64,000 nucleotides of DNA, taken from Actinomycetes bacterium (GTDB lineage Bacteria > Actinomycetota > Actinomycetes > Streptosporangiales > Streptosporangiaceae). Positions 1 to 64,000 of the stretch are shown here, piece after piece (within the stretch, counting starts at the first letter, position 1; every line of letters starts with the position of its first letter). A program made the position numbers and the translations under genes. A model generated the notes under the pieces. It was not told where the DNA came from. It saw only the letters and a program-made list of their open reading frames with translations, and made no database searches. The stretch is taken from contig JAJYTD010000005.1 in the NCBI GenBank assembly GCA_021793235.1, positions 124,001-188,000 of the forward strand, written 5' to 3'.

Positions 1-409
1 GGTGCTCCAGGATGCGTGCGGCGTCCTCGGCCGCCCGGTCCGCATCGACCATGCCGGGATATTTGCGCACCAGCTTCGCGATACGTTGCAGGTCGTGCGC
101 GCCCCCCTGTTCTCGGACCCTCTTCAGCAGTTCGGGGTGGCTCTTCTCCGTGTACCCCAGCTTGTGCAGAAGCGGTATCTCAGCTGCGAGACCGCCTTGG
201 AGCACGATGGCGAACCGTTGAGGATCGCGTTTGACCCGGCCCAGTTTGGCGTCGGTCACCCCGGTGAAAGCACGGCCTGGAGCAGGGGGGTCGATCCGCA
301 TCATCTTGACCTCGCCCCCGAAGACCATGGTCAACCATGCGTGGCCGGCTTCGTGCATGGCCGCGCCGGCCGCGCTGTGGGATCTCTTCATGGTCAGATC
401 GGGCAGCAT
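1..409 (-). CDS. HEXXH (M41-like) metallopeptidase-domain protein, C-terminus off the window
   Basis: The gene is incomplete because the reading frame runs off position 1. From the ATG at 409 the protein begins MLPDLTMKRSHSAAGAAM and then shows HEAGHAWLTMVFGG, a zinc-binding HEXXH motif in the context typical of FtsH-like M41 peptidases (E as general base). About 136 residues are visible and there is no membrane segment before the motif, so this is not a complete FtsH. The start is chosen because GAGGAGG lies 9 nt upstream; a second in-frame ATG is at 391. A stand-alone M41-type protein is an inference from the motif; the substrate is unknown. It is divergent from the small gene at 459. Confidence 0.6.
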   Translation of the reverse strand, partial: MLPDLTMKRSHSAAGAAMHEAGHAWLTMVFGGEVKMMRIDPPAPGRAFTGVTDAKLGRVKRDPQRFAIVLQGGLAAEIPLLHKLGYTEKSHPELLKRVREQGGAHDLQRIAKLVRKYPGMVDADRAAEDAARILEH

Positions 410-458
410 GAGCAAAGTCCTCCTCGGCCATGGCGGGATGAACTTAGTATTGTGGACT

Positions 459-638
459 ATGCACGAAAACGCCTCCGACCGCGCCACCGACGTCTATGAC
501 AAGGCCGACGCCGAGCGTGAATTTGTCCGCTTTGATCAGCCCGCGGACAGCGAGGAGCCAGTTTCCGACCGCCTGCCCGGTGTAACAATCATCGACGATG
601 GCCCAGAGGCTTTCGAGGAAACCCTGCGCCTCCTCTGA
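459..638 (+). CDS. Small acidic protein, probably leaderless, unknown function
   Basis: A 59-residue acidic protein (starts MHENASDRATDVYDKADAE, ends FEETLRLL) with no recognisable domain. There is no Shine-Dalgarno sequence, but TAGTAT at 445-450 sits one -10 spacing before the ATG, so a leaderless transcript starting at or near the ATG is likely. It is divergently arranged with the HEXXH peptidase gene about 50 bp away. A 74-residue ORF on the opposite strand covers the same stretch and looks less protein-like. I do not recognise the family; the call rests on promoter position and composition. Confidence 0.42.
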   Translation: MHENASDRATDVYDKADAEREFVRFDQPADSEEPVSDRLPGVTIIDDGPEAFEETLRLL

Positions 639-837
639 CAGAACAGGCAAGCCGCTGCGGCACCTCACGCACCCGCTTCTACGGTATGCGGTAGTTCACG
701 GAGGCCTTCGATACCGAGTTCCGCTACTCCCGCCCAACCTTGAGTGGCCCCTCCAAAGTCTTTACGGTCAGGGACGTTGGTCGTGAGACGCACTGTTTTG
801 CTACTACGTGCTTGACTGCATCTTTCCTACCGCGGCG

Positions 838-1833
838 TCAAAATCCGCTCTCTTCGATCCGGGCGATGGTCGTGCGGGCGAGTTCCTCTGCGCCGGCGAT
901 GGCCTCCTCTTCGGGGATCGCGTCACTGGCCTGGAAGTCGATGGAGGCGGTGTAGCAGCTCAGCGTGTAGAGGTTGGACATGCGTACGCCCACGCATCCC
1001 CAGGTGAAGTTCCGACTGGTCTCGCTCCAGGACAGCGCCTCATCGCCGAGGTCCTCGACCGCCTTCGGGCCGTGCTCTTGTGCCGCCGCCTCCAGTGCGT
1101 CGGCGGCCTCCTGCTCTCCCTCGCCGCCGGTGTGGTCGTCGCTGCGCACGAGCACCAGCCGGGCCGCGGCCGGAACCGCCGCCGCGTCCGCGGCAGTGCC
1201 CCACCGGCACTCGTGGCCATCCCTCCAGGTCTCCTTGAGGCCGAGCGGCTGGTCCAGCTCGGTCTCGTGCTCGGGCACCAGGCCGTCCAGGGTCGCCGTG
1301 TCGGCAACGGAGCAGTCAGGGGCTGCTCCGTAGTCGCCGCCGCCGACGCCGGTGAGCGCGACGATGGCCCACACTCCGGCGACCAGCAGGACGAGGGCCA
1401 CAGCAGCCAGGGCGAGGATGGCCGCCGTCGCGCATCCGCGGCTCTGCCTCGGGGCGGACTCCACGGGGGTGGTGCTGCCCGGAGCGGGAGGGTTCGCGCC
1501 CGGCGCGGCAAAGGCATACCCCGGGGGCACCGGTGGGCGTGGCTGCGGGGCCGGGTACGGCGGGCGTTCGAACGATCCGGTGGACTGCTGCGGTCGTCCT
1601 TGTCCGTACCACCGCCCCTGGGAGGGGCTTTGCGGTGCTCCCGCCGGTGCCGTGGGCGGAGGTGTTCGGGGCTGGGGCGGCTGCTCCCCGTCCGGCGAAC
1701 GCGGCGGTTCAGCGCTGGACGGTGTGCCGGAGGCGGACTCCGTTCCCCGGGCGGACGGCGGCTCCTGACCAAAGGACCCGCCCTGCGGTCCGGCGGGCCC
1801 TGTCCCCGGGCCGCCGGAAGGTGGCTGGGTCAT
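838..1833 (-). CDS. Proline-rich single-pass membrane protein with extracellular Cys-containing domain
   Basis: 331 residues. Residues 1-125 are a low-complexity Pro/Gly/Gln/Ser-rich cytoplasmic tail. One hydrophobic helix follows (about 132-160, CATAAILALAAVALVLLVAG), then an extracellular domain of about 170 residues. The domain has a pattern shared with the next gene: an APDC segment early and ECRWGT later, reminiscent of the DUF3558 lipoprotein fold (paired cysteines with a C-x-W motif). The family link is inference. The Pro-rich tail plus one TM is a common actinobacterial architecture for cell-envelope proteins of unknown role. It lies in line with, and downstream of, the paralogue at 1909 and leuS. 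Confidence 0.7.
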   Translation of the reverse strand: MTQPPSGGPGTGPAGPQGGSFGQEPPSARGTESASGTPSSAEPPRSPDGEQPPQPRTPPPTAPAGAPQSPSQGRWYGQGRPQQSTGSFERPPYPAPQPRPPVPPGYAFAAPGANPPAPGSTTPVESAPRQSRGCATAAILALAAVALVLLVAGVWAIVALTGVGGGDYGAAPDCSVADTATLDGLVPEHETELDQPLGLKETWRDGHECRWGTAADAAAVPAAARLVLVRSDDHTGGEGEQEAADALEAAAQEHGPKAVEDLGDEALSWSETSRNFTWGCVGVRMSNLYTLSCYTASIDFQASDAIPEEEAIAGAEELARTTIARIEESGF

Positions 1834-1908
1834 GTACGCCTCCCCGTCCTCACGTATCGCCGCCCGCGCGGGCTACGGTACCGCCCTGTCCCAGCCGCCC
1901 CCGAGCCC

Positions 1909-2556
1909 CTACAGCTCTTCGGCCACCTGCTCGGCCACAGACACCGCACCGTCCCGCGCGGCCTCGTAGGAGAGTCCGTCGCCTCCGGTGTCCTCGTTTC
2001 CGCCGTAGTAGACGCGGACGACCATGTTGCTGCGGCGGAACACGGCCTCGGCCCAGGCATCCCCGACGCTGCTCGGCCACACCAGCGCGTCCTCGCCCAG
2101 CGAGGGGGCCGGCGCTGCCCCCTCCAGTGCACTGACCGAGGATACTTGACTGACCTGCTCGGCCGCGGTCTGTGCGCCGCTGGCCGCATCCGCCTTGTCG
2201 GTGAAGTACGCGGTGAAGTCGACGCGCAGAGAACGCGGCGCTTCCCCTTCGGCACCGACCGACGTCCACGCGCAGACCGCGTTGTCCGCGTCGTCCAGTA
2301 CCCCGTGCTCGTTGGTCTCCAGCTCGGCCGAGGGGATCACGGAGTCAACGGCCGCGTCCGGGACCGAGGCGCAGCCGGGTGCGGTGACGTAGGTGTCGGC
2401 CTCGTCCGCGGGCAAGGCCGGGCCGCTGCCGCCCCACACCACTCCCGCGGTAACCGCCACGGCGACGATGACCCCCACTGTGGCGGCTATCAGGAGCCGA
2501 CGCTGGGTCTTCGGCATGGCCTCCACCCGTGACAGGCGTTCCACCAGCGGCTTCAC
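1909..2556 (-). CDS. Membrane-anchored extracellular protein, paralogue of the 838-1833 product
   Basis: About 215 residues. A short basic N-terminus (PKTQRRLL) precedes one hydrophobic helix (IAATVGVIVAVAVTAGVVW), then an exported domain with APGCASVPDAAVDSVIPSAE and CAWTSVG. These correspond in order and spacing to the cysteine motifs of the neighbouring 331-residue protein, so the two are probably tandem paralogues with a DUF3558-like domain. The start is uncertain: GTG at 2556 (7 nt after the leuS stop, suggesting translational coupling), TTG at 2559 or ATG at 2517. Function unknown; probably cell-envelope associated. Confidence 0.65.
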   Translation of the reverse strand: MKPLVERLSRVEAMPKTQRRLLIAATVGVIVAVAVTAGVVWGGSGPALPADEADTYVTAPGCASVPDAAVDSVIPSAELETNEHGVLDDADNAVCAWTSVGAEGEAPRSLRVDFTAYFTDKADAASGAQTAAEQVSQVSSVSALEGAAPAPSLGEDALVWPSSVGDAWAEAVFRRSNMVVRVYYGGNEDTGGDGLSYEAARDGAVSVAEQVAEEL

Positions 2557-2562
2557 CAAATG

Positions 2563-5058
<2,496 letters not shown>

Positions 5059-5212
5059 CGCTGGAACTGTCCTCTACCGGTTCACGCATGGAGCACGGCA
5101 CGCCTGGCGAATCTTCAGGGCCCCGCCGCGTCGAGCGGGTCCACCATGGTGCCACCGCAGCCGAGTGTCTGGACTTCAAGGTTAGCGCGGTTACCGGAAG
5201 GTCTTCGACTTA

Positions 5213-5773
5213 TTAGTGTCCGCGGTCCCGTGGCGGGCGGACGCGGCCGTCGGCCGGTTCGTCGGCCGGGACGCCCTTCTCCTTTTCGGGTGCGAGGGCC
5301 TCCGCCGCGCGGCGGTGCTCCTCGGCGGCTTTGCGGTGTTCCTCGGCCGCCAGCCGGCGCCGCCGTTCGCCATCGCCGTCGTCCGGGCCGGGCCGACCGG
5401 GCGGCCCGGCGGGCCGGTGCACCACATCGGCCTTGTCGTCGATGGAGACTCCGCGTGCCTCCTCCTCGATCGCGCGTTCGGTTTCCCGGTCGATGCTGGT
5501 CGTGATGGGCGTCTCCGAGTGCCGGGGGCCTTCGAGCAGCAGAGCGGCCTCTTCGTCCAGGGTCCTCTCGAACACGCCGCGCTCGGAGGGCTCCTCCACG
5601 GTCTGGGGGGCGAGCGGTCCGCGCTCCTCGGGTGCGAAGCGGTGCCGTTGGGGGTCGGCGTTGCCCGCCCGGAAGTATTTGCGAGGTCCTTTGGTCCACA
5701 CCACCAGCCGCCAGATCACAAAGACGGAGCAGGCGATGGTCAGTACGCCTCCGGCCCACACCCATGAGGGCAT
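5213..5773 (-). CDS. Small membrane protein with charged coiled-coil tail, unknown function
   Basis: 186 residues from the ATG at 5773, chosen because AAGGAGG lies 5 nt upstream; an in-frame start at 5803 would add 10 residues. Residues 1-27 hold a single hydrophobic helix (VWAGGVLTIACSVFVIWRLVVW), so the N-terminus is a membrane anchor. The rest is highly charged, with Glu/Arg-rich helical stretches (RRRLAAEEHRKAAEEHRRAAE) that could form a short coiled coil. No enzyme motif is present. It lies upstream of leuS on the same strand, 150 bp away, and diverges from the acyl-CoA ligase gene. Function not recognised. Confidence 0.65.
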   Translation of the reverse strand: MPSWVWAGGVLTIACSVFVIWRLVVWTKGPRKYFRAGNADPQRHRFAPEERGPLAPQTVEEPSERGVFERTLDEEAALLLEGPRHSETPITTSIDRETERAIEEEARGVSIDDKADVVHRPAGPPGRPGPDDGDGERRRRLAAEEHRKAAEEHRRAAEALAPEKEKGVPADEPADGRVRPPRDRGH

Positions 5774-5906
5774 CTGCGCCTCCTTGGTCAGGTGTCCCGT
5801 CACCAGGCCGCTGCCCCAAAAGGCGGTGATCCAACGGGCATTGCCCCGCCCGCATCACAGCCCGGCCTACCACGACACCTGGACCCCCGCTCTTTCCACA
5901 TTTATT

Positions 5907-5924
5907 ACTGTGCGGTAGAACAGT
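5907..5924. promoter_or_regulatory. Inverted repeat, candidate repressor operator upstream of acyl-CoA ligase
   Basis: ACTGT at 5907-5911 and ACAGT at 5920-5924 form a perfect 5-bp inverted repeat with an 8-bp spacer. It lies 33 bp before the ligase start and within the probable promoter. The size and position suit a TetR- or GntR-type repressor of fatty-acid degradation genes, but the regulator is not in this window and the assignment is inference. Confidence 0.35.
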
Positions 5925-5957
5925 GACCGACAACACGTGTGCACCGTAGGAGGCACG

Positions 5958-7499
5958 ATGCTCAACCTGTCCGTACTGCTGGAGGACAGCACTCGGAACG
6001 TACCGGACCGGGACTGCCTTGTCTTCGGTGACCTGCGGCTCTCCTACGCGGTGACCAACATGATCGCCAACCAGGTGGCCAACCTTCTGGTGTCCCGCGG
6101 TATCCAGCCGGGCGACAGGGTCGCGCTCGCCAGCCCGAACACGCCTTACTTTCCCTTCGTCTACTTTGGCGCGCTCAAGGCCGGCGCCGTTGTGGTCCCG
6201 CTGAACGTTCTCCTCACGCAACGTGAGATCGCCTTCCATCTGGAGGACTCCGGCGCCAAAGCGCTGTTCGCCTTCACCGGTTCGCCCGAACTCCCCCTGG
6301 GCGAGCGTGCGTTCGCCGCGTTCGGAGAAGTCGACGGGTGCGAGCTCTACATCGACCTGCCCGCGACCCCCGGTGCGACCGAATCCACCATCGAGGGCGC
6401 CGAGACCTTCTGGGCCGCGCTCAACGGGCAGCCGGGCGAGTTCGAGACTGTGCGCACCAGTGCCGACGACACCGCGGTGATCGTCTACACCAGTGGGACC
6501 ACCGGCAGCCCGAAGGGCGCCGAACTCACCCACAGCAACCTCATGTTCAACGCGGTGGTCTCCGACTCCCTGTTCGACAGGAGCGACCACGACGTCTACC
6601 TCACCGTCCTGCCGCTGTTCCACATCTTCGGCCAGACCACGATGATGAACTGCGGAATGTACCGCCAGGGCACCCTCGTCCTGCAGCCGCGCTTCGACGG
6701 CGACGAGGCGCTGTCCCTCATGGAGAAGGAGGGCGTGACCATATTCGCCGGCGTGCCCACCATGTACTGGGGGCTGCTCGGTGCCAAGGACGAGCATGAC
6801 ATGGGCACGATCGTGGCCAACCTCAGCACGGCGGTCTCCGGCGGTTCGGCCCTGCCCGGCGAGCTGCTCAGGAAGGTCAAGGACCGGTTCGGCGTGGACG
6901 TCCTGGAGGGCTACGGCCTCTCCGAGACCTCCCCGGTCGTCTCGTTCAACAACCCCAAGGTCAAGGCGAAGCCCGGATCGATCGGCAGGCCGGTCTGGGG
7001 TGTGGAGATGAAGCTCGTCGACGACGAGTTCAACGACATCGAGGGCGAAGGGCCCGGTGAGATCGCGGTGCGCGGCCACTGCGTGATGAAGGGGTACCAC
7101 AACCGCCCCGACGCCAACGCCCAGGTGCTGAAGAACGGATGGTTCCGCACGGGCGACATCGCCCGCCGCGACGACGAGGGCTTCTACTTCATCGTTGACC
7201 GCTCCAAGGACATGATCATCCGCGGCGGTTACAACGTCTACCCCCGGGAGCTGGAAGAGGTGCTGATGACGCACCCCGAGGTGAGCCTCGCGGCCGTGGT
7301 GGGCGTCCCGCACGAGAGCCACGGTGAGGAGATCAAGGCCTACATCATCCGTGAGGAGGGGGCTTCTGTCACCGAAGACCAGCTCATCGACTGGGCCAAG
7401 GAGCGCCTCGCCGCCTACAAGTACCCGCGCATCGTGGAGTTCCGCGGTGCACTCCCGATGACGGCCACCGGCAAGATCCTCAAGCGCGAACTGCGCTGA
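5958..7499 (+). CDS. Acyl-CoA synthetase (long-chain fatty acid-CoA ligase, AMP-forming)
   Basis: 513 residues from the ATG at 5958, chosen for the AGGAGG upstream; an upstream in-frame start at 5937 is possible. It activates a fatty acid as acyl-AMP and then acyl-CoA. ANL-superfamily motifs are intact: YTSGTTGSPKGAELTH (phosphate-binding loop), EGYGLSETSPVV (A5), WFRTGDIARRDDEGF (A7), DRSKDMIIRGGYNVYPRELEE (A8 hinge) and the catalytic lysine in MTATGKILKREL at the C-terminus. The family is FadD-like, but chain-length preference cannot be read from sequence. It is monocistronic, with an inverted repeat in its promoter and a strong hairpin after the stop. Confidence 0.93.
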   Translation: MLNLSVLLEDSTRNVPDRDCLVFGDLRLSYAVTNMIANQVANLLVSRGIQPGDRVALASPNTPYFPFVYFGALKAGAVVVPLNVLLTQREIAFHLEDSGAKALFAFTGSPELPLGERAFAAFGEVDGCELYIDLPATPGATESTIEGAETFWAALNGQPGEFETVRTSADDTAVIVYTSGTTGSPKGAELTHSNLMFNAVVSDSLFDRSDHDVYLTVLPLFHIFGQTTMMNCGMYRQGTLVLQPRFDGDEALSLMEKEGVTIFAGVPTMYWGLLGAKDEHDMGTIVANLSTAVSGGSALPGELLRKVKDRFGVDVLEGYGLSETSPVVSFNNPKVKAKPGSIGRPVWGVEMKLVDDEFNDIEGEGPGEIAVRGHCVMKGYHNRPDANAQVLKNGWFRTGDIARRDDEGFYFIVDRSKDMIIRGGYNVYPRELEEVLMTHPEVSLAAVVGVPHESHGEEIKAYIIREEGASVTEDQLIDWAKERLAAYKYPRIVEFRGALPMTATGKILKRELR

Positions 7500-7512
7500 G
7501 CCCTCGTGCAGC

Positions 7513-7555
7513 CGGAGGGGCGCGCCGATGTCCTCCCGCGTCGCCCGCCCCTCCG
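7513..7555. terminator. Hairpin terminator between convergent genes
   Basis: Perfect 10-bp inverted repeat CGGAGGGGCG (7513-7522) and CGCCCCTCCG (7546-7555), 13 bp after the acyl-CoA ligase stop. There is no T-tract, as is usual for actinobacterial terminators. It probably serves the ligase and may also protect against read-through from the convergent zinc-ribbon gene. Confidence 0.6.
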
Positions 7556-7623
7556 ACTCGCTCGGGCCCGGCTTTCCCGATCGCCGCGGGTCCGCTCCCC
7601 CTCGGGTGCGAACCCGCGCGGTC

Positions 7624-7851
7624 TCACGACAGCGGCCTCCACCGGAAGTCGCATACGGTGCAGCGGAACTCGATCCGCTTGCCGCAGGTCTTGCAGTGCG
7701 GTCCGGGGCCGTAGTTGTACAGGCGCTCGGCGTGCCGGTCGGCGAAGAACCGCAGGTCCATGCACACGTTGCAGCGAATCAGCACATTGGTGGGGCTTTT
7801 GGGCCAAGGGGCGTCCGGTTCGATCGGGTGTGCCTCGACGTCGGCGTTCAT
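7624..7851 (-). CDS. Small zinc-ribbon protein
   Basis: 75 residues with three CXXC pairs: IRCNVCMDL, HCKTCGK and RCTVCDF. This is enough for one or two structural zinc sites and no catalytic domain. GGAGGAGG precedes the ATG at 7851. The N-terminal half is polar. It is probably a small nucleic-acid- or protein-binding zinc ribbon; the partner is unknown. It follows the GH3 gene's strand direction but is separated from it by 60 bp. Confidence 0.7.
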   Translation of the reverse strand: MNADVEAHPIEPDAPWPKSPTNVLIRCNVCMDLRFFADRHAERLYNYGPGPHCKTCGKRIEFRCTVCDFRWRPLS

Positions 7852-7911
7852 ATGCCTCCTCCCCCATGTGTGTCGGCCGCTCGTCTTCCGCGACCCTCTC
7901 GGAAGGGGTTC

Positions 7912-8970
7912 TCACTGGTCAAGAGTTCTTTTGTGCCGGGTGAGCAGCCGGTCCACCCGCTCAGCGGCCTCGGCTAGGCGCCCCACCGGCACGGTGCCGC
8001 TGCTCACCGCTTCCAGTAGCCGGTCCCGGACGGCGCCGAACACGGCGCTGTCGTCGTGCCCGGCCGTGTACGGATTTCCCAGGCACAGCAGGTCGGCTCC
8101 TGCCGCAAGGGCGGCCACCGCGCCGCGGGCGATGGCCGCCGGCCCTGTCTTCGCCCCGGTGTGTCGGGCCAGCCCGCGCATGTCGAGGGCGTCGGTCACC
8201 GCGACCCCGCGGAATCCGAGTTCCCCGCGGAGCAGGGCATAAGCGCGCGGGGAGACGCTGGCCGGCGCGTCATCCAGCGCGGGAACGACGATGTGTCCGG
8301 CCAGCACCATGTCGGCGTCGGCTGCGACGGCGGCCGCGAAGGGGACGAGTTCGCGTTGGTGCAGGGTCACCATGTCGACATCGACGATCGGAAGGGCGAC
8401 ATGCGAATCGACGCTGGTGTCGCCGTGCCCGGGGAAGTGCTTGGCCGCGGTGGCCAGGCCCGCGGCGCGCAGACCGGTGATGAACGCTGTTCCGTGCTCG
8501 GCGACCAGCACCGGGTCGTCTCCGAACGCCCGTGGTCCGATCACCGGGTTGGCGGAGTCGACATTGACGTCCATGACCGGGGCGAGTGCGGCGTCGATGC
8601 CGGCGGCACGCAGATCGCGCCCCATGGCGTGCGCGACCTCTCGGGTGCGCCGGGTGTCGCCGCCCGCTCCGAGTTCTTTGTGGCCGGGGTAGGGGGATCC
8701 GGTGCCCGCGTGCAGCCGGGTGACGGTGCCGCCCTCCTCATCGGAGGCGATCAGCAGGTCCGGGCGCAGCCCGTGCAGCCGGTCCGACAGGTGCGCGGGA
8801 TCCGCGGTGAGGTTGCCGGCGAAGTAGAGCACCGCCCCCACGCCTTTCTCGATGGCTCTGGCCAACCATGTCGGAACCGTGGTTCCGCGAAACCCCGGAA
8901 GGATCACCGTGTGCACCATCCGCGCCACCTGGGGATCGCTTCGCGTACCGGGTCCGGCCATTGTGCTCAT
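7912..8970 (-). CDS. Glycoside hydrolase family 3, beta-N-acetylglucosaminidase (NagZ/DasD-like)
   Basis: 352 residues, the size of single-domain GH3 NagZ enzymes, with no signal peptide, so it acts in the cytoplasm. The GH3 hallmark AAKHFPGHGDTSVDSH contains the His/Asp pair used as acid/base in NagZ. The nucleophile region is GVAVTDALDMRGL (Asp). It would cleave terminal N-acetylglucosamine from imported chitobiose or from muropeptides. Its start overlaps the stop of the upstream permease gene by 4 bp, so it is the last gene of a binding protein-permease-permease-hydrolase operon. That layout matches dasABC-dasD of Streptomyces, which is why chitobiose is the favoured substrate (inference). 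Confidence 0.88.
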   Translation of the reverse strand: MSTMAGPGTRSDPQVARMVHTVILPGFRGTTVPTWLARAIEKGVGAVLYFAGNLTADPAHLSDRLHGLRPDLLIASDEEGGTVTRLHAGTGSPYPGHKELGAGGDTRRTREVAHAMGRDLRAAGIDAALAPVMDVNVDSANPVIGPRAFGDDPVLVAEHGTAFITGLRAAGLATAAKHFPGHGDTSVDSHVALPIVDVDMVTLHQRELVPFAAAVAADADMVLAGHIVVPALDDAPASVSPRAYALLRGELGFRGVAVTDALDMRGLARHTGAKTGPAAIARGAVAALAAGADLLCLGNPYTAGHDDSAVFGAVRDRLLEAVSSGTVPVGRLAEAAERVDRLLTRHKRTLDQ

Positions 8971-9815
8971 CCCTTCACCGCCCCCTGCACCAGCCCGGCT
9001 GCCAGGCCGCGCTGGACCAGCAGGAAGAACACCATCACGGGCAGGGTGACGACCGTTGAGGCGGCCATCACCGACGCCCAGTCGGTGGTGAACTGGCCGT
9101 AGAACTGGCGGAGCCCGACCGCGACGGTGAACTTGTCGTCCTCGTTCAGAAACGTCAGCGCCAGGATGAACTCGTTCCAGGCGGTGATGAAGGAGAAGAT
9201 CGCGGTGGCCACGAGGCCTGGCGCGACCAGCGGCAGGAGCACCGACCAGAACATCCGGCCCCAGGAGGCGCCGTCGATGTAGGCGGCCTCCTCGACATCG
9301 ACCGGTACCGCCGCGACGAACCCGCGCAGCATCCAGATGGCGAACGGCAGGGACAGGGCGATGTAGACGATGCTCAGCCCGAGCAGCGTGTTCAGCATCT
9401 GCAGATCGCGGACCTGTAAGAAGAGCGGGATCACCAGCGCTTCCAGCGGGACCATCTGCACGACGAGCACCATCAGCAGGACGGTGGTGCGCAGGCGGAA
9501 CCGGAACCGTGCCACCGCGACGGCCGCGAACAGGGCCAGCAGGCTGCTGCCCGCGACCGTGACCAGCGCGACATAGAGCGAGTTCCCCAGGTAGGTGAGG
9601 AATCCTGCGTCGAAGAGCACGTAGCGGAAGCTGTCCAGGGTGAGCGCGTCGGGCAGGAGCGCGTCGGTTCCGGAGGTGGTTCGTACGGAGGCGGCGCTGA
9701 CCACCATGAAGTAGGCCGGGAAGAGGGTGAAGAGCAGCACGCCGGCGACCGCGAGGGCCTTGGCGAGGGTGTGGCCGGTGCGCCGTGCGCGGCGGCGGGG
9801 CGCGCGGGTGGTCAT
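8967..9815 (-). CDS. Sugar ABC transporter permease, MalG/DasC type
   Basis: 282 residues with six predicted membrane helices and the inner-membrane permease EAA loop (EEAAYIDGASWGRMFWSVLLPLVAPG) that docks the ATPase. It belongs to the carbohydrate uptake-1 (CUT1) family. It overlaps the partner permease by 4 bp upstream and the GH3 gene by 4 bp downstream, indicating tight translational coupling. No ATPase gene is present; in actinobacteria CUT1 importers often share the distant MsiK ATPase. Confidence 0.92.
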   Translation of the reverse strand: MTTRAPRRRARRTGHTLAKALAVAGVLLFTLFPAYFMVVSAASVRTTSGTDALLPDALTLDSFRYVLFDAGFLTYLGNSLYVALVTVAGSSLLALFAAVAVARFRFRLRTTVLLMVLVVQMVPLEALVIPLFLQVRDLQMLNTLLGLSIVYIALSLPFAIWMLRGFVAAVPVDVEEAAYIDGASWGRMFWSVLLPLVAPGLVATAIFSFITAWNEFILALTFLNEDDKFTVAVGLRQFYGQFTTDWASVMAASTVVTLPVMVFFLLVQRGLAAGLVQGAVKG

Positions 9816-10786
9816 CTCAGCTCCTCATCTCGGAACAGGGCGCGCAGGTAGACGATGGTGATGGCGAGCAGCATCAGTGTCAGCATCACCGCGATCGCCG
9901 ATCCGAGGCCGTACTCTTGGCGTCCGAAGGAGCGGATGTAGGACCAGACGCCGAGGTTGAGCACTTCCATATTGGAGCCGGATCCGCCCGGCATCAGATA
10001 GACCTGCGCGAACACCTTGAAGTCCCAGATCGTGGACAGGATGGTGACCACGGCGAACACGGGGCGCAGGGTGGGCAGGGTGACGTGGCGGAAGCGCTGC
10101 CAGGCGCCGGCGCCGTCCAGCATCGCCGCCTCGTAGAGTTCGCGGGGCACGGTGAGCAGGCCGGCTAGCACGGTGACGGCTACGAACGGGAAGCCGTGGT
10201 GCACGATGTTGAGCGTGACGATGGCATAGAAGGTCAGCCGCTCGGTGAACCAGTTGACGCCGTCGGCTCCGATCAGGCCGAGGGCGACCAGCGCCTGGCG
10301 GACGATGCCGCGGTCAACGTCGAAGATCCATATCCAGACGTAGGTTCCAGTGACGGCGGGCATCGCCCAGGCGACCATGATGCAGCTGATGACGATGGTG
10401 CGCACTACTGGGCCCAGGGTGCGCAGCAGCAGCGCGACCAGCGTGCCGAACACGACGGTCCCGCCGACCGCGGCGGCGGCGAAGACGACGGTGTTGGGCA
10501 GCGCGATCTGCCACAGGTAGGGTTCGCTGAGCAGCCGGACGTAGTTGTCGGCGCCGATGTAGTCGGACTCGCCGGAGACGACGTTGCGCAGCCCGTAGTC
10601 CTGGACGGACAGCCACACCACGCGCCCCAGCGGGTACACCAGCAGGGTCCCGATGACCAGCAGCGCCGGTGCGAGCAGCAGCCAGGGCCGTGCCTGTTTG
10701 CGCAGCCGCGGGAGGGTGCGCCGGCGGGGCGGGGGTGCGGAGCCGGCCGCCGAAGCGGCCGGCCGGGTGAGAACGGTCCCGCTCAC
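9812..10786 (-). CDS. Sugar ABC transporter permease, MalF/DasB type
   Basis: 324 residues with an N-terminal Pro/Arg-rich cytoplasmic stretch and six predicted membrane helices. The EAA motif reads YEAAMLDGAGAWQRFRHVTLPTLRPV. It is the partner of the 8967 permease in a CUT1 importer. It starts 5 bp after the binding-protein gene ends and overlaps the next permease by 4 bp, so all four genes are probably one transcript. Confidence 0.92.
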   Translation of the reverse strand: MSGTVLTRPAASAAGSAPPPRRRTLPRLRKQARPWLLLAPALLVIGTLLVYPLGRVVWLSVQDYGLRNVVSGESDYIGADNYVRLLSEPYLWQIALPNTVVFAAAAVGGTVVFGTLVALLLRTLGPVVRTIVISCIMVAWAMPAVTGTYVWIWIFDVDRGIVRQALVALGLIGADGVNWFTERLTFYAIVTLNIVHHGFPFVAVTVLAGLLTVPRELYEAAMLDGAGAWQRFRHVTLPTLRPVFAVVTILSTIWDFKVFAQVYLMPGGSGSNMEVLNLGVWSYIRSFGRQEYGLGSAIAVMLTLMLLAITIVYLRALFRDEELR

Positions 10787-10790
10787 CGGG

Positions 10791-12059
10791 TCAGGAGTCT
10801 TCGTTCAGGATCGACTCGATGTCCTCGGCCGCTTGGGCGGTGGCCGCATCGACAGAGGACTTCTCGTTCAGGATCGACTGGGTCATCGTCTGCAGCACCA
10901 TCTCGCCCTGTACCTTGCCGTAGTTCTGCGTGGCGGGGACTCCCTTGCCGGCCTCGCTCATCTGCACCGCGAACGGCTGGACGAGCGGGTCGTCGGACTC
11001 GGTGAAGGGGGTGATCTGTTCCTGCTTGCCGGGGAAGTAGGTCGTCTGCTCCGACCAGAGCTCGGCGTTGCGGTCGTTGGTCAGCACCTCGATGTAGGAC
11101 CAGGCGAGGTCCTCGTTCTCGGTGCCGTTGAAGATCGACAGGTGCGACCCGCCGAGGAAGGACGGGCTGTATCCGCCTTCGGGGCCCGGGATCGGGAACG
11201 CGGCGATCTTGCCCTCCAGGTCCGGCGCGGCCTCCAGGATCGCCTTGGGCGTCCAACTGCCGGAGATCGCCATCGCGACGGTGCCGTCGATGAAGTTGTC
11301 CTGGATATCGGTCTCCTTCCACGTGGTGGCGCCCGTGGTGGAGACGTCGTCTTCCAGTGCGAGGTCGGTGTAGTAGGAGATTCCTTCGCGTGCCGCGTCG
11401 CTGTCGATCCCGGAGGTCCACGTGCCGTCGGAGTCCTGCTCCGCGATCTCGCCGCCGGCGCCCCAGATGAACGGCAGCACGGAGTACTCGGCGTCGCCGG
11501 CGACGGGGAAGGCGGTCATGTCCTCCTTCTCCTCGGCGATCGTGGTCGCCGCTTCGCGCAGTTCTTCCCAGTTGGTGGGTTCTTCGAGGTCGAGTTCCTC
11601 GAACACGTCGGTGCGGTAGATGATGGATCGCACGCCGGCGTACCAGGGCAGGCCGTAGAGCCGCCCGTCGATCATGCCTGCCTCGGCAAGGCCTTGGGCA
11701 TAGGCGTCGGTGTCGCCTGCGTGTTCGGTGAGGTCCGCCAGACCGCCGGCGTCGGCGAACTCCAGTGTCCAGGTGGTCCCGACTTCGGCGACGTCGGGGG
11801 TGGTGCCGCCGGCCATGGCGTTGACGAACTTGTTGTGGGCATCGGCCCACGGAACGAACTCGACGTTGACCTGTGCGCCGGTCTCCTCGGTGAACTGCTC
11901 ACCGATGTCGTCGAAGTAGGCCGAGGCGTCGGGATTGGTGCCTTCCATGATCCAGACGTCGAGGGTGTCGCCCTCTCCGCCTGCGTTTTCGCCGCCGCAG
12001 CCCGTTGCGACCAGGGTTGTGGCCAGCGCGGCGGCGGACAGGACGTGTGTACGTTTCAT
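10791..12059 (-). CDS. Extracellular sugar-binding lipoprotein of ABC importer (DasA-like)
   Basis: 422 residues. The signal peptide ends in a lipobox (ATTLVATGCGG), so the mature protein is lipid-anchored on the outer face of the membrane. The rest is an extracellular solute-binding family 1 fold (NVEFVPWADAHNKFVNAMAGGTTPDV and FPIPGPEGG). GGGAGAA precedes the ATG. It is first in the operon with two permeases and the GH3 hydrolase, so it captures the oligosaccharide that the hydrolase later cuts. The exact ligand cannot be read from sequence. Confidence 0.92.
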   Translation of the reverse strand: MKRTHVLSAAALATTLVATGCGGENAGGEGDTLDVWIMEGTNPDASAYFDDIGEQFTEETGAQVNVEFVPWADAHNKFVNAMAGGTTPDVAEVGTTWTLEFADAGGLADLTEHAGDTDAYAQGLAEAGMIDGRLYGLPWYAGVRSIIYRTDVFEELDLEEPTNWEELREAATTIAEEKEDMTAFPVAGDAEYSVLPFIWGAGGEIAEQDSDGTWTSGIDSDAAREGISYYTDLALEDDVSTTGATTWKETDIQDNFIDGTVAMAISGSWTPKAILEAAPDLEGKIAAFPIPGPEGGYSPSFLGGSHLSIFNGTENEDLAWSYIEVLTNDRNAELWSEQTTYFPGKQEQITPFTESDDPLVQPFAVQMSEAGKGVPATQNYGKVQGEMVLQTMTQSILNEKSSVDAATAQAAEDIESILNEDS

Positions 12060-12191
12060 CGGCGTTCTCCCGTCCGTTCACGCCCCCCAAAGGGTGTTGT
12101 AGGAAACTTACGCAAAAACCAGGTGACTGTGAAGCAAATCACGATAACGCGTGCGGATTCGCGGCCACCGGCATTGCGCACCCGAGTGAGA

Positions 12192-12205
12192 CCGTACCGA
12201 TACGG
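12192..12205. promoter_or_regulatory. Inverted repeat upstream of the sugar importer operon
   Basis: CCGTA-CCGA-TACGG, a perfect 5-bp inverted repeat with a 4-bp spacer, lies about 135 bp upstream of the binding-protein start in the gap behind the P450 gene. It could be an operator for the importer. No DasR-type site was recognised in the gap. Weak evidence because it is short and unique here. Confidence 0.22.
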
Positions 12206-12215
12206 ATACTCTCCG

Positions 12216-13481
12216 TCAGATATCACACGGCATCGATTTGATTCCGTTGACAAAGCTTGAGAGGAGCCGCTGCGGTTCGGCGGTGGAGCGGATCGACGGG
12301 GCTCGGCGGTGCAGTTCTCGGAACATCACCGTGATCTCTCTTCGGGCCAGGTGGGCGCCGAGGCAGAAGTGCGGTCCGGGGCCGCCGAAGCCCACGTGCG
12401 GGTTGGGGCTGCGGGTGATGTCGAAGGTGTCCGGGTCGTCGAAGACCGTCTCGTCGCGGTTGGCGGAGGCATAGTAGAGAACGACTTTGTCGCCCGCACG
12501 GTAGAGGTGCCCGTTCATCTCGTGGTCGCGGGTGACGGTCCGGCGCATCCATACCACGGGGGACGCGTAGCGGATGATCTCCTCGACCGCGGTGCCGGCG
12601 CGGGCCTCGAAGTCCGACCACCACAGGTCGCGCTGGTCGGGGTTGCGGGTGAGCAGCCGGAGCCCGTGGCTGATGGCGTTGCGGGTGGTCTCGTTGCCGG
12701 CGACCGCCAGCAGGATGAAGAAGGAGCCGAGTTCCCGGTCGGTCAGGCATTCTCCGTCGATATTGGCGTTGACCAGGGCGGAGGTGAGGTCGTCGGTGGG
12801 CTTTTCGCGGCGCTTCGCGGCCAGTTCGGCGAGCAGGTCCGCCAGTTCGGCGCCCGCGGTGAGCAGGCGGGTCACCGCGGTGTCGACATCGTTGCCGAGG
12901 TACTCGGGGTCATTGCCGGCGAGGACGGTGTTGGAGTTCTCGAAGACCATCCGGCGCCGGTCCTCGGGGATGCCCATCATCTCGCAGATGACGACGAGCG
13001 GCAGGCGTGCCGCGACCTCGGTGACGAAGTCGCAGGGCCCCGTGCGCACCAGGTCGTCCACGATCTGCTCGGCCTGCCGCTGAATGTCGCCCTCCAGCTT
13101 GGCGAGCATGCGCGGGGTGAAGCCGCGCGAGACGATGCGGCGCAACCGCGCGTGGCGGGGGTCGTCGAGGTTGATCATCGACCCGAAGAACTCGTTGAAT
13201 TCCTGCGGCAGGTCCGGGATGGAGACGGCGCTCGGTTCGGAGGCGAAGACGTGCGGGGTGCGGCTGGCCTCCACCACGTCGGCGTGGCGGACCAGCGCGT
13301 AGAAGCCGGGTCCTGTCGGGATGGGGCCGAGGTCGGGTTCACCGAAGAACACGGGCTGATGCCGACGCAGGCGCGCAAAAGCCTCATGGCGCTCGCTGAG
13401 CGGTCGACCCCAGAATTTCATGGTGGAGAGGTTGATGTCGGCGATGTCGGCCGGAGCTTCCGCCCGTGCCGGCTGAGTCAT
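12216..13481 (-). CDS. Cytochrome P450
   Basis: 421 residues, a full-length soluble bacterial P450. The heme-ligand loop is FGGPGPHFCLGAHLARRE (Cys thiolate ligand), the I-helix is LAVAGNETTRNA (acid-threonine pair), and EEIIRYASPV carries the K-helix ExxR. It resembles the CYP124/125/142-type actinobacterial enzymes that oxidise lipids or sterol side chains, but the substrate is not predictable. No ferredoxin gene is adjacent. It lies downstream of a conserved hypothetical gene and the tms pair on the same strand, so a lipid-related role is plausible (inference). Confidence 0.95.
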   Translation of the reverse strand: MTQPARAEAPADIADINLSTMKFWGRPLSERHEAFARLRRHQPVFFGEPDLGPIPTGPGFYALVRHADVVEASRTPHVFASEPSAVSIPDLPQEFNEFFGSMINLDDPRHARLRRIVSRGFTPRMLAKLEGDIQRQAEQIVDDLVRTGPCDFVTEVAARLPLVVICEMMGIPEDRRRMVFENSNTVLAGNDPEYLGNDVDTAVTRLLTAGAELADLLAELAAKRREKPTDDLTSALVNANIDGECLTDRELGSFFILLAVAGNETTRNAISHGLRLLTRNPDQRDLWWSDFEARAGTAVEEIIRYASPVVWMRRTVTRDHEMNGHLYRAGDKVVLYYASANRDETVFDDPDTFDITRSPNPHVGFGGPGPHFCLGAHLARREITVMFRELHRRAPSIRSTAEPQRLLSSFVNGIKSMPCDI

Positions 13482-13561
13482 GGGGCCGCCCCTTTCCAGC
13501 GCTGTGTCCTACCCCACCCCACCCTTTACACGGTGATCTTTCATGTCAAGTGACGTTGAAG

Positions 13562-14011
13562 TCAGTCAGTCAAGCCGGTCGCGATCCGCAGTGTCGAGAT
13601 GAGCTCCGCGGGTTTGTAGACGGCCCGGCCGATGGCCGCGCAGAAGGCCGCCAGCATGTGCACCCGGACCATCGGGTCACCATTGGTGAAGCGTTCGGCG
13701 GTCTCCTCCTCACCGACCGAGTGCGCCTCCCAGGCCGTGACCACGGCGAACTCCACCTCCGGCGGCAGCATGTCGGCCGCCGTCGCGGCCACGGCCTCGC
13801 GCGAGTCCGCGGGCTTCCACGCCACCCCGGTCTCCTGCACTCGGCGGGTCAGGAAGGCGGCGAAGACCTTCAGCTCGGAAATGACGTCGGCGACCTTACT
13901 GCCGACATCGGCCACTGTCCGGTCCAGTCCGTCCCGGTCCTTGCGCACATAGGAGTCGATCAGCGTGATCGCGAGCTGCTTGATGCGGTCAGCGTCTTCT
14001 GTTGCAGGCAT
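13562..14011 (-). CDS. Conserved hypothetical protein, helical
   Basis: 149 residues from the ATG at 14011 (MPATEDADRIKQLAITLIDS). The reading frame extends upstream to 14215, but that part is basic and low-complexity, so the shorter form is preferred. The protein appears all-helical, with no membrane segment or catalytic motif. It sits between the P450 and tmsB genes on the same strand, 100 bp after tmsB. Function not recognised. Confidence 0.6.
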   Translation of the reverse strand: MPATEDADRIKQLAITLIDSYVRKDRDGLDRTVADVGSKVADVISELKVFAAFLTRRVQETGVAWKPADSREAVAATAADMLPPEVEFAVVTAWEAHSVGEEETAERFTNGDPMVRVHMLAAFCAAIGRAVYKPAELISTLRIATGLTD

Positions 14012-14111
14012 ACCCCCATGATGCCCCGTGAACGGCCGCACCCGGAGGAGGCGGTTCCGGGCGCGGTGCTCCCGGTCGGCCCGCTCGCCTGACAGGCGGC
14101 GCGGGCGGTGT

Positions 14112-15383
14112 TCATTCAGCGGGCGGTTCGAAATCCAGCCGAAGCGGCATACGGGCATCGGTGCCGTCGAGCTTGACACCGAGGATCTGGTGCAGCTGGA
14201 CCACGTTCTTCTCAAAGCCCAGGATGCATCCGGCCATGTAGAGCATCCACACCCGGGCGGTGCCCTCGCCCACTTCCTTGACCGCCGCGTCCCAGTTGCG
14301 CTGGAGGTTGTCGCACCAGTGCCGCAGTGTCAGCGCGTAGTGCTCCCGCAGGTTCTCCTGATGGCGGATTTCAAATCCCGCGTCGTTCATCTCCGTCTGC
14401 AGTACGCCGGGCCCCTCCAGCTCTCCGTCAGGGAAGACGTAGCGGTTGATCACCCCGTTGGGGCGGAACGGCGGCAGGTCGTTGCGCGGCCGCGTGATGC
14501 AGTGGTTGAGCAGCCGTCCGCCCGGCTTGAGCTTGGCGTACAGGGAGGAGAAGTAGCCCGAGAGGTTCTTGGCGCCGATGTGCTCGGTCAGACCGAGGGA
14601 GCTGACGCGGTCATAGACGCCGTCCGGTACGTCCCGGTAATCCATGTACCGCACTTCGGCCAGGTCGGAGAGGCCTTCCTGGGCGATCTTCTTGCTCGCC
14701 CATTCAGCCTGCTGCTTGGACAGGGTCACACCCAGCGCCTTGACCCCGTACTCGCGCGCCGCGTGCATGACCATGCCGCCCCAGCCGCATCCGACGTCCA
14801 GCAGCCGCATTCCCGGATGCAGGTCCAGCTTCCGGGCGACCAGGTCGTGCTTGTAGAACTGGGCGCGTTCCAACGCGGTGTCCCCATCCTCGAAGACAGC
14901 GCAAGTGTAGGTCATCGACGGCCCGAGGACCATCTCGTAGAAGGCGTTGGAGACGTCGTAGTGGTGGCTGATCACCTCGGCGTCACGGCTCTTGGAGTGC
15001 CGCACCCCCCGCCCGAACAGCCGCGACCGGCGCATCTCCTGCGGGGGCGGCGGAACGCGGTTGACGAACTTGACCCACCCGATGCTCTTGGCGATCGCGG
15101 CGAACTCCAACGGGGAAAACCGGCTGCCCTCGCTGAAGGCGACCCCCGACATCCGCTTGAGCGCGGTGTACATGTCGCCCTCAACATCGATGTGCCCTGA
15201 CACATAGGCCCTGGTCAGCCCCAATGCACCGGGCGACTGGGCCAGGTAGTTGAGCGCCGCCGGGGTCCGCACGACCAGCGCCACGTCGCTGTCCGGGTCC
15301 CCTGCGGTGCTGCCGTCATAGGCGCGGAACCGAACGGGCGCGTCGGTACCGACGACACGTTCGAAGATCTCCGCAAGCCGCAT
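14112..15383 (-). CDS. tmsB: SAM-dependent fatty-acyl methyltransferase (TmsB, cyclopropane-synthase family)
   Basis: 423 residues. It transfers a methylene from SAM to C10 of a membrane phospholipid oleoyl chain, giving a 10-methylene chain that TmsA reduces. SAM-binding motif I is LLDVGCGWGGMVMHAA, and the active-site region YDRVSSLGLTEHIG corresponds to the cyclopropane synthase family. Pairing with the FAD gene upstream favours tmsB over a true cfa gene. The start at 15383 is chosen from AAGGGA upstream; a GTG at 15440 overlapping the tmsA stop codon is in frame and would add 19 residues. A strong hairpin lies between the two genes. Confidence 0.86.
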   Translation of the reverse strand: MRLAEIFERVVGTDAPVRFRAYDGSTAGDPDSDVALVVRTPAALNYLAQSPGALGLTRAYVSGHIDVEGDMYTALKRMSGVAFSEGSRFSPLEFAAIAKSIGWVKFVNRVPPPPQEMRRSRLFGRGVRHSKSRDAEVISHHYDVSNAFYEMVLGPSMTYTCAVFEDGDTALERAQFYKHDLVARKLDLHPGMRLLDVGCGWGGMVMHAAREYGVKALGVTLSKQQAEWASKKIAQEGLSDLAEVRYMDYRDVPDGVYDRVSSLGLTEHIGAKNLSGYFSSLYAKLKPGGRLLNHCITRPRNDLPPFRPNGVINRYVFPDGELEGPGVLQTEMNDAGFEIRHQENLREHYALTLRHWCDNLQRNWDAAVKEVGEGTARVWMLYMAGCILGFEKNVVQLHQILGVKLDGTDARMPLRLDFEPPAE

Positions 15384-15402
15384 GCTCGTTCCCTTCTCCC
15401 CG

Positions 15403-15436
15403 CACGCCGGCCCGCCCCTCCTGGCGGGCCGGCGTG
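15403..15436 (-). promoter_or_regulatory. Intercistronic hairpin between tmsA and tmsB
   Basis: Perfect 14-bp stem, CACGCCGGCCCGCC at 15403-15416 and its complement at 15423-15436, directly after the tmsA stop. On the transcript the 6-nt loop reads AGGAGG, a perfect anti-anti-SD sequence. It could be an attenuator, an RNA-stability element, or a decoy or standby ribosome site that sets the tmsA:tmsB ratio. Confidence 0.6.
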
Positions 15437-16876
15437 TCACTTGCTACTGACGCACTTGGCGTAGAGGTCGAGGAGCCGACCGTCCGGGTCGTAGGCGCCC
15501 TTGAGGCGCCGATACCCCTCGCCGTTGTAGAGCCGCCAGAACTCCTCCTCCTCGTAGAAGACGTCGGAGTACAGCGACTTGTGTCCGCCCAACCGGGAGA
15601 CCTCCTCCTCGACCAGCCGGTTGTGGTGGGCCCTGCGCTGCCCCGGCCGCATGGGCACCATGCCCCAGAAGCCGAAGTTGACGTAGAGCCGGTCCTGTTC
15701 AAGGGGGTAGAGGGGCCAGGGGTGGGCCTCTCCTGCCCCTGTGTCCGCCTTCTCCCGCAGCCGCAGCGGACACATCCAGATCGGGGTCATACCGATCTCC
15801 GCGTGGAAGAAGTCGAGGAACTCCGCGCCGCGTTCCACTGCGACCTCGATGTCTTGGATCAGCGGCTCCTGCTGGGGCCGCCCGCGGTAGTAGGCGAGCA
15901 GTCGGCTGAAGTCGGTGCGCCGGTCCAGTGCGACCAGCCTGCGGTAGACGTCGGACCGCTTCAGGGAGCGCGGCCAGAAGCGCCGAATCGCGGGATGCTG
16001 CACGCCGAACGCGCGGGAGCACCAGAACCAGTCGGTGTCCCAGCGCCACAGGTAGTCGTGGATGGTCAGGTAGTCGCCCGGCCCGGTGCCGGCATAGCGC
16101 GGGATGGAGGTGTAGTAGATGTCGTGACCGGTGTAGTCGCTGGTCCACGGAGCGGTGTCGACGAAGGCGGCCAGCGTCAGGTACAGCTCATCGGCGGCGA
16201 AGGCGACCCCGTCGACGAAGTCCACCCGCTCCCCGTCGTACTCGGCCTCGGCGCAGATCCGGGCGAACGCGTCCATGGCCTCCCCGGCGCTGCCGAAACG
16301 CAGGTGCCGCAGGTGCACATAGGGTTTGACCGGCTCCAGTTCGATGCGCAGCCGCAGACTGTAGCCGAGCGTTCCGTAGGAGTTCGGAAAGCCGTGGAAG
16401 AGCTCCCGGTGCTCGTTGTCGCGGCGGGCGACCACGGTATCGCCGGCCCCTGTGAGGATCTCGATCTCCTCCACCGACTCGTGCGGCAGCCCATTGCGGA
16501 ACGAGGACGACTCGATCCCCAGGCCCGTGACGGCGCCGCCCAGCGTGATGGTCCGCAGCTGCGGGACCACCAGCGGCATCAACCCGTGTTCGAGCGTCGC
16601 GGCGACCAGGTCCTCATAGGTGGTCATCCCCCCGACCTCGGCGATCCGCTCCACTGGGTCGACCGAGAGCACTGACGTGAACGCGCTCACATCAAGCGTG
16701 CGCGTGGCCGCGGGATCGCGGAAACGGAACAGGTTGGAGGTGGGTTTGGCCAGGCGGACCGGGGCGTCCGCGGGCAGTTGCGCATAGTCGCGTCGAAGCC
16801 GCTGGACGGCCTCGACGTGATCGGCGAAGTCCCGCTGCAAAGGCTGACGACTCACGTTCACCCGCTTCTCACCCAC
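15437..16876 (-). CDS. tmsA: FAD-binding oxidoreductase (TmsA, 10-methylene fatty acid reductase)
   Basis: 479 residues of the FAD-linked oxidase family (DHCR24-like). The PCMH-type FAD-binding half contains EVGGMTTYEDLVAATLEHGLMPLV, LRTITLGGAVTGLGIESSSF and GSLGYSLRLR-like segments (TLGYSLRL). In the Tms pathway it reduces the 10-methylene product of TmsB to a 10-methyl-branched acid. It is immediately upstream of tmsB, matching the known tmsAB operon of actinomycetes. The start is a GTG at 16876; a second GTG five codons later is also possible. Confidence 0.85.
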   Translation of the reverse strand: MGEKRVNVSRQPLQRDFADHVEAVQRLRRDYAQLPADAPVRLAKPTSNLFRFRDPAATRTLDVSAFTSVLSVDPVERIAEVGGMTTYEDLVAATLEHGLMPLVVPQLRTITLGGAVTGLGIESSSFRNGLPHESVEEIEILTGAGDTVVARRDNEHRELFHGFPNSYGTLGYSLRLRIELEPVKPYVHLRHLRFGSAGEAMDAFARICAEAEYDGERVDFVDGVAFAADELYLTLAAFVDTAPWTSDYTGHDIYYTSIPRYAGTGPGDYLTIHDYLWRWDTDWFWCSRAFGVQHPAIRRFWPRSLKRSDVYRRLVALDRRTDFSRLLAYYRGRPQQEPLIQDIEVAVERGAEFLDFFHAEIGMTPIWMCPLRLREKADTGAGEAHPWPLYPLEQDRLYVNFGFWGMVPMRPGQRRAHHNRLVEEEVSRLGGHKSLYSDVFYEEEEFWRLYNGEGYRRLKGAYDPDGRLLDLYAKCVSSK

Positions 16877-17145
16877 TCCGGCGCCGCAGCGCCACCTTCG
16901 ATCGCCTGCCCGAGACCGCCATGCGACACGACCTCGGACATCCTATGTCTACTTCTCGGTAATATCAGGCGGGCGCTCGATTCGACACTCCGGCCTGGTT
17001 TTCGGGCCGGCCGCCGCGCCCCTCCGGTCGGCGCCCGCATCCCATTGTGGTCCGCGAACCAGCTAACATCCAGGGCATTTCGAACATCTGTCTCAGCAGC
17101 CGATGGGTGCTCCGCTCCTTCAGGATCCGAATAGGATCATCTGAC

Positions 17146-17943
17146 GTGCGCATCGCCCTCGTCGATTCCGGGATCGGAATGCTGTCCACCGCCGCCGCAC
17201 TGCGTGCGGCCCGGCCGGACGCCGACCTGATCCTCTCCATGGACCCCGATCACATGCCCTGGGGGCCGCGTGCTCCCGAGGAGGTCATCGGACGCGCCCT
17301 TGCCGGGGCTCGCGCGGCCGCGGACGCCGGTCCCGATGCCGTGGTGGTTCCCTGCAACACCGCTTCGGTACACGGGCTCGCCGCGCTGCGGGAGGAGTTC
17401 GAACCGCAGATCCCGGTCATCGGCACGGTCCCGCCGATCAAACCGGCCGCCGCGCGGGGCGCCCCCATCGCCGTCTGGTCCACTGCGGCCACCTCCCGCA
17501 GCCGGTACCAGCACGACCTCATCGAGCGGTTCGCGCCCGATATCGACGTGGCAGCGGTAGCCTGCATCGGTCTGGCCGAGGCCGTGGAGTCGGCCGATCC
17601 CGCCGCCATCACCGACGCGGTCGACTACGCCGCGGCGCACACCCCCGCCGACGTCACCGGCATCGTCCTCGGCTGCACGCACTACGACCTGGTGAGCGAG
17701 GAGATCTCCGCGGCACTGGACCACCGGGCCTCGCTGTTCACCGCGGCCGAGGCCGTCGCCGCGCAGACGCTGCGCCGGCTGGACGCACGCCCCGCACCGG
17801 ACTCGGCCCGCACCGGCACCGTCACCGTACTCGCCAGCGGCCGCCCCGCCACCCTTCCCCCGGCAGCCCTGCGCTACCCGGCCGGCGCCGCTCTCGCCCG
17901 CCCGGCCACGGAGACTCCTTCGTCGGCTAACCCCCGCTCCTGA
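17146..17943 (+). CDS. Glutamate racemase-like protein (Asp/Glu racemase family, MurI-like)
   Basis: 265 residues from the GTG at 17146 (AGGAT 8 nt upstream). Family residues are in place: Asp in ALVDSGIGM, the first catalytic Cys in VVVPCNTASVHG and the second in IVLGCTHYDLV. MurI makes D-glutamate for peptidoglycan. The DSGIGM segment replaces the common DSGVGG, so this may be a divergent or secondary racemase. The gene diverges from tmsA, and its 3' end overlaps the opposite-strand gene by 17 bp. The cysteine pair makes a racemase role likely; substrate is less certain. Confidence 0.78.
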   Translation: MRIALVDSGIGMLSTAAALRAARPDADLILSMDPDHMPWGPRAPEEVIGRALAGARAAADAGPDAVVVPCNTASVHGLAALREEFEPQIPVIGTVPPIKPAAARGAPIAVWSTAATSRSRYQHDLIERFAPDIDVAAVACIGLAEAVESADPAAITDAVDYAAAHTPADVTGIVLGCTHYDLVSEEISAALDHRASLFTAAEAVAAQTLRRLDARPAPDSARTGTVTVLASGRPATLPPAALRYPAGAALARPATETPSSANPRS

Positions 17944-19381
17944 CCAGAGCCGCGCTGGTGAGGGTACGCACGAGAGCGCGGACTCCCGCGGTGTCGTTGT
18001 CGTGCAGCAGGGTCTCCAGCAGGGCCAGGGCCGCCTTCTGGTCACCGGGGACCCGGCGGATGTGCTGCCATTGGGCCTCGGCCGCGGAGTCGGTGAGCAC
18101 CAGCGTCCTCCCCACATGGCCGAGTGCGTTGAGCAGCGGTGCGTCGCCGGGCCGCTGGATCAGCGCGGCGATGAGGAGATCGGCCTGGCGTTCGGGATCG
18201 ACCTGATCCGGCGGCTCCTTCCGGAGCAGATCGAGCAGGACCTCCGGGGATGTCGGCAGGTGCAGGCTCGGGACGGCTGCGACCATGCCGCGCGCCTCCT
18301 TGAGATCGGCGGCCAGTTCGTCACCGCGCCGGATCCGGGACAGGGACCGCCGTGCGCGTCGGACGGCGCCGTCGGCCACCCACCGAGCACCGCGGGCCGC
18401 GGCGAGCCGGGCCGCGCTCAGCGACAGCTCCAGGCACGGTCGGTGGGAACCCACCCGTTCGCAGTAGCGCGACCAGGCCGTCAGTGTCACGCCGAGCCGC
18501 CAGTCGTTGGGCAGCGTCCCCTCGGCGGCGAGGTTCTCGGCGGCCTCAGCCCAGGCTCGGCGCAGGGCAGGATGGGCCTCAGCCTCCCTGACGTCGGGCA
18601 GAGCGGCCAGCGCCGCCGATCCCGCACGCTCCCCCGCGCGGGCGAGCCAGGCCAGCAGCCGGGCACGCTCGAACCTGATGCGCCGGTGGGCATTCGCGCG
18701 GGGAATGCCGGGCGGCCATGTGTTCAGCCCCATGGCCTCCAGGCGGTCCAGGGCTTTCAGCGCTTCGGTGTGGCGGTACTGGTGGCGGAGGGCTCGAACG
18801 TAGCCGAAACCGTAGTCGAAACTCACGGCGGTGCCTGCAGCACGCGCCTCCGCCGCCCGAACCTCCAGCACCGCCACCGCCTCGTCCGGCCGCTCGTCGT
18901 CGACCAGGATGTCGGCGCGGGTCGAAGCGAGCGCTTCCCAGGCCGGCGTCCCCGGACGCGTATGCACCAGGGATTCGGTGAGCAGCGTCGCCCGGTCGAC
19001 CACGTATCCGGGGCCGTCGATGTTGGCGTAGCAGTTCAGCACGTTCTCGGCCGCACATGCGGCCGGCGGGCACCCCGCCCCCTCGCCGTGGGGGGCGTGC
19101 GCCGCCCACAGCCGCGCCATGGCCTCGGGAAGGACGGTTTCCCCTTCGGCGCGGTCACCGACCCGGGCGGCGATCGGCCAGTGCGCGAGGAACGCGCCCA
19201 TCCATGTCGGCCCGCCCATGCCGCGCGCCGCACCGCCGAGCTTGGCCACCGTGCTCGCGATGCGTGCGGTGTCTCCCTCGGCCGCCAGTTGCGGCATGCG
19301 CACAACGGCATCGGCCAGTTCCCCCTGCCCGCCGTCCCGGAGTTCCTGAGCGGCCTGTGCCACCCACGTCCACAGAGTCAT
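17927..19381 (-). CDS. Large helical repeat protein, unknown function
   Basis: 484 residues, rich in Ala, Arg, Leu and Glu, with helical segments that resemble irregular TPR-like repeats (for example EALKALDRLEAMG and QHIRRVPGDQKAALALLETLLHD). No membrane segment, nucleotide-binding motif or DNA-binding motif is visible. It is convergent with the MurI-like gene, overlapping it by 17 bp, and diverges from the 19550 gene. Function not recognised; a scaffold or regulatory role is only a guess. Confidence 0.72.
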   Translation of the reverse strand: MTLWTWVAQAAQELRDGGQGELADAVVRMPQLAAEGDTARIASTVAKLGGAARGMGGPTWMGAFLAHWPIAARVGDRAEGETVLPEAMARLWAAHAPHGEGAGCPPAACAAENVLNCYANIDGPGYVVDRATLLTESLVHTRPGTPAWEALASTRADILVDDERPDEAVAVLEVRAAEARAAGTAVSFDYGFGYVRALRHQYRHTEALKALDRLEAMGLNTWPPGIPRANAHRRIRFERARLLAWLARAGERAGSAALAALPDVREAEAHPALRRAWAEAAENLAAEGTLPNDWRLGVTLTAWSRYCERVGSHRPCLELSLSAARLAAARGARWVADGAVRRARRSLSRIRRGDELAADLKEARGMVAAVPSLHLPTSPEVLLDLLRKEPPDQVDPERQADLLIAALIQRPGDAPLLNALGHVGRTLVLTDSAAEAQWQHIRRVPGDQKAALALLETLLHDNDTAGVRALVRTLTSAALVRSGG

Positions 19382-19549
19382 CGGCGCCCCTCCTCACATC
19401 CGCGACCGAGCGTAGCAATTCGATTACTATCACGTAGTGGAAAAGCGAAAAGTCCCGTGCGGCAGTACCGATAGACTCGGTTCGCCGGAGGTGAAAGAGC
19501 CGCACACCCGATGGCGCCGACACCAATGCGGGGATGGGAGCGCGACGGT

Positions 19550-19897
19550 ATGGGATGGCGAGACCGGTTCGGACTTCGCAAAGCGAAGCGGCACGGCAAG
19601 GCGCGCTTTGATCGCGCCGCAGAGAACTCCGACATCAAAGCCCTGATCGAGTTCGCCAAGAGCAGGGTCGGCGTGGAATTCTTCGTCGAACCCGAGACCT
19701 TTGCCACCAGTACGACCGCTGTCGCCGTGGCCACCGACGGCGAATGGATCCGGCGCCGGGTGGGATCGCCCGAAGTGATCAAGCGGGTCGCCCGTAAGCT
19801 CGCGGCCCCCGTCTACGATGTGCATGCCGTGGGCTACCCCAGGCGCATGCGCGAGTGGACCGCGCGGAACAAGCGCGGCCTGTCCATGGACGACTGA
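19550..19897 (+). CDS. Conserved small basic protein
   Basis: 115 residues from ATG 19550 (MGWRDRFGLRKAKRHG), with GGGAG about 9 nt upstream; an upstream ATG at 19511 is in frame. The N-terminus is strongly basic. The middle (VGVEFFVEPETFATSTTAVAVATDGEWIRRRVGS) is predicted alpha/beta. No known motif. It is followed 60 bp later by the permease gene, and the two may be co-transcribed. Function not recognised. Confidence 0.65.
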   Translation: MGWRDRFGLRKAKRHGKARFDRAAENSDIKALIEFAKSRVGVEFFVEPETFATSTTAVAVATDGEWIRRRVGSPEVIKRVARKLAAPVYDVHAVGYPRRMREWTARNKRGLSMDD

Positions 19898-19958
19898 ACA
19901 CACCTGGGGATCAGCGGGGACGGCCCGCTGCGAATCGAACCAAGGAAGCTGCACCCGC

Positions 19959-21155
19959 ATGAGCACCCCGAACAAGAACGGCATGCCCTCATGGCTGCCC
20001 CGGGCCATGCTCCTCGCCGGGTGGACGGTGATCGCCTTCGGCGTCGCGGGATGGCTGTTCCTGCAGCTCCGCAGCCTGCTCATCCTCCTGCTCATCTCCC
20101 TGTTCCTCGCGCTCGCCCTGGAGCCCGCGGTGAACTGGCTGAGCAGGCACCGGTGGCCACGGGGCCTGGCGACCGGTGCGGTCATGCTGGCCGGGCTGGT
20201 CGCCGTGGTGCTGTTCTTCTCCGTCCTGGGATCGATGCTGGTCGGTCAGATCCTGGAGTTCATCAACCAGGTGCCCGCCATGAGCCGCGGCTTGCTGAGC
20301 TGGGTCAACGACACCTTCAACACATCCTTCTCACCCAACACCCTGCTCAGCGAGATCACCGACGCCACCGGCCTGATCGACCAGTACGCCTCCAGCGTCG
20401 CCGAGAACGCCTGGGGCGCGGGGACCACGTTGCTCGTCCTGCTGTTCAACGGGTTGACGATCGCGCTGTTCACCTACTATCTGACCGCTGACGGCCCGCG
20501 CTTCCGCCGCACCATCTGCTCGGTCCTTCCGCCCCGCACCCAGCGGGAGGTGCTGCGTGCCTGGGAAATCGCGATCGACAAAACGGGCGGCTACATCTAC
20601 TCGCGTGCACTGCTCGCGCTGGTGGCCACGCTCGCGCACTACCTGGCGCTGATCGTTCTGGACATCCACTACGCGTTCGCGCTGGCCCTGTGGGTGGGGG
20701 TGTTCTCACAGTTCATCCCCACCGTCGGCACCTACATCGGCGGAGCGCTCCCGGTCCTGGTGGCGCTACTCCAGGGACCGTGGCCTGCGCTGTGGATCCT
20801 CATCTTCATCACGCTCTACCAGCAGTTCGAGAATTACGTGCTGCATCCGAGGATCACAGCGCGCACGCTGGACATGCACCCGGCCGTAGCGTTCGGATCG
20901 GTCATCGCCGGCGCCGCCATCCTCGGCGCCCCCGGGGCGCTGCTGGCGCTGCCCGCCGGGGCGAGTATGCAGGCGTTTCTGAGCATCTACATCAAGCGCT
21001 ACACGGTGGCCCAGCACCCCCTGCTCGATCCCCGCGAGGAGCAGGACAACGGAAGCGGAAAAAGCGAGGACGGGAAACGCCCAAAGGCCCCCTCTGCCAA
21101 AGAACGGGCACCGCGCAAGAAGAACCGCGGCGATTCACCGGGCGGGAGCTCCTGA
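19959..21155 (+). CDS. AI-2E family transporter / PerM-type permease
   Basis: 398 residues from ATG 19959 with AAGGAAG upstream. Six to eight hydrophobic helices and the conserved family segments are visible: GVFSQFIPTVGTYIGGALPVLVAL and the C-terminal LHPRITARTLDMHPAVAFGSVIAGAAILG. Members export small molecules or act as ion antiporters; the substrate here is unknown. The C-terminal 50 residues are charged and cytoplasmic (KSEDGKRPKAPSAKERA). Confidence 0.9.
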   Translation: MSTPNKNGMPSWLPRAMLLAGWTVIAFGVAGWLFLQLRSLLILLLISLFLALALEPAVNWLSRHRWPRGLATGAVMLAGLVAVVLFFSVLGSMLVGQILEFINQVPAMSRGLLSWVNDTFNTSFSPNTLLSEITDATGLIDQYASSVAENAWGAGTTLLVLLFNGLTIALFTYYLTADGPRFRRTICSVLPPRTQREVLRAWEIAIDKTGGYIYSRALLALVATLAHYLALIVLDIHYAFALALWVGVFSQFIPTVGTYIGGALPVLVALLQGPWPALWILIFITLYQQFENYVLHPRITARTLDMHPAVAFGSVIAGAAILGAPGALLALPAGASMQAFLSIYIKRYTVAQHPLLDPREEQDNGSGKSEDGKRPKAPSAKERAPRKKNRGDSPGGSS

Positions 21156-21189
21156 CCACCGAATGAAAGAAGGCAACGTATCGCACAAT

Positions 21190-21236
21190 GGCCGTGCGCA
21201 CCAGGGATCCCGCCGGACAGTACCGGCCGTGCGCAC
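21190..21236. repeat. Two 12-bp direct repeats containing a palindrome
   Basis: GGCCGTGCGCAC occurs at 21190-21201 and again at 21225-21236, 35 bp apart. The core GTGCGCAC is itself a perfect palindrome. Both lie in the gap upstream of the 21340 gene. A third GTGCGCAC is just after that gene, near 21873. They could be binding sites for a dimeric regulator. Confidence 0.4.
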
Positions 21237-21260
21237 GTCTTTGGCCGTTAATGACGACAG

Positions 21261-21298
21261 TTTGTAGGAACTCCTTCAGCCAACCGGTTCCCTACAAA
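21261..21298. promoter_or_regulatory. Hairpin / inverted repeat upstream of the 21340 gene
   Basis: TTTGTAGG (21261-21268) pairs with CCTACAAA (21291-21298), and AAC continues with GTT across a single bulged C, giving an 11-bp stem. It lies 42 bp before the ATG of the 174-residue gene. It may be the AI-2E gene terminator or an operator; there is no following T-tract. Confidence 0.45.
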
Positions 21299-21339
21299 GG
21301 GGTTTCCATCGCATACTCGCCTGGGAGGGGGACTGAAAG

Positions 21340-21864
21340 ATGAAGCAGGATCTCACCGCTCTGTGCTGCGAGTGCGGCGCGAGCCGCCAGGTCAGCGCCT
21401 ATCGCGGCATCGGCGAAGCGCAATCCGCCTACGGGCTCGCACGGTGCGTGGTCTGGCGGATGTGCCGACCCTGCGGTCATCGCACTTACCACGCCTACCT
21501 GCGCGGCGACGACGACCGCGACGAACTCGAAGACGCCCTCAAACTCGACGATGCCCTTGCCGCCGAAGCCCTCGACGAGGAGATCGAGCAGTTACGGCTG
21601 TGCGGAATCGACATCGGCCACGCTCCGGTACCCGCCATCTGGGACGGTCAGCCTGTGGGAATGGTCACCCAGCGGCTCACCGACCTTTCCTATGCCATCG
21701 TCCTCGACCCCGGCTCCTCGGTGGTCGCGCGGCTCAAGCTCATCGACCTGATGTGGAACGAACTGTCCATCGGCGAGAACGACGACCGCTGGTACATCCA
21801 GCCTGCGGACGACGACCGCCCCGGCTATGCCGTCCGGCTCTTCGGCTACCGCGTGCGCCGCTGA
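21340..21864 (+). CDS. Conserved hypothetical protein with N-terminal CXXC zinc motif
   Basis: 174 residues. Near the N-terminus are CCECGASRQ and, about 35 residues later, CRPCGHRTYH, which together make a four-cysteine zinc site. An acidic helical linker follows (DDDRDELEDALKLDDALAAEALDEE), then an alpha/beta C-terminal half. GGAGGGGG precedes the ATG. Monocistronic, with repeats and a hairpin upstream, and convergent with dinG. Family not recognised by me. Confidence 0.75.
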   Translation: MKQDLTALCCECGASRQVSAYRGIGEAQSAYGLARCVVWRMCRPCGHRTYHAYLRGDDDRDELEDALKLDDALAAEALDEEIEQLRLCGIDIGHAPVPAIWDGQPVGMVTQRLTDLSYAIVLDPGSSVVARLKLIDLMWNELSIGENDDRWYIQPADDDRPGYAVRLFGYRVRR

Positions 21865-21882
21865 CTCACGGGCGTGCGCACC

Positions 21883-23934
21883 TCACCCGGCGACGGGTGC
21901 CGCTGCAAGGCGCCGCAGCGCGGCCCGGGCCACTTCCGGATCGGCCGTACCCCAGTAGGGCGGCAGAGATGAGCGCAGGAATCCGCCGTAGCGTGCGGTG
22001 GCCAGCCGGGGATCGAGCACCGCGACCACACCCCGATCGGACATGGACCGCAGCAGCCGTCCGGTGCCCTGGGCGAGCAGCAGTGCTGCGTGGGTGGCGG
22101 CCACCGCCATGAACCCGTTGCCGCCGCGTGCGCCCACCGAGCGCTGACGCGCCGAGGCCAGCGGGTCGTCGGGCCGCGGGAACGGGATCCGGTCCACGAT
22201 GACCAGCTGCAGCGAAGGCCCCGGAACGTCCACTCCCTGCCACAGCGACAAGGTTCCGAACAGGCAGGACGGCTCGTCCTCGGCGAACTCGGCGACCAGT
22301 CGGCCGGTGGAGTCGTCACCCTGGCACAAGATCGGCACCTGCAACCGTTCCCGCAGTTCATCGGTGGCCTGCGTGGCGGCGCGCATCGAGGAGAACAGGC
22401 CGAGCGTGCGACCACCCGCGGCCTCGACCAGACCGGCGATCTCATCGATGTATCGGGGGTCCAGGCCGTCGCGGCCGGGCGGCGGCAGGTGCCGGGCGAC
22501 GTAGAGGATTCCGCTGCGCGCATGGTCGAAAGGCGAACCGACGTCCACCCCGCGCCAGCGCGGCTCCCCCTCCGCGGTGGCGGAGTCATCGGCCGCCGCC
22601 TTCTCCGGCGGGGGAGCAGCCCCCGGCCCCGCGGATCCGTCCGTGGTCTCGCGTCCCAGCCCCCACTGCATGGCCAGCGCGGTGAACGAACCGCCCAGCG
22701 CCAGGGTCGCCGATGTCAGAACGGTGGTGCGGTCGCCGAACAGCTTCTCCCGGAGCAGCCCGCTGACGGCCAGCGGGGCCACGTGCAGGGTCGGCGCCTG
22801 CCCGGCTCCCTTGGCCAGCCAGACGACATCGCCGCGATCGCGCAGCGGTGGTTCGAACGACTCCAGGATCCGCACGGCATCGTCATGCACCTCTTCCAGA
22901 GCGGCCAGTGCGCGCTTGCGCGACGTGGCGGTGTCGGGGTCGTTCTCGCCACCGGTGGACTTCACCGCCGTGAGGCAGGCGTGCGCGGCGTCGCGGACAC
23001 TCGCCACGGCTCCGGCCAGGCCTTCGGGGATGTGGTCGATGCGGCCGGCCTCGGTCTCGGTGAACATCAGCGCCAGACCATCGGCGGCCTCGCCCAGCCG
23101 CTCGGTGATGTCGGCCTCGCACAACCGTGCCGCACGCTTGGCCGCCGTGGTTACGGCACGCTCGCTGAGGGCGCCCGTGGCCACGGAAGTCACCCGGTCG
23201 ACGAGTTCATGGGCCTCGTCGACCATCAGTACCCGATGCTCGGGCAGCAGCTGGTAGCCCTGCATGGCGCCGATGGCCAGCATGGCGTGGTTGGTGACGA
23301 CGATGTCCGCGCCTCCGGCGTCGGCGCGGGCCTGCTCGGCGAAGCATTCCTGGCCGAAGGGGCAGGCGGCCGCGCCCATGCACTCGTTCGCGGAGACGGA
23401 GACCTGCCGCCAGGCGAGGTCGCTGACACCGGGGGCGAGTTCGTCGCGGTCGCCGGTGACCGTCTCCTCGGCCCATTCGTGCAGCCGCTTCACCTGCCGC
23501 CCCAGTGACGAGAGCTGGCGCGGGTCGAACAGCTCGACCTCGTCGGGTTCGGTGTCGGCCGCGTTCTGCAGCCGGTGCCGGCACAGGTAGTTGCGCCGTC
23601 CTTTGAGGATGGCGAAGGTCGGCTCGCGCTTGAGCAGTGGTGTCAGCGCCGCGGCCAGCCGGGGCAGGTCGCGGTCGATGAGCTGACGCTGCAGTGCGAT
23701 GGTGGCGGTGGAGACCACGACCGTGGTGTCCTCGGCTATGGCATGGCGGATCGCGGGCACGAGGTAGGCCAGCGACTTTCCGGTACCGGTGCCGGCTTGG
23801 ACGACCAGGTGCTCCTCGGCGTCGATCGCGGCGCTCACTGCCTCGGCCATGGTGACCTGGCCGGCTCGGCGGGAACCGCCGAGCGCGCGTACCGCGGCAT
23901 CCAGCAGGGTTTCGACGTCGGGAAGTTCAGTCAC
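21883..23934 (-). CDS. dinG: ATP-dependent DNA helicase, DinG/XPD-like
   Basis: 683 residues from GTG 23934. Superfamily 2 iron-sulfur-type helicase. Walker A is VQAGTGTGKSLAYLVPA, the DEAH box is LMVDEAHELVD, and the C-terminal motif reads GTLSLWQGVDVPGPSLQLVIVDRIPFPRPDDPLAS. The four cysteines of the Fe-S domain are plausible at YLCRH, ANECMG, AACPFG and QECFA. It unwinds damaged or R-looped DNA. No SD precedes the GTG, but TACTGT ends 7 nt upstream, so a leaderless mRNA is likely; longer in-frame extensions to 24036 are not needed. It is the last host gene before the mobile element. Confidence 0.92.
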   Translation of the reverse strand: MTELPDVETLLDAAVRALGGSRRAGQVTMAEAVSAAIDAEEHLVVQAGTGTGKSLAYLVPAIRHAIAEDTTVVVSTATIALQRQLIDRDLPRLAAALTPLLKREPTFAILKGRRNYLCRHRLQNAADTEPDEVELFDPRQLSSLGRQVKRLHEWAEETVTGDRDELAPGVSDLAWRQVSVSANECMGAAACPFGQECFAEQARADAGGADIVVTNHAMLAIGAMQGYQLLPEHRVLMVDEAHELVDRVTSVATGALSERAVTTAAKRAARLCEADITERLGEAADGLALMFTETEAGRIDHIPEGLAGAVASVRDAAHACLTAVKSTGGENDPDTATSRKRALAALEEVHDDAVRILESFEPPLRDRGDVVWLAKGAGQAPTLHVAPLAVSGLLREKLFGDRTTVLTSATLALGGSFTALAMQWGLGRETTDGSAGPGAAPPPEKAAADDSATAEGEPRWRGVDVGSPFDHARSGILYVARHLPPPGRDGLDPRYIDEIAGLVEAAGGRTLGLFSSMRAATQATDELRERLQVPILCQGDDSTGRLVAEFAEDEPSCLFGTLSLWQGVDVPGPSLQLVIVDRIPFPRPDDPLASARQRSVGARGGNGFMAVAATHAALLLAQGTGRLLRSMSDRGVVAVLDPRLATARYGGFLRSSLPPYWGTADPEVARAALRRLAAAPVAG

Positions 23935-24040
23935 GGATGCGACAGTACCGCGCCGGGGTGTTCCGTGCGTCCGCCGTGCTCGTATTTCCGCGTTGAATGC
24001 GGATCCCGGTAGAAAGTCCACGATCGACGGGCTCATTCTC

Positions 24041-24073
24041 TGGTGGACGCGGGTGGACTCAAACCGAACACCT
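24041..24073. other. Candidate left attachment remnant (tRNA 3'-end-like sequence)
   Basis: These 33 bases match 21 of 33 positions of 43420-43452, the 3' end of tRNA-Ala copy 1 next to the recombinase gene. Read on the minus strand the segment has the spacing of a tRNA 3' half ending in ACCA, but its T-stem does not pair. It could be an old or divergent left attachment site. No exact repeat of the tRNA end was seen. Confidence 0.2.
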
Positions 24074-24330
24074 GGCAGAGGTTTGAGCGGCTCGATTCCG
24101 CTTGGAAACAGGCGAAACTCGGTATCGGCGATGAGGCGGTGGACGCCCCCGAAGGCGAGCCTGGTGTCGTCACAACCCCAAGGAGACGAACTAGAACACC
24201 GTTGACGGAGAGTGAAGTGGACTCTATCCGAACTGCCCGGATGAGCGGCGAGAGCGTGGTGTCGATCTCACGGCGGTTCGGCGTCCACCGGATGACAGTG
24301 TGGACGCACACGAAGGATCTGATCACATAA
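24043..24330 (+). CDS. Helix-turn-helix protein, possible recombinase C-terminal remnant
   Basis: Up to 95 residues from a GTG at 24043; the true start may be internal. The last 45 residues form a helix-turn-helix (TPLTESEVDSIRTARMSGES then ISRRFGVHRMTVWTHTKDL) like the DNA-binding tails of Hin-type resolvases and of some serine integrases. The first 45 residues are not recognised and overlap the tRNA-like sequence. With no catalytic domain it is either a small DNA-binding protein or the remnant of an older recombinase at the left end of the element. Confidence 0.38.
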   Translation: MDAGGLKPNTWQRFERLDSAWKQAKLGIGDEAVDAPEGEPGVVTTPRRRTRTPLTESEVDSIRTARMSGESVVSISRRFGVHRMTVWTHTKDLIT

Positions 24331-24346
24331 CTCCTCCGCGCTTGAT

Positions 24347-25222
24347 TCAGGCGGTCTGGACGCGCATCTGCCGGTAGTGGCCAGGGGTCACGCCGACGTA
24401 CTGACGGAACAAGCGGGTGGCATGGGAGCGAGAGTGCCAGCCCACCTTGTGCATCGCGGTCGTAACGGTCAGATCGGTCTCTCGCAGGTACTTTGCCAGC
24501 TGTTCGGCACGGAGCATCGTCAGGAACGCCAGCGGAGTCTTCCCATACGCCTCGACGAACACGCTGCTCAATCGTGACGGCGACAGATGCACCTCGGCCG
24601 CAATCTCCTCCAGCGTCCACCGCCGTTCGGGATGCTCACGCAGGAGATCAGCAGCCCGCCGAACCTCGACCCGCAACGGCGCGAAGCGGCGATCCCTCGG
24701 CAACGTGGGCCGGATATGCGCACGCTGGGAGGGCGATATCCGCACCGGGGACACCTTGATGAACGGGGCGATCACATACGCGATCTGGAACCACAGCGCC
24801 TGCATCCGCAGGTAGTGCCGCACAAAATTCCCATCCACGCTCAGCGCGACCAGCTCGTCCAGCCACGGCATCAACATGCCCACCCGATCTTCCCCGAGCC
24901 GGAGTATCTGCGCAGGCTCGGAGTAGATCGTCTCCGCGAACCCTTGAGCGTCGAGCCGGTCTTCGAGGAATCCGGCGTACTGCCAGCGCACCTGGTCGAG
25001 CATGTAGTCGGTGTCGGCGTAGACCGTGGTGGCGGTGATGTGTCCCTCGGGTTCGGACCCGCAGAGCACGTTGGCTCCGAGCAAGATCACATCACCGGGT
25101 TTGACGGGTTTCTGTCCGAACTCAGAGAAGAGGATTGCGGATCCGTCGCGGACGACGATGATCTTCACGCAGTCATACGCCACCGGGCCGACAGGTCGAT
25201 GAACTACCCGTGACCGGGCCAC
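24347..25222 (-). CDS. AraC-family transcriptional regulator, left copy
   Basis: About 291 residues from GTG 25222, chosen so the N-terminus aligns with the second copy at 34308; an ATG or GTG further up would add 29 residues. The N-terminal two thirds are a ligand- or dimerisation-type domain (AYDCVKIIVVRDGSAILFSE). The C-terminus holds the two AraC helix-turn-helices (RWTLEEIAAEVHLSPSRLSSVF and SRSHATRLFRQYVGVTPGHYR). It is about 84% identical to the 34308 product by hand count over about 283 residues, in inverted orientation. This type is common in actinobacterial integrative elements; the target is unknown. Confidence 0.85.
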   Translation of the reverse strand: MARSRVVHRPVGPVAYDCVKIIVVRDGSAILFSEFGQKPVKPGDVILLGANVLCGSEPEGHITATTVYADTDYMLDQVRWQYAGFLEDRLDAQGFAETIYSEPAQILRLGEDRVGMLMPWLDELVALSVDGNFVRHYLRMQALWFQIAYVIAPFIKVSPVRISPSQRAHIRPTLPRDRRFAPLRVEVRRAADLLREHPERRWTLEEIAAEVHLSPSRLSSVFVEAYGKTPLAFLTMLRAEQLAKYLRETDLTVTTAMHKVGWHSRSHATRLFRQYVGVTPGHYRQMRVQTA

Positions 25223-25312
25223 GATGGGCGCATATGGCCGTGGTTCCGGCTTGTCCAGCCTCGTGTGTGAGGGGCAGTCGGCGTGTAGGCCAGGTCGACC
25301 CGCCCCCATCGC

Positions 25313-26401
25313 TCATCGAGGACTTCCGGGAGAGACCTCGGTGGCGAGGACGCCGTAGATGAGCGTGTCCGTCCACTCGCCCTTGTTCCACCAGTCCTGT
25401 CGCAGGTGCGCTTCGTGCTGCATCCCGGCGCGCTGTGCGAGTCGCGCGGAAGCCTCGTTGCGAGCATCCATCTGCGCTGCGACACGGTGGAGGCTGTACT
25501 GCTCGAATCCCAGGGTGAGCACCGTTCGTACGGCTTCTGTCGCAAGCCCTCGCCCACTGTGCGCGGGGTCGAGCACCCAGCCGATCTCGGCTACACGGCG
25601 TTTAATATCGGTCAGCCACAGTTGCACATCGCCGATGACCGCACCCTCATGCTCGATGACCAGCGCAAGAGCGGTACTCGCGCCGTTGAGGCCGGTCTTC
25701 GTCATCCGCTCGCTGACGTGACGCGAAGCGTCAGTCTCCGACCACGGTTCGTCGAGCAGATAGCGGGCGACGTCGGCACGACAGTAGATGCGCTGCAATG
25801 CTGGTGCGTCGGCGTGCTGGTGCAGCCTCAACCGTAGCCGCTCGGTCTGCACGGGAACCGGTGTGATCGGTTTGAGATCGAGGAGGTAGTGCATCAGGAC
25901 GACCTCCTGACCCGAGGGAGCCACATCGCGGGTCGCCTCCCCTTGGATAAAACCCGCCCGTTCGAGCACCCGCTGAGACGCCTTATTCTCAGGCACAGTA
26001 CGAGCCACGAGCCGAGTGAAGCCGCTGCGCCGAGCGAGTTCGACAGCGAGAGCGAGCGCACCCGCGGCCAGCCCTTTGCCTCGATGGTTGGGGTGCATCC
26101 AGAAACCGGCCTCCACGGAACCCTCCGATGCTCCGAACAGCACCAGACTGCCTGTGAAGGCATCAGTGGCGGGGTCGGCGATTGTCAACACCGCAAGGTC
26201 GCCGCGCTCCAGGCCCTCGCGGATCGCCCCCTCGATCAGCGCGACCACTGACGCCTCGGTGTACTCCGGCTCCGGAAGGTGCGCGTGCTGACGCACCGCC
26301 GGGTCGGACGCGCCGGAGGCATACGCGCTCGCGTCGACCGAGCGCATCGTGCGCAGCACCGCATGGTCGCTGCGAAGTGGGAGAAGGCCGACATCCAACA
26401 T
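25313..26401 (-). CDS. Tandem GNAT acetyltransferase (two fused GNAT domains)
   Basis: 362 residues with two RimJ/RimL-type acetyl-CoA-binding domains. Domain 1 (about 1-180) has FWMHPNHRGKGLAAGALALAVE with TVPENKASQRVLERAGF. Domain 2 (about 185-362) has GWVLDPAHSGRGLATEAVRTVLT with MDARNEASARLAQRAGM. Such proteins acetylate amino groups of drugs, peptides or ribosomal proteins; substrate unknown. It is divergent from the TetR gene with only 37 bp between them, so the TetR product probably controls it, and resistance or detoxification is likely. There is no SD before the ATG, so it may be leaderless. Confidence 0.88.
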   Translation of the reverse strand: MLDVGLLPLRSDHAVLRTMRSVDASAYASGASDPAVRQHAHLPEPEYTEASVVALIEGAIREGLERGDLAVLTIADPATDAFTGSLVLFGASEGSVEAGFWMHPNHRGKGLAAGALALAVELARRSGFTRLVARTVPENKASQRVLERAGFIQGEATRDVAPSGQEVVLMHYLLDLKPITPVPVQTERLRLRLHQHADAPALQRIYCRADVARYLLDEPWSETDASRHVSERMTKTGLNGASTALALVIEHEGAVIGDVQLWLTDIKRRVAEIGWVLDPAHSGRGLATEAVRTVLTLGFEQYSLHRVAAQMDARNEASARLAQRAGMQHEAHLRQDWWNKGEWTDTLIYGVLATEVSPGSPR

Positions 26402-26438
26402 ACAACAAAACTAACATATTTCGGATAGAGTGGTGGGC

Positions 26439-27038
26439 ATGAGCTACTGGGAGCACCGCAAGCCCGTCCGCAGGACGCGGGCCGTGGACGTGCGCGACGT
26501 CGCCCGCGTCGCCGTCGAGTTGCTGGATGAGGGCGGTCTGCGTGCGCTCACCATCCGCGCCGTTGCACTTCGGCTGGACGTCGCGCCCGCAAGCTTGTAC
26601 TCCAGGGTCACGACGGTCGACGACTTGTTCGACCTCGCACTCGACGAAGCGCTCGGGAACGACGTGCAAGTACAGGAAGCCAGGGAGCACTCGGAGCTGC
26701 ACGCCTTGATGCTTGCCTACTACCACCACCTCGTCCGGCACCCCTGGGCCTGCCAAGTCATCGCCATGCGCGCACCCCGAGGGCCCAACTATCTGCTCCT
26801 CTCCGAGCGCATGTGCGTCCTGCTCGGTGAGCGTGGCTCGACAGACCCGCTCGGTGATGCCTACGTTCTCTCGAACTTCATCATCGGGAGCGCGACCACG
26901 ACCCCGACGGCGGGTCATGAGCGAGAGGCGGCTGTCGACAGCGAGGTCGCCCCGCTCTACGCATCACTCCACGCGGCGCACGAGGTAGACACCGAAGCCA
27001 TCATCAGCGGGGGCCTTGACGCCCTGCTTTGTCGGTGA
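26439..27038 (+). CDS. TetR-family repressor, divergent from the GNAT gene
   Basis: 199 residues from ATG 26439 (MSYWEHRKPVRRTRAVDV). The N-terminal HTH reads LTIRAVALRLDVAPASLYSRVTTVDDLF. The rest matches the C-terminal ligand/dimer domain of TetR-type regulators. The intergenic region of 37 bp is AT-rich, unlike its surroundings, and must hold both promoters and the operator, so cross-regulation of the GNAT gene is expected. GGTGGGC lies just before the start. Confidence 0.88.
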   Translation: MSYWEHRKPVRRTRAVDVRDVARVAVELLDEGGLRALTIRAVALRLDVAPASLYSRVTTVDDLFDLALDEALGNDVQVQEAREHSELHALMLAYYHHLVRHPWACQVIAMRAPRGPNYLLLSERMCVLLGERGSTDPLGDAYVLSNFIIGSATTTPTAGHEREAAVDSEVAPLYASLHAAHEVDTEAIISGGLDALLCR

Positions 27039-27047
27039 CTGCCCTCT

Positions 27048-30000
27048 CTAGAGGAGGCGATGTCGACTGACGTGAGGAACGCTGCGGCTCTGGAGGGCCC
27101 CGTTAGCAGGTTCCGTGAGACGTCGGAGTCGGGCGAGAGCGACCTGTGCTGCTCGGTGTTCGGCGGCTTGCTCGGGGTTGCGGATTGTCTTGGCATCTCC
27201 CAGTGGCGCTGGGTCACTGATGTCGTAGCGGTGTCGGTACAGCGCAACGGCGGCCGCTTCGTTCTCCCATCGTGTTCGGGCTCTCGGCTGCGCCGTTGGC
27301 GTGCCAAGTCGCGAGAGCCACGCGGTACCGGCGTCCTGTGCTTCTTGGACGAGTCGCCGGGCGGCAGCCTCGATGAGGGTCTGCCGCGTAACGAGCGCCG
27401 TGTGCATGTCGCCGGTGATGGGCTCGGCAGGCGTCGCGATGAGCCCGGCGACCCGTGGTCTGCGGTTCTTGCCCGGTGCCAGTTGGCTGGTGGCTTGGTC
27501 GAGCATGGTCGCCAGTTGGGCGGCGGGGTCGATCTGCTCGTCGCCGGGCGTCAGGCGGGGCGCGAGCGCGTTCAGCGCGACGGCGGCGAGGTGTCCGGCG
27601 GCTTCGTGTCGGGCGAGCGCTGCTTCGAGGCGTTCGTAGTAGGGGCTGGTGAACACGTCGTCGGCCACATCCTCGGCGAAGGGTGCGATGTCGAGCAGGG
27701 TCGCCCAGCGGTCGATCTGGGTTTCGCGGGCGAGCACGTCGTACTCGTCCATCAGCGTGGACAACGAGGCGTGGCGGTCGACCTCGAGTTTCAGCGTCTC
27801 GGTGGCCGACAGGTCAGCGTCGCTGCGCCCCAGGACTTCGGCCAGGCGGTCGAGAAGCGTCAGCGGCCCCCGCTGGTCGAGATGCGGCTCGACCTCGTGC
27901 GGGTCGGGCACCATCACGTAGGCATGGTTGGAGTGCTTGCCGCGTGTCATCGTCACGTAGAACAACTCTCGCGACGAGGCCTCGGGATCGACAAGTGCGT
28001 GCGCGGTATCGACGCTGGCTCCTTGGGCGCGGTGAACCGTGGAGGCGTAGCCGAGTTCGAGTTCCTCGCGCACGTACTTCGCAGGCAAGACGAGAGCCTT
28101 GCCGTGAGGCTGGTCGCCGCGCCCCAGCCGCCGCACGGCGAGCGAGCCATCGTCGTAGCGGTGAGTGACTTGCCAACGGTCGCCGTTCTTAACCCACGTT
28201 CTGCCGATCGACAGGCGACGCTCGTTGAGCCGGGTAACGACGAGATCGCCGACGCCTGCGGTAGTGCCGTCGTGCAGACGCAGGCCATCGGCCTCAACCT
28301 GTCCGGATTCAATCAGGTCAGTGCGGGCTCGTTCGTTGAGTTGGGCGACCATCTCGCCGGTGCCCGCGATCATCAGCGTGCGCAGGCCTTCGTCGCGGTC
28401 GGTGCGCCATGCCTCGTAGATCGCATTGAGCATCGTCTCGGCGTCACCGTCGAGCAGTCTGCCCCGCTCGTCGTATTCGTCGAGCGCATCAGTGCTTCCG
28501 TGCCGCAGGCCCAAGCTGGCAGTCTTCTCCCACTCGTTGGCGAAGCGTCGGACATCGGTGAGTTCGGGAACCTGATCGCGGTGGCGCACGAGCATCCCGA
28601 ACGCCCCGCCCGTCTCGACGGCACTCAGCTGCGCCCAATCCCCGATGAGCACGACCTTGGCTCCGACCTCGGCAGCGTGCTCGGCGATGCGATCGAGCGC
28701 GAGCGTTCCTGCGAGGGAGGACTCGTCCACGAGCACGAGCTGCCCGGCTTCGAGGTTCCAGCGCCCTTTGGCGTGTTCGTAGAGGAACTTCGCTGTGTTC
28801 TCCGCCCGCACGCCGAGCGAGTCGCCGAGCACTTCGGCGGCAGCTGCTGACGGCGCGAGGCCGATCACCGAGTCGCGGCCATGCGCGGCTGTCCACGCCC
28901 GGTGCAGGGCACGTAGAGCGGTGGTCTTGCCGGAACCGGCGGGGCCGACGAGTAGATCGAGGGTCAGTCCGGAGCGGGCGATGCAGGTGATTGCGACGGC
29001 CTGGTCGGGGTCGAGCCGTACGCCCCTGATCTTGCGGGAGGTGTGGCGCGCGACGAGTCGCGCTGTCAGTGCTGGCCCGCTGGTGTGCTGGCTGTGCGCG
29101 AGGAGCCGCTGCTCGGCGTCAAGGATGTCTTGGCTGGAGTATGCGATCTGATCGACCGGCTGGAACCTGTTGCCCTCGCCCTCGACGTAGTGGGCTGGCA
29201 CGGCCCGGCCGTAGTCCGGGGTGAGCCGGAGCGATTCGGCTTCGGCGAGCGCGACGATCTGATCAAGCACCCGGATCCGGTCGTCGGTGGTTGCGAACCG
29301 GACGCCCATAATTTGCCGCATCGTCTCGGCGTGCAGGTTCCATCGCCCCCAGGTTGCACGCCGATTCGCTACCTCCATCAGCACAACGGATGCGAGATCC
29401 TCGATCTGCTCCAGACCAAGATCGTCCGCGCGCAGTCGGGCTTCGGTCGCACCCCGGTCGAGCAGGTGTTGCGCCCAGGTGGGTGCGTCATGGCCGAGCA
29501 CGACCTCGGCACGCTCCCGCCAGTCGGCGGTGAGGTCGGCCAGCGAGTGCAGTTCCTTCTCGGGCCTCGTCTCCAAGGTCGCCTGCTGGCGGAGCTTCGC
29601 AATCGTCGCCGCCGAAGGTTGCCGCCCGTGCTCGGAGACGTACTGCTCGATCAGCCGGTTCTTGACCTGCTCGATACCCTCTGCACCGTCGCTGCCGCCG
29701 GGCGTGCGACGCGAGAACTCCGCGATCAACGCGGCCGGAACGCCCTCAATCTCCCACCCCGTGTTGCGGTCTTTGCCCCGGTCGACGGGCACCCACGTCA
29801 CGCCGAGCAGCCGCGCGGTGTGGTCGGTGACAAAGGCGTTATAGGACTCCGAGAGAGCGACAGCCGCCTTGTGCAGGCGGCGCGAATCGAGGGTCCGCCA
29901 GCGTCCGTCGTCGCCCTGCACCTTGTTAGACACGACTACATGGGTATGTAGTTGCGGGTCGGCGGCTCTGCTGTCGTAGTGGTCGAAAGCGGTGGCGATC

Positions 30001-30617
30001 ACACCCATGATCGGCATCTGCGCGATACCACCCGCACCGACACGGGTTGCGGCGACGCGATCTTCCAGCAACGCGATCGTGTCGCGCATCGCGGCGTGAT
30101 GCGCCTGCGCAATGAGCGCTTGTGTGCCCGCGTCGGCCACGCCCCAGATCGCACTGACCGACTTCGGTGGTGAGAACGTCAGGTCGAAACCTGCAACCGC
30201 GGTGCGCGGCTTCTTCGCAACCTCTTCCTCACGGATGCGCTGCACCGCCTCTACTCGTGCCTCGCCCCGCAAGTCGGGGTCGAGTCGTGCAACGCGGGTC
30301 GCAATCCGCTCGCGTGGGGGTTGCAACGAGGGGAACCTCTTGCCGAGCTTCTCCCCGGTGACCGGGTGGATGCCGTCACCGAGCAATCGGGCCAGGTGTT
30401 CCTCGGTCACTGTGTCGCCCTCGGCCAACGCTGGCGTGCGTCCGTCGTCGAGGCTCATCAGGCCGGTGCCGACCCACGTTCCGGGCGGGTTCCCGGTCTC
30501 GGTGTAGTACCGGGTCAGCGGGCTGCTCATCTCGCGGTCGCCGTCACCGACAACGACTGATTTCAGCAGGTATTCGTAGCCCTTGCCTGACGACATGACT
30601 CGGATGGTCATCACCAT
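27048..30617 (-). CDS. MobF-family conjugative relaxase-helicase (TraA-like)
   Basis: 1189 residues. It would nick oriT, stay bound to the 5' end and unwind the transferred strand. The N-terminus contains the catalytic tyrosines (GKGYEYLLKS, Tyr14/Tyr16), and the metal-binding histidine cluster is at ATAFDHYDSRAADPQLHTH (about 210-220). The helicase half has Walker A LLVGPAGSGKTTALRAL (about 557), DEAD-type LVLVDESSLAG (about 627) and the RecD-like motif ELGYASTVHRAQGASVDTAH. GGGGAGG precedes the ATG. No coupling protein or type IV secretion genes are adjacent, so the element would need help to transfer. The oriT is probably in the gap just upstream. Confidence 0.92.
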   Translation of the reverse strand: MVMTIRVMSSGKGYEYLLKSVVVGDGDREMSSPLTRYYTETGNPPGTWVGTGLMSLDDGRTPALAEGDTVTEEHLARLLGDGIHPVTGEKLGKRFPSLQPPRERIATRVARLDPDLRGEARVEAVQRIREEEVAKKPRTAVAGFDLTFSPPKSVSAIWGVADAGTQALIAQAHHAAMRDTIALLEDRVAATRVGAGGIAQMPIMGVIATAFDHYDSRAADPQLHTHVVVSNKVQGDDGRWRTLDSRRLHKAAVALSESYNAFVTDHTARLLGVTWVPVDRGKDRNTGWEIEGVPAALIAEFSRRTPGGSDGAEGIEQVKNRLIEQYVSEHGRQPSAATIAKLRQQATLETRPEKELHSLADLTADWRERAEVVLGHDAPTWAQHLLDRGATEARLRADDLGLEQIEDLASVVLMEVANRRATWGRWNLHAETMRQIMGVRFATTDDRIRVLDQIVALAEAESLRLTPDYGRAVPAHYVEGEGNRFQPVDQIAYSSQDILDAEQRLLAHSQHTSGPALTARLVARHTSRKIRGVRLDPDQAVAITCIARSGLTLDLLVGPAGSGKTTALRALHRAWTAAHGRDSVIGLAPSAAAAEVLGDSLGVRAENTAKFLYEHAKGRWNLEAGQLVLVDESSLAGTLALDRIAEHAAEVGAKVVLIGDWAQLSAVETGGAFGMLVRHRDQVPELTDVRRFANEWEKTASLGLRHGSTDALDEYDERGRLLDGDAETMLNAIYEAWRTDRDEGLRTLMIAGTGEMVAQLNERARTDLIESGQVEADGLRLHDGTTAGVGDLVVTRLNERRLSIGRTWVKNGDRWQVTHRYDDGSLAVRRLGRGDQPHGKALVLPAKYVREELELGYASTVHRAQGASVDTAHALVDPEASSRELFYVTMTRGKHSNHAYVMVPDPHEVEPHLDQRGPLTLLDRLAEVLGRSDADLSATETLKLEVDRHASLSTLMDEYDVLARETQIDRWATLLDIAPFAEDVADDVFTSPYYERLEAALARHEAAGHLAAVALNALAPRLTPGDEQIDPAAQLATMLDQATSQLAPGKNRRPRVAGLIATPAEPITGDMHTALVTRQTLIEAAARRLVQEAQDAGTAWLSRLGTPTAQPRARTRWENEAAAVALYRHRYDISDPAPLGDAKTIRNPEQAAEHRAAQVALARLRRLTEPANGALQSRSVPHVSRHRLL

Positions 30618-30801
30618 GACCGCCCCTCCCCGAGACCGTCACGGGAAGGGCGGTCTCGGGGGTCAGGTGCGCGCGCAGCGCGCGGCTCGCACTCCTAGTG
30701 CCAGACGTGTGGAGGGCTGAAGCAGGCCGCTACTGGCACCGCGCATCACGCGCTGGTGAGCGAACGAACGAAGACCTGATAGGCGCGCATGGCGAACTAT
30801 T
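30618..30801. other. Candidate oriT / divergent promoter region next to the relaxase gene
   Basis: About 185 bp between the divergent relaxase and ABC-F genes. It contains a GCGCGC-rich stretch (about 30669-30686) and a 7-bp inverted repeat, GTGCCAG (30698-30704) with CTGGCAC (30733-30739). It also contains TCAC-GCGCTG-GTGA and a short GAAC direct repeat. MobF oriT sites usually lie directly beside the relaxase gene and carry inverted repeats near nic. A nic site cannot be assigned from sequence alone. Confidence 0.3.
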
Positions 30802-30817
30802 TATCACAGGTGTGATA
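30802..30817. promoter_or_regulatory. Palindromic operator upstream of the ABC-F gene
   Basis: TATCACA-GG-TGTGATA, a perfect 7-bp inverted repeat with a 2-bp spacer, lies 11 bp before the ABC-F ATG and overlaps a -10-like GATAGT. It is AT-rich in a GC-rich context. The most likely ligand is the TetR-family protein encoded two genes downstream, giving autoregulation of the ABC-F/TetR/MFS operon. Confidence 0.65.
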
Positions 30818-30827
30818 GTTTGGAGCT

Positions 30828-32501
30828 ATGGCTCATCTTGATGTCGCCTCGGTGGCGTACACGCTGGCGGATGGTCGCCCGCTGCTACGCGACGTCTCGC
30901 TCAGCCTGGGGGCGGGTGAGCGGGTCGCCGTGATCGGCGCGAACGGCGCTGGAAAGAGCACACTGCTTCGGATCGTCACGGGCGAACTCTCACCGGACTC
31001 CGGCGCGGTGACTCGTGGCGGCAGTTTGGGCGTGATGCGTCAGTTCGTCACGGGCGCGACGGTCAGCGAGTTGCTGCTGTCGGTCGCGCAGCCTGTGATC
31101 CGCGATGCCGCCGCACATCTCGCTCGCTCTGAGGTCGTGATGAAAGAGCAGGGCACTACCCAGTCGCAGATGGCGTACGCGGCGGCTGTCGCCGCATGGG
31201 GCGAGGTGGGCGGCTATGACACCGAGGTGTTGTGGGATGTCTGCACGGTCGCCGCACTCGGAGTGCCGTTCGAGCGGTGTCGCGACCGGTCGTTGTCGAC
31301 GTTATCGGGTGGTGAGCAGAAGCGGCTTGCGCTGGAGGCGCTGCTGCGCGGCCCGGATGATCTGGTGCTGTTGGATGAGCCGGACAACTCGCTGGACGTG
31401 CCGGGCAAACGCTGGTTGGAAGAGCAGTTGCGCGCGACGGACAAGGGCGTGCTGTATGTGAGTCACGACCGTGAGCTGCTGGCACGGACCGCGACCTCGA
31501 TCGTGACACTGGAGCTCGGTGCGGCGGGCAACACCGCGTGGACGCATCCGGGCGGATTCGACACCTACCACCGCGCGCGGGAGCAGCGGTTCGAGCGGTT
31601 GGACGAGCTGCGCCGCCGCTGGGACGAAGAGCACGCGAAGCTGCGCTCGCTCATGCTCATGTACAAGCAGAAGGCCGCTTACAACTCTGACATGGCCTCC
31701 CGGTATCGGGCAGCGCAGACCCGGCTGACGCGGTTCGAGGAGGCCGGGCCTCCAGAGGAGCAGCCTCGCGAGCAGCGCCTTCAGATGCGGTTGCGCGGGG
31801 GGCGCACCGGGAAGCGGGTGTTGACCTGCGAGGCGCTGGAGCTGACGGGTCTGATGCGTGCGTTCGATTTCGAGGCGTACTTCGGTGATCGGGTCGCGGT
31901 GCTCGGCTCGAACGGGTCGGGCAAGTCGCACTTCTTGCGCCTGCTCGCGGCCGGGGGCACCGACCCTGCCCCGGGGCAGGAGCCCGTGACCGACGCGAGG
32001 ATCGAACCCGTGCCGCACCGGGGAGCAGCACGGCTCGGTGCGAGGGTTCGGCCGGGATGGTTCGCTCAGAATCGCAGCCGCCCCGACCTCGCGGGCCGTG
32101 CACTGCTGGACATCCTGCACCGCGGTGATGAGCACCGCACCGGCCTTCCCCGAGAGGACGCCTCGCGGGTGCTTGCCCGCTACGAACTGGCGACGTCCGC
32201 CGAACAGCACTTCGACTCGCTTTCAGGAGGACAGCAGGCGAGGTTCCAGGTGCTGCTGCTGGAACTCGGTGGGGCGACGATGCTGCTGTTGGACGAGCCG
32301 ACCGACAACCTCGACCTCGTCTCCGCCGCAGCCCTCCAGCACGCGCTCGGGGCGTTCGAGGGCACGGCGCTCGCCGTGACGCACGATCGTTGGTTCGCAC
32401 GTGACTTCGATCGTTTCCTCATCTTCGGAGCCGACGGGGACGTCTACGAGAGCAGCGAGCCCGTGTGGGACGAAGCCCGCGTCACCAGGGAGAGGAAGTA
32501 G
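30828..32501 (+). CDS. ABC-F family ATPase, probable ribosomal-protection antibiotic resistance protein
   Basis: 557 residues with two ABC domains and no membrane helices. Domain 1 has Walker A GANGAGKST (37-45), signature LSGGEQKR (about 160) and Walker B VLLDEPDNSLD. Domain 2 has LGSNGSGKS (about 359-367), LSGGQQAR and LLLDEPTDNLDLV. The interdomain linker (about 245-320) is long, charged and helical, as in ABC-F proteins that enter the ribosomal E site to dislodge drugs. Operon partners (TetR regulator, MFS pump) and the mobile context favour resistance over a housekeeping role; the drug class is not predictable. A weak GGAG is 2 nt before the ATG, so translation may be leaderless. Confidence 0.88.
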   Translation: MAHLDVASVAYTLADGRPLLRDVSLSLGAGERVAVIGANGAGKSTLLRIVTGELSPDSGAVTRGGSLGVMRQFVTGATVSELLLSVAQPVIRDAAAHLARSEVVMKEQGTTQSQMAYAAAVAAWGEVGGYDTEVLWDVCTVAALGVPFERCRDRSLSTLSGGEQKRLALEALLRGPDDLVLLDEPDNSLDVPGKRWLEEQLRATDKGVLYVSHDRELLARTATSIVTLELGAAGNTAWTHPGGFDTYHRAREQRFERLDELRRRWDEEHAKLRSLMLMYKQKAAYNSDMASRYRAAQTRLTRFEEAGPPEEQPREQRLQMRLRGGRTGKRVLTCEALELTGLMRAFDFEAYFGDRVAVLGSNGSGKSHFLRLLAAGGTDPAPGQEPVTDARIEPVPHRGAARLGARVRPGWFAQNRSRPDLAGRALLDILHRGDEHRTGLPREDASRVLARYELATSAEQHFDSLSGGQQARFQVLLLELGGATMLLLDEPTDNLDLVSAAALQHALGAFEGTALAVTHDRWFARDFDRFLIFGADGDVYESSEPVWDEARVTRERK

Positions 32502-32506
32502 GAGTC

Positions 32507-33112
32507 ATGCCAGCACGGATCGATCCGGAGGAACGGCGTCAGCAGGTGATCGAGGCGGCGTTCCGCCTCGTGGTGGCCGAGGGCATCGAGGGTGTGTCGC
32601 TGCGGAAGGTGGCCGATGAGTCCGGTCTGAACATCGGCTCGGTGCGGCACTACTTCGACGGACATCACGATCTGCTCACCGCCGCGGCGGAGGAGGCGGG
32701 CGCCCGGATGGGTCGCCGTCTCGCTGCCCATGCGGCCGAAGGACTGCGCGGGCTCACCGGTGAGGCGGCACTCGACGCCCTGCAAGCCCTGGTCGAGGCG
32801 GTCATGCCGGTCGATGAGCCGCGTCGTGACGAGGCGATCGTGGTGGTCGAACTGATCATGGCGTCCCGGACCATGCCGGTGTTCCGCGCAATGTCCGCGC
32901 GCATGGCCGCCGACCTCGCTGCTGTCTTACGCGAAGCGCTCGACTTCCTCGACGTGCCTGACGTTGACCTCGCTGCGGCGCAGCTCGCCGCCGTGATCGG
33001 CGGGCTGACGCTGGACACCGTGACGCCGCACGGCGATCTGAGCGTCGAACGCATGCGAGCCGTCCTACGGGCGCATCTGCGGATGCTGCTCGCGAAAGCG
33101 TGTCCTGGGTGA
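32507..33112 (+). CDS. TetR-family repressor of the ABC-F/MFS operon
   Basis: 201 residues from ATG 32507. The N-terminal HTH is IEGVSLRKVADESGLNIGSVRHYFDGHHDLL, typical of AcrR/TetR. The C-terminal helical ligand-binding domain runs from about 55 to 195. It begins 5 bp after the ABC-F stop and its stop overlaps the MFS start (TGATG), so all three genes are one unit. The palindrome at 30802 is the likely operator. Probably de-repressed by the same drug the operon exports or protects against (inference). Confidence 0.88.
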   Translation: MPARIDPEERRQQVIEAAFRLVVAEGIEGVSLRKVADESGLNIGSVRHYFDGHHDLLTAAAEEAGARMGRRLAAHAAEGLRGLTGEAALDALQALVEAVMPVDEPRRDEAIVVVELIMASRTMPVFRAMSARMAADLAAVLREALDFLDVPDVDLAAAQLAAVIGGLTLDTVTPHGDLSVERMRAVLRAHLRMLLAKACPG

Positions 33113-34299
33113 TGCGTATGCCTGCGTGGTTGTTCACACTGCTGGCCGCTGCGTTCGTGCTCTACACCGACGACTACGTGATCGCCGGGATCCTGCCTGA
33201 ACTCGCGGCCGATCTGGGGGTCGCCGAGGGACAGGCCGGACAACTGGTCACCGTGTTCTCCCTGAGCGTCGCCATTGCTGCACCGGTCGCGGCAGTCGTT
33301 CTCGCGGCGGTGCCACGGCGGAGACTGTTCACGACCGCGTTGCTTGCCTTCATCGCCGCGAACGTCGCCGCCGCGGCCACTGATTCGTTTGCGGTGTTGA
33401 CGGTGCTGCGCGTTGCCGCTGCGTTGGCGGCAGCGGCGATGACTCCGGCACTGTTCGCGTTCACCGCCCGCCACGCACCAACGCAGAAGGTCGGCAGGTA
33501 CCTCGCCATCGTCTCTCTCGGCGTCACGGGATCAATCGCAGCCGGAGTGCCGCTTGGCACCTGGATCGGCGGTGTCCTCGGCTGGCGAGCGACCTTCGCG
33601 ACGATGGCCATCGCAGGGGCTCTCGTCCTCGTCCTCGTGCTCAGCACGCTGCCCCGCTCCGAGGGAACCGACGACACTCCACGGCTGGCCGAGCAGTTCC
33701 GCATCCTGCGGCGAGCTCCGATCTCACTCGGATTGATGGCGAATTGCCTGCTCATGACCGGCTCGATGATGATGCTCACCTACCTCGCCCCCTACCTGGC
33801 CGAGACCACTACAGCAGGCATCGAGGAACGCGCACTCGCCTTCAGCCTGTCCGGGATCGCCGGCATCGTGGGCATCTGGCTCGGTGGGATCGCTACCGAC
33901 CGCCTCGGTGCGGATCGAACCCTGCTGATCGGTATCGGCACGATCGTTGCCACGATGATCGTCCTCTGGGTGCTCTGGACAGCCAGACCCGCTCCACTGC
34001 CGCTCGTGCTGGTCGTCGCGACGCTGTGGGGCGGTATGGCGTTCTGGAACTCCCCGGCAATCCAAGCCCGCCTGCATCACCTCGCCGGTCCGGTCTCCGG
34101 GCAAGCGCTGGCGCTGAACACTTCCGGCACCTACCTCGGAGTGTCCATAGGAGCTGCGACAGGAGGCAGCATCCTCTCCGTCGCAGGGGTGGGCGCGCTT
34201 CCCCTTACGGCAGCAGGCTTCGCCGTTTCGGCGCTTCTATTGTTGGCATTTGTTTCCCGAAGCAAGCTCGTCCCTGTACCGGCAGCCGATGATGATTAG
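33112..34299 (+). CDS. MFS drug-efflux transporter (DHA1 type)
   Basis: 395 residues with 12 predicted membrane helices. Motif A-like AVPRRRLFTTALL follows helix 2, and motif C-like GVPLGTWIGGVLGWRATF is in helix 5, both typical of proton-driven drug antiporters. The start at 33112 overlaps the TetR stop. Cytoplasmic loop 6-7 is SEGTDDTPRLAEQFRILRR. Substrate unknown; being co-operonic with ABC-F suggests a shared drug. Confidence 0.9.
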   Translation: MRMPAWLFTLLAAAFVLYTDDYVIAGILPELAADLGVAEGQAGQLVTVFSLSVAIAAPVAAVVLAAVPRRRLFTTALLAFIAANVAAAATDSFAVLTVLRVAAALAAAAMTPALFAFTARHAPTQKVGRYLAIVSLGVTGSIAAGVPLGTWIGGVLGWRATFATMAIAGALVLVLVLSTLPRSEGTDDTPRLAEQFRILRRAPISLGLMANCLLMTGSMMMLTYLAPYLAETTTAGIEERALAFSLSGIAGIVGIWLGGIATDRLGADRTLLIGIGTIVATMIVLWVLWTARPAPLPLVLVVATLWGGMAFWNSPAIQARLHHLAGPVSGQALALNTSGTYLGVSIGAATGGSILSVAGVGALPLTAAGFAVSALLLLAFVSRSKLVPVPAADDD

Positions 34300-34307
34300 G
34301 CCATGCC

Positions 34308-35204
34308 GTGCAGTTCTTTCGCCCGCTTACGGCGCGCACTCAGGCGGTGCACCGTCCTGTGGGGCCGGTGGCCTATGACTGTGTGAAGGTCATCGTCGTC
34401 CGCGACGGTTCCGCATTTGTGTTCAGTGAATTCGGTCGGCAGCCGGTCAAGTCCGGTGATGTGATCTTGCTGGGCGCAAACGTGCTGGCAGGATCGGAGC
34501 CTGAGGGACACATCACCGTGACCACGATCTATCTCGACACTGACTATGTGCTCGACCAGGTGCGCTGGCAATACGCTGCATTCCTGCACGACCGGCTTGA
34601 CGCGCGAGGGCTCGCAGAGACGATCTATACCGAACCCTCGCAGTTGCTCCGACTCGGCGAGGATCGGGCCGGGATGATGATGCCGTGGCTGGATGAGTTG
34701 GTGGCACTTAGCGTCGATGGCGACTTCGTGAGCCACTACTACCGGATGCAGGCGCTGTGGTTCCAAATCGCATACGTCATCGCCCCGTTTGTCAAAGTCT
34801 CGCCTGTGCGCATTTCACCCTCGCAGCGTGCGCATATCCGGCCCACGTTGCCTAGGGATCGTCGCTTTACACCGTTGCGCATTGAAGTTCGGAGGGCCGC
34901 TGCCTTGCTGCGGGAGTACCCTGCAAGGCGGTGGACGCTGGAAGACCTTGCCACAGAGGTTCACCTGTCGCCGTCGCGGCTGTCCAGCGTGTTCGTGGAG
35001 GCGTACGGCAAAACCCCGTTGGCGTTCCTGACGATGATCCGCGCCGAACATCTCGCAACGCTGTTGCGAGAGACTGATCTGACCGTCACCGCCGCGATGC
35101 AGCAAGTGGGCTGGCGCTCGCGCTCCCACGCCACCCGCTTGTTCCGTCAGTACGTCGGTGTCAGCCCCGGCCGCTACCGCACGATGGGCATGCAGAGCGT
35201 CTGA
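34308..35204 (+). CDS. AraC-family transcriptional regulator, right copy
   Basis: 298 residues from GTG 34308, 8 bp after the MFS stop, so probably co-transcribed with the resistance operon. Same architecture as the 24347 copy: N-terminal sensor domain and C-terminal paired HTH (RWTLEDLATEVHLSPSRLSSVF; SRSHATRLFRQYVGVSPGRYR). About 84% protein identity to that copy, in opposite orientation, and the two enclose the cargo. The gene ends 3 bp before the truncated helicase frame begins. Confidence 0.87.
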   Translation: MQFFRPLTARTQAVHRPVGPVAYDCVKVIVVRDGSAFVFSEFGRQPVKSGDVILLGANVLAGSEPEGHITVTTIYLDTDYVLDQVRWQYAAFLHDRLDARGLAETIYTEPSQLLRLGEDRAGMMMPWLDELVALSVDGDFVSHYYRMQALWFQIAYVIAPFVKVSPVRISPSQRAHIRPTLPRDRRFTPLRIEVRRAAALLREYPARRWTLEDLATEVHLSPSRLSSVFVEAYGKTPLAFLTMIRAEHLATLLRETDLTVTAAMQQVGWRSRSHATRLFRQYVGVSPGRYRTMGMQSV

Positions 35205-35207
35205 ACG

Positions 35208-38200
35208 TTGTGCCGGATCTGCCAACTCTGTGCCGCTTCTCCGATGACCGGGGTGGAACTGGACCCGGTGACCGCGCAGATTAGCCGCGCCCTGTACCCG
35301 CACGTCGAAGTGCGCGGCGAGTCGTTCGCCGACACCCGACTGCCCGAAGGCATGTTTGACGCGGCGATTGGAAACGTGCCGTTCTCCGATGTGACCTTGC
35401 ACGACCCAGTGCACAACCCGACCCGGCAGTCGATGCACAACCACTTCATCCTCAAGAGCCTGCGCCTGACCCGGCCGGGCGGGATGGTCGCGGTGCTGAC
35501 CTCGCAGTACACGATGGACGCGCAGAACCCTGGCGCACGACGCGAGATGGCAATGCTCGCCGACCTCGTGGGCGCGATCCGGCTCCCGGCAGGGGCGCAC
35601 CGCCGCACCGCGGGCACCGATGTGGTAACCGACATGCTCATCCTGCGCCGCCGCGAACCCGGCCTGCCGCCCGCCGACGATGGCTTGTGGGAGACGGTCA
35701 CCCCGATCAGCCTCGACGGGCAGAGGGCGAAGATCAACGCCTACTTCGACCACCGCCCCGAACACATCCTGGGTGAACTGAGGCTCGGGCATGGCATGTA
35801 CGGCCCGGCGCTCACCGTCGACGGCGACCTTGACCGCCTCGAAACCGACCTGGCCGATGTACTCGACCAGATCACCTTCACCGCGCGCCGCGCCGGGATG
35901 ACGTTCACCGCGCCGACCGCGGAGTATCAGGCACGGCAGGCGGCTCGGGTGCCCTCGCCGCCGCAACTGTGGGACGGCAGCATCGTCGCCACGGACACCG
36001 GGTTCGGCACGGTCGTTCAAGGCTCGATCGAGCCGTTGGAGGTGCCGAGGTCCGCCGGGGGTGAGCTGCGTGCCCTGCTGGTGCTGCGCGACGGCGCGCA
36101 CCGGCTGCTCGAACTGGAAGCGGCGACCGTTGACGACACCGAGGAGATCAACGACGCACGCGAGGGTCTGCACCGCGACTACCGCAAGTACGTGGGCCGG
36201 TACGGTCCGCTGAACCGCTACACGCTGCGCCGCACCGGACGCACCAACGATGCCGGGGAGGACACCTACGCCCGCACGGTGCCGACCCCGATCCGGCTGC
36301 TGCGCTCTGACCCGTTCGGGGCACTCGTGCTCGCCCTGGAGCAGTTCGACGACACTGACCAGACCGCGACCCCGGCGGCGATCATGACCCGCCGGGTCGT
36401 CTCTCCGCGCACCGAGACTCAAGGCGTGGACAGCCCGGCCGATGCGATCGCGGTGAGCCTGGATCGCACCGGCGGCATCGACCTGCCGCTGATCGCGGAC
36501 ATGCTCGGCATGGACGAGCCCGAAGCGCGCGACTCACTGACCGGTCTGGTGTTCACCGATCCGGACACCCATGAACTCATCCACGCGCCCGCGTATCTCT
36601 CCGGTGACGTGCGCATCAAGCTGGAGCAGGCGACCGCACGCGCCGCCGAGGACCCGGCGTTCCAGACCAACGTGGACGCGCTCACCGAGGTCGTCCCCGC
36701 AGCTCTCGGCGTGGAAGAGATCAGCGCACGGATGGGTGCAGTGTGGATCAGCGCCGAGACTCATGCGCAGTTCTTGAACGAGCTGCTGCGCACCCGCGAG
36801 GTAAAGGTGGAGAACCCTTTGCCGGGGATGTGGGAAGTGCGGGGAGGCCGTCAAGGGCTGCTGGCGACCAGCGAATGGGGCACCGAGCGCCGCCCCGCCC
36901 CTGATATCGCCCAAGCGATCATGGAGCAGAAGACACTGCTGGTCTACGACGAGATCGAAGACGCAGAGGGCAAGAAGCGTCGCGTGCTGAACCCGCTGGA
37001 GACCACCGCCGCGCAGGAGAAAGCCGACGCACTGCAAGAGCGGTTCTCCGAGTGGGTGTTCGAGGACCCCGAACGCGCCCGCACGCTCGTGGCCGAGTAC
37101 AACCGGCGCTTCAACTCCATCGTGCTACGTGACTACACGAACGCGGGCGAATACCTGAGCCTGCCCGGGCTGGCGGAGAACTTCACCCCGCGCCCGCACC
37201 AACGCTCCGCCGTCGCGCGGATGATCGCCGAACCTTCCGCTGGCTTGTTTCACGAGGTCGGGGCCGGGAAGACCGCCGAGATGATCATGGGCGTGATGGA
37301 GATGCGCCGCATGGGGCTCATCAACAAGCCCGTGCTCGTGATCCCGAACCACATGCTGGAGCAGTTCTCGCGTGAATGGCTCCAGATCTACCCGCAAGCA
37401 CGGGTGCTCGCCGCGTCCAGCAAGGACCTGACTGCTGACAAGCGTCGCCTGTTCGTCGCGCGGGCCTCGGCGAACGAGTGGGATGGCGTGCTGATGACCC
37501 AGGGCGCGTTCGAGAAGATCCCACTGCGCGCCGAGACCCAGCAGGCGTACATCCAAGCCCAGGTCGATGACATGCGGGAAGTGCTCGCCACCGCGACGGG
37601 CGAGAACGCGATGAGCGTCAAACGCATCCAACGCAAACTGCTGCAACTGGAGAACAAGGTCAAGGTCCGCATCGACGTGGGCCGGGACGCCGGGGTGTGC
37701 TTCGAGGACACCGGCATCGACTACGTAGTCGTCGACGAGATGCACCTGTACAAGAACCTCGCCACCGACTCCAACATCGCAGACGCCGCGATCGAGGGCT
37801 CCAACCGGGCCAGCGACCTGCACATGAAACTCGAATACCTGCGCTCCCAAGGCCGCGAGCGGGTCGTCACCGGTGCCACGGCAACCCCGATCTCGAACTC
37901 GGTCACCGAGGCGTTCGTGATGCAGAAGTACCTACGCCCGGACTTGCTGGATGCCGCCGGGATCGGGGCGTTCGATGCGTGGGCGGCGACGTTCGGGCAG
38001 ACGATCACGCAGATGGAGATGGCCCCCACCGGGAACAACACCTTCCGCATGAAGACAAGGTTCGCGAAGTTCCAGAACGTGCCCGAGATGCTGAAACTCT
38101 GGTCGATCTTCGCCGATGTGAAGACCGCCGAGGACCTGCAACTCCCGATCCCCGATATCGCCGAACGTGACGATGGCCGGCGGGCACCGGCGACCGTGGC

Positions 38201-39851
38201 GATCCAGCCCACGGTCGAGCTGGAGCAGTTCATCGAGAGCCTCGGTGCCCGCGCGGAGAAGGTCGCTTCGCGGTCGGTGTCGCAGAGCGAGGACAACATG
38301 CTCACCATCTCCACCGATGGGCGTAAAGCCGCGCTCGATATCCGGATGATTGTGCCGCGCGACCCGTCCGGGCCGACCAAGGTCGATCTGGCCGCCGACA
38401 GCATCCACAAGGTGTGGGAGCAGACCAGAGACAACACCTACCTCGACCCGATCACCGGGCAGGAATCGCCGGTGCGCGGGGCGTTGCAGCTGGTGTTCTC
38501 CGACATCGGCACCCCGAACCCAACAAGGTGGAACGCCTACGAAGAACTCCGCGCGCAACTGGTCGCACGCGGGATGCCGGCTGAGTCGATCCGATACATG
38601 CACGAGGCCAAGGCCGACGTGGACAAGGCACGCCTGTTCGCTGCCGCCCGCGCCGGACACGTCGCCGTGCTCATGGGCTCGACCGAGAAGATGGGTGTGG
38701 GCACCAACGTCCAGAACCGCGCCGTCGCGCTCTATCACCTGGACTGCCCGTGGCGACCCTCCGACATCGCCCAACGCGAAGGCCGCATCCTGCGCCAAGG
38801 CAACCAGAACGCCGAGGTCGGCATCGTCCGATTCGTCACCGAACGATCCTTCGACTCCTACATGTGGCAAGGCGTCGAACGCAAAGCCACGTTCATCGCC
38901 CAGCTGATGCGCGGACGGCTGGACTCGCGCGAGATCGAAGAGATCGACTCCTCCGCCCTGTCAGCCGCCGAAGCAAAAGCCATCAGCTCAGGCAATCCGC
39001 TGCTGCTGGAGCACTCCACCGTGCACACCGAAGTCCAACGACTCCGCAGACTGGAGCGCGCCTACCACCGCAACGAGTCCATGCTCGCCCACGCGCGCGA
39101 CCGCGCCGGGGATCACGCCCGCCGCGCCGCCACCGACATCGAGGCCCTCGAACAGGTGCTGCCACGGGTCACCGACACTTCGGGGGAGAGGTTCCGCATC
39201 GAACTGCGCGGCCGCACCTACACCTCCCGCGCCGACGCCGCCCACGCACTCGCGTCCTGGGCGCACGACTCCGACCTGAAATGGGCACCCCGCTACGCCT
39301 CCCGCGACTACGGGGCGATCGGACAGATCAGCGGGTTCGATGTCACCGTGGCGACCAGCCCCGCCCTCGGTGCGGAGCCGATGGTGCACATCCGCCTCGA
39401 CGGAGTGCCCCGCAGCGGCTTCACCATCTCCCGCGAGTCGTTCCTTGCCGGGGGCGTCGGGCTCATCCAGCGTATCGAGAACCGCGCCGCAGGAATCCCC
39501 TCCCTCCTGGAACAAGCCCGCACCGACCTCGCCGAGGCAGAAACGGAGCGAGCTGAGGCTGAGCAGCGCATCGGCCAGCCCTTCCGCCACGCCCCAGCCC
39601 TCGCAGACGCCGAGAAAGACCTCGCCCGTATCGAGACCCAACTGGCCGCGATGCGAGAAGACATCGACCAAGCCCAGCAATCCGAACCCGCCCCCGACAA
39701 CGAGCCGGCGTGGCTGAACGTCGAGACCGTGCGAGCGCACCGGCCTTCTCTCGGTGTACGGCCCGACCCGCACCGCGTCCCAACTGCGTCGACGGCGACG
39801 CTCCCGACCGCGAGCAGTCCGGCTCGGGATATGCGCCCGCGCGGGTTGTGA
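35208..39851 (+). pseudogene. N6-DNA methyltransferase / SNF2-like helicase fusion, 5'-truncated
   Basis: 1547 codons remain open (nominal TTG 35208; first ATG at 35244). The N-terminus begins in mid-domain at MTGVELDPVTAQISRALYP, the acidic loop after SAM motif I. The glycine-rich SAM motif I that should precede it is missing. The motif IV equivalent is AIGNVPFSDVTL. The helicase half is complete: Walker A FHEVGAGKTAEMIMG (about 681-695), VVVDEMHLYKN (about 841) and C-terminal MGVGTNVQNRA with QREGRILRQGNQN (about 1165-1200). A coiled coil closes the protein. Full-length relatives are accessory proteins of phages and ICEs. The methylase is probably inactive; helicase activity might survive if translated. 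No good SD is visible. Confidence 0.8.
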
Positions 39852-39917
39852 GCGTGCACCTGCCTGCCACACCACCCCGCACGAATGCGGGCGTGGAAGA
39901 GGACAGGAGGACGCACG

Positions 39918-40373
39918 ATGGGCATCAAGAACGGCACGATCATCGTCGGTCACATCGCCGGAGACCCGAAGCTGACCTACAGCGAGAAGACCGGCACACC
40001 CAGGTTCTACGCACGCATCGGCGTCGACCACTGGCGACGCGAGGAGGACGGCACCTTCACCAAGACCGACCGCACCTTCCACGACCTCGCGCTGCGATAC
40101 AAGGCCGCCGAAGCAGCGATGGATCTATTCAAGAAGGGCGACGACATCATCGCCACCGGACGGTTCGAGACCTTCACCGACACCACCGGCGCCGAACGCG
40201 AAGAGTTCCGCGCCGACACCCTCGCACCCAACCCGGTCTCCACTCGCCTGAACATCGACCGCGAACCACGCAACGGCCCTGACCGTGAAACCCCAGGGGT
40301 GGACCGCGCTCAGGCGTTCGAGCGTCCCCAGCAGCCCGCGCAGACACGCGAGCCCGCGGCGCTGGGCCACTGA
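39918..40373 (+). CDS. ssb: Single-stranded DNA-binding protein of the mobile element
   Basis: 151 residues from ATG 39918 with AGGAGG 7 nt upstream. The OB-fold core (NGTIIVGHIAGDPKLTYSEK, then RTFHDLALRYKAAEAAMDL and KGDDIIATGRFE) is clear. The usual acidic DDDIPF tip is absent and the tail is Gln/Pro-rich, ending AALGH, as in many element-encoded SSBs. It coats transferred or replicating single strands. It lies between the helicase gene and the DUF4913-type gene. Confidence 0.88.
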   Translation: MGIKNGTIIVGHIAGDPKLTYSEKTGTPRFYARIGVDHWRREEDGTFTKTDRTFHDLALRYKAAEAAMDLFKKGDDIIATGRFETFTDTTGAEREEFRADTLAPNPVSTRLNIDREPRNGPDRETPGVDRAQAFERPQQPAQTREPAALGH

Positions 40374-40386
40374 CCGGAGCATGGTC

Positions 40387-40989
40387 ATGAACGACGACGA
40401 CACCCGCCCCCTCAGCGACGAGCCTGACGAGCGGCCCGACCCCGACCTCGACCCCGATCAGACACCTGAGCCCCACGGCGGTCTCGGGCCGATGCTGGAC
40501 GAGCCGCCCGGCCCGATCAATTGGAACCTGCTGAGCGCCCATGACGCCGAACAGGCGTGGCTGGAGCTGAACCAGTGGGTCAACTGGCTGCGCACCACCT
40601 ACGGGCTGCCCGCCTCGGTGATCCCCCCGATGTGGCATCGCCACCCCGAACTGCACTGGGAACTCTCCGCCCTGCACACCCACTGGCTCAACGCCTACGA
40701 CCCGCAACAGAACGGCTCAGCACCCATCGGCTGGCACCGCGACTTCGCCGACACCCGGCAGCGGCTGCGCGACTGGGTCGCCGCCAGCGGCACCCGCCTC
40801 GACCGCGACCGCCCCACCCGCCAGACCATCTGGCCCGGCGAGGACGACACCGGCCCAATCGAAGAAACCCCCATCACCGACCGAGATCAGGACTTCGTGG
40901 ACTTCGTCACCGCCGACGTCGAACGACGCCGCCAGATCGAACAGAACTACTACGCCACCCTCAACCTCGATATCGGCGAAATCACCTGA
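40387..40989 (+). CDS. DUF4913-type protein of actinobacterial mobile elements
   Basis: 200 residues from ATG 40387 (GGAG 7 nt upstream; ATG 40381 is too close). The N-terminus is acidic and Pro-rich (DDDTRPLSDEPDERPDPDLD). The core (NQWVNWLRTTYGLPASVIPP, then MWHRHPELHWELSALHTHW) matches my memory of DUF4913, found in integrative elements. Function unknown. It begins 14 bp after ssb and is followed by a long terminator-like hairpin. Confidence 0.78.
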   Translation: MNDDDTRPLSDEPDERPDPDLDPDQTPEPHGGLGPMLDEPPGPINWNLLSAHDAEQAWLELNQWVNWLRTTYGLPASVIPPMWHRHPELHWELSALHTHWLNAYDPQQNGSAPIGWHRDFADTRQRLRDWVAASGTRLDRDRPTRQTIWPGEDDTGPIEETPITDRDQDFVDFVTADVERRRQIEQNYYATLNLDIGEIT

Positions 40990-41003
40990 CCGAAGCAGTC
41001 TTG

Positions 41004-41041
41004 TACGGGGCTGGACCTTCCCACCACGGTTCAGCCCCGTA
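41004..41041 (+). terminator. Long terminator-like hairpin after the DUF4913-type gene
   Basis: TACGGGGCTG (41004-41013) pairs with CAGCCCCGTA (41032-41041), and GACC/GGTT continue the stem with one G-U pair, giving about 14 bp with a 10-nt loop. It starts 14 bp after the stop codon. No T-tract follows. It is also the first of a run of hairpins up to 41231. Confidence 0.7.
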
Positions 41042-41065
41042 TTCGTGCCCTACAGGGTCGCCGGT

Positions 41066-41231
41066 AGCTCGGCTTACGAGCTTCCCTTCCCAGCCCGTAG
41101 GCCGAGCCGGTAGAATCGCCGTAGGCGACATCACATCAGCTAGGCCGCCACCCTCCACGGAGGCGGCATGACAAGCCGGGCATCCCGCCCAGTGAGTCCT
41201 CCCCATCAAGGGTCGCCCCTTGGGAGGACTC
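41066..41231 (+). promoter_or_regulatory. Highly structured leader (candidate structured RNA) that sequesters the next gene's RBS
   Basis: Four further stems follow the terminator. GCTCGGCTTACG (41067-41078) pairs over 12 bp with 41096-41107, and competes with AGCTCG/CGAGCT (41066-41071/41077-41082). TCGCC-GTA-GGCGA is at 41116-41128. GCCGCC/GGCGGC is at 41144-41149/41162-41167. GAGTCCTCCC (41194-41203) pairs perfectly with GGGAGGACTC (41222-41231). The last stem contains GGGAGG, the SD for the ATG at 41236, so translation is predicted to be off unless the stem opens. I do not recognise a known riboswitch. Confidence 0.5.
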
Positions 41232-41235
41232 GGCC

Positions 41236-41676
41236 ATGCTCCGACTCATCTGGAACGCCAGCATCCGCATCCGCACGTTCATGCGCGTCTGGATGCCCAC
41301 CAACATCCTGCTCGACGCCCTACGCACCAGACGCGGCCTGCACTGGGGCGTCCTGGCGATGCTGCTGGCCGTCGTCTACTTCGCCATCGCCTACTGGTGC
41401 ACCACCCTCATCGACGCAGGCGCACCCGGCTGGTTGCACCTGATCGTGCTGCTGTGCATCATCAACGCCTTCAAGTTCCTCATCCACGGCCCCATCAGCC
41501 TCGTCCGGCTGATCCGGGCTCGCCGTAGCGAGCGCCGCCAAGCTCGCGTCGAGGCCGGGGAACGCCTCGCCAAGCCCTGGCGGACTCCGCGCGTACCTGC
41601 GGAATATGAGGCACTACCGCAGCACGAGCACGGGCCGACGCATCTCAGCCGAACCGCGGCTGCGCACAGCGCCTGA
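41236..41676 (+). CDS. Small membrane protein of the mobile element
   Basis: 146 residues. Two hydrophobic helices (GVLAMLLAVVYFAIAYWCTTL and GWLHLIVLLCIINAFKFLIHG) lie between a basic N-terminus and a charged cytoplasmic tail (RRSERRQARVEAGERL). The SD GGGAGG is buried in a perfect 10-bp hairpin. Homologues are familiar from actinobacterial integrative elements as uncharacterised membrane proteins; a role in transfer or exclusion is conceivable but unproven. Confidence 0.75.
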   Translation: MLRLIWNASIRIRTFMRVWMPTNILLDALRTRRGLHWGVLAMLLAVVYFAIAYWCTTLIDAGAPGWLHLIVLLCIINAFKFLIHGPISLVRLIRARRSERRQARVEAGERLAKPWRTPRVPAEYEALPQHEHGPTHLSRTAAAHSA

Positions 41677-41869
41677 CCACAAGCGTCTGGTCGCGCTCGT
41701 TCTGCACCTCGCCGACGAACTCCACGCCCACGAACTCGACCAGCACCAGCGCCACATCGACACTCAACAAAACGACCAAGACTCGACACCCGACGCACCG
41801 GAGGCGGGTGAGCAAGGAGCGGAAGCCCATGACCCCACACGTCGCCCCGGCCCCCGTACTGGCGACTGA
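41606..41869 (+). CDS. Possible small helical protein overlapping its neighbours
   Basis: 87 residues, overlapping the 3' end of the membrane-protein gene by 71 bp and the start of the recombinase gene by 41 bp, each in a different frame. The middle (HKRLVALVLHLADELHAHELD) looks like a genuine amphipathic helix. The rest is basic or acidic low-complexity. No good SD. It could be a real small ORF linking the two genes, or only an open frame. Confidence 0.35.
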   Translation: MRHYRSTSTGRRISAEPRLRTAPDHKRLVALVLHLADELHAHELDQHQRHIDTQQNDQDSTPDAPEAGEQGAEAHDPTRRPGPRTGD

Positions 41870-43589
41870 GACGCTGCCGGTCCTGACCGCGGTCACCTAT
41901 CAGCGGGTCTCCACCAAAGAGCAAGCGTCCAAGGGCGGACGTGACGAGGGGTTCTCCATCCCCGCCCAGCGTGAGGCCAACGCACGTAAAGCCGAATCCC
42001 TCGGGGCGCGGATCGTCGCGGAGTTCGTCGACGCCGGCGAGTCCGCACGTTCGGCCGACCGGCCGGACTTGCAGAGGATGCTGGACTATATCGCGACCCA
42101 TCAGGTCACCTACTGCATCGTGCACAAGGTCGACCGGTTGGCCCGCAACCGAGTCGATGACGTGGAAATCCACCGCCGCCTCGTCGAAGCCGGGGTCACG
42201 CTGGTCTCGGCGACGGAGAACATCGACGAGACCCCCTCGGGGATGCTGCTGCACGGCATCATGTCCTCCATCGCCGAGTTCTACTCCAAGAACCTCGCCA
42301 CCGAAGTCACCAAGGGCCTGACGCAGAAGTTCGAGACCGGCGGCACCCCGATGCGCGCTCCCATCGGCTACCTCAACGTCCGCAAACGCGACGAGCAGGG
42401 CCGCGAGTACCGCACGGTGGAGATCGACCCCGAACGCGCACCCCTCGTACGGTGGGTGTTCGAGCAGTACGCCACCGGAGACCGCACCGTCGTCGACCTG
42501 CTCACCGAAGTCACCGCCCGCGGGCTGACCACCGTGCCGACGCCGAAGCGACCCTCCGGACCGGTGGCACGGTCGGGGTTCTTCAAACTGCTGCGCAACC
42601 CCTACTACATCGGCATCGTCCGCTACAAAGGCGCCGAGCAGCCCGGCACCCACGAGCCACTGATCGACATTGACACCTGGCAGCACGTCCAACGACTCCT
42701 CGACTCGCGCAAGATCGCCTCCGAACGACGCCGCTCCCACGACCACTACCTCAAAGGCACCCTGTACTGCGGATCGTGCGGATCACGGATGCAACTGGAC
42801 TACCCAGCCAACAAGCAAGGCGTCCGCTACGGCTACTATGTCTGTTCCGGCCGGGCCTCCAAGCGTAAGAACTGCACCCGGCGGGCCGTGCCGGTCGGCG
42901 TCGCCGAGCAACTCGTCGCCGACTGCTACAGAGACATCGCGATCACCGAGGCCGAGTACGCCACCCTCGCCACGCAGGTCGAGGCGGCGTTCGACGAACG
43001 CCTGGCCTCCCGCTCCCAGGAACTGGCCGAGTTGACTGAGAACCGCAAGCGGCTCCAGATCGAGAGCGACAAGCTCCTCGCCGCGCACTTCGCCGACGCC
43101 ATCGACCTGGAGACCTTGAAGCGCCACCAAGACCGCATCCGCACCGGGCTCGCCGACATCGACCGCCGCCTCGCCACCGAACACGATCACCACACCGGAG
43201 CACGCAAACAACTGAGCACCGCACTCAGCCTGCTGGTCGACTGCGCGACCCTCTACGCCCGCACCAACGCCCACGGCAAGCGGCTCGCCAACCAGGCACT
43301 CACCAACGGCATCGACATCAGCGAAGACGAAAGGGCGACGATCCGACTCGCCGAGCCCTTCGCCGCCCTCACACCAACACCGGATTCGACTGATGTCAGG
43401 TGTTCTAGTACGTCTTCAATTGTGGAGCTATGGGGATTCGAACCCCAGACCTCTTCCATGCCATGGAAGCGCGCTACCAACTGCGCCATAGCCCCGAGCT
43501 ACAGGGCAACTCTACCGGATCTGAGGGGCTGCTCATGCCACGAGGCACTGGCCGCTCACCTGCCCGTACCAACCCCGAAGGCGCAATAA
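41829..43589 (+). CDS. Large serine recombinase (integrase), C-terminus runs into host tRNA
   Basis: 586 codons from ATG 41829 (AGGAG upstream). Resolvase catalytic domain: TYQRVSTKEQASKGG (Ser nucleophile), EGFSIPAQREAN and HKVDRLARN. Recombinase domain: APIGYLNVRKRD and RSGFFKLLRNPYYIG. Zinc ribbon: LYCGSCGSRM with CSGRASKRKNC. A coiled coil follows. Integrates and excises the element. The last 55 codons, from about 43423, are antisense to tRNA-Ala and beyond, so the native C-terminus was probably replaced on integration. The visible tail is likely non-functional sequence. Confidence 0.92.
   Translation: MTPHVAPAPVLATETLPVLTAVTYQRVSTKEQASKGGRDEGFSIPAQREANARKAESLGARIVAEFVDAGESARSADRPDLQRMLDYIATHQVTYCIVHKVDRLARNRVDDVEIHRRLVEAGVTLVSATENIDETPSGMLLHGIMSSIAEFYSKNLATEVTKGLTQKFETGGTPMRAPIGYLNVRKRDEQGREYRTVEIDPERAPLVRWVFEQYATGDRTVVDLLTEVTARGLTTVPTPKRPSGPVARSGFFKLLRNPYYIGIVRYKGAEQPGTHEPLIDIDTWQHVQRLLDSRKIASERRRSHDHYLKGTLYCGSCGSRMQLDYPANKQGVRYGYYVCSGRASKRKNCTRRAVPVGVAEQLVADCYRDIAITEAEYATLATQVEAAFDERLASRSQELAELTENRKRLQIESDKLLAAHFADAIDLETLKRHQDRIRTGLADIDRRLATEHDHHTGARKQLSTALSLLVDCATLYARTNAHGKRLANQALTNGIDISEDERATIRLAEPFAALTPTPDSTDVRCSSTSSIVELWGFEPQTSSMPWKRATNCAIAPSYRATLPDLRGCSCHEALAAHLPVPTPKAQ
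43423..43495 (-). tRNA. tRNA-Ala (GGC), copy 1, at the element junction
   Basis: 73-nt cloverleaf on the minus strand. Acceptor GGGGCTA pairs with TAGCTCC, including the G3-U70 wobble that identifies tRNA-Ala. The anticodon loop ATGGCAT gives GGC, and the T-arm is GGGGTTCGAATCCCC. CCA is not encoded. Its 3' end faces the mobile element and overlaps the recombinase ORF, so it is the likely attachment gene. Identical to copy 2. Confidence 0.96.
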
Positions 43590-43598
43590 TCTGGAGAG

Positions 43599-43919
43599 AT
43601 GTCCCATTCGAAGCTTGAGATCCAGATGCTGCACGACCGCCTGCTCGTACGTGAGGTGCCGGAAAAGGGAGAACGGCGGAGCAGTGCCGGACTGGTCATT
43701 CCGGACACGGTGAAGATGGCCACCCGCCTGGTCTGGGGCGAGGTCTGCGGTGCGGGAACCGGAGCCCGCCACGTCAAGACCGGTGACCGGGTGTTGTACA
43801 ACCCTGCGGATCAGAGCGAGGTCGAACTCCAGGCGGAGCGTTTCGTGGTGCTGCGGGAGCGCGATGTCCATGCGGTGGCCAACGAGCATCCCGAGTACGG
43901 CACCGGCCTGTATCTCTGA
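43599..43919 (+). CDS. GroES-like co-chaperonin family protein
   Basis: 106 residues. The GroES beta-barrel pattern is visible: MLHDRLLVREV, SSAGLVIPDTVK (mobile-loop region), GEVCGAGTG, VKTGDRVLYNP. It lacks an adjacent groEL and the tail differs from canonical GroES, so it may be a paralogue with an altered partner. AATAAT at 43585-43590 is one -10 spacing before the ATG and GGAGAG also precedes it, so it could be translated leaderless or with a very short leader. It sits between two identical tRNA-Ala genes. Confidence 0.85.
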   Translation: MSHSKLEIQMLHDRLLVREVPEKGERRSSAGLVIPDTVKMATRLVWGEVCGAGTGARHVKTGDRVLYNPADQSEVELQAERFVVLRERDVHAVANEHPEYGTGLYL

Positions 43920-44012
43920 GTCTCTCTGCCGAAAAAGCGACGAGGCGACCCGGCGAGCAAACATCATTTGCGAGCAGACCCGCCCGCGGAAATCTCCCCC
44001 AGCCCCGGCTTC

Positions 44013-44100
44013 GCGGGGCGAAGCCCCGCACCCGGGGGGCTCGGGGGGTCGCACCCCCGAAAAAAACAGCGGGCCCCGGCGCAGCCGACCGAAGGTCGGC
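44013..44100. repeat. Tandem GC-rich hairpins downstream of tRNA-Ala copy 2
   Basis: Three short hairpins in 90 bp: GCGGGGC-GAA-GCCCCGC (44013-44029), GGGGGT-CGC-ACCCCC (44044-44058) and GCCGACC-GAA-GGTCGGC (44084-44100). They lie after the tRNA 3' end (minus strand) and after the GroES-like stop (plus strand), so they probably terminate both. An A6 run after the second hairpin means no T-tract on the plus strand. The equivalent region of tRNA copy 1 is replaced by the mobile element. Confidence 0.6.
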
Positions 44101-44120
44101 GAGCATGCGGGGCCGCCTCG

Positions 44121-44193
44121 TGGAGCTATGGGGATTCGAACCCCAGACCTCTTCCATGCCATGGAAGCGCGCTACCAACTGCGCCATAGCCCC
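44121..44193 (-). tRNA. tRNA-Ala (GGC), copy 2
   Basis: Base-for-base identical to the 43423-43495 gene over all 73 nt, with the GGC anticodon, G3-U70 pair and no encoded CCA. The flanks differ, so this is a second gene 698 bp away rather than an assembly duplicate of the same locus. Confidence 0.96.
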
Positions 44194-44303
44194 TGTTCGA
44201 GTTCCGTCCGGGTGTCCCGGCGGCTCTCAAGAAGAATAGCGGATCAGGGCCGTTTGGTCGAAACGAATGACGGGCACGGCCACTGTTCTGCGGGCCTGGG
44301 TCC

Positions 44304-44930
44304 TCAGCGGTCGTCGCTGAGGACTCGTTCCTCGGGGAGGCTGGCGGCGTTGTGTTCGAGCAGTCGCCAGCCTCCCGTGCGCAAGGGGCCGAGAAGGGAC
44401 CAGGAGCAGTTGTCGATCGGTCCCAGCGCTTGGTGCTGTTCCGGCCCCAAACCGATCAGCCGGTTGATACCGGCCCGCAGAGCCGCTCCGTGGCCGACCA
44501 CGACCAGCAGGCCGCGTTCGGGTACCCGCGCCAGTCCGCGGGTGACGGCTTCGGCGACCCGCTCGCCCACGATCTGGAGGTCCTCACCGTCGGGGATGTC
44601 CATCCGGGCGTCCTGCTCAGGCCAGCGCTCGCGGATTTCGGCGATCGTCAGCCCTTCCCAGGAGCCGCCATGGCGCTCGCGGAGCCCTTTGTCCAACTCC
44701 GCTTGCAGCCCTGTGCGCTCCTCGAGGAAGCCGGCGGTGTCGGCGGCGCGCCGCAGGTCCGAGGAGATGATCACATCGGGGCCGAGTGTGGCCAGCAGCC
44801 CTGCCGCACGCCGCGCCTGCGCCAATCCGGTCGCGTCGAGCGGAATGTCCGTCTGTCCCTGGAATCGCTTCTCGACGTTCCAGGCCGTCCGGCCATGGCG
44901 CCAGAGGATGACACGGCGTGTCTCGGTCAC
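44304..44930 (-). CDS. Histidine phosphatase family protein (phosphoglycerate mutase-like)
   Basis: 208 residues with the branch-1 RHG motif at the N-terminus (ILWRHGRTAWNVEKRFQG, phospho-accepting His), a second active-site segment ERHGGSWEG, and the C-terminal GHGAALRAG histidine. It hydrolyses a phosphomonoester; substrate not predictable. It is 48 bp downstream of rsfS and on the same strand as nadD, the usual actinobacterial order nadD-rsfS-phosphatase. Confidence 0.92.
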   Translation of the reverse strand: MTETRRVILWRHGRTAWNVEKRFQGQTDIPLDATGLAQARRAAGLLATLGPDVIISSDLRRAADTAGFLEERTGLQAELDKGLRERHGGSWEGLTIAEIRERWPEQDARMDIPDGEDLQIVGERVAEAVTRGLARVPERGLLVVVGHGAALRAGINRLIGLGPEQHQALGPIDNCSWSLLGPLRTGGWRLLEHNAASLPEERVLSDDR

Positions 44931-44978
44931 AGTTGTCTCCAGAGCGGTAAGGGCGAAGGGGACGACCAGGACGGACGG

Positions 44979-45371
44979 TCACACGTCGTCGGCGCCGCGC
45001 GGTCGACCCTTGGCGCGGTCGGGGAGGGCGATCTCAGGGCAATCCTTCCACAGCCGTTCCAGACCGTAGTGCCCTCGTTCCTCCTCATGCTGGATGTGCA
45101 CGATGATCTCGGTGTAATCCAGCAGGATCCAGCGCCCGTCGCGCTCCCCCTCACGGCGCACCGGTTTGGCGCCGGCCTCGCGTAGTCGCTCCTCGACCTC
45201 GTCGACGATAGAGCGCACCTGGCGGTCGTTGGGAGCCGAGCACAGGAGAAAGGCGTCGGTGATGATCAGTTGGTCACTGACGTCGTAGGCGATGATCTCC
45301 TGCGCGAGTTTGTCGGCCGCTGCCTCAGCAGCGATGTTCACGAGCTCGACGGCCCGGTCCGTGGCGGTCAC
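44979..45371 (-). CDS. rsfS: Ribosome silencing factor
   Basis: 130 residues from GTG 45371. RsfS/Iojap fold with the conserved DAFLLCSAPNDRQVRSIVDEVEE and DGRWILLDYTEIIVHIQHEEERGHYGLERLW segments. It binds L14 on the large subunit and blocks 30S joining when nutrients are short. It lies 27 bp after nadD and is probably co-transcribed. Confidence 0.95.
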   Translation of the reverse strand: MTATDRAVELVNIAAEAAADKLAQEIIAYDVSDQLIITDAFLLCSAPNDRQVRSIVDEVEERLREAGAKPVRREGERDGRWILLDYTEIIVHIQHEEERGHYGLERLWKDCPEIALPDRAKGRPRGADDV

Positions 45372-45398
45372 GATGTAGCAGCTGCCTCCCCAGGGCGT

Positions 45399-46064
45399 TC
45401 ACCCCGCCGATCCGTCGTCGAGGTAGAGCCCGGTCTTGTTGATATAGCGGACGATGCCGTCGGGCACCAGGTACCAGATGGGTTCGCCTCTACGAACGCG
45501 TTCCCGGCACTCGCTCGAAGAGATCGCCAGTGCCGGGATCTCCACGAGGCTGACCTTCCCGTCAGGCAGTCCCGTATCGGTGAGCCGATGGCCGGGACGG
45601 TTACAGCCTACGAAATGCGCGAGTTCGAAGAGCTCGTCCACGTTGCGCCAGCTCAGGATAGCGCCAAGAGCGTCCGCGCCGGTGATGAAGAACAGCTCCA
45701 CCTCATTGCCGTAGAACTGCCGCATTTCGCGCAGCGTATCGATGGTGTAGGTGGGGCCGTCCCGGTCGATTTCGATACGGCTCACCCGGAACTGCGGATT
45801 CTCCGCGGTGGCGATCACCGTCATCAGGTATCGGTCCTCGGGCGGAGTCACCTTGGCCAGGTCCTTCTGCCATGGCCGCCCGGTGGGTACGAACACCACC
45901 TCGTCCAGGCGGAACAGGTGGGCGACCTCGCTGGCTGCCACGAGGTGCCCGTGGTGGATCGGGTCGAACGTGCCGCCCATGATGCCCACCCGCCGGGAGC
46001 GCGAACGTCGCTCCCCCGGTGTGTTCGACACGCTCATCGGTTCGTTCGACACCGTCCACTCCAT
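45399..46064 (-). CDS. nadD: Nicotinate-nucleotide adenylyltransferase
   Basis: 221 residues from the ATG at 46064; an ATG at 46037 is equally plausible because neither has a good SD. The nucleotidyltransferase motif [18 protein letters not shown] (GxFxPxHxGH) and the C-terminal [21 protein letters not shown] (SxTxxR region) are intact. It makes deamido-NAD from nicotinate mononucleotide and ATP. First gene of nadD-rsfS-phosphatase; divergent from the M48 gene. Confidence 0.95.
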
Positions 46065-46220
46065 TTCGTCCGTGATGTCGGGTTTCCTGCGGCACCGCCG
46101 AGGCTAACCGACCCGACCGGCCCGTGCCCCACCCCCTACCCGACCACTCCGGGAAAATCGCGTCATATCTCGTTCCCCGAAATCATGGCGTAGCGCGATC
46201 TCGGCGCATAGCATGCCGAC

Positions 46221-47270
46221 ATGGCCACCAACTCTCCAGACCGCACCCGCATCCGATTCGAGAACATCAGTTCCCGGGCCTACGAGCACCCGGCCGATCG
46301 GGGCGCGCTGGTCGCACTGCGTTCACTGCGGGGATTCGACGACATCTTCAGACAGCTGTCGGGACTGTTCAATGAGCGCGCTCTGCGGCTCATGTTCCTG
46401 TCCAGTGCCGTCCGCGTGAACGAGCAGCAGTTCCCCGAGGTGCACAACTACGTCCGCGACGCCGCCTACGTCCTCGACCTCGACGAGGTCCCCGAGCTCT
46501 ACATCCAGATGAACCCGCGGCCCAACGCCATGGCGATCGGCAGCAAGAAGCCGTTCATGGTCATGACCACCGGGCTCTTCGACCTCCTCGACCCCGAAGA
46601 GCAGCGGTTCGTCGTCGGCCACGAAGTGGGCCACATCCTCTCCGGGCACGCTGTCTACCGCACCATGCTGCTCGCCCTGGTCCGGCTGGCCGCACGGGTC
46701 GCATGGATCCCGCTCGGCTACATCGGCATCCGTGCGATCGTTACCGCTCTGGAGGAGTGGTACCGCAAGTCCGAGCTGTCGTGCGACCGTGCCGGGCTGC
46801 TGGCCGCCCAGGACCCCGACGCCGCCAAGCGCGCCCTGATGAAGCTGGCCGGCGGCTCCCGCCTCGCCGAGATGAACCCTGACTCGTTCCTGGAGCAGGC
46901 CAACGAGTACGACCGCGGCGGTGATGCTCGCGACAGCCTGATCAAAATGCTCAGCTTGGTGGGCCAGACTCACCCGTTCGCCGTGATCCGCATGGCGGAA
47001 CTGCACCGATGGATCGACGGCGGCGACTACCAGCGCATCCTCAACGGCGACTACCCGCTCCGCGACACCGACAAGGACGCCTCTGTCGGCCAGGAGGCCC
47101 GCAACGCGGCCAACTCCTACCGCGAGTCGTGGGAACGGTCGGCCGACCCGCTGGTAGGCACACTGCGCAATGTCGCCGGCAGCGCGGCCAACGCAGGCGG
47201 GCGGTTGTTCGACACCGTCGCCGAACGCTGGCAGAACGCCGGTCGCCGCGACAACACCAGCACCGGTTGA
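46221..47270 (+). CDS. M48-family zinc metallopeptidase
   Basis: 349 residues. The zinc motif HEVGHILSGH (HEXXH) is near residue 138 and the third ligand is in YRKSELSCDRAGLLA (ExxxD). A hydrophobic segment after the motif (LALVRLAARVAWIPLGYIGIRAIV) may be a membrane hairpin as in HtpX relatives. The C-terminal 100 residues are soluble and polar. TAGCAT at 46208-46213 is 7 nt before the ATG with no SD, so a leaderless transcript is likely. Probably a membrane-protein quality-control peptidase. Confidence 0.88.
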   Translation: MATNSPDRTRIRFENISSRAYEHPADRGALVALRSLRGFDDIFRQLSGLFNERALRLMFLSSAVRVNEQQFPEVHNYVRDAAYVLDLDEVPELYIQMNPRPNAMAIGSKKPFMVMTTGLFDLLDPEEQRFVVGHEVGHILSGHAVYRTMLLALVRLAARVAWIPLGYIGIRAIVTALEEWYRKSELSCDRAGLLAAQDPDAAKRALMKLAGGSRLAEMNPDSFLEQANEYDRGGDARDSLIKMLSLVGQTHPFAVIRMAELHRWIDGGDYQRILNGDYPLRDTDKDASVGQEARNAANSYRESWERSADPLVGTLRNVAGSAANAGGRLFDTVAERWQNAGRRDNTSTG

Positions 47271-47281
47271 TACCCGCGCCG

Positions 47282-47340
47282 CCGATCTCGGGAAGACGGA
47301 CTTCTCACCACGCCTGAGAGGCCCATCCCCCCGAGATCGG
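47282..47340. terminator. Bidirectional inverted repeat between convergent genes
   Basis: CCGATCTCGGG (47282-47292) and CCCGAGATCGG (47330-47340) form a perfect 11-bp inverted repeat with a 37-nt loop. It lies between the ends of the M48 gene (plus) and the methyltransferase gene (minus). The long loop is unusual for a terminator. Confidence 0.5.
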
Positions 47341-47354
47341 TGAATAGGGCAGCG

Positions 47355-48173
47355 TCAGGGCTTGCGGGCGACCCCGCCGGTCATAAAGCGGGCCGCGACC
47401 GATGTGCTGTCCCGGACGATGCGGTCCGGACGCCACAGCGGCAGCGGCACCAGGCCCGGCATGAGGATGTCCAGGCCGTCGAAGAACCGCTCCAGCTCCT
47501 CGGGGGTACGGACGCGGCCGGTGCCCAACTGGCTGAGGAGAACCCGCTCCAGCTCCACGCTCTCCGGCGCGTCGCCGAGCCGGGTGAAGTTGGTGATGAA
47601 GAAGAAAGAGCCCGACGGCACCGCGTCCCGCAACGTGTCGATGATGCCCTTGGGGTCCTCTTCGTCCATGAGGTGGTGCAGGATGCCGACGAGCATCACG
47701 CATACCGGCTGGTCGAAATCGATCAGCGCCCGAATATCGGGATGGCCGAGGACCTTTTGGGGCTGCCGGATGTCGGCCGTCACGACTTGCGTGTTCGGAT
47801 TGTCCGCGAGGATCGCGTGTCCGTGCACCAGCACCAGCGGATCGATGTCGACGTAGGCGACCTTGGCATCGGGGTTGGCCTCGTGGACGACCTCATGGGT
47901 GTTGCGCGCAGTCGGCAGCCCCGATCCCAGGTCGATGAACTGGGTGATGCCCTCCTCTGCGGCCAAGTAGCGCACCACCCGGTGCAGCATCTCCCGGTTG
48001 TGGATGGCGATGTCCTTCAGTTCGGGCATGACGGCCAGGCTCGCCTCGGCGACCTGGCGGTCGACGGCGTAGTTGTCCTTGCCGTTGAGCATCACGTCGT
48101 AGACGCGTGCCGCCGTGGGAACTCCCAGATCGAGCTTTGCGGCGGAGTCAGCAGAGGTGGGGACATCGGACAT
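47355..48173 (-). CDS. SAM-dependent methyltransferase, DUF574-type
   Basis: 272 residues from ATG 48173 with GAGGAG upstream; the frame is open further to 48248. The N-terminal ARVYDVMLNGKDNYAVDR signature is characteristic of the actinobacterial DUF574/Methyltransf_19 family. The SAM fold follows with FIDLGSGLPTARNTHEV, AYVDIDPLVLVHG, and VTADIRQP. Substrate unknown; these occur in many copies in Streptomyces and Nocardiopsis. Confidence 0.9.
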   Translation of the reverse strand: MSDVPTSADSAAKLDLGVPTAARVYDVMLNGKDNYAVDRQVAEASLAVMPELKDIAIHNREMLHRVVRYLAAEEGITQFIDLGSGLPTARNTHEVVHEANPDAKVAYVDIDPLVLVHGHAILADNPNTQVVTADIRQPQKVLGHPDIRALIDFDQPVCVMLVGILHHLMDEEDPKGIIDTLRDAVPSGSFFFITNFTRLGDAPESVELERVLLSQLGTGRVRTPEELERFFDGLDILMPGLVPLPLWRPDRIVRDSTSVAARFMTGGVARKP

Positions 48174-48312
48174 AGCGGGGCTCCTCGAACACGAAAACGC
48201 CGTAATCACGGGCATCCTAGCGTTCCCCGGACAGGCGAGAACGGACAAATCACCCTCCGTGTTGATCTTGTGATTACGTTTTCGCCACGGTGCCGAAGGA
48301 GAGCCCCGGCCC

Positions 48313-49569
48313 CTAACGCACGTGCCCGTCGCCGGTGACGACGTACTTGGTGGAGGTCATCTCCGGCAGGCCCATGGGACCGCGGGCGTGCAGTTTCTGC
48401 GTAGAGATGCCGATCTCCGCGCCGAACCCGAACTCCCCGCCGTCGGTGAACCGGGTCGAGGTGTTGACCATGACCGCGGTGGAGTCCACCCGGGACACGA
48501 AGTGCCGCGCGGCCGCCTGGGAGTCGGTCACGATCGCCTCGGTGTGCCCGGTGGAATAGGCGCGGATGTGCGCGATCGCGTCGTCGATGGAGTCGACGAC
48601 CTTGAACGCGAGGTCTGCGGAGAGGTACTCGGTCTTCCAGTCGGCCTCGGTCGCCGGCACCACCTCACTGTCGATCTCTCGCACCTGGTCGTCGCCGTGC
48701 ACGGTGACGCCCAATTCCCGCAGCGCCTTCAGGCCGAGCGGCAGGAAGCGGTCGGCGATGGCCGAGTGGACCAGCAGCGTTTCGGCGGTGTTGCACGTGG
48801 ACAACCGCTGCGTCTTGGAGTTGATGGCGATGGCGACCGCCTTGTCCAGGTCGGCGGAGGCGTCGATGTAGACGTGGCAGTTGCCCTCGCCCGTCTCGAT
48901 GACGGGGACCGTGGAGTCGCGGATAACAGCCTGGATGAGGGTGGCGCCCCCGCGCGGGATGAGGACGTCCACCAGTCCGCGCGCCCGCATCAGCGCCTTC
49001 GCGGAGTCGCGGGTGGTGCCGGGGACGAGCTGGACGGCGTCGGTGGGGACCTCGGTCTTGTCCAACGCCTCGCGCAGCACCTCGACAATGCGGGTATTGG
49101 AGGAGTAGGCGGAGGAGGAGCCGCGCAGCAGGGCGGCGTTACCGCTCTTCAGGCACAGGGCTGCGGCGTCCGCGGTGACGTTGGGACGGCCCTCGTAGAT
49201 GAGGCCGATGACGCCCAGCGGCACCCGGATCTGTCGCAGTTCGAGGCCGTTGGGCAGGGTGCTGCCCCGGACGACCTCCCCGACCGGGTCCGGAAGTTCG
49301 GCGATCTCGCGGACGGCGTCGGCGATCGAACCGATGCGCTCGACCGACAGGGAGAGGCGGTCGATCATCGCCTCGCTCTCGCCGTCTTCGCGGGCGCGGG
49401 CGACGTCCTCGGCGTTGGCGGCGACAATGGATTCGGCGTGCTGGACCAGGGCGTCGGCCATGCCGAGCAGGGCGTGGTCCTTCACCGCCCGGCTCAGCGG
49501 CGCGAGGTCGGCCGCGGCTTCCCTGGCCTTTTCCGCTGTCGTACGGACCTCGCGCTCGATGTCACTCAT
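48313..49569 (-). CDS. proA: Glutamate-5-semialdehyde dehydrogenase (gamma-glutamyl phosphate reductase)
   Basis: 418 residues from ATG 49569. The proline-pathway enzyme downstream of ProB. Aldehyde-dehydrogenase-like NADPH fold with [20 protein letters not shown] and the catalytic cysteine in [15 protein letters not shown]. The C-terminal [19 protein letters not shown] and [15 protein letters not shown] are diagnostic. The frame is open upstream to 50145, but that part is the antisense of the Fic antitoxin gene. It is separated from proB by the toxin-antitoxin module. Confidence 0.97.
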
Positions 49570-49631
49570 GATGTCGGTTCGCTTTCCAGATTCGCCGGGC
49601 TTCGTCAGGGTCGCAAACCCAGCATATGAGG

Positions 49632-49685
49632 TCAGGCGTTCAGTACGGCGCCGCGGAGGGCGCCCAGGAACGCGGCCCACTCGGC
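49632..49685 (-). pseudogene. DUF397-like C-terminal fragment
   Basis: Reading the minus strand just before the TGA at 49632-49634 gives [18 protein letters not shown], the typical end of DUF397 proteins (small partners of XRE-type regulators, abundant in filamentous actinomycetes). Upstream, the frame becomes nonsense while an adjacent frame stays open ([18 protein letters not shown]), suggesting a frameshift. No intact DUF397 gene can be drawn here. Confidence 0.3.
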
Positions 49686-49846
49686 GGCCCCGCCGTGTGC
49701 TCGTGGCCGCCGGGAATGCCCGCGGCGACCACGAGCACACGGTCGGCGGGGAGCCAGCGTCCGACAGGATTATGGTTTTCGAATGCCGTACGGAACAGAG
49801 CCGATATGTCGTACGACTTTGGGTCCGTTCCGGGTACCATCGCGGC

Positions 49847-50191
49847 ATGAGCACCAACATGCCGAGGCCTCTGGGGGTGGACGAAGCCCGCGAGCGACTG
49901 CCGTCGATTCTGAGAGGCTTTGCATCCCACAGCCGCTGTGCAGCCGTTCCTGTGGGCCCGTACCGACGGGCGCAGGGGGTCATCCTCTCGATCGAGGAGT
50001 ACGAAGATCTTCTCGCCGCAAAGGAAGAGCGCGGGCGAGCACGGGCGGCGCTGGAGGCGCTCGCCTCCGTGCGCGCCGAAGGCAAGGAACCCACTCCGGC
50101 TTTCGCCGCCGACCTGCAGAGTGCGATCGCCGGGGAATTCACCACCGAGGACCTCGTCGCACGGACGCTGAAGCGCTACCAGGATGGCTGA
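49847..50191 (+). CDS. Fic-module antitoxin: Phd-like N-terminus fused to VbhA-like inhibitor helix
   Basis: 114 residues from ATG 49847. Residues 1-60 resemble Phd/YefM antitoxins (dimerising, DNA-binding; [13 protein letters not shown]). Residues 68-112 resemble VbhA-type Fic inhibitors: [20 protein letters not shown] contains the inhibitory (S/T)xxxE(G/N) motif as S74-E78-G79. In class I Fic modules that Glu displaces the gamma-phosphate of ATP in the toxin's active site. Its stop overlaps the toxin start by 8 bp. Promoter and antisense DUF397 remnant lie upstream. Confidence 0.8.
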
Positions 50192-50753
50192 CCCCTACCT
50201 CGGTCCCACCGGAGAGGTACTGCGCAACCTGCTGGGCATCGAGGACCCGGCCGTCCTGGACCGCGCGGAAACCGACATCAGCGCTGCGCGGCTCTATGAG
50301 CTGTCATTGCGGGGGGTCGACGGGGAGTTCGACTTCGCTCATCTCTGCCGATGCCACCGGCTGATCTTCCAGGACCTCTACGATTGGGCCGGTGAGATCC
50401 GAACGGTGGAGATCGCCAAAGGGCCGTACTTCTGCCCAGCGCGCAACATCCGGATGTATGCCGACGATGTCTTCGGCCGCCTCAGCGAACAGCGTCTGCT
50501 ACGAGGGCGGAGCCGTACGGAGTTCGTGCCCGCCGTCGCCGCGCTCTACGGTGACATCAACGCCTTGCACCCTTTTCGGGAAGGCAATGGGCGCGCACAG
50601 CGCTTTTTCCTCGGCCTGCTCGCCCGACACGCCGGGCACCGGATCGCCTGGGAACGGATCGATCGCGAACGCAACGATGCGGCATGCCTGGCGAACCGGC
50701 GTGATGGAGACGATGAGCAGTTGCGGAAGCTGATGGACGAGTTGGTCGAGTAG
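50184..50753 (+). CDS. Fic-domain toxin (AMP-transferase)
   Basis: 189 residues. The complete Fic motif HPFREGNGRAQRFF is at residues 129-142 (catalytic His129, anion-binding loop, Arg140), so the enzyme should be active and able to transfer AMP to a hydroxyl side chain of a target. The flap region around AKGPYFCPARNI (78-89) fits target docking. No internal inhibitory helix is seen, consistent with a separate antitoxin (class I). Translationally coupled to the antitoxin. Target unknown; VbhT-type Fic proteins AMPylate DNA gyrase and topoisomerase IV. Confidence 0.9.
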   Translation: MADPYLGPTGEVLRNLLGIEDPAVLDRAETDISAARLYELSLRGVDGEFDFAHLCRCHRLIFQDLYDWAGEIRTVEIAKGPYFCPARNIRMYADDVFGRLSEQRLLRGRSRTEFVPAVAALYGDINALHPFREGNGRAQRFFLGLLARHAGHRIAWERIDRERNDAACLANRRDGDDEQLRKLMDELVE

Positions 50754-50923
50754 GTGCGGTAGCGCGGGGATCACAGCCACCGTTACGTCCATTGCGCCAC
50801 GACGCGGCATGCCGAGGGCGAGCGCCGGGGGCAAGTACGGATTCTGCTGTTTTCGGGACGGGGGGATACGGCGAGCTGTACGGTATCGGCGCAAGTTGCT
50901 CGCAGAGAGCCTAGGTGGTGGTG

Positions 50924-51025
50924 ATGTCCGCGTGTCCCAACGGAGGAGAGCACGACTGGGTGCTCGGTACTGACCGGAAGTTCCACTGCTCCAAGTGTGG
51001 AGCCGAGAGCGCTCGGCGACTCTGA
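50924..51025 (+). CDS. Tiny zinc-knuckle protein (33 aa)
   Basis: 33 residues beginning MSACPNGGEHDWVLG and ending HCSKCGAESARRL. CP...H and CSKC could bind one zinc. AGGTGG is 5 nt upstream of the ATG. Too short to be called automatically, but spacing, cysteine pattern and an acceptable RBS support it. Similar tiny zinc-ribbon proteins exist in Streptomyces. Function unknown. Confidence 0.5.
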   Translation: MSACPNGGEHDWVLGTDRKFHCSKCGAESARRL

Positions 51026-51097
51026 GCCGCCGGTCGACGGCATTTCCGGCTCAGTGGACCTGGCGTGTGCCCCGCCGGTGCGCCGTGGCCGTGTCCC

Positions 51098-51343
51098 TCA
51101 CTGCTCGGTGTCTCCGGCGGGGTAGACCGTGCCCTCCTCGATGATTCTCCCTTCCGAGCTGGCCCGCCAGCTCACCGGGCCGCCAAGCTGCTCCGCGACA
51201 CCTCGCGCCCACTCTTCCAGGGGCACGAACTGGTTCGGTCCAGGTGGCAGCACTGTGCGCCCCCGATAGGCCATGGCACCCAGCGTGACCACTTCGCCGT
51301 TGTACAGCAGCTCGGTGTCGTATTCGTGAGGTGCGCGCCGCAT
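51098..51343 (-). CDS. Small conserved hypothetical protein
   Basis: 81 residues from ATG 51343 (MRRAPHEYDTELLYNGEVV); the frame is open to 51382. Predicted mainly beta, with no cysteine or catalytic motif. It follows proB by 10 bp on the same strand, so it is probably co-transcribed. Function not recognised. Confidence 0.55.
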   Translation of the reverse strand: MRRAPHEYDTELLYNGEVVTLGAMAYRGRTVLPPGPNQFVPLEEWARGVAEQLGGPVSWRASSEGRIIEEGTVYPAGDTEQ

Positions 51344-51353
51344 GCGCCCAACC

Positions 51354-52538
51354 CTACTGCGCCTCTCCCGGCGAAGCACCATCCTCCGGCCCTGCCATCA
51401 ACAGCACCAGGTCGTCGCGATGCACGATCTCGCGTTCGTACTCCGGACCGAGTTCGCGGGCCAGCCAACGGGTAGAGCGGCCCATTAACTCGGGAATCTC
51501 GGCCGCATCGTAGTTGACCAGGCCGCGGGCGACGATCCGGCCGTCCTCGCCGCGCAGGTCGACCGGGTCGCCCGCGGCGAAGTCGCCCTCCACCTTCACC
51601 ACACCCGCCGGAAGCAGTGAGGCATGTTTACCCACCACCGCGCGCACGGCTCCCGGGTCGAGCACGACGCTGCCGCGGCCCGCTGTCGCGTGCGCCAGCC
51701 AGAGTTGCCGAATCGACGGGCGCCGCTTGCCGGTTGCCCTGAACAGCGTCCCCACTACCTCCCCGGCCAGTGCGGCGCGGGCGTTGGCCGCAGATGTCAG
51801 GATCGTGGGCACCCCCGCCTCTGTCGCGATACGCGCCGAGTCAACCTTGGTCACCATGCCCCCTGTGCCCACACCGCGCTTTCCCGCGCTGCCGATGTCG
51901 ATGCCGTTCAGGTCGTGCACATCGGCGACCTCTGCGATACGCCGGGCATCCGGGCGGGAGGGATCGCCGTCGTAGAGGGCATCGACATCGGACAGCAACA
52001 GCAACGCGTCCGCCCGCAGCAGGTGTGCGACCAGCGCCGCCAGCCGGTCGTTATCGCCGAAGCGGATTTCATGGGTGGCGACCGTGTCGTTCTCGTTGAC
52101 AATGGGCATCGCCCCGATGGCGAGCAGCCGCCGCAGTGCGCGCTGGGCGTTGCGGTGCTGCACCCGACGCATCAGGTCCTCGACCGTGAGCAGCACCTGC
52201 GCGGCGGTCAGCCCGTGCGCGGCGAACGCCGCGGTGTAGTGCGCGACCAGCAGGCCCTGTCCGACACTGGCCGCTGCCTGCTGGGTGGCAAGATCGCGCG
52301 GACGCGTCCTCAGTCCCATCGGGGCCATTCCGGCGGCGACCGCCCCCGATGACACCAGCACCACTTCGGTGCCCGAAGCGCGCTGCTCGGCCAGCACGTC
52401 GGCGAGGTCCCGGATGCGTTCCCGGTCGATTCGGCCATCGGGGGCGGTCAGCGAGGACGACCCCACCTTGACGATGACCCGCCGTGCCCGCTTCAGCTCC
52501 GCACGATCCGATCCCTCGTGTGAGCCCACCGTGTGCAC
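51354..52538 (-). CDS. proB: Glutamate 5-kinase
   Basis: 394 residues from GTG 52538, chosen for AAGGAG 8 nt upstream; the frame is open to 52970 but the extra part is antisense of obgE. Amino-acid kinase domain: RVIVKVGSSSLTAPDG, VVLVSSGAVAAGM, VNENDTVA, FGDNDRLAALVAHLL, GVGTGGMVTKVDSA. A C-terminal PUA domain begins near residue 280 (GSVVLDPGAVRAVVGKHASLLPAGV). First step of proline synthesis and the feedback-inhibited one. It follows obgE by 37 bp. Confidence 0.97.
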   Translation of the reverse strand: MHTVGSHEGSDRAELKRARRVIVKVGSSSLTAPDGRIDRERIRDLADVLAEQRASGTEVVLVSSGAVAAGMAPMGLRTRPRDLATQQAAASVGQGLLVAHYTAAFAAHGLTAAQVLLTVEDLMRRVQHRNAQRALRRLLAIGAMPIVNENDTVATHEIRFGDNDRLAALVAHLLRADALLLLSDVDALYDGDPSRPDARRIAEVADVHDLNGIDIGSAGKRGVGTGGMVTKVDSARIATEAGVPTILTSAANARAALAGEVVGTLFRATGKRRPSIRQLWLAHATAGRGSVVLDPGAVRAVVGKHASLLPAGVVKVEGDFAAGDPVDLRGEDGRIVARGLVNYDAAEIPELMGRSTRWLARELGPEYEREIVHRDDLVLLMAGPEDGASPGEAQ

Positions 52539-52575
52539 GTCCGCAACTCCTTGTCCGCGTCGTATTCCCGATGGT

Positions 52576-53940
52576 CTAGTCCAGCCGGGGGTCGGTGCCG
52601 CGTGGGCCGAGCGGCGTCTGCTCAGCGTCCAGGGTCGGGTCCCAGTCGAACACCACAGCATCGTCCTCGGCTCCGATGTAGACCTCGGCGCCCTCGGTGG
52701 CGCCGGCTTTGGCCAGCGCCTCCTCGATACCGAGCCGGTTGAGCCGGTCGGCGAGATAGCCCACGGCCTCATCGTTGGCGAAGTCGGTCTGCTGCACCCA
52801 GCGCGTGGGCTTGTCGCCGCGTACCCGGAAGGCATTGTCTCCCAGCGGAACGACCTCGAAGGGGGCCGCACCGATCTCACGAGGCCGCAGCACGACCCGG
52901 GTCGGCTCGGGTGCCGGCCGTGCGGCGCGTGCGGCCCGGACCTGTTCGGCCATGGCGAAGGAGAGTTCACGCAGCCCTTCGTGCGTGGCGGCGGACACGG
53001 AGATCACCCGCAGGTTCCGTTCGCGCAGCATCGGGGTGACGAGCTCGGCGAGTTCGCGGCCGTCCGGCACGTCCACCTTGTTCAATACGGCGATGCGGGG
53101 CCGGTCGGACAGGTCGATCCCGGTCCGCTCACCGTAGGCCGACAGTTCCTCCTCGATCGCGTCGAGGTCGCTGATGGGGTCGCGGCCCTGCTCGTAGGTC
53201 GCACAGTCCAGGACATGCACCAGGGTCGAGCAGCGTTCGACATGCCGCAGGAATGCCAGGCCCAGTCCTCTGCCCTGGCTCGCACCGGGAATCAGTCCGG
53301 GTACATCGGCGACCACGTACTGGGTAGCGCCGGCCTCGACCACCCCGAGATTGGGAATCAGTGTGGTGAACGGGTAGTCGGCGATCTTAGGGCGGGCCGC
53401 CGACAGGGCAGCGATCAGCGATGACTTGCCCGCGCTGGGAAAGCCGACAAGCCCGACGTCGGCAATCGTCTTGATCTCCAGCCGGACGTCGAACGCCTCA
53501 CCCTCCTCGCCCTTGAGCGCGAAACCGGGGGCCTTGCGTTTCGGAGAGGCCAGCGCGGCATTGCCCAGGCCTCCGTTGCCGCCCTGGGCGATGATGGCCC
53601 GTGTCCCGGCGCCCACCAGGTCGGCGATGACCTCGCCGTCGACCTCGGTCACGACCGTGCCGTCGGGAACGGGCAAAACCAGATCGGCGCCGTTGGCTCC
53701 GGAACGGTGCCCGCCCTGGCCAGGGGTGCCGTTGCCGGCCTTGCGGTGCGGGCGGCGCTGGTAGTCCAGCAGGGTCGCGGCGTTGGGGTCGACCTCCAGG
53801 ACGACATCGCCGCCCCGCCCTCCGTTGCCGCCGTCCGGTCCGCCCAGCGGTTTGAACTTCTCGCGGTGCACAGAGGCACATCCGTGCCCGCCATTACCGG
53901 CCTTGATGTGCAAGACCGCTTCATCGACGAAGTCCGGCAT
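52576..53940 (-). CDS. obgE: Obg-family GTPase
   Basis: 454 residues. N-terminal glycine-rich Obg domain ([32 protein letters not shown]). G domain: G1 [15 protein letters not shown]3 [17 protein letters not shown]4 NKVD. C-terminal OCT domain: [20 protein letters not shown]. Binds the 50S subunit and couples ribosome assembly to growth. A 15-bp hairpin separates it from rpmA, so it may be only partly transcribed with the L21-L27 genes. Confidence 0.97.
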
Positions 53941-53990
53941 GTGTCCTCTTCCCGTGGTTACCGTTCGCCCAGGGTTTTCACTGCGAACGC

Positions 53991-54025
53991 ACGTAGGGCG
54001 GGCCAGTCCCGCTGGCCCGCCCTAC
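53991..54025 (-). terminator. 15-bp perfect hairpin between rpmA and obgE
   Basis: CGTAGGGCGGGCCAG (53991-54005), loop TCCCG, and the exact complement at 54011-54025. It starts 32 bp after the rpmA stop and ends 50 bp before the obgE ATG. No T-tract. It is strong enough to reduce read-through and so lower Obg relative to the ribosomal proteins. Confidence 0.75.
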
Positions 54026-54057
54026 GCGTTGACGAATGCCGCCTCGCGCCGCCGGTC

Positions 54058-54318
54058 CTATTCCACGGGAGCCGGGACGATGTTCACGGCCTTGCGACCG
54101 CGCCGGTTACCGAACTCCACCTGGCCCGCGACGAGCGCGAACAGAGTGTCGTCTCCACCCCGGCCGACATTGTCGCCCGGGTGGAAGCGGGTACCGCGCT
54201 GGCGAACGAGGATCTCGCCGGCCTTGACGGTCTGGCCGCCGAAGCGCTTGACACCGAGCCGCTTGGCGTTGGAGTCGCGCCCGTTACGGCTGGACGACGC
54301 ACCCTTCTTGTGTGCCAT
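54058..54318 (-). CDS. rpmA: 50S ribosomal protein L27
   Basis: 86 residues. Starts [20 protein letters not shown], the standard L27 N-terminus without a cleavable leader. [23 protein letters not shown]-type core is present ([16 protein letters not shown]). It binds near the peptidyl-transferase centre. 13 bp after rplU on the same transcript. Confidence 0.98.
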
Positions 54319-54331
54319 GTCGAGCCCTCCC

Positions 54332-54643
54332 CTACTTCGCCTCTATACCGGTGACCCGCACCTGGGTGTACTTCTGGCGGTGCCCCTGGCGCTTCTTGTA
54401 ACCGGTCTTGTTCTTGTACTTCAAAATGTTGATCTTGGGGCCCTTGGTCTCGCCGAGGACCTCGGCGGTGACCTGGTAGCCGCTCAGCTGTGCGGTGTCG
54501 CTGATGACCTTGCCGTCGTCGACGACAAGCAGCGGCTCCCATGTCAGTGTCGAACCGGCCTCGCCGGAGACCCTGTCGATGTCCAAGACGTCATCGACAG
54601 ACACCTTCTCCTGTCGGCCGCCCGCTCGCACGATCGCGTACAC
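54332..54643 (-). CDS. rplU: 50S ribosomal protein L21
   Basis: 103 residues from GTG 54643 ([18 protein letters not shown]); the frame is open to 54838 but the true L21 N-terminus starts here, with GGAAGAGAG upstream. The C-terminal [20 protein letters not shown] is diagnostic. First gene of the rplU-rpmA unit. Its leader contains alternative hairpins and a CRISPR-repeat-like sequence. Confidence 0.98.
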
Positions 54644-54661
54644 CGGGGAACTCTCTTCCTG

Positions 54662-54690
54662 CTCGTGGATCATCCCCGCATCCACGGGGA
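54662..54690 (-). promoter_or_regulatory. rplU leader hairpin resembling a lone type I-E CRISPR repeat
   Basis: On the transcript strand the leader reads GGTCCCCGTGGATGCGGGG followed by ATGATCC. CCCCG (54674-54678 on plus) and CGGGG (54685-54689) form one hairpin. CGTGGAT (54664-54670) and ATCCACG (54680-54686) form a competing one. It looks like the palindromic repeat of actinobacterial type I-E CRISPR loci, but there is one copy and no cas gene. It may be an L21 autoregulatory site. Confidence 0.4.
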
Positions 54691-54841
54691 CCATAATGCG
54701 CTCAAAATCGACCGCAGATCCGCCCGCCTTCGGCAAAGGGCCGGGGATCGTAAGTAGGTCTCGGGCGCGCGAACGATGGGGGCGCGCCGACGCACCGCCC
54801 TCTAGGTTACCATCCGCGGGTCGGCGACCAGCACGCAACGA

Positions 54842-54871
54842 GGCGGGGCCGGCTCGAAGCCCGGCCCCGCC
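54842..54871 (-). terminator. Terminator downstream of the RNase E/G gene
   Basis: GGCGGGGCCGG (54842-54852) and CCGGCCCCGCC (54861-54871), an 11-bp stem with an 8-nt loop, 6 bp after the RNase stop. It separates the RNase gene from the rplU promoter region. Confidence 0.7.
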
Positions 54872-54877
54872 CTTCCG

Positions 54878-57751
54878 TCATCCCGCCTCGGCCACGGCCG
54901 ACTCAGGGGAGGCCCCGGTGGTCTTCGTCCGCCGGGTGCGGCGCCTGCGGGGACGCTGCTCGCCCGCGGGGTCGGCTGCCGAGGCGGTCTCCTCCTCGGC
55001 TGCGGCACCCCCCGCGCCACCCGCGCCGCCCATGTCGTCGCCAGCGGTGTCGACGGCGGTGTCGGTCGCAGCGTCGCCAGCGGTGCCGGCCGCTGAAGCG
55101 GTCTCCTCCTCGGCTGCGACACCCCCCGCGTCGCCCGTCTCAGCCGCCGGCTCTTCTTTCTTGGCCTTGCCTTTGCCGAAGGTCTTCTTCGCGGTCGTCT
55201 TCCGGCTCCGGGCCGGTGTCTTCGCGGGCTCCTCCGGCACGGCCTCCGGAGCAGGCTCCGCGGGCTTTGCCTGCTCGCCGTCGGCGGCCGCACCGGCCAC
55301 CGCGGGCTCCTCAGCAGACGGCTCCGCGGCCGGTTCGGCTCTGCGCTGCTCCGCTTTTTCGCCCTCGGACGGCTTCTCTTGACCGCCCTTGCCCTTCTTC
55401 TTCCGGCCGTTCCCGTTGCCGTTTCCGCTACCGCCCTTGGCCTCGACCGGCTCGGTGGAGACCACCAGGCCGCGCCCGTTGCAGTGCTCGCATGAATGCG
55501 AGAACGCCTCCAGCAGCCCCTGCCCGACCCGCTTGCGGGTCATCTGCACGAGTCCCAGCGAGGTGACCTCGGCCACCTGGTGCTTGGTGCGGTCCCGCGA
55601 CAGGCATTCGAGCATCCGACGCAGCACCAGGTCCCGGTTGCTCTCCAGCACCATGTCGATGAAGTCGATCACGATGATGCCGCCGATGTCGCGCAGCCGC
55701 AGTTGCCGGACGATCTCCTCGGCCGCCTCAAGGTTGTTCTTGGTGACCGTCTCCTCAAGGTTGCCGCCCTGACCGGTGAACTTTCCGGTGTTGACGTCGA
55801 CCACGGTCATCGCCTCGGTCCGGTCGATGATCAGCGATCCGCCACTGGGCAGCCACACCTTGCGCTCCAGCGCCTTGGCGATCTGCTCGTCGACCCGGTA
55901 GGCCTCGAAGACGTCGCGCTCCTCGGTCCAGTGCGAGAGCCGCTCTGCCAGGTGCGGTGCGACGTAGTCGACGTACTCGCGGACGGTGTCCCACGCCTCG
56001 CCGCCGGAGACCACGAGACTGGAGAAGTCCTCGTTGAACACATCGCGCACCACGCGGACGGTGAGATCGGGCTCACTGTTCAGCAGCGACGGCGCGCTCG
56101 CCGACTTCGCCTTGCGCTTGATCGAATCCCACTGCGAGGCCAAGCGCGAGATGTCGCGCTCCAGTTCCTCCTCGCTGGCTCCTTCAGCGGCGGTGCGCAC
56201 GATGACGCCGGCGTTCTCCGGCATGACCTTCTTCAGGATCTGCTTGAGCCGCGCCCGCTCCTTGTCGGGAAGCTTGCGGCTGATGCCGGTCATAGAACCG
56301 TCCGGCACATACACCAGGTAGCGCCCCGGGAGGCTGATCTGGCTGGTCAGCCGTGCACCCTTGTGGCCCAGCGGGTCCTTGGTGACCTGCACCAGCACCG
56401 ACTGGCCCGACTTCAGCACCGACTCGATGCGCTTGGGCTGGCCCTCGAGCCCGGAGGCGTCCCAGTTGACCTCGCCGGCGTAGAGAACGGCGTTGCGGCC
56501 CTTGCCGATGTCGACGAACGCCGCCTCCATGGACGGCAGCACGTTCTGCACCCGCCCCAGGTAGACGTTTCCCACATAGGAGCGGTGCGCGACGCGATCG
56601 ACGTAGTGCTCGACGAGGACGTCGTCCTCCAGCACCGCGATCTGAGTGCGTTCACCGATCCGGCGGATCACCAGGTCGCGCTTGACCGACTCCCGGCGCG
56701 CCAGGAACTCCGACTCGGTGATGACCGGGGCGCGTCGGCGGCCCTGCTCGCGGCCCTCGCGGCGCCGCTGCTTCTTGGCCTCCAACCGCGTGGACCCCTT
56801 GACCGCCTGGACCTCGTCCTCGATCGGCTTGTCGGAACGCGGCTCGCGGACCCGAACGACGGTGTTGGGCGGATCGTCTTGGTCAAGAGCCTCGTCTCCA
56901 CCTCCGGCCGACCGGCGGCGTCGGCGCCGACGCCGCCGACTGGTCCCGATCTCGGTGTGCTCGGTCTCGGTTCTCGCGCTCTCCCCGCTGTTCTCGTCGC
57001 CGTTCTCGTCCTCCTCGGCCACGGACTGATCGGCGACCGGCTCCGATTCGGTGTCCTCCTCGCCGGTACGTGATCTGCCCCGGCCGCGGCCGCCGCGGCG
57101 GCGGCGACGGCGCGACGGGCGCTCATCGTCGTACTCGTCCTCAGCGCCGGTGTCGGCCTCAGCCAAGCCCTGCTCGGCCGTTGTATCGGCCGTGTCTTCG
57201 ACGGCAGCCGGTCCCGTGCCGTTGGTCGGCTCCTGGGGGGCCGGTCCGGCCGAGGCGATCGGCGGTTGGAACAGCACCATGGGCGGTTGGAAGGAGACGC
57301 TGGTCGGGTCGGCGACCGCCTCCGCGTCCTCTTCCGTCCCGGGTTCGGGCTCGGCCTGTTCCGGCTCGACCGCAGCGCGGGCGCGGGCGCGCGTGGTCCC
57401 GGCCGTCCGTGCGCGTTTCGGCTGTGCTTTCGCCTCGGGCTCCGGCTCGGTCGGCTGCACCGAGGCGACCGAGCCAGTCGACTCGGCCGCCTCGACCACG
57501 ACCGTCTCGGTGTCTCCCGGTCCGGCCAGGGTCGTCAGTGGGCCGTCCGTGCCCTCTGCCAGAGGTTCGGGCTCCGGCGGCGGGCCGGCGGGACGCCGGA
57601 CTCCACTGCGCTCGCCGGGTGCGCTGACCGTGACCTCACTCGCCTGCGGGTCTCCGGCCACCCGCGTAACCGGGCCGGTATCGGTGGTCTCCGTTGTTTC
57701 AGTTGTACCCGCGGTGCCGTCGGCACCGTTGTTGGGCTCGTTTTCGAGCAT
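54878..57751 (-). CDS. rne: Ribonuclease E/G
   Basis: 957 residues. The catalytic core is about residues 330-780: S1 domain around YVGNVYLGRVQNVLPSMEAAFVDIGKGRNAVLY, RNase-H-like region, and the metal-binding DVNTGKFTG and DFIDM. A zinc-link-like CEHCNGRG follows. The first 320 residues are an actinobacterial acidic/Arg-rich extension (RRRRRRRGGRGRGR-like stretches). The last 170 are Ala/Glu low complexity, with AAEEETASAA repeated twice. It initiates mRNA decay and rRNA processing. Own terminator downstream. Confidence 0.96.
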   Translation of the reverse strand: MLENEPNNGADGTAGTTETTETTDTGPVTRVAGDPQASEVTVSAPGERSGVRRPAGPPPEPEPLAEGTDGPLTTLAGPGDTETVVVEAAESTGSVASVQPTEPEPEAKAQPKRARTAGTTRARARAAVEPEQAEPEPGTEEDAEAVADPTSVSFQPPMVLFQPPIASAGPAPQEPTNGTGPAAVEDTADTTAEQGLAEADTGAEDEYDDERPSRRRRRRGGRGRGRSRTGEEDTESEPVADQSVAEEDENGDENSGESARTETEHTEIGTSRRRRRRRRRSAGGGDEALDQDDPPNTVVRVREPRSDKPIEDEVQAVKGSTRLEAKKQRRREGREQGRRRAPVITESEFLARRESVKRDLVIRRIGERTQIAVLEDDVLVEHYVDRVAHRSYVGNVYLGRVQNVLPSMEAAFVDIGKGRNAVLYAGEVNWDASGLEGQPKRIESVLKSGQSVLVQVTKDPLGHKGARLTSQISLPGRYLVYVPDGSMTGISRKLPDKERARLKQILKKVMPENAGVIVRTAAEGASEEELERDISRLASQWDSIKRKAKSASAPSLLNSEPDLTVRVVRDVFNEDFSSLVVSGGEAWDTVREYVDYVAPHLAERLSHWTEERDVFEAYRVDEQIAKALERKVWLPSGGSLIIDRTEAMTVVDVNTGKFTGQGGNLEETVTKNNLEAAEEIVRQLRLRDIGGIIVIDFIDMVLESNRDLVLRRMLECLSRDRTKHQVAEVTSLGLVQMTRKRVGQGLLEAFSHSCEHCNGRGLVVSTEPVEAKGGSGNGNGNGRKKKGKGGQEKPSEGEKAEQRRAEPAAEPSAEEPAVAGAAADGEQAKPAEPAPEAVPEEPAKTPARSRKTTAKKTFGKGKAKKEEPAAETGDAGGVAAEEETASAAGTAGDAATDTAVDTAGDDMGGAGGAGGAAAEEETASAADPAGEQRPRRRRTRRTKTTGASPESAVAEAG

Positions 57752-57906
57752 CCGGGCGGTCTCCCGTCAGAGTCCTCAGGCGCGGTACCGCCTCAGCGGC
57801 GGCCGCCGCTGCGCACAAGGACTGTCGTCGCTATGTCGGCTCCGGTGGCACTGTCATCGCCACCGGAGCAAAGTCGTCATGGGTCGCCCGCGTCCCCCGA
57901 GAGAGG

Positions 57907-58773
57907 TCACGCATGAGGTGCACTCCGTGCGGGCAACGACGGCCGCGGCGGCTGCGCCGTGCGTCCGGCCGGATCGGCCTGGCCATCCGCTGCGAGCGGA
58001 TCGGCGATCGCGTCGGACGCTCCGTCGAGCGGCCCCTGCGCCAGCCGAGTCACCCGCGGGGATGACGGCGGCGCCAGGCCGGCCACGCGACGAAGGCCGG
58101 TCACCACGTCGTCCGGTCGCACAGCAGGTGTTGTGTGCCGTACAACCATCCGAATTATGGCATATGTCTCTTGTTGTTCTTTTACGGCTCGCCCGTCCAC
58201 CTCTAGGTGTAGGACGGCCGCACGGGTGTCGAAACGGCGGCGGCCCTTCTTGGTGAGCCGTTCCACTTCGACGGTCTCGGCCGCGAGAAACACGGCCACC
58301 GCCTCCGCGGCGTCGTCGGGGGCGACGCCGGGCATTTCCACCCTCCACTCCGACGCCTCCAGGCGGTCGGTCAGACTATCCGCTGTCGCCTCAACGGCCT
58401 CGATGACGTCGATGCCCTCGGGCATGGCGTTATCGAGCCGGACACGCACCTGTCCGGGATCGCAGGGCTCGGCCAGCGTGATCTCAGCGTACTCCGCCTC
58501 GCTGGCGACCCCGGTGGGGGCGGCCCCCGTGTAGGAGATCCTCGGATGTGGCGTGAACCCCGCTGAAAAGGCGACGGGGACCTCAGCCCGGCGGAGCGCC
58601 CGCTCCAGCGCGCGGGCGATGTCGCGATGACTCGCGAACCGCATTCGGCCACGCTTGGCGTAGCGGAGGCGCAACCGCTGGCCTGGTCGTCCGGTGGAGG
58701 GCGAGGTAGTGCCCTCAGATGCGGGGGGCAGCGCTGCTCCTTTCCTCGATGTCCCTCTGTGCGGATGCGCCAT
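57907..58773 (-). CDS. TIGR03936-family radical-SAM-associated protein (DUF2344)
   Basis: 288 residues from ATG 58773; an upstream start at 58806 would add 11 residues. The conserved start of the domain is RLRLRYAKRGRMRFASHRDIARALERALRR, followed by GFTPHPRISYTGAAPTGVASEAEY, both signatures of TIGR03936. This protein is normally encoded next to, or fused to, the B12-type radical SAM protein found at 59216. Role unproven; suggested tRNA or ribosome modification partner. Here a 440-bp gap and a strong hairpin separate the two. Confidence 0.9.
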   Translation of the reverse strand: MAHPHRGTSRKGAALPPASEGTTSPSTGRPGQRLRLRYAKRGRMRFASHRDIARALERALRRAEVPVAFSAGFTPHPRISYTGAAPTGVASEAEYAEITLAEPCDPGQVRVRLDNAMPEGIDVIEAVEATADSLTDRLEASEWRVEMPGVAPDDAAEAVAVFLAAETVEVERLTKKGRRRFDTRAAVLHLEVDGRAVKEQQETYAIIRMVVRHTTPAVRPDDVVTGLRRVAGLAPPSSPRVTRLAQGPLDGASDAIADPLAADGQADPAGRTAQPPRPSLPARSAPHA

Positions 58774-59215
58774 ATCCTCTGCGACACACCCGCCTGGGAG
58801 ATTCACGTCTTATTACTTCAGCGTACGGTGCGTGTCGAGGCGCGCGCGCCATCGACCCGGTAGAAGAGCCGCTCCGCGTTGCCTGACAACGGTTCGGCCG
58901 ATGACCGGATGACACAGCGTTCCGTGCCGGATCACACACGTATGTGCTCTTCCCCTCAGGAAGCCGGTTGAAAAGCGATCGCTTCGTCAGATGCGCGATC
59001 TTGACCCTGGAAACGGGTGCGGCACGCGCTGAGAGGCCTCCGGCGCCAAGAACGGGGCGAACAGGCGGCGCTGACCTGCGGGGCCCGGCCCCACCGAAAT
59101 TTTTTGCGGTAATTCGCGGCTCTGTGCAAACCTCCGGACGCACCTGCTCGTCTTAACACACGTATGGCCCGGCGCGAGCGGGGCGCCGGGCCATACTCTC
59201 GCTTCCTCCGCCGGC
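58774..59215. other. 442-bp gene-free gap with palindrome and opposite-strand terminator
   Basis: No supportable protein gene. On the minus strand TAATAA near 58815 may be the -10 for the 57907 gene. A 12-bp perfect palindrome AAGCGATCGCTT is at 58974-58985, and CACACGTATGTG-type near-palindromes lie just before. On the plus strand GGGG-CCCGG-CCCC (59080-59092) is followed by a T6 run ending at 59105. This is a terminator for rightward transcription although no rightward gene is known here. Confidence 0.5.
59163..59195 (-). terminator. 13-bp perfect hairpin terminator after the radical SAM gene
   Basis: TATGGCCCGGCGC (59163-59175), loop GAGCGGG, and the exact complement at 59183-59195. It lies 20 bp after the radical SAM stop codon. 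No T-tract on the minus strand, but the stem is the strongest in the region. Confidence 0.75.
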
Positions 59216-61150
59216 TCAGATAGGCGTCAGCGGCAGCAGTCTGCCCGTCGGCCCCGGCCCGATCTGGATCTCGGTTCCCATGCTCGGGCACACGCCGCAG
59301 TCGTAGCAGGGACTCCATCGACAGTCGTCGACCTCCACGGATTCCTCGCCGTGCAGCGCGTCCTGCCAGTCCTGCCAGAGCCACCCGCGGTCCAGTCCGG
59401 CGTCGAGGTGGTCCCAGGGCAGCACCTCGTCCTCATCGCGTTCGCGCACCGTGTACCAGTCGAGATCCACGCCATCGGCCGCCAGCGCCTTCTCCGTGCA
59501 GTCCCGCCACCGCTCATAGGAGAAGTGCTCGCTCCAGCCGTCGAACCGGCTGCCCTCGCGCCACACGGCCTCGATGACCTGACCGACCCGGCGGTCGCCA
59601 CGCGACAGCAGTCCTTCGATGATGGAGGGGCGCCCCTCGTGGTAGCGCAGGCCCACCGACTTTCCGTACCGGCGGTCGGAGCGCAGCGCGTCCCTGAGCT
59701 TGCGCAGCCGGGCGTCCACGACTTCGTGCGGGGTCTGCCCGGCCCACTGAAACGGGGTGTGCGGCTTGGGCACGAACCCGCCGATCGACACGGTGCAACG
59801 GATGTCCTTGCGCCCGGTGACCTCGCGGCCGACCCTGATGACCTCGGTGGCGAGGTCGGCGATGGCGAGGACGTCCTCGTCCGTCTCAGTCGGGAGCCCG
59901 CACATGAAGTAGAGCTTGACCTGGCGCCACCCCGCGGCGTAAGCGGCGGTGACGGTGCGGATGAGGTCGGCCTCGGTGACCATTTTGTTGATCACCCGAC
60001 GCATCCGCTCACTGCCGCCTTCTGGAGCGAAGGTCAGGCCGGAGCGCCTGCCGTTCCGGGTCAGCTCGTTGGCCAAGTCGATGTTGAAGGCGTCGACCCG
60101 GGTGGAGGGAAGCGACAGCCCGGTGTTGGTGTCCTCGTACTGGTCGGCCAGCCCCTTGGCGATGCCGCCGATCTCGCTGTGGTCGGCGCTGGACAGCGAG
60201 AGTAGGCCGACCTCCTGGAAACCGGAGGACTTCACCCCCTGCTCGACCATGGCGCTGATGGTCTCCTTGCCGCGTTCGCGTACCGGGCGCGTGATCATCC
60301 CCGCCTGGCAGAAGCGGCAGCCGCGCGTGCACCCGCGGAAGATCTCGACGCTGTAGCGCTCGTGCACGGATTCGGCCAGCGGCACGATCGGATTCTTCGG
60401 ATAGGGCCAGTTGTCGAGGTCCATGACCGTGTGCTTGTGCACCGTCCACGGCACGCCGGCGCGGTTGGGTGTGTAGCGCTCGATACGGCCGTCCGGCCGG
60501 TACTCGACGTCGTAGAAGCGGGGGATGTACACTCCCCCGCTTCCCGCCAGGCGCAGCAGCAGGCCATCGCGTCCACCGGGGCGGCCCTCGCGCTTCCACT
60601 CACGGACGACCTCGGTGATGGCCAGGGCGATCTCCTCGCCGTCGCCGAGGACGACGGCGTCGAGAAAGTCGGCGACGGGCTCCGGGTTGAACGCCGCATG
60701 GCCCCCTGCCAGCACGACCGGGTGGTCCTCCCCGCGGTCGGCCGAATGCAGGGGGATCCCGGCCAGGTCCAGCGCGGTGAGCATGTTGGTGTAGCACATT
60801 TCGCTGGCGAAACTGAGGCCGAGGATGTCGAATGCGCCCACCGGCCGGTGGGCGTCCACGGTGAACTGCGGGATCTTGTGGCTGCGCATAAGCTTCTCAA
60901 GATCGGGCCAGACAGCGTAGGTCCGCTCGGCGAGGACTCCCTCGCGCTCATTGAGCACCTCGTAGAGGATCTGAATACCCTGGTTGGGCACGCCCACCTC
61001 GTAGGCGTCCGGGTACATCAGGGCCCAGCGGACCTCCGCCTCGTCCCAGTCCGAGACGATGGAGTTGAGTTCGCCGCCCACGTACTGGACCGGCTTCTGC
61101 ACGTTGGGAAGCAGGGCTTCCAATCGCGGGAACACACTTTCGATGGGCAT
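59216..61150 (-). CDS. TIGR03960-family B12-binding-like radical SAM protein
   Basis: 644 residues from ATG 61150, chosen for AAGGGGT upstream; the frame is open to 61264. The N-terminal half has a B12-binding-like Rossmann pattern (WALMYPDAYEVGVPNQGIQIL, VVLAGGHAAFNPEPVADF). The radical SAM cluster motif is FRGCTRGCRFCQAG (CxxxCxxC) near residue 300. A C-terminal cysteine-rich end (CYDCGVCP) may hold a second cluster. Partner of the TIGR03936 protein downstream; substrate not established. Confidence 0.93.
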   Translation of the reverse strand: MPIESVFPRLEALLPNVQKPVQYVGGELNSIVSDWDEAEVRWALMYPDAYEVGVPNQGIQILYEVLNEREGVLAERTYAVWPDLEKLMRSHKIPQFTVDAHRPVGAFDILGLSFASEMCYTNMLTALDLAGIPLHSADRGEDHPVVLAGGHAAFNPEPVADFLDAVVLGDGEEIALAITEVVREWKREGRPGGRDGLLLRLAGSGGVYIPRFYDVEYRPDGRIERYTPNRAGVPWTVHKHTVMDLDNWPYPKNPIVPLAESVHERYSVEIFRGCTRGCRFCQAGMITRPVRERGKETISAMVEQGVKSSGFQEVGLLSLSSADHSEIGGIAKGLADQYEDTNTGLSLPSTRVDAFNIDLANELTRNGRRSGLTFAPEGGSERMRRVINKMVTEADLIRTVTAAYAAGWRQVKLYFMCGLPTETDEDVLAIADLATEVIRVGREVTGRKDIRCTVSIGGFVPKPHTPFQWAGQTPHEVVDARLRKLRDALRSDRRYGKSVGLRYHEGRPSIIEGLLSRGDRRVGQVIEAVWREGSRFDGWSEHFSYERWRDCTEKALAADGVDLDWYTVRERDEDEVLPWDHLDAGLDRGWLWQDWQDALHGEESVEVDDCRWSPCYDCGVCPSMGTEIQIGPGPTGRLLPLTPI

Positions 61151-61297
61151 GGTCGACCCCTTTGACATCCCCCGGGTCTGAAGTGCCCGGGATTCCCTTT
61201 CTCCGCACATGGCGGGTCCAGGGTGATTGACGCTTCTCAGCCCGCCCGATGGCGAGGGTTCCACGTCCTGGCACGGATATGTCCGCCCGCGTACAGC

Positions 61298-61318
61298 GTC
61301 CGCTTGACCGTCGCGGAC
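61298..61318 (-). terminator. Short hairpin after rodA
   Basis: GTCCGC (61298-61303) and GCGGAC (61313-61318) form a 6-bp stem about 50 bp downstream of the rodA stop on the minus strand. It may be a weak terminator in the gap before the radical SAM gene. Confidence 0.3.
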
Positions 61319-61366
61319 ACAGTGATCGGCAGTCTCCTGCGGAACGGTCTTCTCAGCTTAGGCCCG

Positions 61367-62536
61367 TCAGTCGAATCCCCGTGCGCGCGAGTGAATACCC
61401 AGGACCAGACCGATCGCTGCCAGGTGGGCGATGGTCGCGGTCCCCCCATAGGAGACGAACGGCAGCGGCAGCCCGGTGATCGGCATGATACCCAGTGTCA
61501 TACCGATGTTGATGAAGCTCTGGAAGCACAGCCACGTCGCCACTCCGATGCACACGAGCCGACCATAGGGCTGGGAGCACTCAGCGGCGATCCGCAGCAC
61601 CCGCCAGATCACCAGGGCCAGCAGGACAATGATCACCGTACCGCCGATGAAGCCGAGTTCCTCCCCTGCGACCGTGAAGATGAAGTCGGTGTGCTGCTCG
61701 GGGACGAACCGTCCGCTGGTGTGCTCTCCCTGGAACAGTCCCGTTCCGTTGAACCCGCCCGACCCGACGGCGATCTTCGCCTGGTTGGCGTTATAGCCGG
61801 TACCGCGGGGGTCGGCAGCGGGGTCGACGAAGCTGGTGAAGCGGGCGATCTGGTAGTCCTTGAGCAGCCCGGACCACCACACCGCGGCCATGGCGAGCAC
61901 TCCGCAGACGAGCAGCCCGACCACCCACCGTGCGGGCGCTCCCGACAGCGCGAGCATCCCCATATAGACCGCCACGAGCACCAGGGCGGTGCCGAGATCG
62001 GGCTGAGCCATGATCAGCGCCAGGGGAACGGCCAGGGCCACCAGGCTGAACAGTACGTCGCGGGTGGTCGGCCGGTGCTCGCCGGCGCGCGGTTCACCCA
62101 GGAGCATGGCCAGCCCCAGGACCAGGCCGACCTTGGCGACCTCGCCCGGCTGCGCCTGGAAGCCGCCGATCACCAGCCAGGATCGGGATCCGTTGATGAC
62201 CTCGCCGAGCGGAGTCAGCACAAGCGCCAACCCGATCACGGCCACCGCGTAGATCACCGGTGCGTAGGCGGACGGGAGCCGGTAGTCCACCGCGGCCACG
62301 GCCACGCAGACCAGCGCGCCGATGGCGATGTGCACCAGCTGGCTGCGCGCGTGGCCTGTGGCGTCCCGCGGGTCGCCCGTGCCCGAGGTCGCCGCCCAGA
62401 CCAGAAGCACACCGATAGCGGACAGTGCGGCCACGGACAGAACGAGTGTCCAGTCGATGCGCCGCGGAACGGCGCCGACCAGCCACCGTGTGCGGTTGCG
62501 CCAAGGCGTGCTCGGAAAGCGGGTGGTGGCGGTCAT
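61367..62536 (-). CDS. rodA: Rod-shape SEDS glycosyltransferase RodA
   Basis: 389 residues with about ten membrane helices. SEDS signatures: NGSRSWLVIGGFQAQPGEVAKVGLVL, VAVYMGMLAL, and the catalytic loop FIFTVAGEELGFIGG, plus LPLPFVSYGGTATI near the end. It polymerises lipid II into glycan strands and works with the class B PBP encoded 41 bp upstream. The pair order PBP2-rodA matches actinobacteria. Confidence 0.96.
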   Translation of the reverse strand: MTATTRFPSTPWRNRTRWLVGAVPRRIDWTLVLSVAALSAIGVLLVWAATSGTGDPRDATGHARSQLVHIAIGALVCVAVAAVDYRLPSAYAPVIYAVAVIGLALVLTPLGEVINGSRSWLVIGGFQAQPGEVAKVGLVLGLAMLLGEPRAGEHRPTTRDVLFSLVALAVPLALIMAQPDLGTALVLVAVYMGMLALSGAPARWVVGLLVCGVLAMAAVWWSGLLKDYQIARFTSFVDPAADPRGTGYNANQAKIAVGSGGFNGTGLFQGEHTSGRFVPEQHTDFIFTVAGEELGFIGGTVIIVLLALVIWRVLRIAAECSQPYGRLVCIGVATWLCFQSFINIGMTLGIMPITGLPLPFVSYGGTATIAHLAAIGLVLGIHSRARGFD

Positions 62537-62577
62537 GGGGACTCCTCAACTCCCGGATCAGTCCGGACAGGGCCGGG

Positions 62578-64000
62578 CTACTTGCGGTATCCGTCGGGAG
62601 GCTGCACGCTTCCGTCCGGCTGGACGGTGGGCAGTTCCTCGGGCGGTGCCCCGTTCGGCACAGCGGGTCCGCTCTCCGTCCCGTCCTCGCCGTCTTCACC
62701 GTCTTCGCCGCTCTCACCGTCCTCGGAGTCCCCGCCCGACCTGTCGGGCGTCTCAAAGCCGTAGATTCCGTCGTAGATCTCACGTGCGACCGGCGCGGAG
62801 GCCACACCGCCGGTGCCGCCCTGCGAGATCAGCACCACAACGGCGTACTGCGGGTCGTCGGCCGGCGCGTAGGAGGCGAACCAGGCGGACTCCTTCCTAC
62901 CGAGGAGCGAGGCTGTTCCGGTCTTGCCCGCGACGGGCACCTCGTCCAGCGGGAACCCCTCGAACGCGTAGCGCCCGGTGCCCTCCTCGGGGACGTCGGC
63001 CAGTGCCGACTGCAGGTACTCCAGCGTCTTCTCCTCGATCGGCAGCTTCTCGGTCTCGCCCGGCTCGATCCGCTTCACCTGTTTGCCGTCGGCGGAGACG
63101 AACGCCTTGCCCAACTGCGGCGTGCGCAGCGTTCCGTCGTCGGCGATGGCGGCATAGGCCCGTGCCAGTTGCAGCGGGGTGACGAGCACGTCGCCCTGCC
63201 CGATCGAGAAGTTCACGGCATCGCCTGCTCGCCACGTATAGCCGTCGACGCAGAACTCCTCGGCTGCTTTCTTCAGGTAGGCGGCGTGTCCCGGATCCTC
63301 CTCGCGGACCTCCGGGTAGCCGTTCTTCGCGCGTTCGCAACTGTCCTCGCGGCCCGCCTCCCAGTACTCCTGCTTCCATTCGCGGTCGGGGACGCGGCCG
63401 GCCGCTTCGTGCGGCAGGTCGACCCCGGTCGGCGCACCGAACCCGTAGGCCTTGGCCATATTCGCCATCGCGTCCTCGGGATCGTCCACGGGGTCGATAC
63501 CGCCGTCCTCACGCCACATGTCGTAGCCGAGCTGGTAGAAGACGGTGTTGCAGGAGACCACGATCGCTTTGTGCAGGCTGAGGCTGCCGTGCGCGTCGCC
63601 CTCGTAGTTCTGGAACGACCGGCCGCCGACGGTGATCGAGCTCGGGCAGGAGTAGCGGCCGTTCAACGAGGCACCGTCCTCCACTGCGGCGGACAGGGAA
63701 GCGGCCTTGAAGGTCGACGCCGGCGGGAACTCGCCCTTCAGCGCCCGCGAGACCAGCGGCTTTCCGGCCTCCTCGCTGAGGAGGTTCTGATAGGTGTCCT
63801 GGTCGACGCCGCCTTTCCAGACCGACGGATCGTAGTTGGGCAGACTGGCCATGGCAACGACACCACCGGTACGGACGTCGAGCACGACACTCGCCGCGGC
63901 GTCCGCCGGCTCCCCCTCCTTCCTCGCGTTCTCCATGCCCCTGGCCAGCGCGTCCTCGACGATGCCCTGCACGCGCGCGTCCATGTGGGTCACCAGGTGC
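62578..64000 (-). CDS. mrdA: Penicillin-binding protein 2 (class B transpeptidase), N-terminus off the window
   Basis: At least 474 C-terminal residues are visible and the frame runs off 64000. Transpeptidase motifs are complete: SxxK in GEFPPASTFKAAS (Ser nucleophile), SxN in VVSCNTVFYQLGY, and KTG in VAGKTGTASLLG. The PBP dimerisation domain and membrane anchor lie outside. The C-terminal tail is acidic (SGGDSEDGESGEDGEDGEDG) and Pro-rich, an actinobacterial feature. Partner of RodA for side-wall peptidoglycan cross-linking. Confidence 0.95.
   Translation of the reverse strand, partial: HLVTHMDARVQGIVEDALARGMENARKEGEPADAAASVVLDVRTGGVVAMASLPNYDPSVWKGGVDQDTYQNLLSEEAGKPLVSRALKGEFPPASTFKAASLSAAVEDGASLNGRYSCPSSITVGGRSFQNYEGDAHGSLSLHKAIVVSCNTVFYQLGYDMWREDGGIDPVDDPEDAMANMAKAYGFGAPTGVDLPHEAAGRVPDREWKQEYWEAGREDSCERAKNGYPEVREEDPGHAAYLKKAAEEFCVDGYTWRAGDAVNFSIGQGDVLVTPLQLARAYAAIADDGTLRTPQLGKAFVSADGKQVKRIEPGETEKLPIEEKTLEYLQSALADVPEEGTGRYAFEGFPLDEVPVAGKTGTASLLGRKESAWFASYAPADDPQYAVVVLISQGGTGGVASAPVAREIYDGIYGFETPDRSGGDSEDGESGEDGEDGEDGTESGPAVPNGAPPEELPTVQPDGSVQPPDGYRK

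Follow-up and report, generated by a model that had tools for sequence, protein, structure and literature searches.

Hiding the Shine-Dalgarno (SD) sequence in a pseudoknot is a common plan of several translational riboswitches; preQ1 and SAM-II are translational pseudoknot riboswitches in which the pseudoknot holds the SD and the helices covary. Pseudoknots are also found in the autoregulatory leaders of ribosomal-protein genes such as those of the alpha operon and S15. TisB is a small membrane protein. Excerpts of a report on the E. coli tisB mRNA describe a pseudoknot at the 5' end, a sequestered ribosome-binding site (RBS) and standby (PMC7708055). On pLS20-type Bacillus plasmids, conserved regions rich in inverted repeats (EGeRS1) precede the establishment genes of conjugative plasmids, and excerpts of the 2021 report that describes them give their mechanism as unknown at that time (PMC8708921). 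RNA control of the early genes of conjugative elements is little understood.

Here we analyse a locus in a 64,000-nucleotide stretch of actinobacterial DNA (the window), in which a gene at 41236–41676 on the plus strand encodes a 146-aa protein; hydropathy predicts two membrane helices in it, with basic flanks at the N and C termini. The original prediction read the interval 41004–41235 in front of this gene as one structured leader of five stems, two of them with competing partners at 41066–41107 and the last hiding the SD. The SD-hiding stem stands: GAGTCCTCCC at 41194–41203 is fully complementary to GGGAGGACTC at 41222–41231, and the 3' arm of this 10-bp stem contains GGGAGG (41222–41227), the SD for the ATG at 41236. 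A start of the leader at 41004 and the competing stems at 41066–41107 are not supported. The stretch 41004–41260 has a folding energy of −126.1 kcal/mol, where shuffled sequences average −96.75 (z −5.83; none of 200 shuffles was as good), the leader alone, taken from its inferred transcript start, has a fold z of −3.2 (60 shuffles), and the SD is almost wholly paired in the ensemble (unpaired probability below 0.001). Overlooked in the first reading was a pseudoknot, here called P1, between GGCGAC at 41124–41129 and GTCGCC at 41212–41217 in the loop of the SD hairpin. We consider it probable that the locus represents a new family of cis-acting leaders, carried by actinobacterial conjugative or mobilisable elements and serving as a translational lock for the membrane protein.

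Relatives were sought with the window's 146-aa membrane protein. Ten loci were found in genome contigs, including those of Gordonia, Schumannella, Pseudoclavibacter, Knoellia, Microlunatus, Gulosibacter, Brevibacterium and Microbacterium, with further loci in one viral-collection contig and five plasmid records; a search of a phage collection with the same protein returned no homologue. A 16-row profile matched 21 of 345 class genomes, the window's own included (two of the matches are weak, with E above 1e-5), as well as 1 of 17 genomes of one family and 41 of 199 genomes of another. The upstream regions of these actinobacterial genes, many of which are carried by mobile elements, comprise 80 distinct sequences, 79 extracted by a script that skipped matches beginning after profile position 12 and one (L051) taken by hand. 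At five loci no start codon was found close to where one was expected: L047, which is a near-copy of L055, L051, which was re-added by hand, and L109, L134 and L140, which were lost. By eye, 70 of the 80 regions were assigned to four leader classes, with 31 in class I (the window among them), 29 in class II, 4 in class III and 6 in class IV, the last two being small and their P1 tentative. No element was recognised in the other ten (L057, L072, L073, L074, L076, L077, L083, L087, L110 and L138). The alignments used below hold 30 of the 31 class I leaders (A2; L052 omitted) and 28 of the 29 class II leaders (A3; L071 omitted). In a tree of 69 of the proteins (L051 omitted) classes I and II are intermixed, with eight changes each, of which well-supported branches force only one and two; this may reflect an exchange of leaders and genes, or the repeated derivation of one class from the other.

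Most of the classified leaders have a promoter in common, composed of a CTTCC-type −35 box, a spacing of about 17–18 nt in most of the homologues listed, and a TAnnnT −10 box. With 110 nt examined per locus, a promoter-like pair is present in 56 of 69 loci. For four leaders (L050, L099, L035 and L068) the −10 position was set by hand, and L099 has no TAnnnT. On the plus strand of the window these boxes are TTCCCA (41087–41092) and TAGAAT (41111–41116). Because this promoter is conserved, we place the transcript start near 41123, about 110 nt upstream of the start codon, and the window's first hairpins would therefore lie outside the RNA. The conserved unit begins only downstream of the promoter, a single leader made of all five stems is not confirmed, and about half of the interval 41004–41235 is promoter or terminator DNA. 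The competing stems at 41066–41107 overlie the promoter, and no conserved promoter hairpin was found over up to 75 nt before the start in 68 loci, window included: the mean fold z is −0.06, against −3.24 for the window itself, whose hairpin is not shared with its relatives. Farther upstream, the 14-bp hairpin at 41004–41041 on the plus strand, evident in sequence and fold, lies just 3' of a DUF4913-type gene (Pfam match under the cut-off) and is probably the terminator of that gene, outside the leader; L043 has a different hairpin in the corresponding place. The proposed association with the DUF4913 gene turned out to be incidental, as many homologues have different upstream genes; in several relatives the gene upstream is another one or is in the opposite orientation.

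Downstream of the promoter, 70 of the 80 regions follow one plan: a strand at the 5' end, a hairpin P2, often a hairpin P3, and a hairpin P4 beside the SD. P1 is a pseudoknot, formed as the 5'-end strand pairs into the P4 loop. The leaders measure about 90–140 nt, with 98 to 143 nt from the −10 box to the start codon. In the window, where all elements are on the plus strand, the 5' strand of P1 (GGCGAC, 41124–41129) would be at the extreme 5' end of the RNA, and its complement, GTCGCC (41212–41217), lies in the loop of P4 (41194–41231; 41194–41203 with 41222–41231). P2 occupies 41144–41167 (41144–41149 with 41162–41167, extended by 41151–41152 with 41159–41160) and is followed by the ATGAC junction (41168–41172; consensus A-Y-G-A-C), which is among the few conserved unpaired stretches and contains no conserved start codon. 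P3 (41178–41190; 41178–41181 with 41187–41190), supported by fold and alignment, is variable and missing in some relatives. Outside the start codon and the arms of P1, P2 and P4, only A10, A59, G61, C63 and C145 of the A2 alignment (30 rows) are fixed at the 85% level in class I, a count of five that may be low because A2 is out of register over P4. At this level we find no conserved aptamer core of unpaired bases in class I.

The letters of P1 change together. Beside GGCGAC/GTCGCC we find GGCAAC/GTTGCC, GGCAAG/CTTGCC and AGCAAC/GTTGCT, and further leaders have GAGGCAG/CTGCCTC, GAGGTAG/CTACCTC, GAAGCAG/CTGCTTC and CGCTGC/GCAGCG. In a longest-helix test over 70 leaders, with 3' windows wider for classes III and IV than for I and II, the Watson-Crick helices formed with a leader's own partner exceeded those with permuted partners (0 of 5000 permutations both globally and within classes); with GU pairs allowed, 0 of 5000 global and 14 of 5000 within-class permutations reached the observed sum. 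An energy-based duplex test gave no separation of own from shuffled partners (mean z −0.33), with on average 41% of other leaders' 3' parts pairing better than the leader's own; it was dropped because GC-rich windows pair well regardless of partner, and is superseded by the longest-helix permutation. The arms of P4 also suit their own partner over permuted ones (0 of 5000 in each class with Watson-Crick pairs only; with GU, 3 of 5000 in class I and 0 of 5000 in class II), the P1 loop strand being located in this test by class-specific short motifs picked after viewing the leaders. P4 was tested in this alignment-free way, and its pairs were left out of the alignment counts, since in the MAFFT alignments the subgroups are out of register with one another over the 3' arm.

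On the alignments, 98.9% of P1 cells are paired in class I (30 leaders) and four of the six P1 pairs are altered on both sides; in the main P2 helix of this class 89.5% of cells are paired, with five of seven alignment pairs altered on both sides. All five measures of the class I alignment lie beyond every shuffle (0 of 500). In class II (28 leaders) 93.9% of P1 cells are paired and three of seven pairs altered on both sides; three of the five measures, the covariation score included, lie beyond all 500 shuffles, and the other two do not (37 of 500 and 494 of 500). These counts are limited by the relatedness of the leaders: among the five sites listed, the least number of changes on the 69-protein tree is 3 to 7 per site, well-supported branches account for just one or two independent changes at each, and the independent pairs are almost never opposite in direction and too few per site for a sign test. 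At two of four class I P1 pairs (15-110 and 16-109) change is mostly one-sided, the partner staying mostly the same. A lack of covarying pairs across homologues, or of joint conservation of the stem and the RBS, had been set beforehand as what would speak against the prediction; class I has both the covariation and the joint conservation. At the level of sequence comparison, the architecture is well supported.

Hiding of the SD is distributed less evenly than the architecture. In class I the unpaired probability of the SD is 0.08, compared with 0.30 after shuffling of the upstream leader (p 2.6e-8), and in class IV it is 0.20 compared with 0.29. We observe no hiding beyond the control in class II (0.31 vs 0.29 shuffled) or class III (0.82 vs 0.59 shuffled), and SD sequestration is thus a trait of class I rather than of classes II and III. 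Masking is strong in the window's class only, and it is the architecture that unites the classes. Because the program used for folding does not handle pseudoknots, P4 is assessed here in the absence of P1. Fold z values outside class I are modest, with means of −0.96 (II), −0.90 (III) and −1.16 (IV).

We then ask how closely the leader is tied to the gene. Model R1, for class I, has 29 matches in 199 genomes, of which 27 lie at the gene or its remnants; the two others (L163 and L164) are weak and look like chance. Model R2, for class II, has 28 matches in the same set of genomes: every one of the 24 strong matches falls at the gene, and of the four weak matches one overlaps a gene fragment. 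Strong R1 and R2 matches together cover 35 of the 41 gene-bearing genomes, and two of the remaining six have leaders placed in classes III and IV. Over 340 class genomes R1 gives five matches, four at the gene and a weak fifth (L201) that looks like chance. The filters of the genome search were strict, so weak copies elsewhere could be missed in these counts. In L170, L161 and L156 the gene behind the leader is truncated or frame-shifted, which points to decay. Because covariance-model matches are almost confined to one gene family, the leader appears, as far as seen, to be dedicated to that family and not to be a widely used sensor.

Searches for a known counterpart were negative. A gathering-score Rfam scan of the window returned only two tRNAs, both elsewhere in the window; Rfam 15 has nothing in 41000–41300 at E ≤ 10, and for 18 homologous loci at E ≤ 1 it yields one tRNA only. 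The texts available for the literature matches listed contain no description of this leader RNA. Together with the covariation of P4, P1 and P2, the lack of an Rfam 15 match bears out the view of the locus as a structured leader of a mobile element, foreign to Rfam, with a conserved SD-hiding stem. Comparison thus brings out pairing with covariation, a conserved promoter and a near-exclusive link to one gene family, and what emerges is a real and widespread structured RNA, of a generally known kind, that is absent from the databases searched.

In the protein family two hydrophobic helices are the rule, and the short loop between them has a net charge of 0 to −2 (16 rows). Basic flanks are present in most of the 16 rows, one of which has an extra N-terminal segment; flanks and loop charge together suggest that both ends are cytoplasmic. 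Intact reading frames encode 109–154 aa. None of the 16 rows matches an NCBIfam or PHROG family; Pfam gives four families with one row each (best E 0.0054), which we take as chance, and none for the window's member. The membrane protein has no sequence match in the PDB, and an AlphaFold2 model is weak (mean pLDDT 62, pTM 0.35; 10 rows). Two plasmid records label the protein a 'sulfate permease' (L053, 6003–6377; L054, 5944–6384); nothing that we found supports this label.

To describe the gene neighbourhood, we scanned 31 of 54 upstream and 31 of 60 downstream ORFs called by a simple script in 31 loci. Upstream, nine have a MobF-type helicase domain, four a MobF-type relaxase domain and four are DprA-like, several of the MobF-type ORFs being cut by the end of the locus; downstream, seven are large serine recombinases, and the window likewise has one. 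Vsr, a Dam-type methylase and UmuC-like polymerases are also encoded nearby, and the window has a gene for an SSB-like protein. These genes suit a putative role in the early steps after DNA transfer. In the window a MobF-type relaxase-helicase is encoded at 27048–30614 on the minus strand, and ABC-F, MFS and AraC-type genes (30828–35204) lie between the relaxase and the helicase-SSB-DUF4913 genes. On a Glutamicibacter plasmid (L056) genes of the ABC-F and MFS transporter kinds follow the membrane-protein gene; both kinds are present in the window as well. The window's large serine recombinase ORF (41808–43589) extends with its 3' end antisense over a tRNA-Ala(GGC) gene (43422–43495), an identical copy of which (74/74) is found at 44120–44193 with no identity in the flanks; in L048 the downstream ORF also overlaps a tRNA.

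The mechanism that we favour is translational control, most likely with a default-low direction. Transcription would begin from the leader's own promoter, about 110 nt upstream of the start codon, and the first nucleotides of the RNA, the 5' strand of P1, would pair into the P4 loop, giving a pseudoknot that encloses P2 and often P3. Because the 3' arm of P4 carries the SD in the window's class, the folded leader of this class would keep translation of the two-helix membrane protein low until P4 opens. P4 would probably be opened by a factor acting in trans, or by a kinetic effect peculiar to this gene, and not by a common metabolite. More tentatively, as a possibility that we would not put on an equal footing with the lock itself, the leaders may constitute a hitherto unrecognised family of pseudoknotted switches on the conjugative elements of actinobacteria. 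Such switches would respond to a cue from the element's own life cycle, such as entry into a fresh host or the amount of its own membrane protein present, and would free translation of a membrane protein that serves establishment or the exclusion of rivals.

In the main alternative the same pseudoknot would instead promote translation, by drawing the ribosome or protein S1 to the masked RBS in the manner of standby. Excerpts on tisB describe the same combination of masked RBS and 5'-end pseudoknot (PMC7708055), both are supported in class I, and P1 is conserved even where the SD is unmasked. However, P1 is made with the RBS hairpin's own loop and not as a 5' structure apart from it, an informal look revealed no unstructured stretch conserved as a standby site, and no antisense promoter was found, which together make standby activation doubtful. 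The original prediction had the leader sensing a ligand, a tRNA, a protein or an RNA signal, and in its small-molecule form, with P1, P2 and the junction acting as an aptamer whose ligand locks P4, this draws on the conserved AYGAC junction and the covarying SD-masking structure of class I. Masking is not found in classes II and III, and an aptamer, or the sensing of any metabolite or tRNA, becomes less likely because few positions outside the helices are fixed (the five of class I at 85%, with P4 out of register in the alignment) and the RNA serves little beyond a single gene family. Nothing that we found points to a ligand, and we regard a riboswitch as unlikely.

An antisense RNA silencing a structured toxin mRNA, as in type I toxin-antitoxin modules, would agree with a small hydrophobic protein, a location on mobile elements, a masked RBS and drifting pairing letters. 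Antisense promoter-like pairs, sought with a sigma70-like consensus only, occur in 1 of 69 loci compared with 2 of 69 in a control stretch, and known type I toxins are shorter than the 109–154 aa of these proteins; such a module is distinctly unlikely. We see very little prospect for a leader-peptide attenuator, in which translation of an upstream ORF (uORF) from the ATGAC junction would open P4, even though in the window the ATG at 41168 has a GGAGG in front of it. Counted on alignment columns, 22 of the 30 class I rows have a junction ATG, and 6 of these 22 frames stop 14–16 nt before the gene, beside the SD; but 8 rows have no such ATG, every one of the three frames is represented among the distances from ATG to gene (6, 6 and 10 rows), 12 of the 22 frames run through the stretch read without a stop, and the other stops are scattered. 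That the conserved letters act as DNA, as a single-stranded-DNA promoter or transfer origin with no RNA involved, is extremely improbable: relaxase genes adjoin the gene in several loci, yet no inverted repeat is conserved across the promoter region (mean z −0.06), the helices that are conserved fall 3' of the inferred transcript start and stop at the SD, and the window's relaxase is more than 10 kb away on the opposite strand. A uORF, an antisense promoter and a single-stranded-DNA promoter were each tested, and none is supported.

A translational lock of the kind that we favour would add to the known repertoire a covariation-supported family of cis-regulatory RNA with no match in Rfam 15, along with an unannotated family of membrane proteins often encoded alongside MobF relaxases or large serine recombinases in actinobacteria; the leader is compact (about 110 nt) and its pairs are known, which makes the question directly testable. 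With the preQ1 and SAM-II riboswitches it has in common an SD-holding pseudoknot and covarying helices, and it differs from them in having few fixed unpaired bases, in serving almost one gene family and in lacking an Rfam match. Like the alpha operon and S15 leaders, it keeps architecture over sequence and belongs to one gene family; unlike theirs, the gene encodes no ribosomal protein, and an RNA-binding partner is only putative. TisB and the protein described here are both small membrane proteins, ours being the larger, and the two come from different phyla. As far as the excerpts on tisB go, both mRNAs have a 5'-end pseudoknot and a sequestered RBS, but the window-type pseudoknot uses the loop of the RBS hairpin and no antisense promoter was found at our loci (PMC7708055). 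EGeRS1, in turn, is according to the excerpts available a conserved structured region ahead of conjugative-element genes, as is our leader; it spans 400–600 bp in front of several different operons, whereas the actinobacterial leader measures about 90–140 nt and precedes one gene family (PMC8708921).
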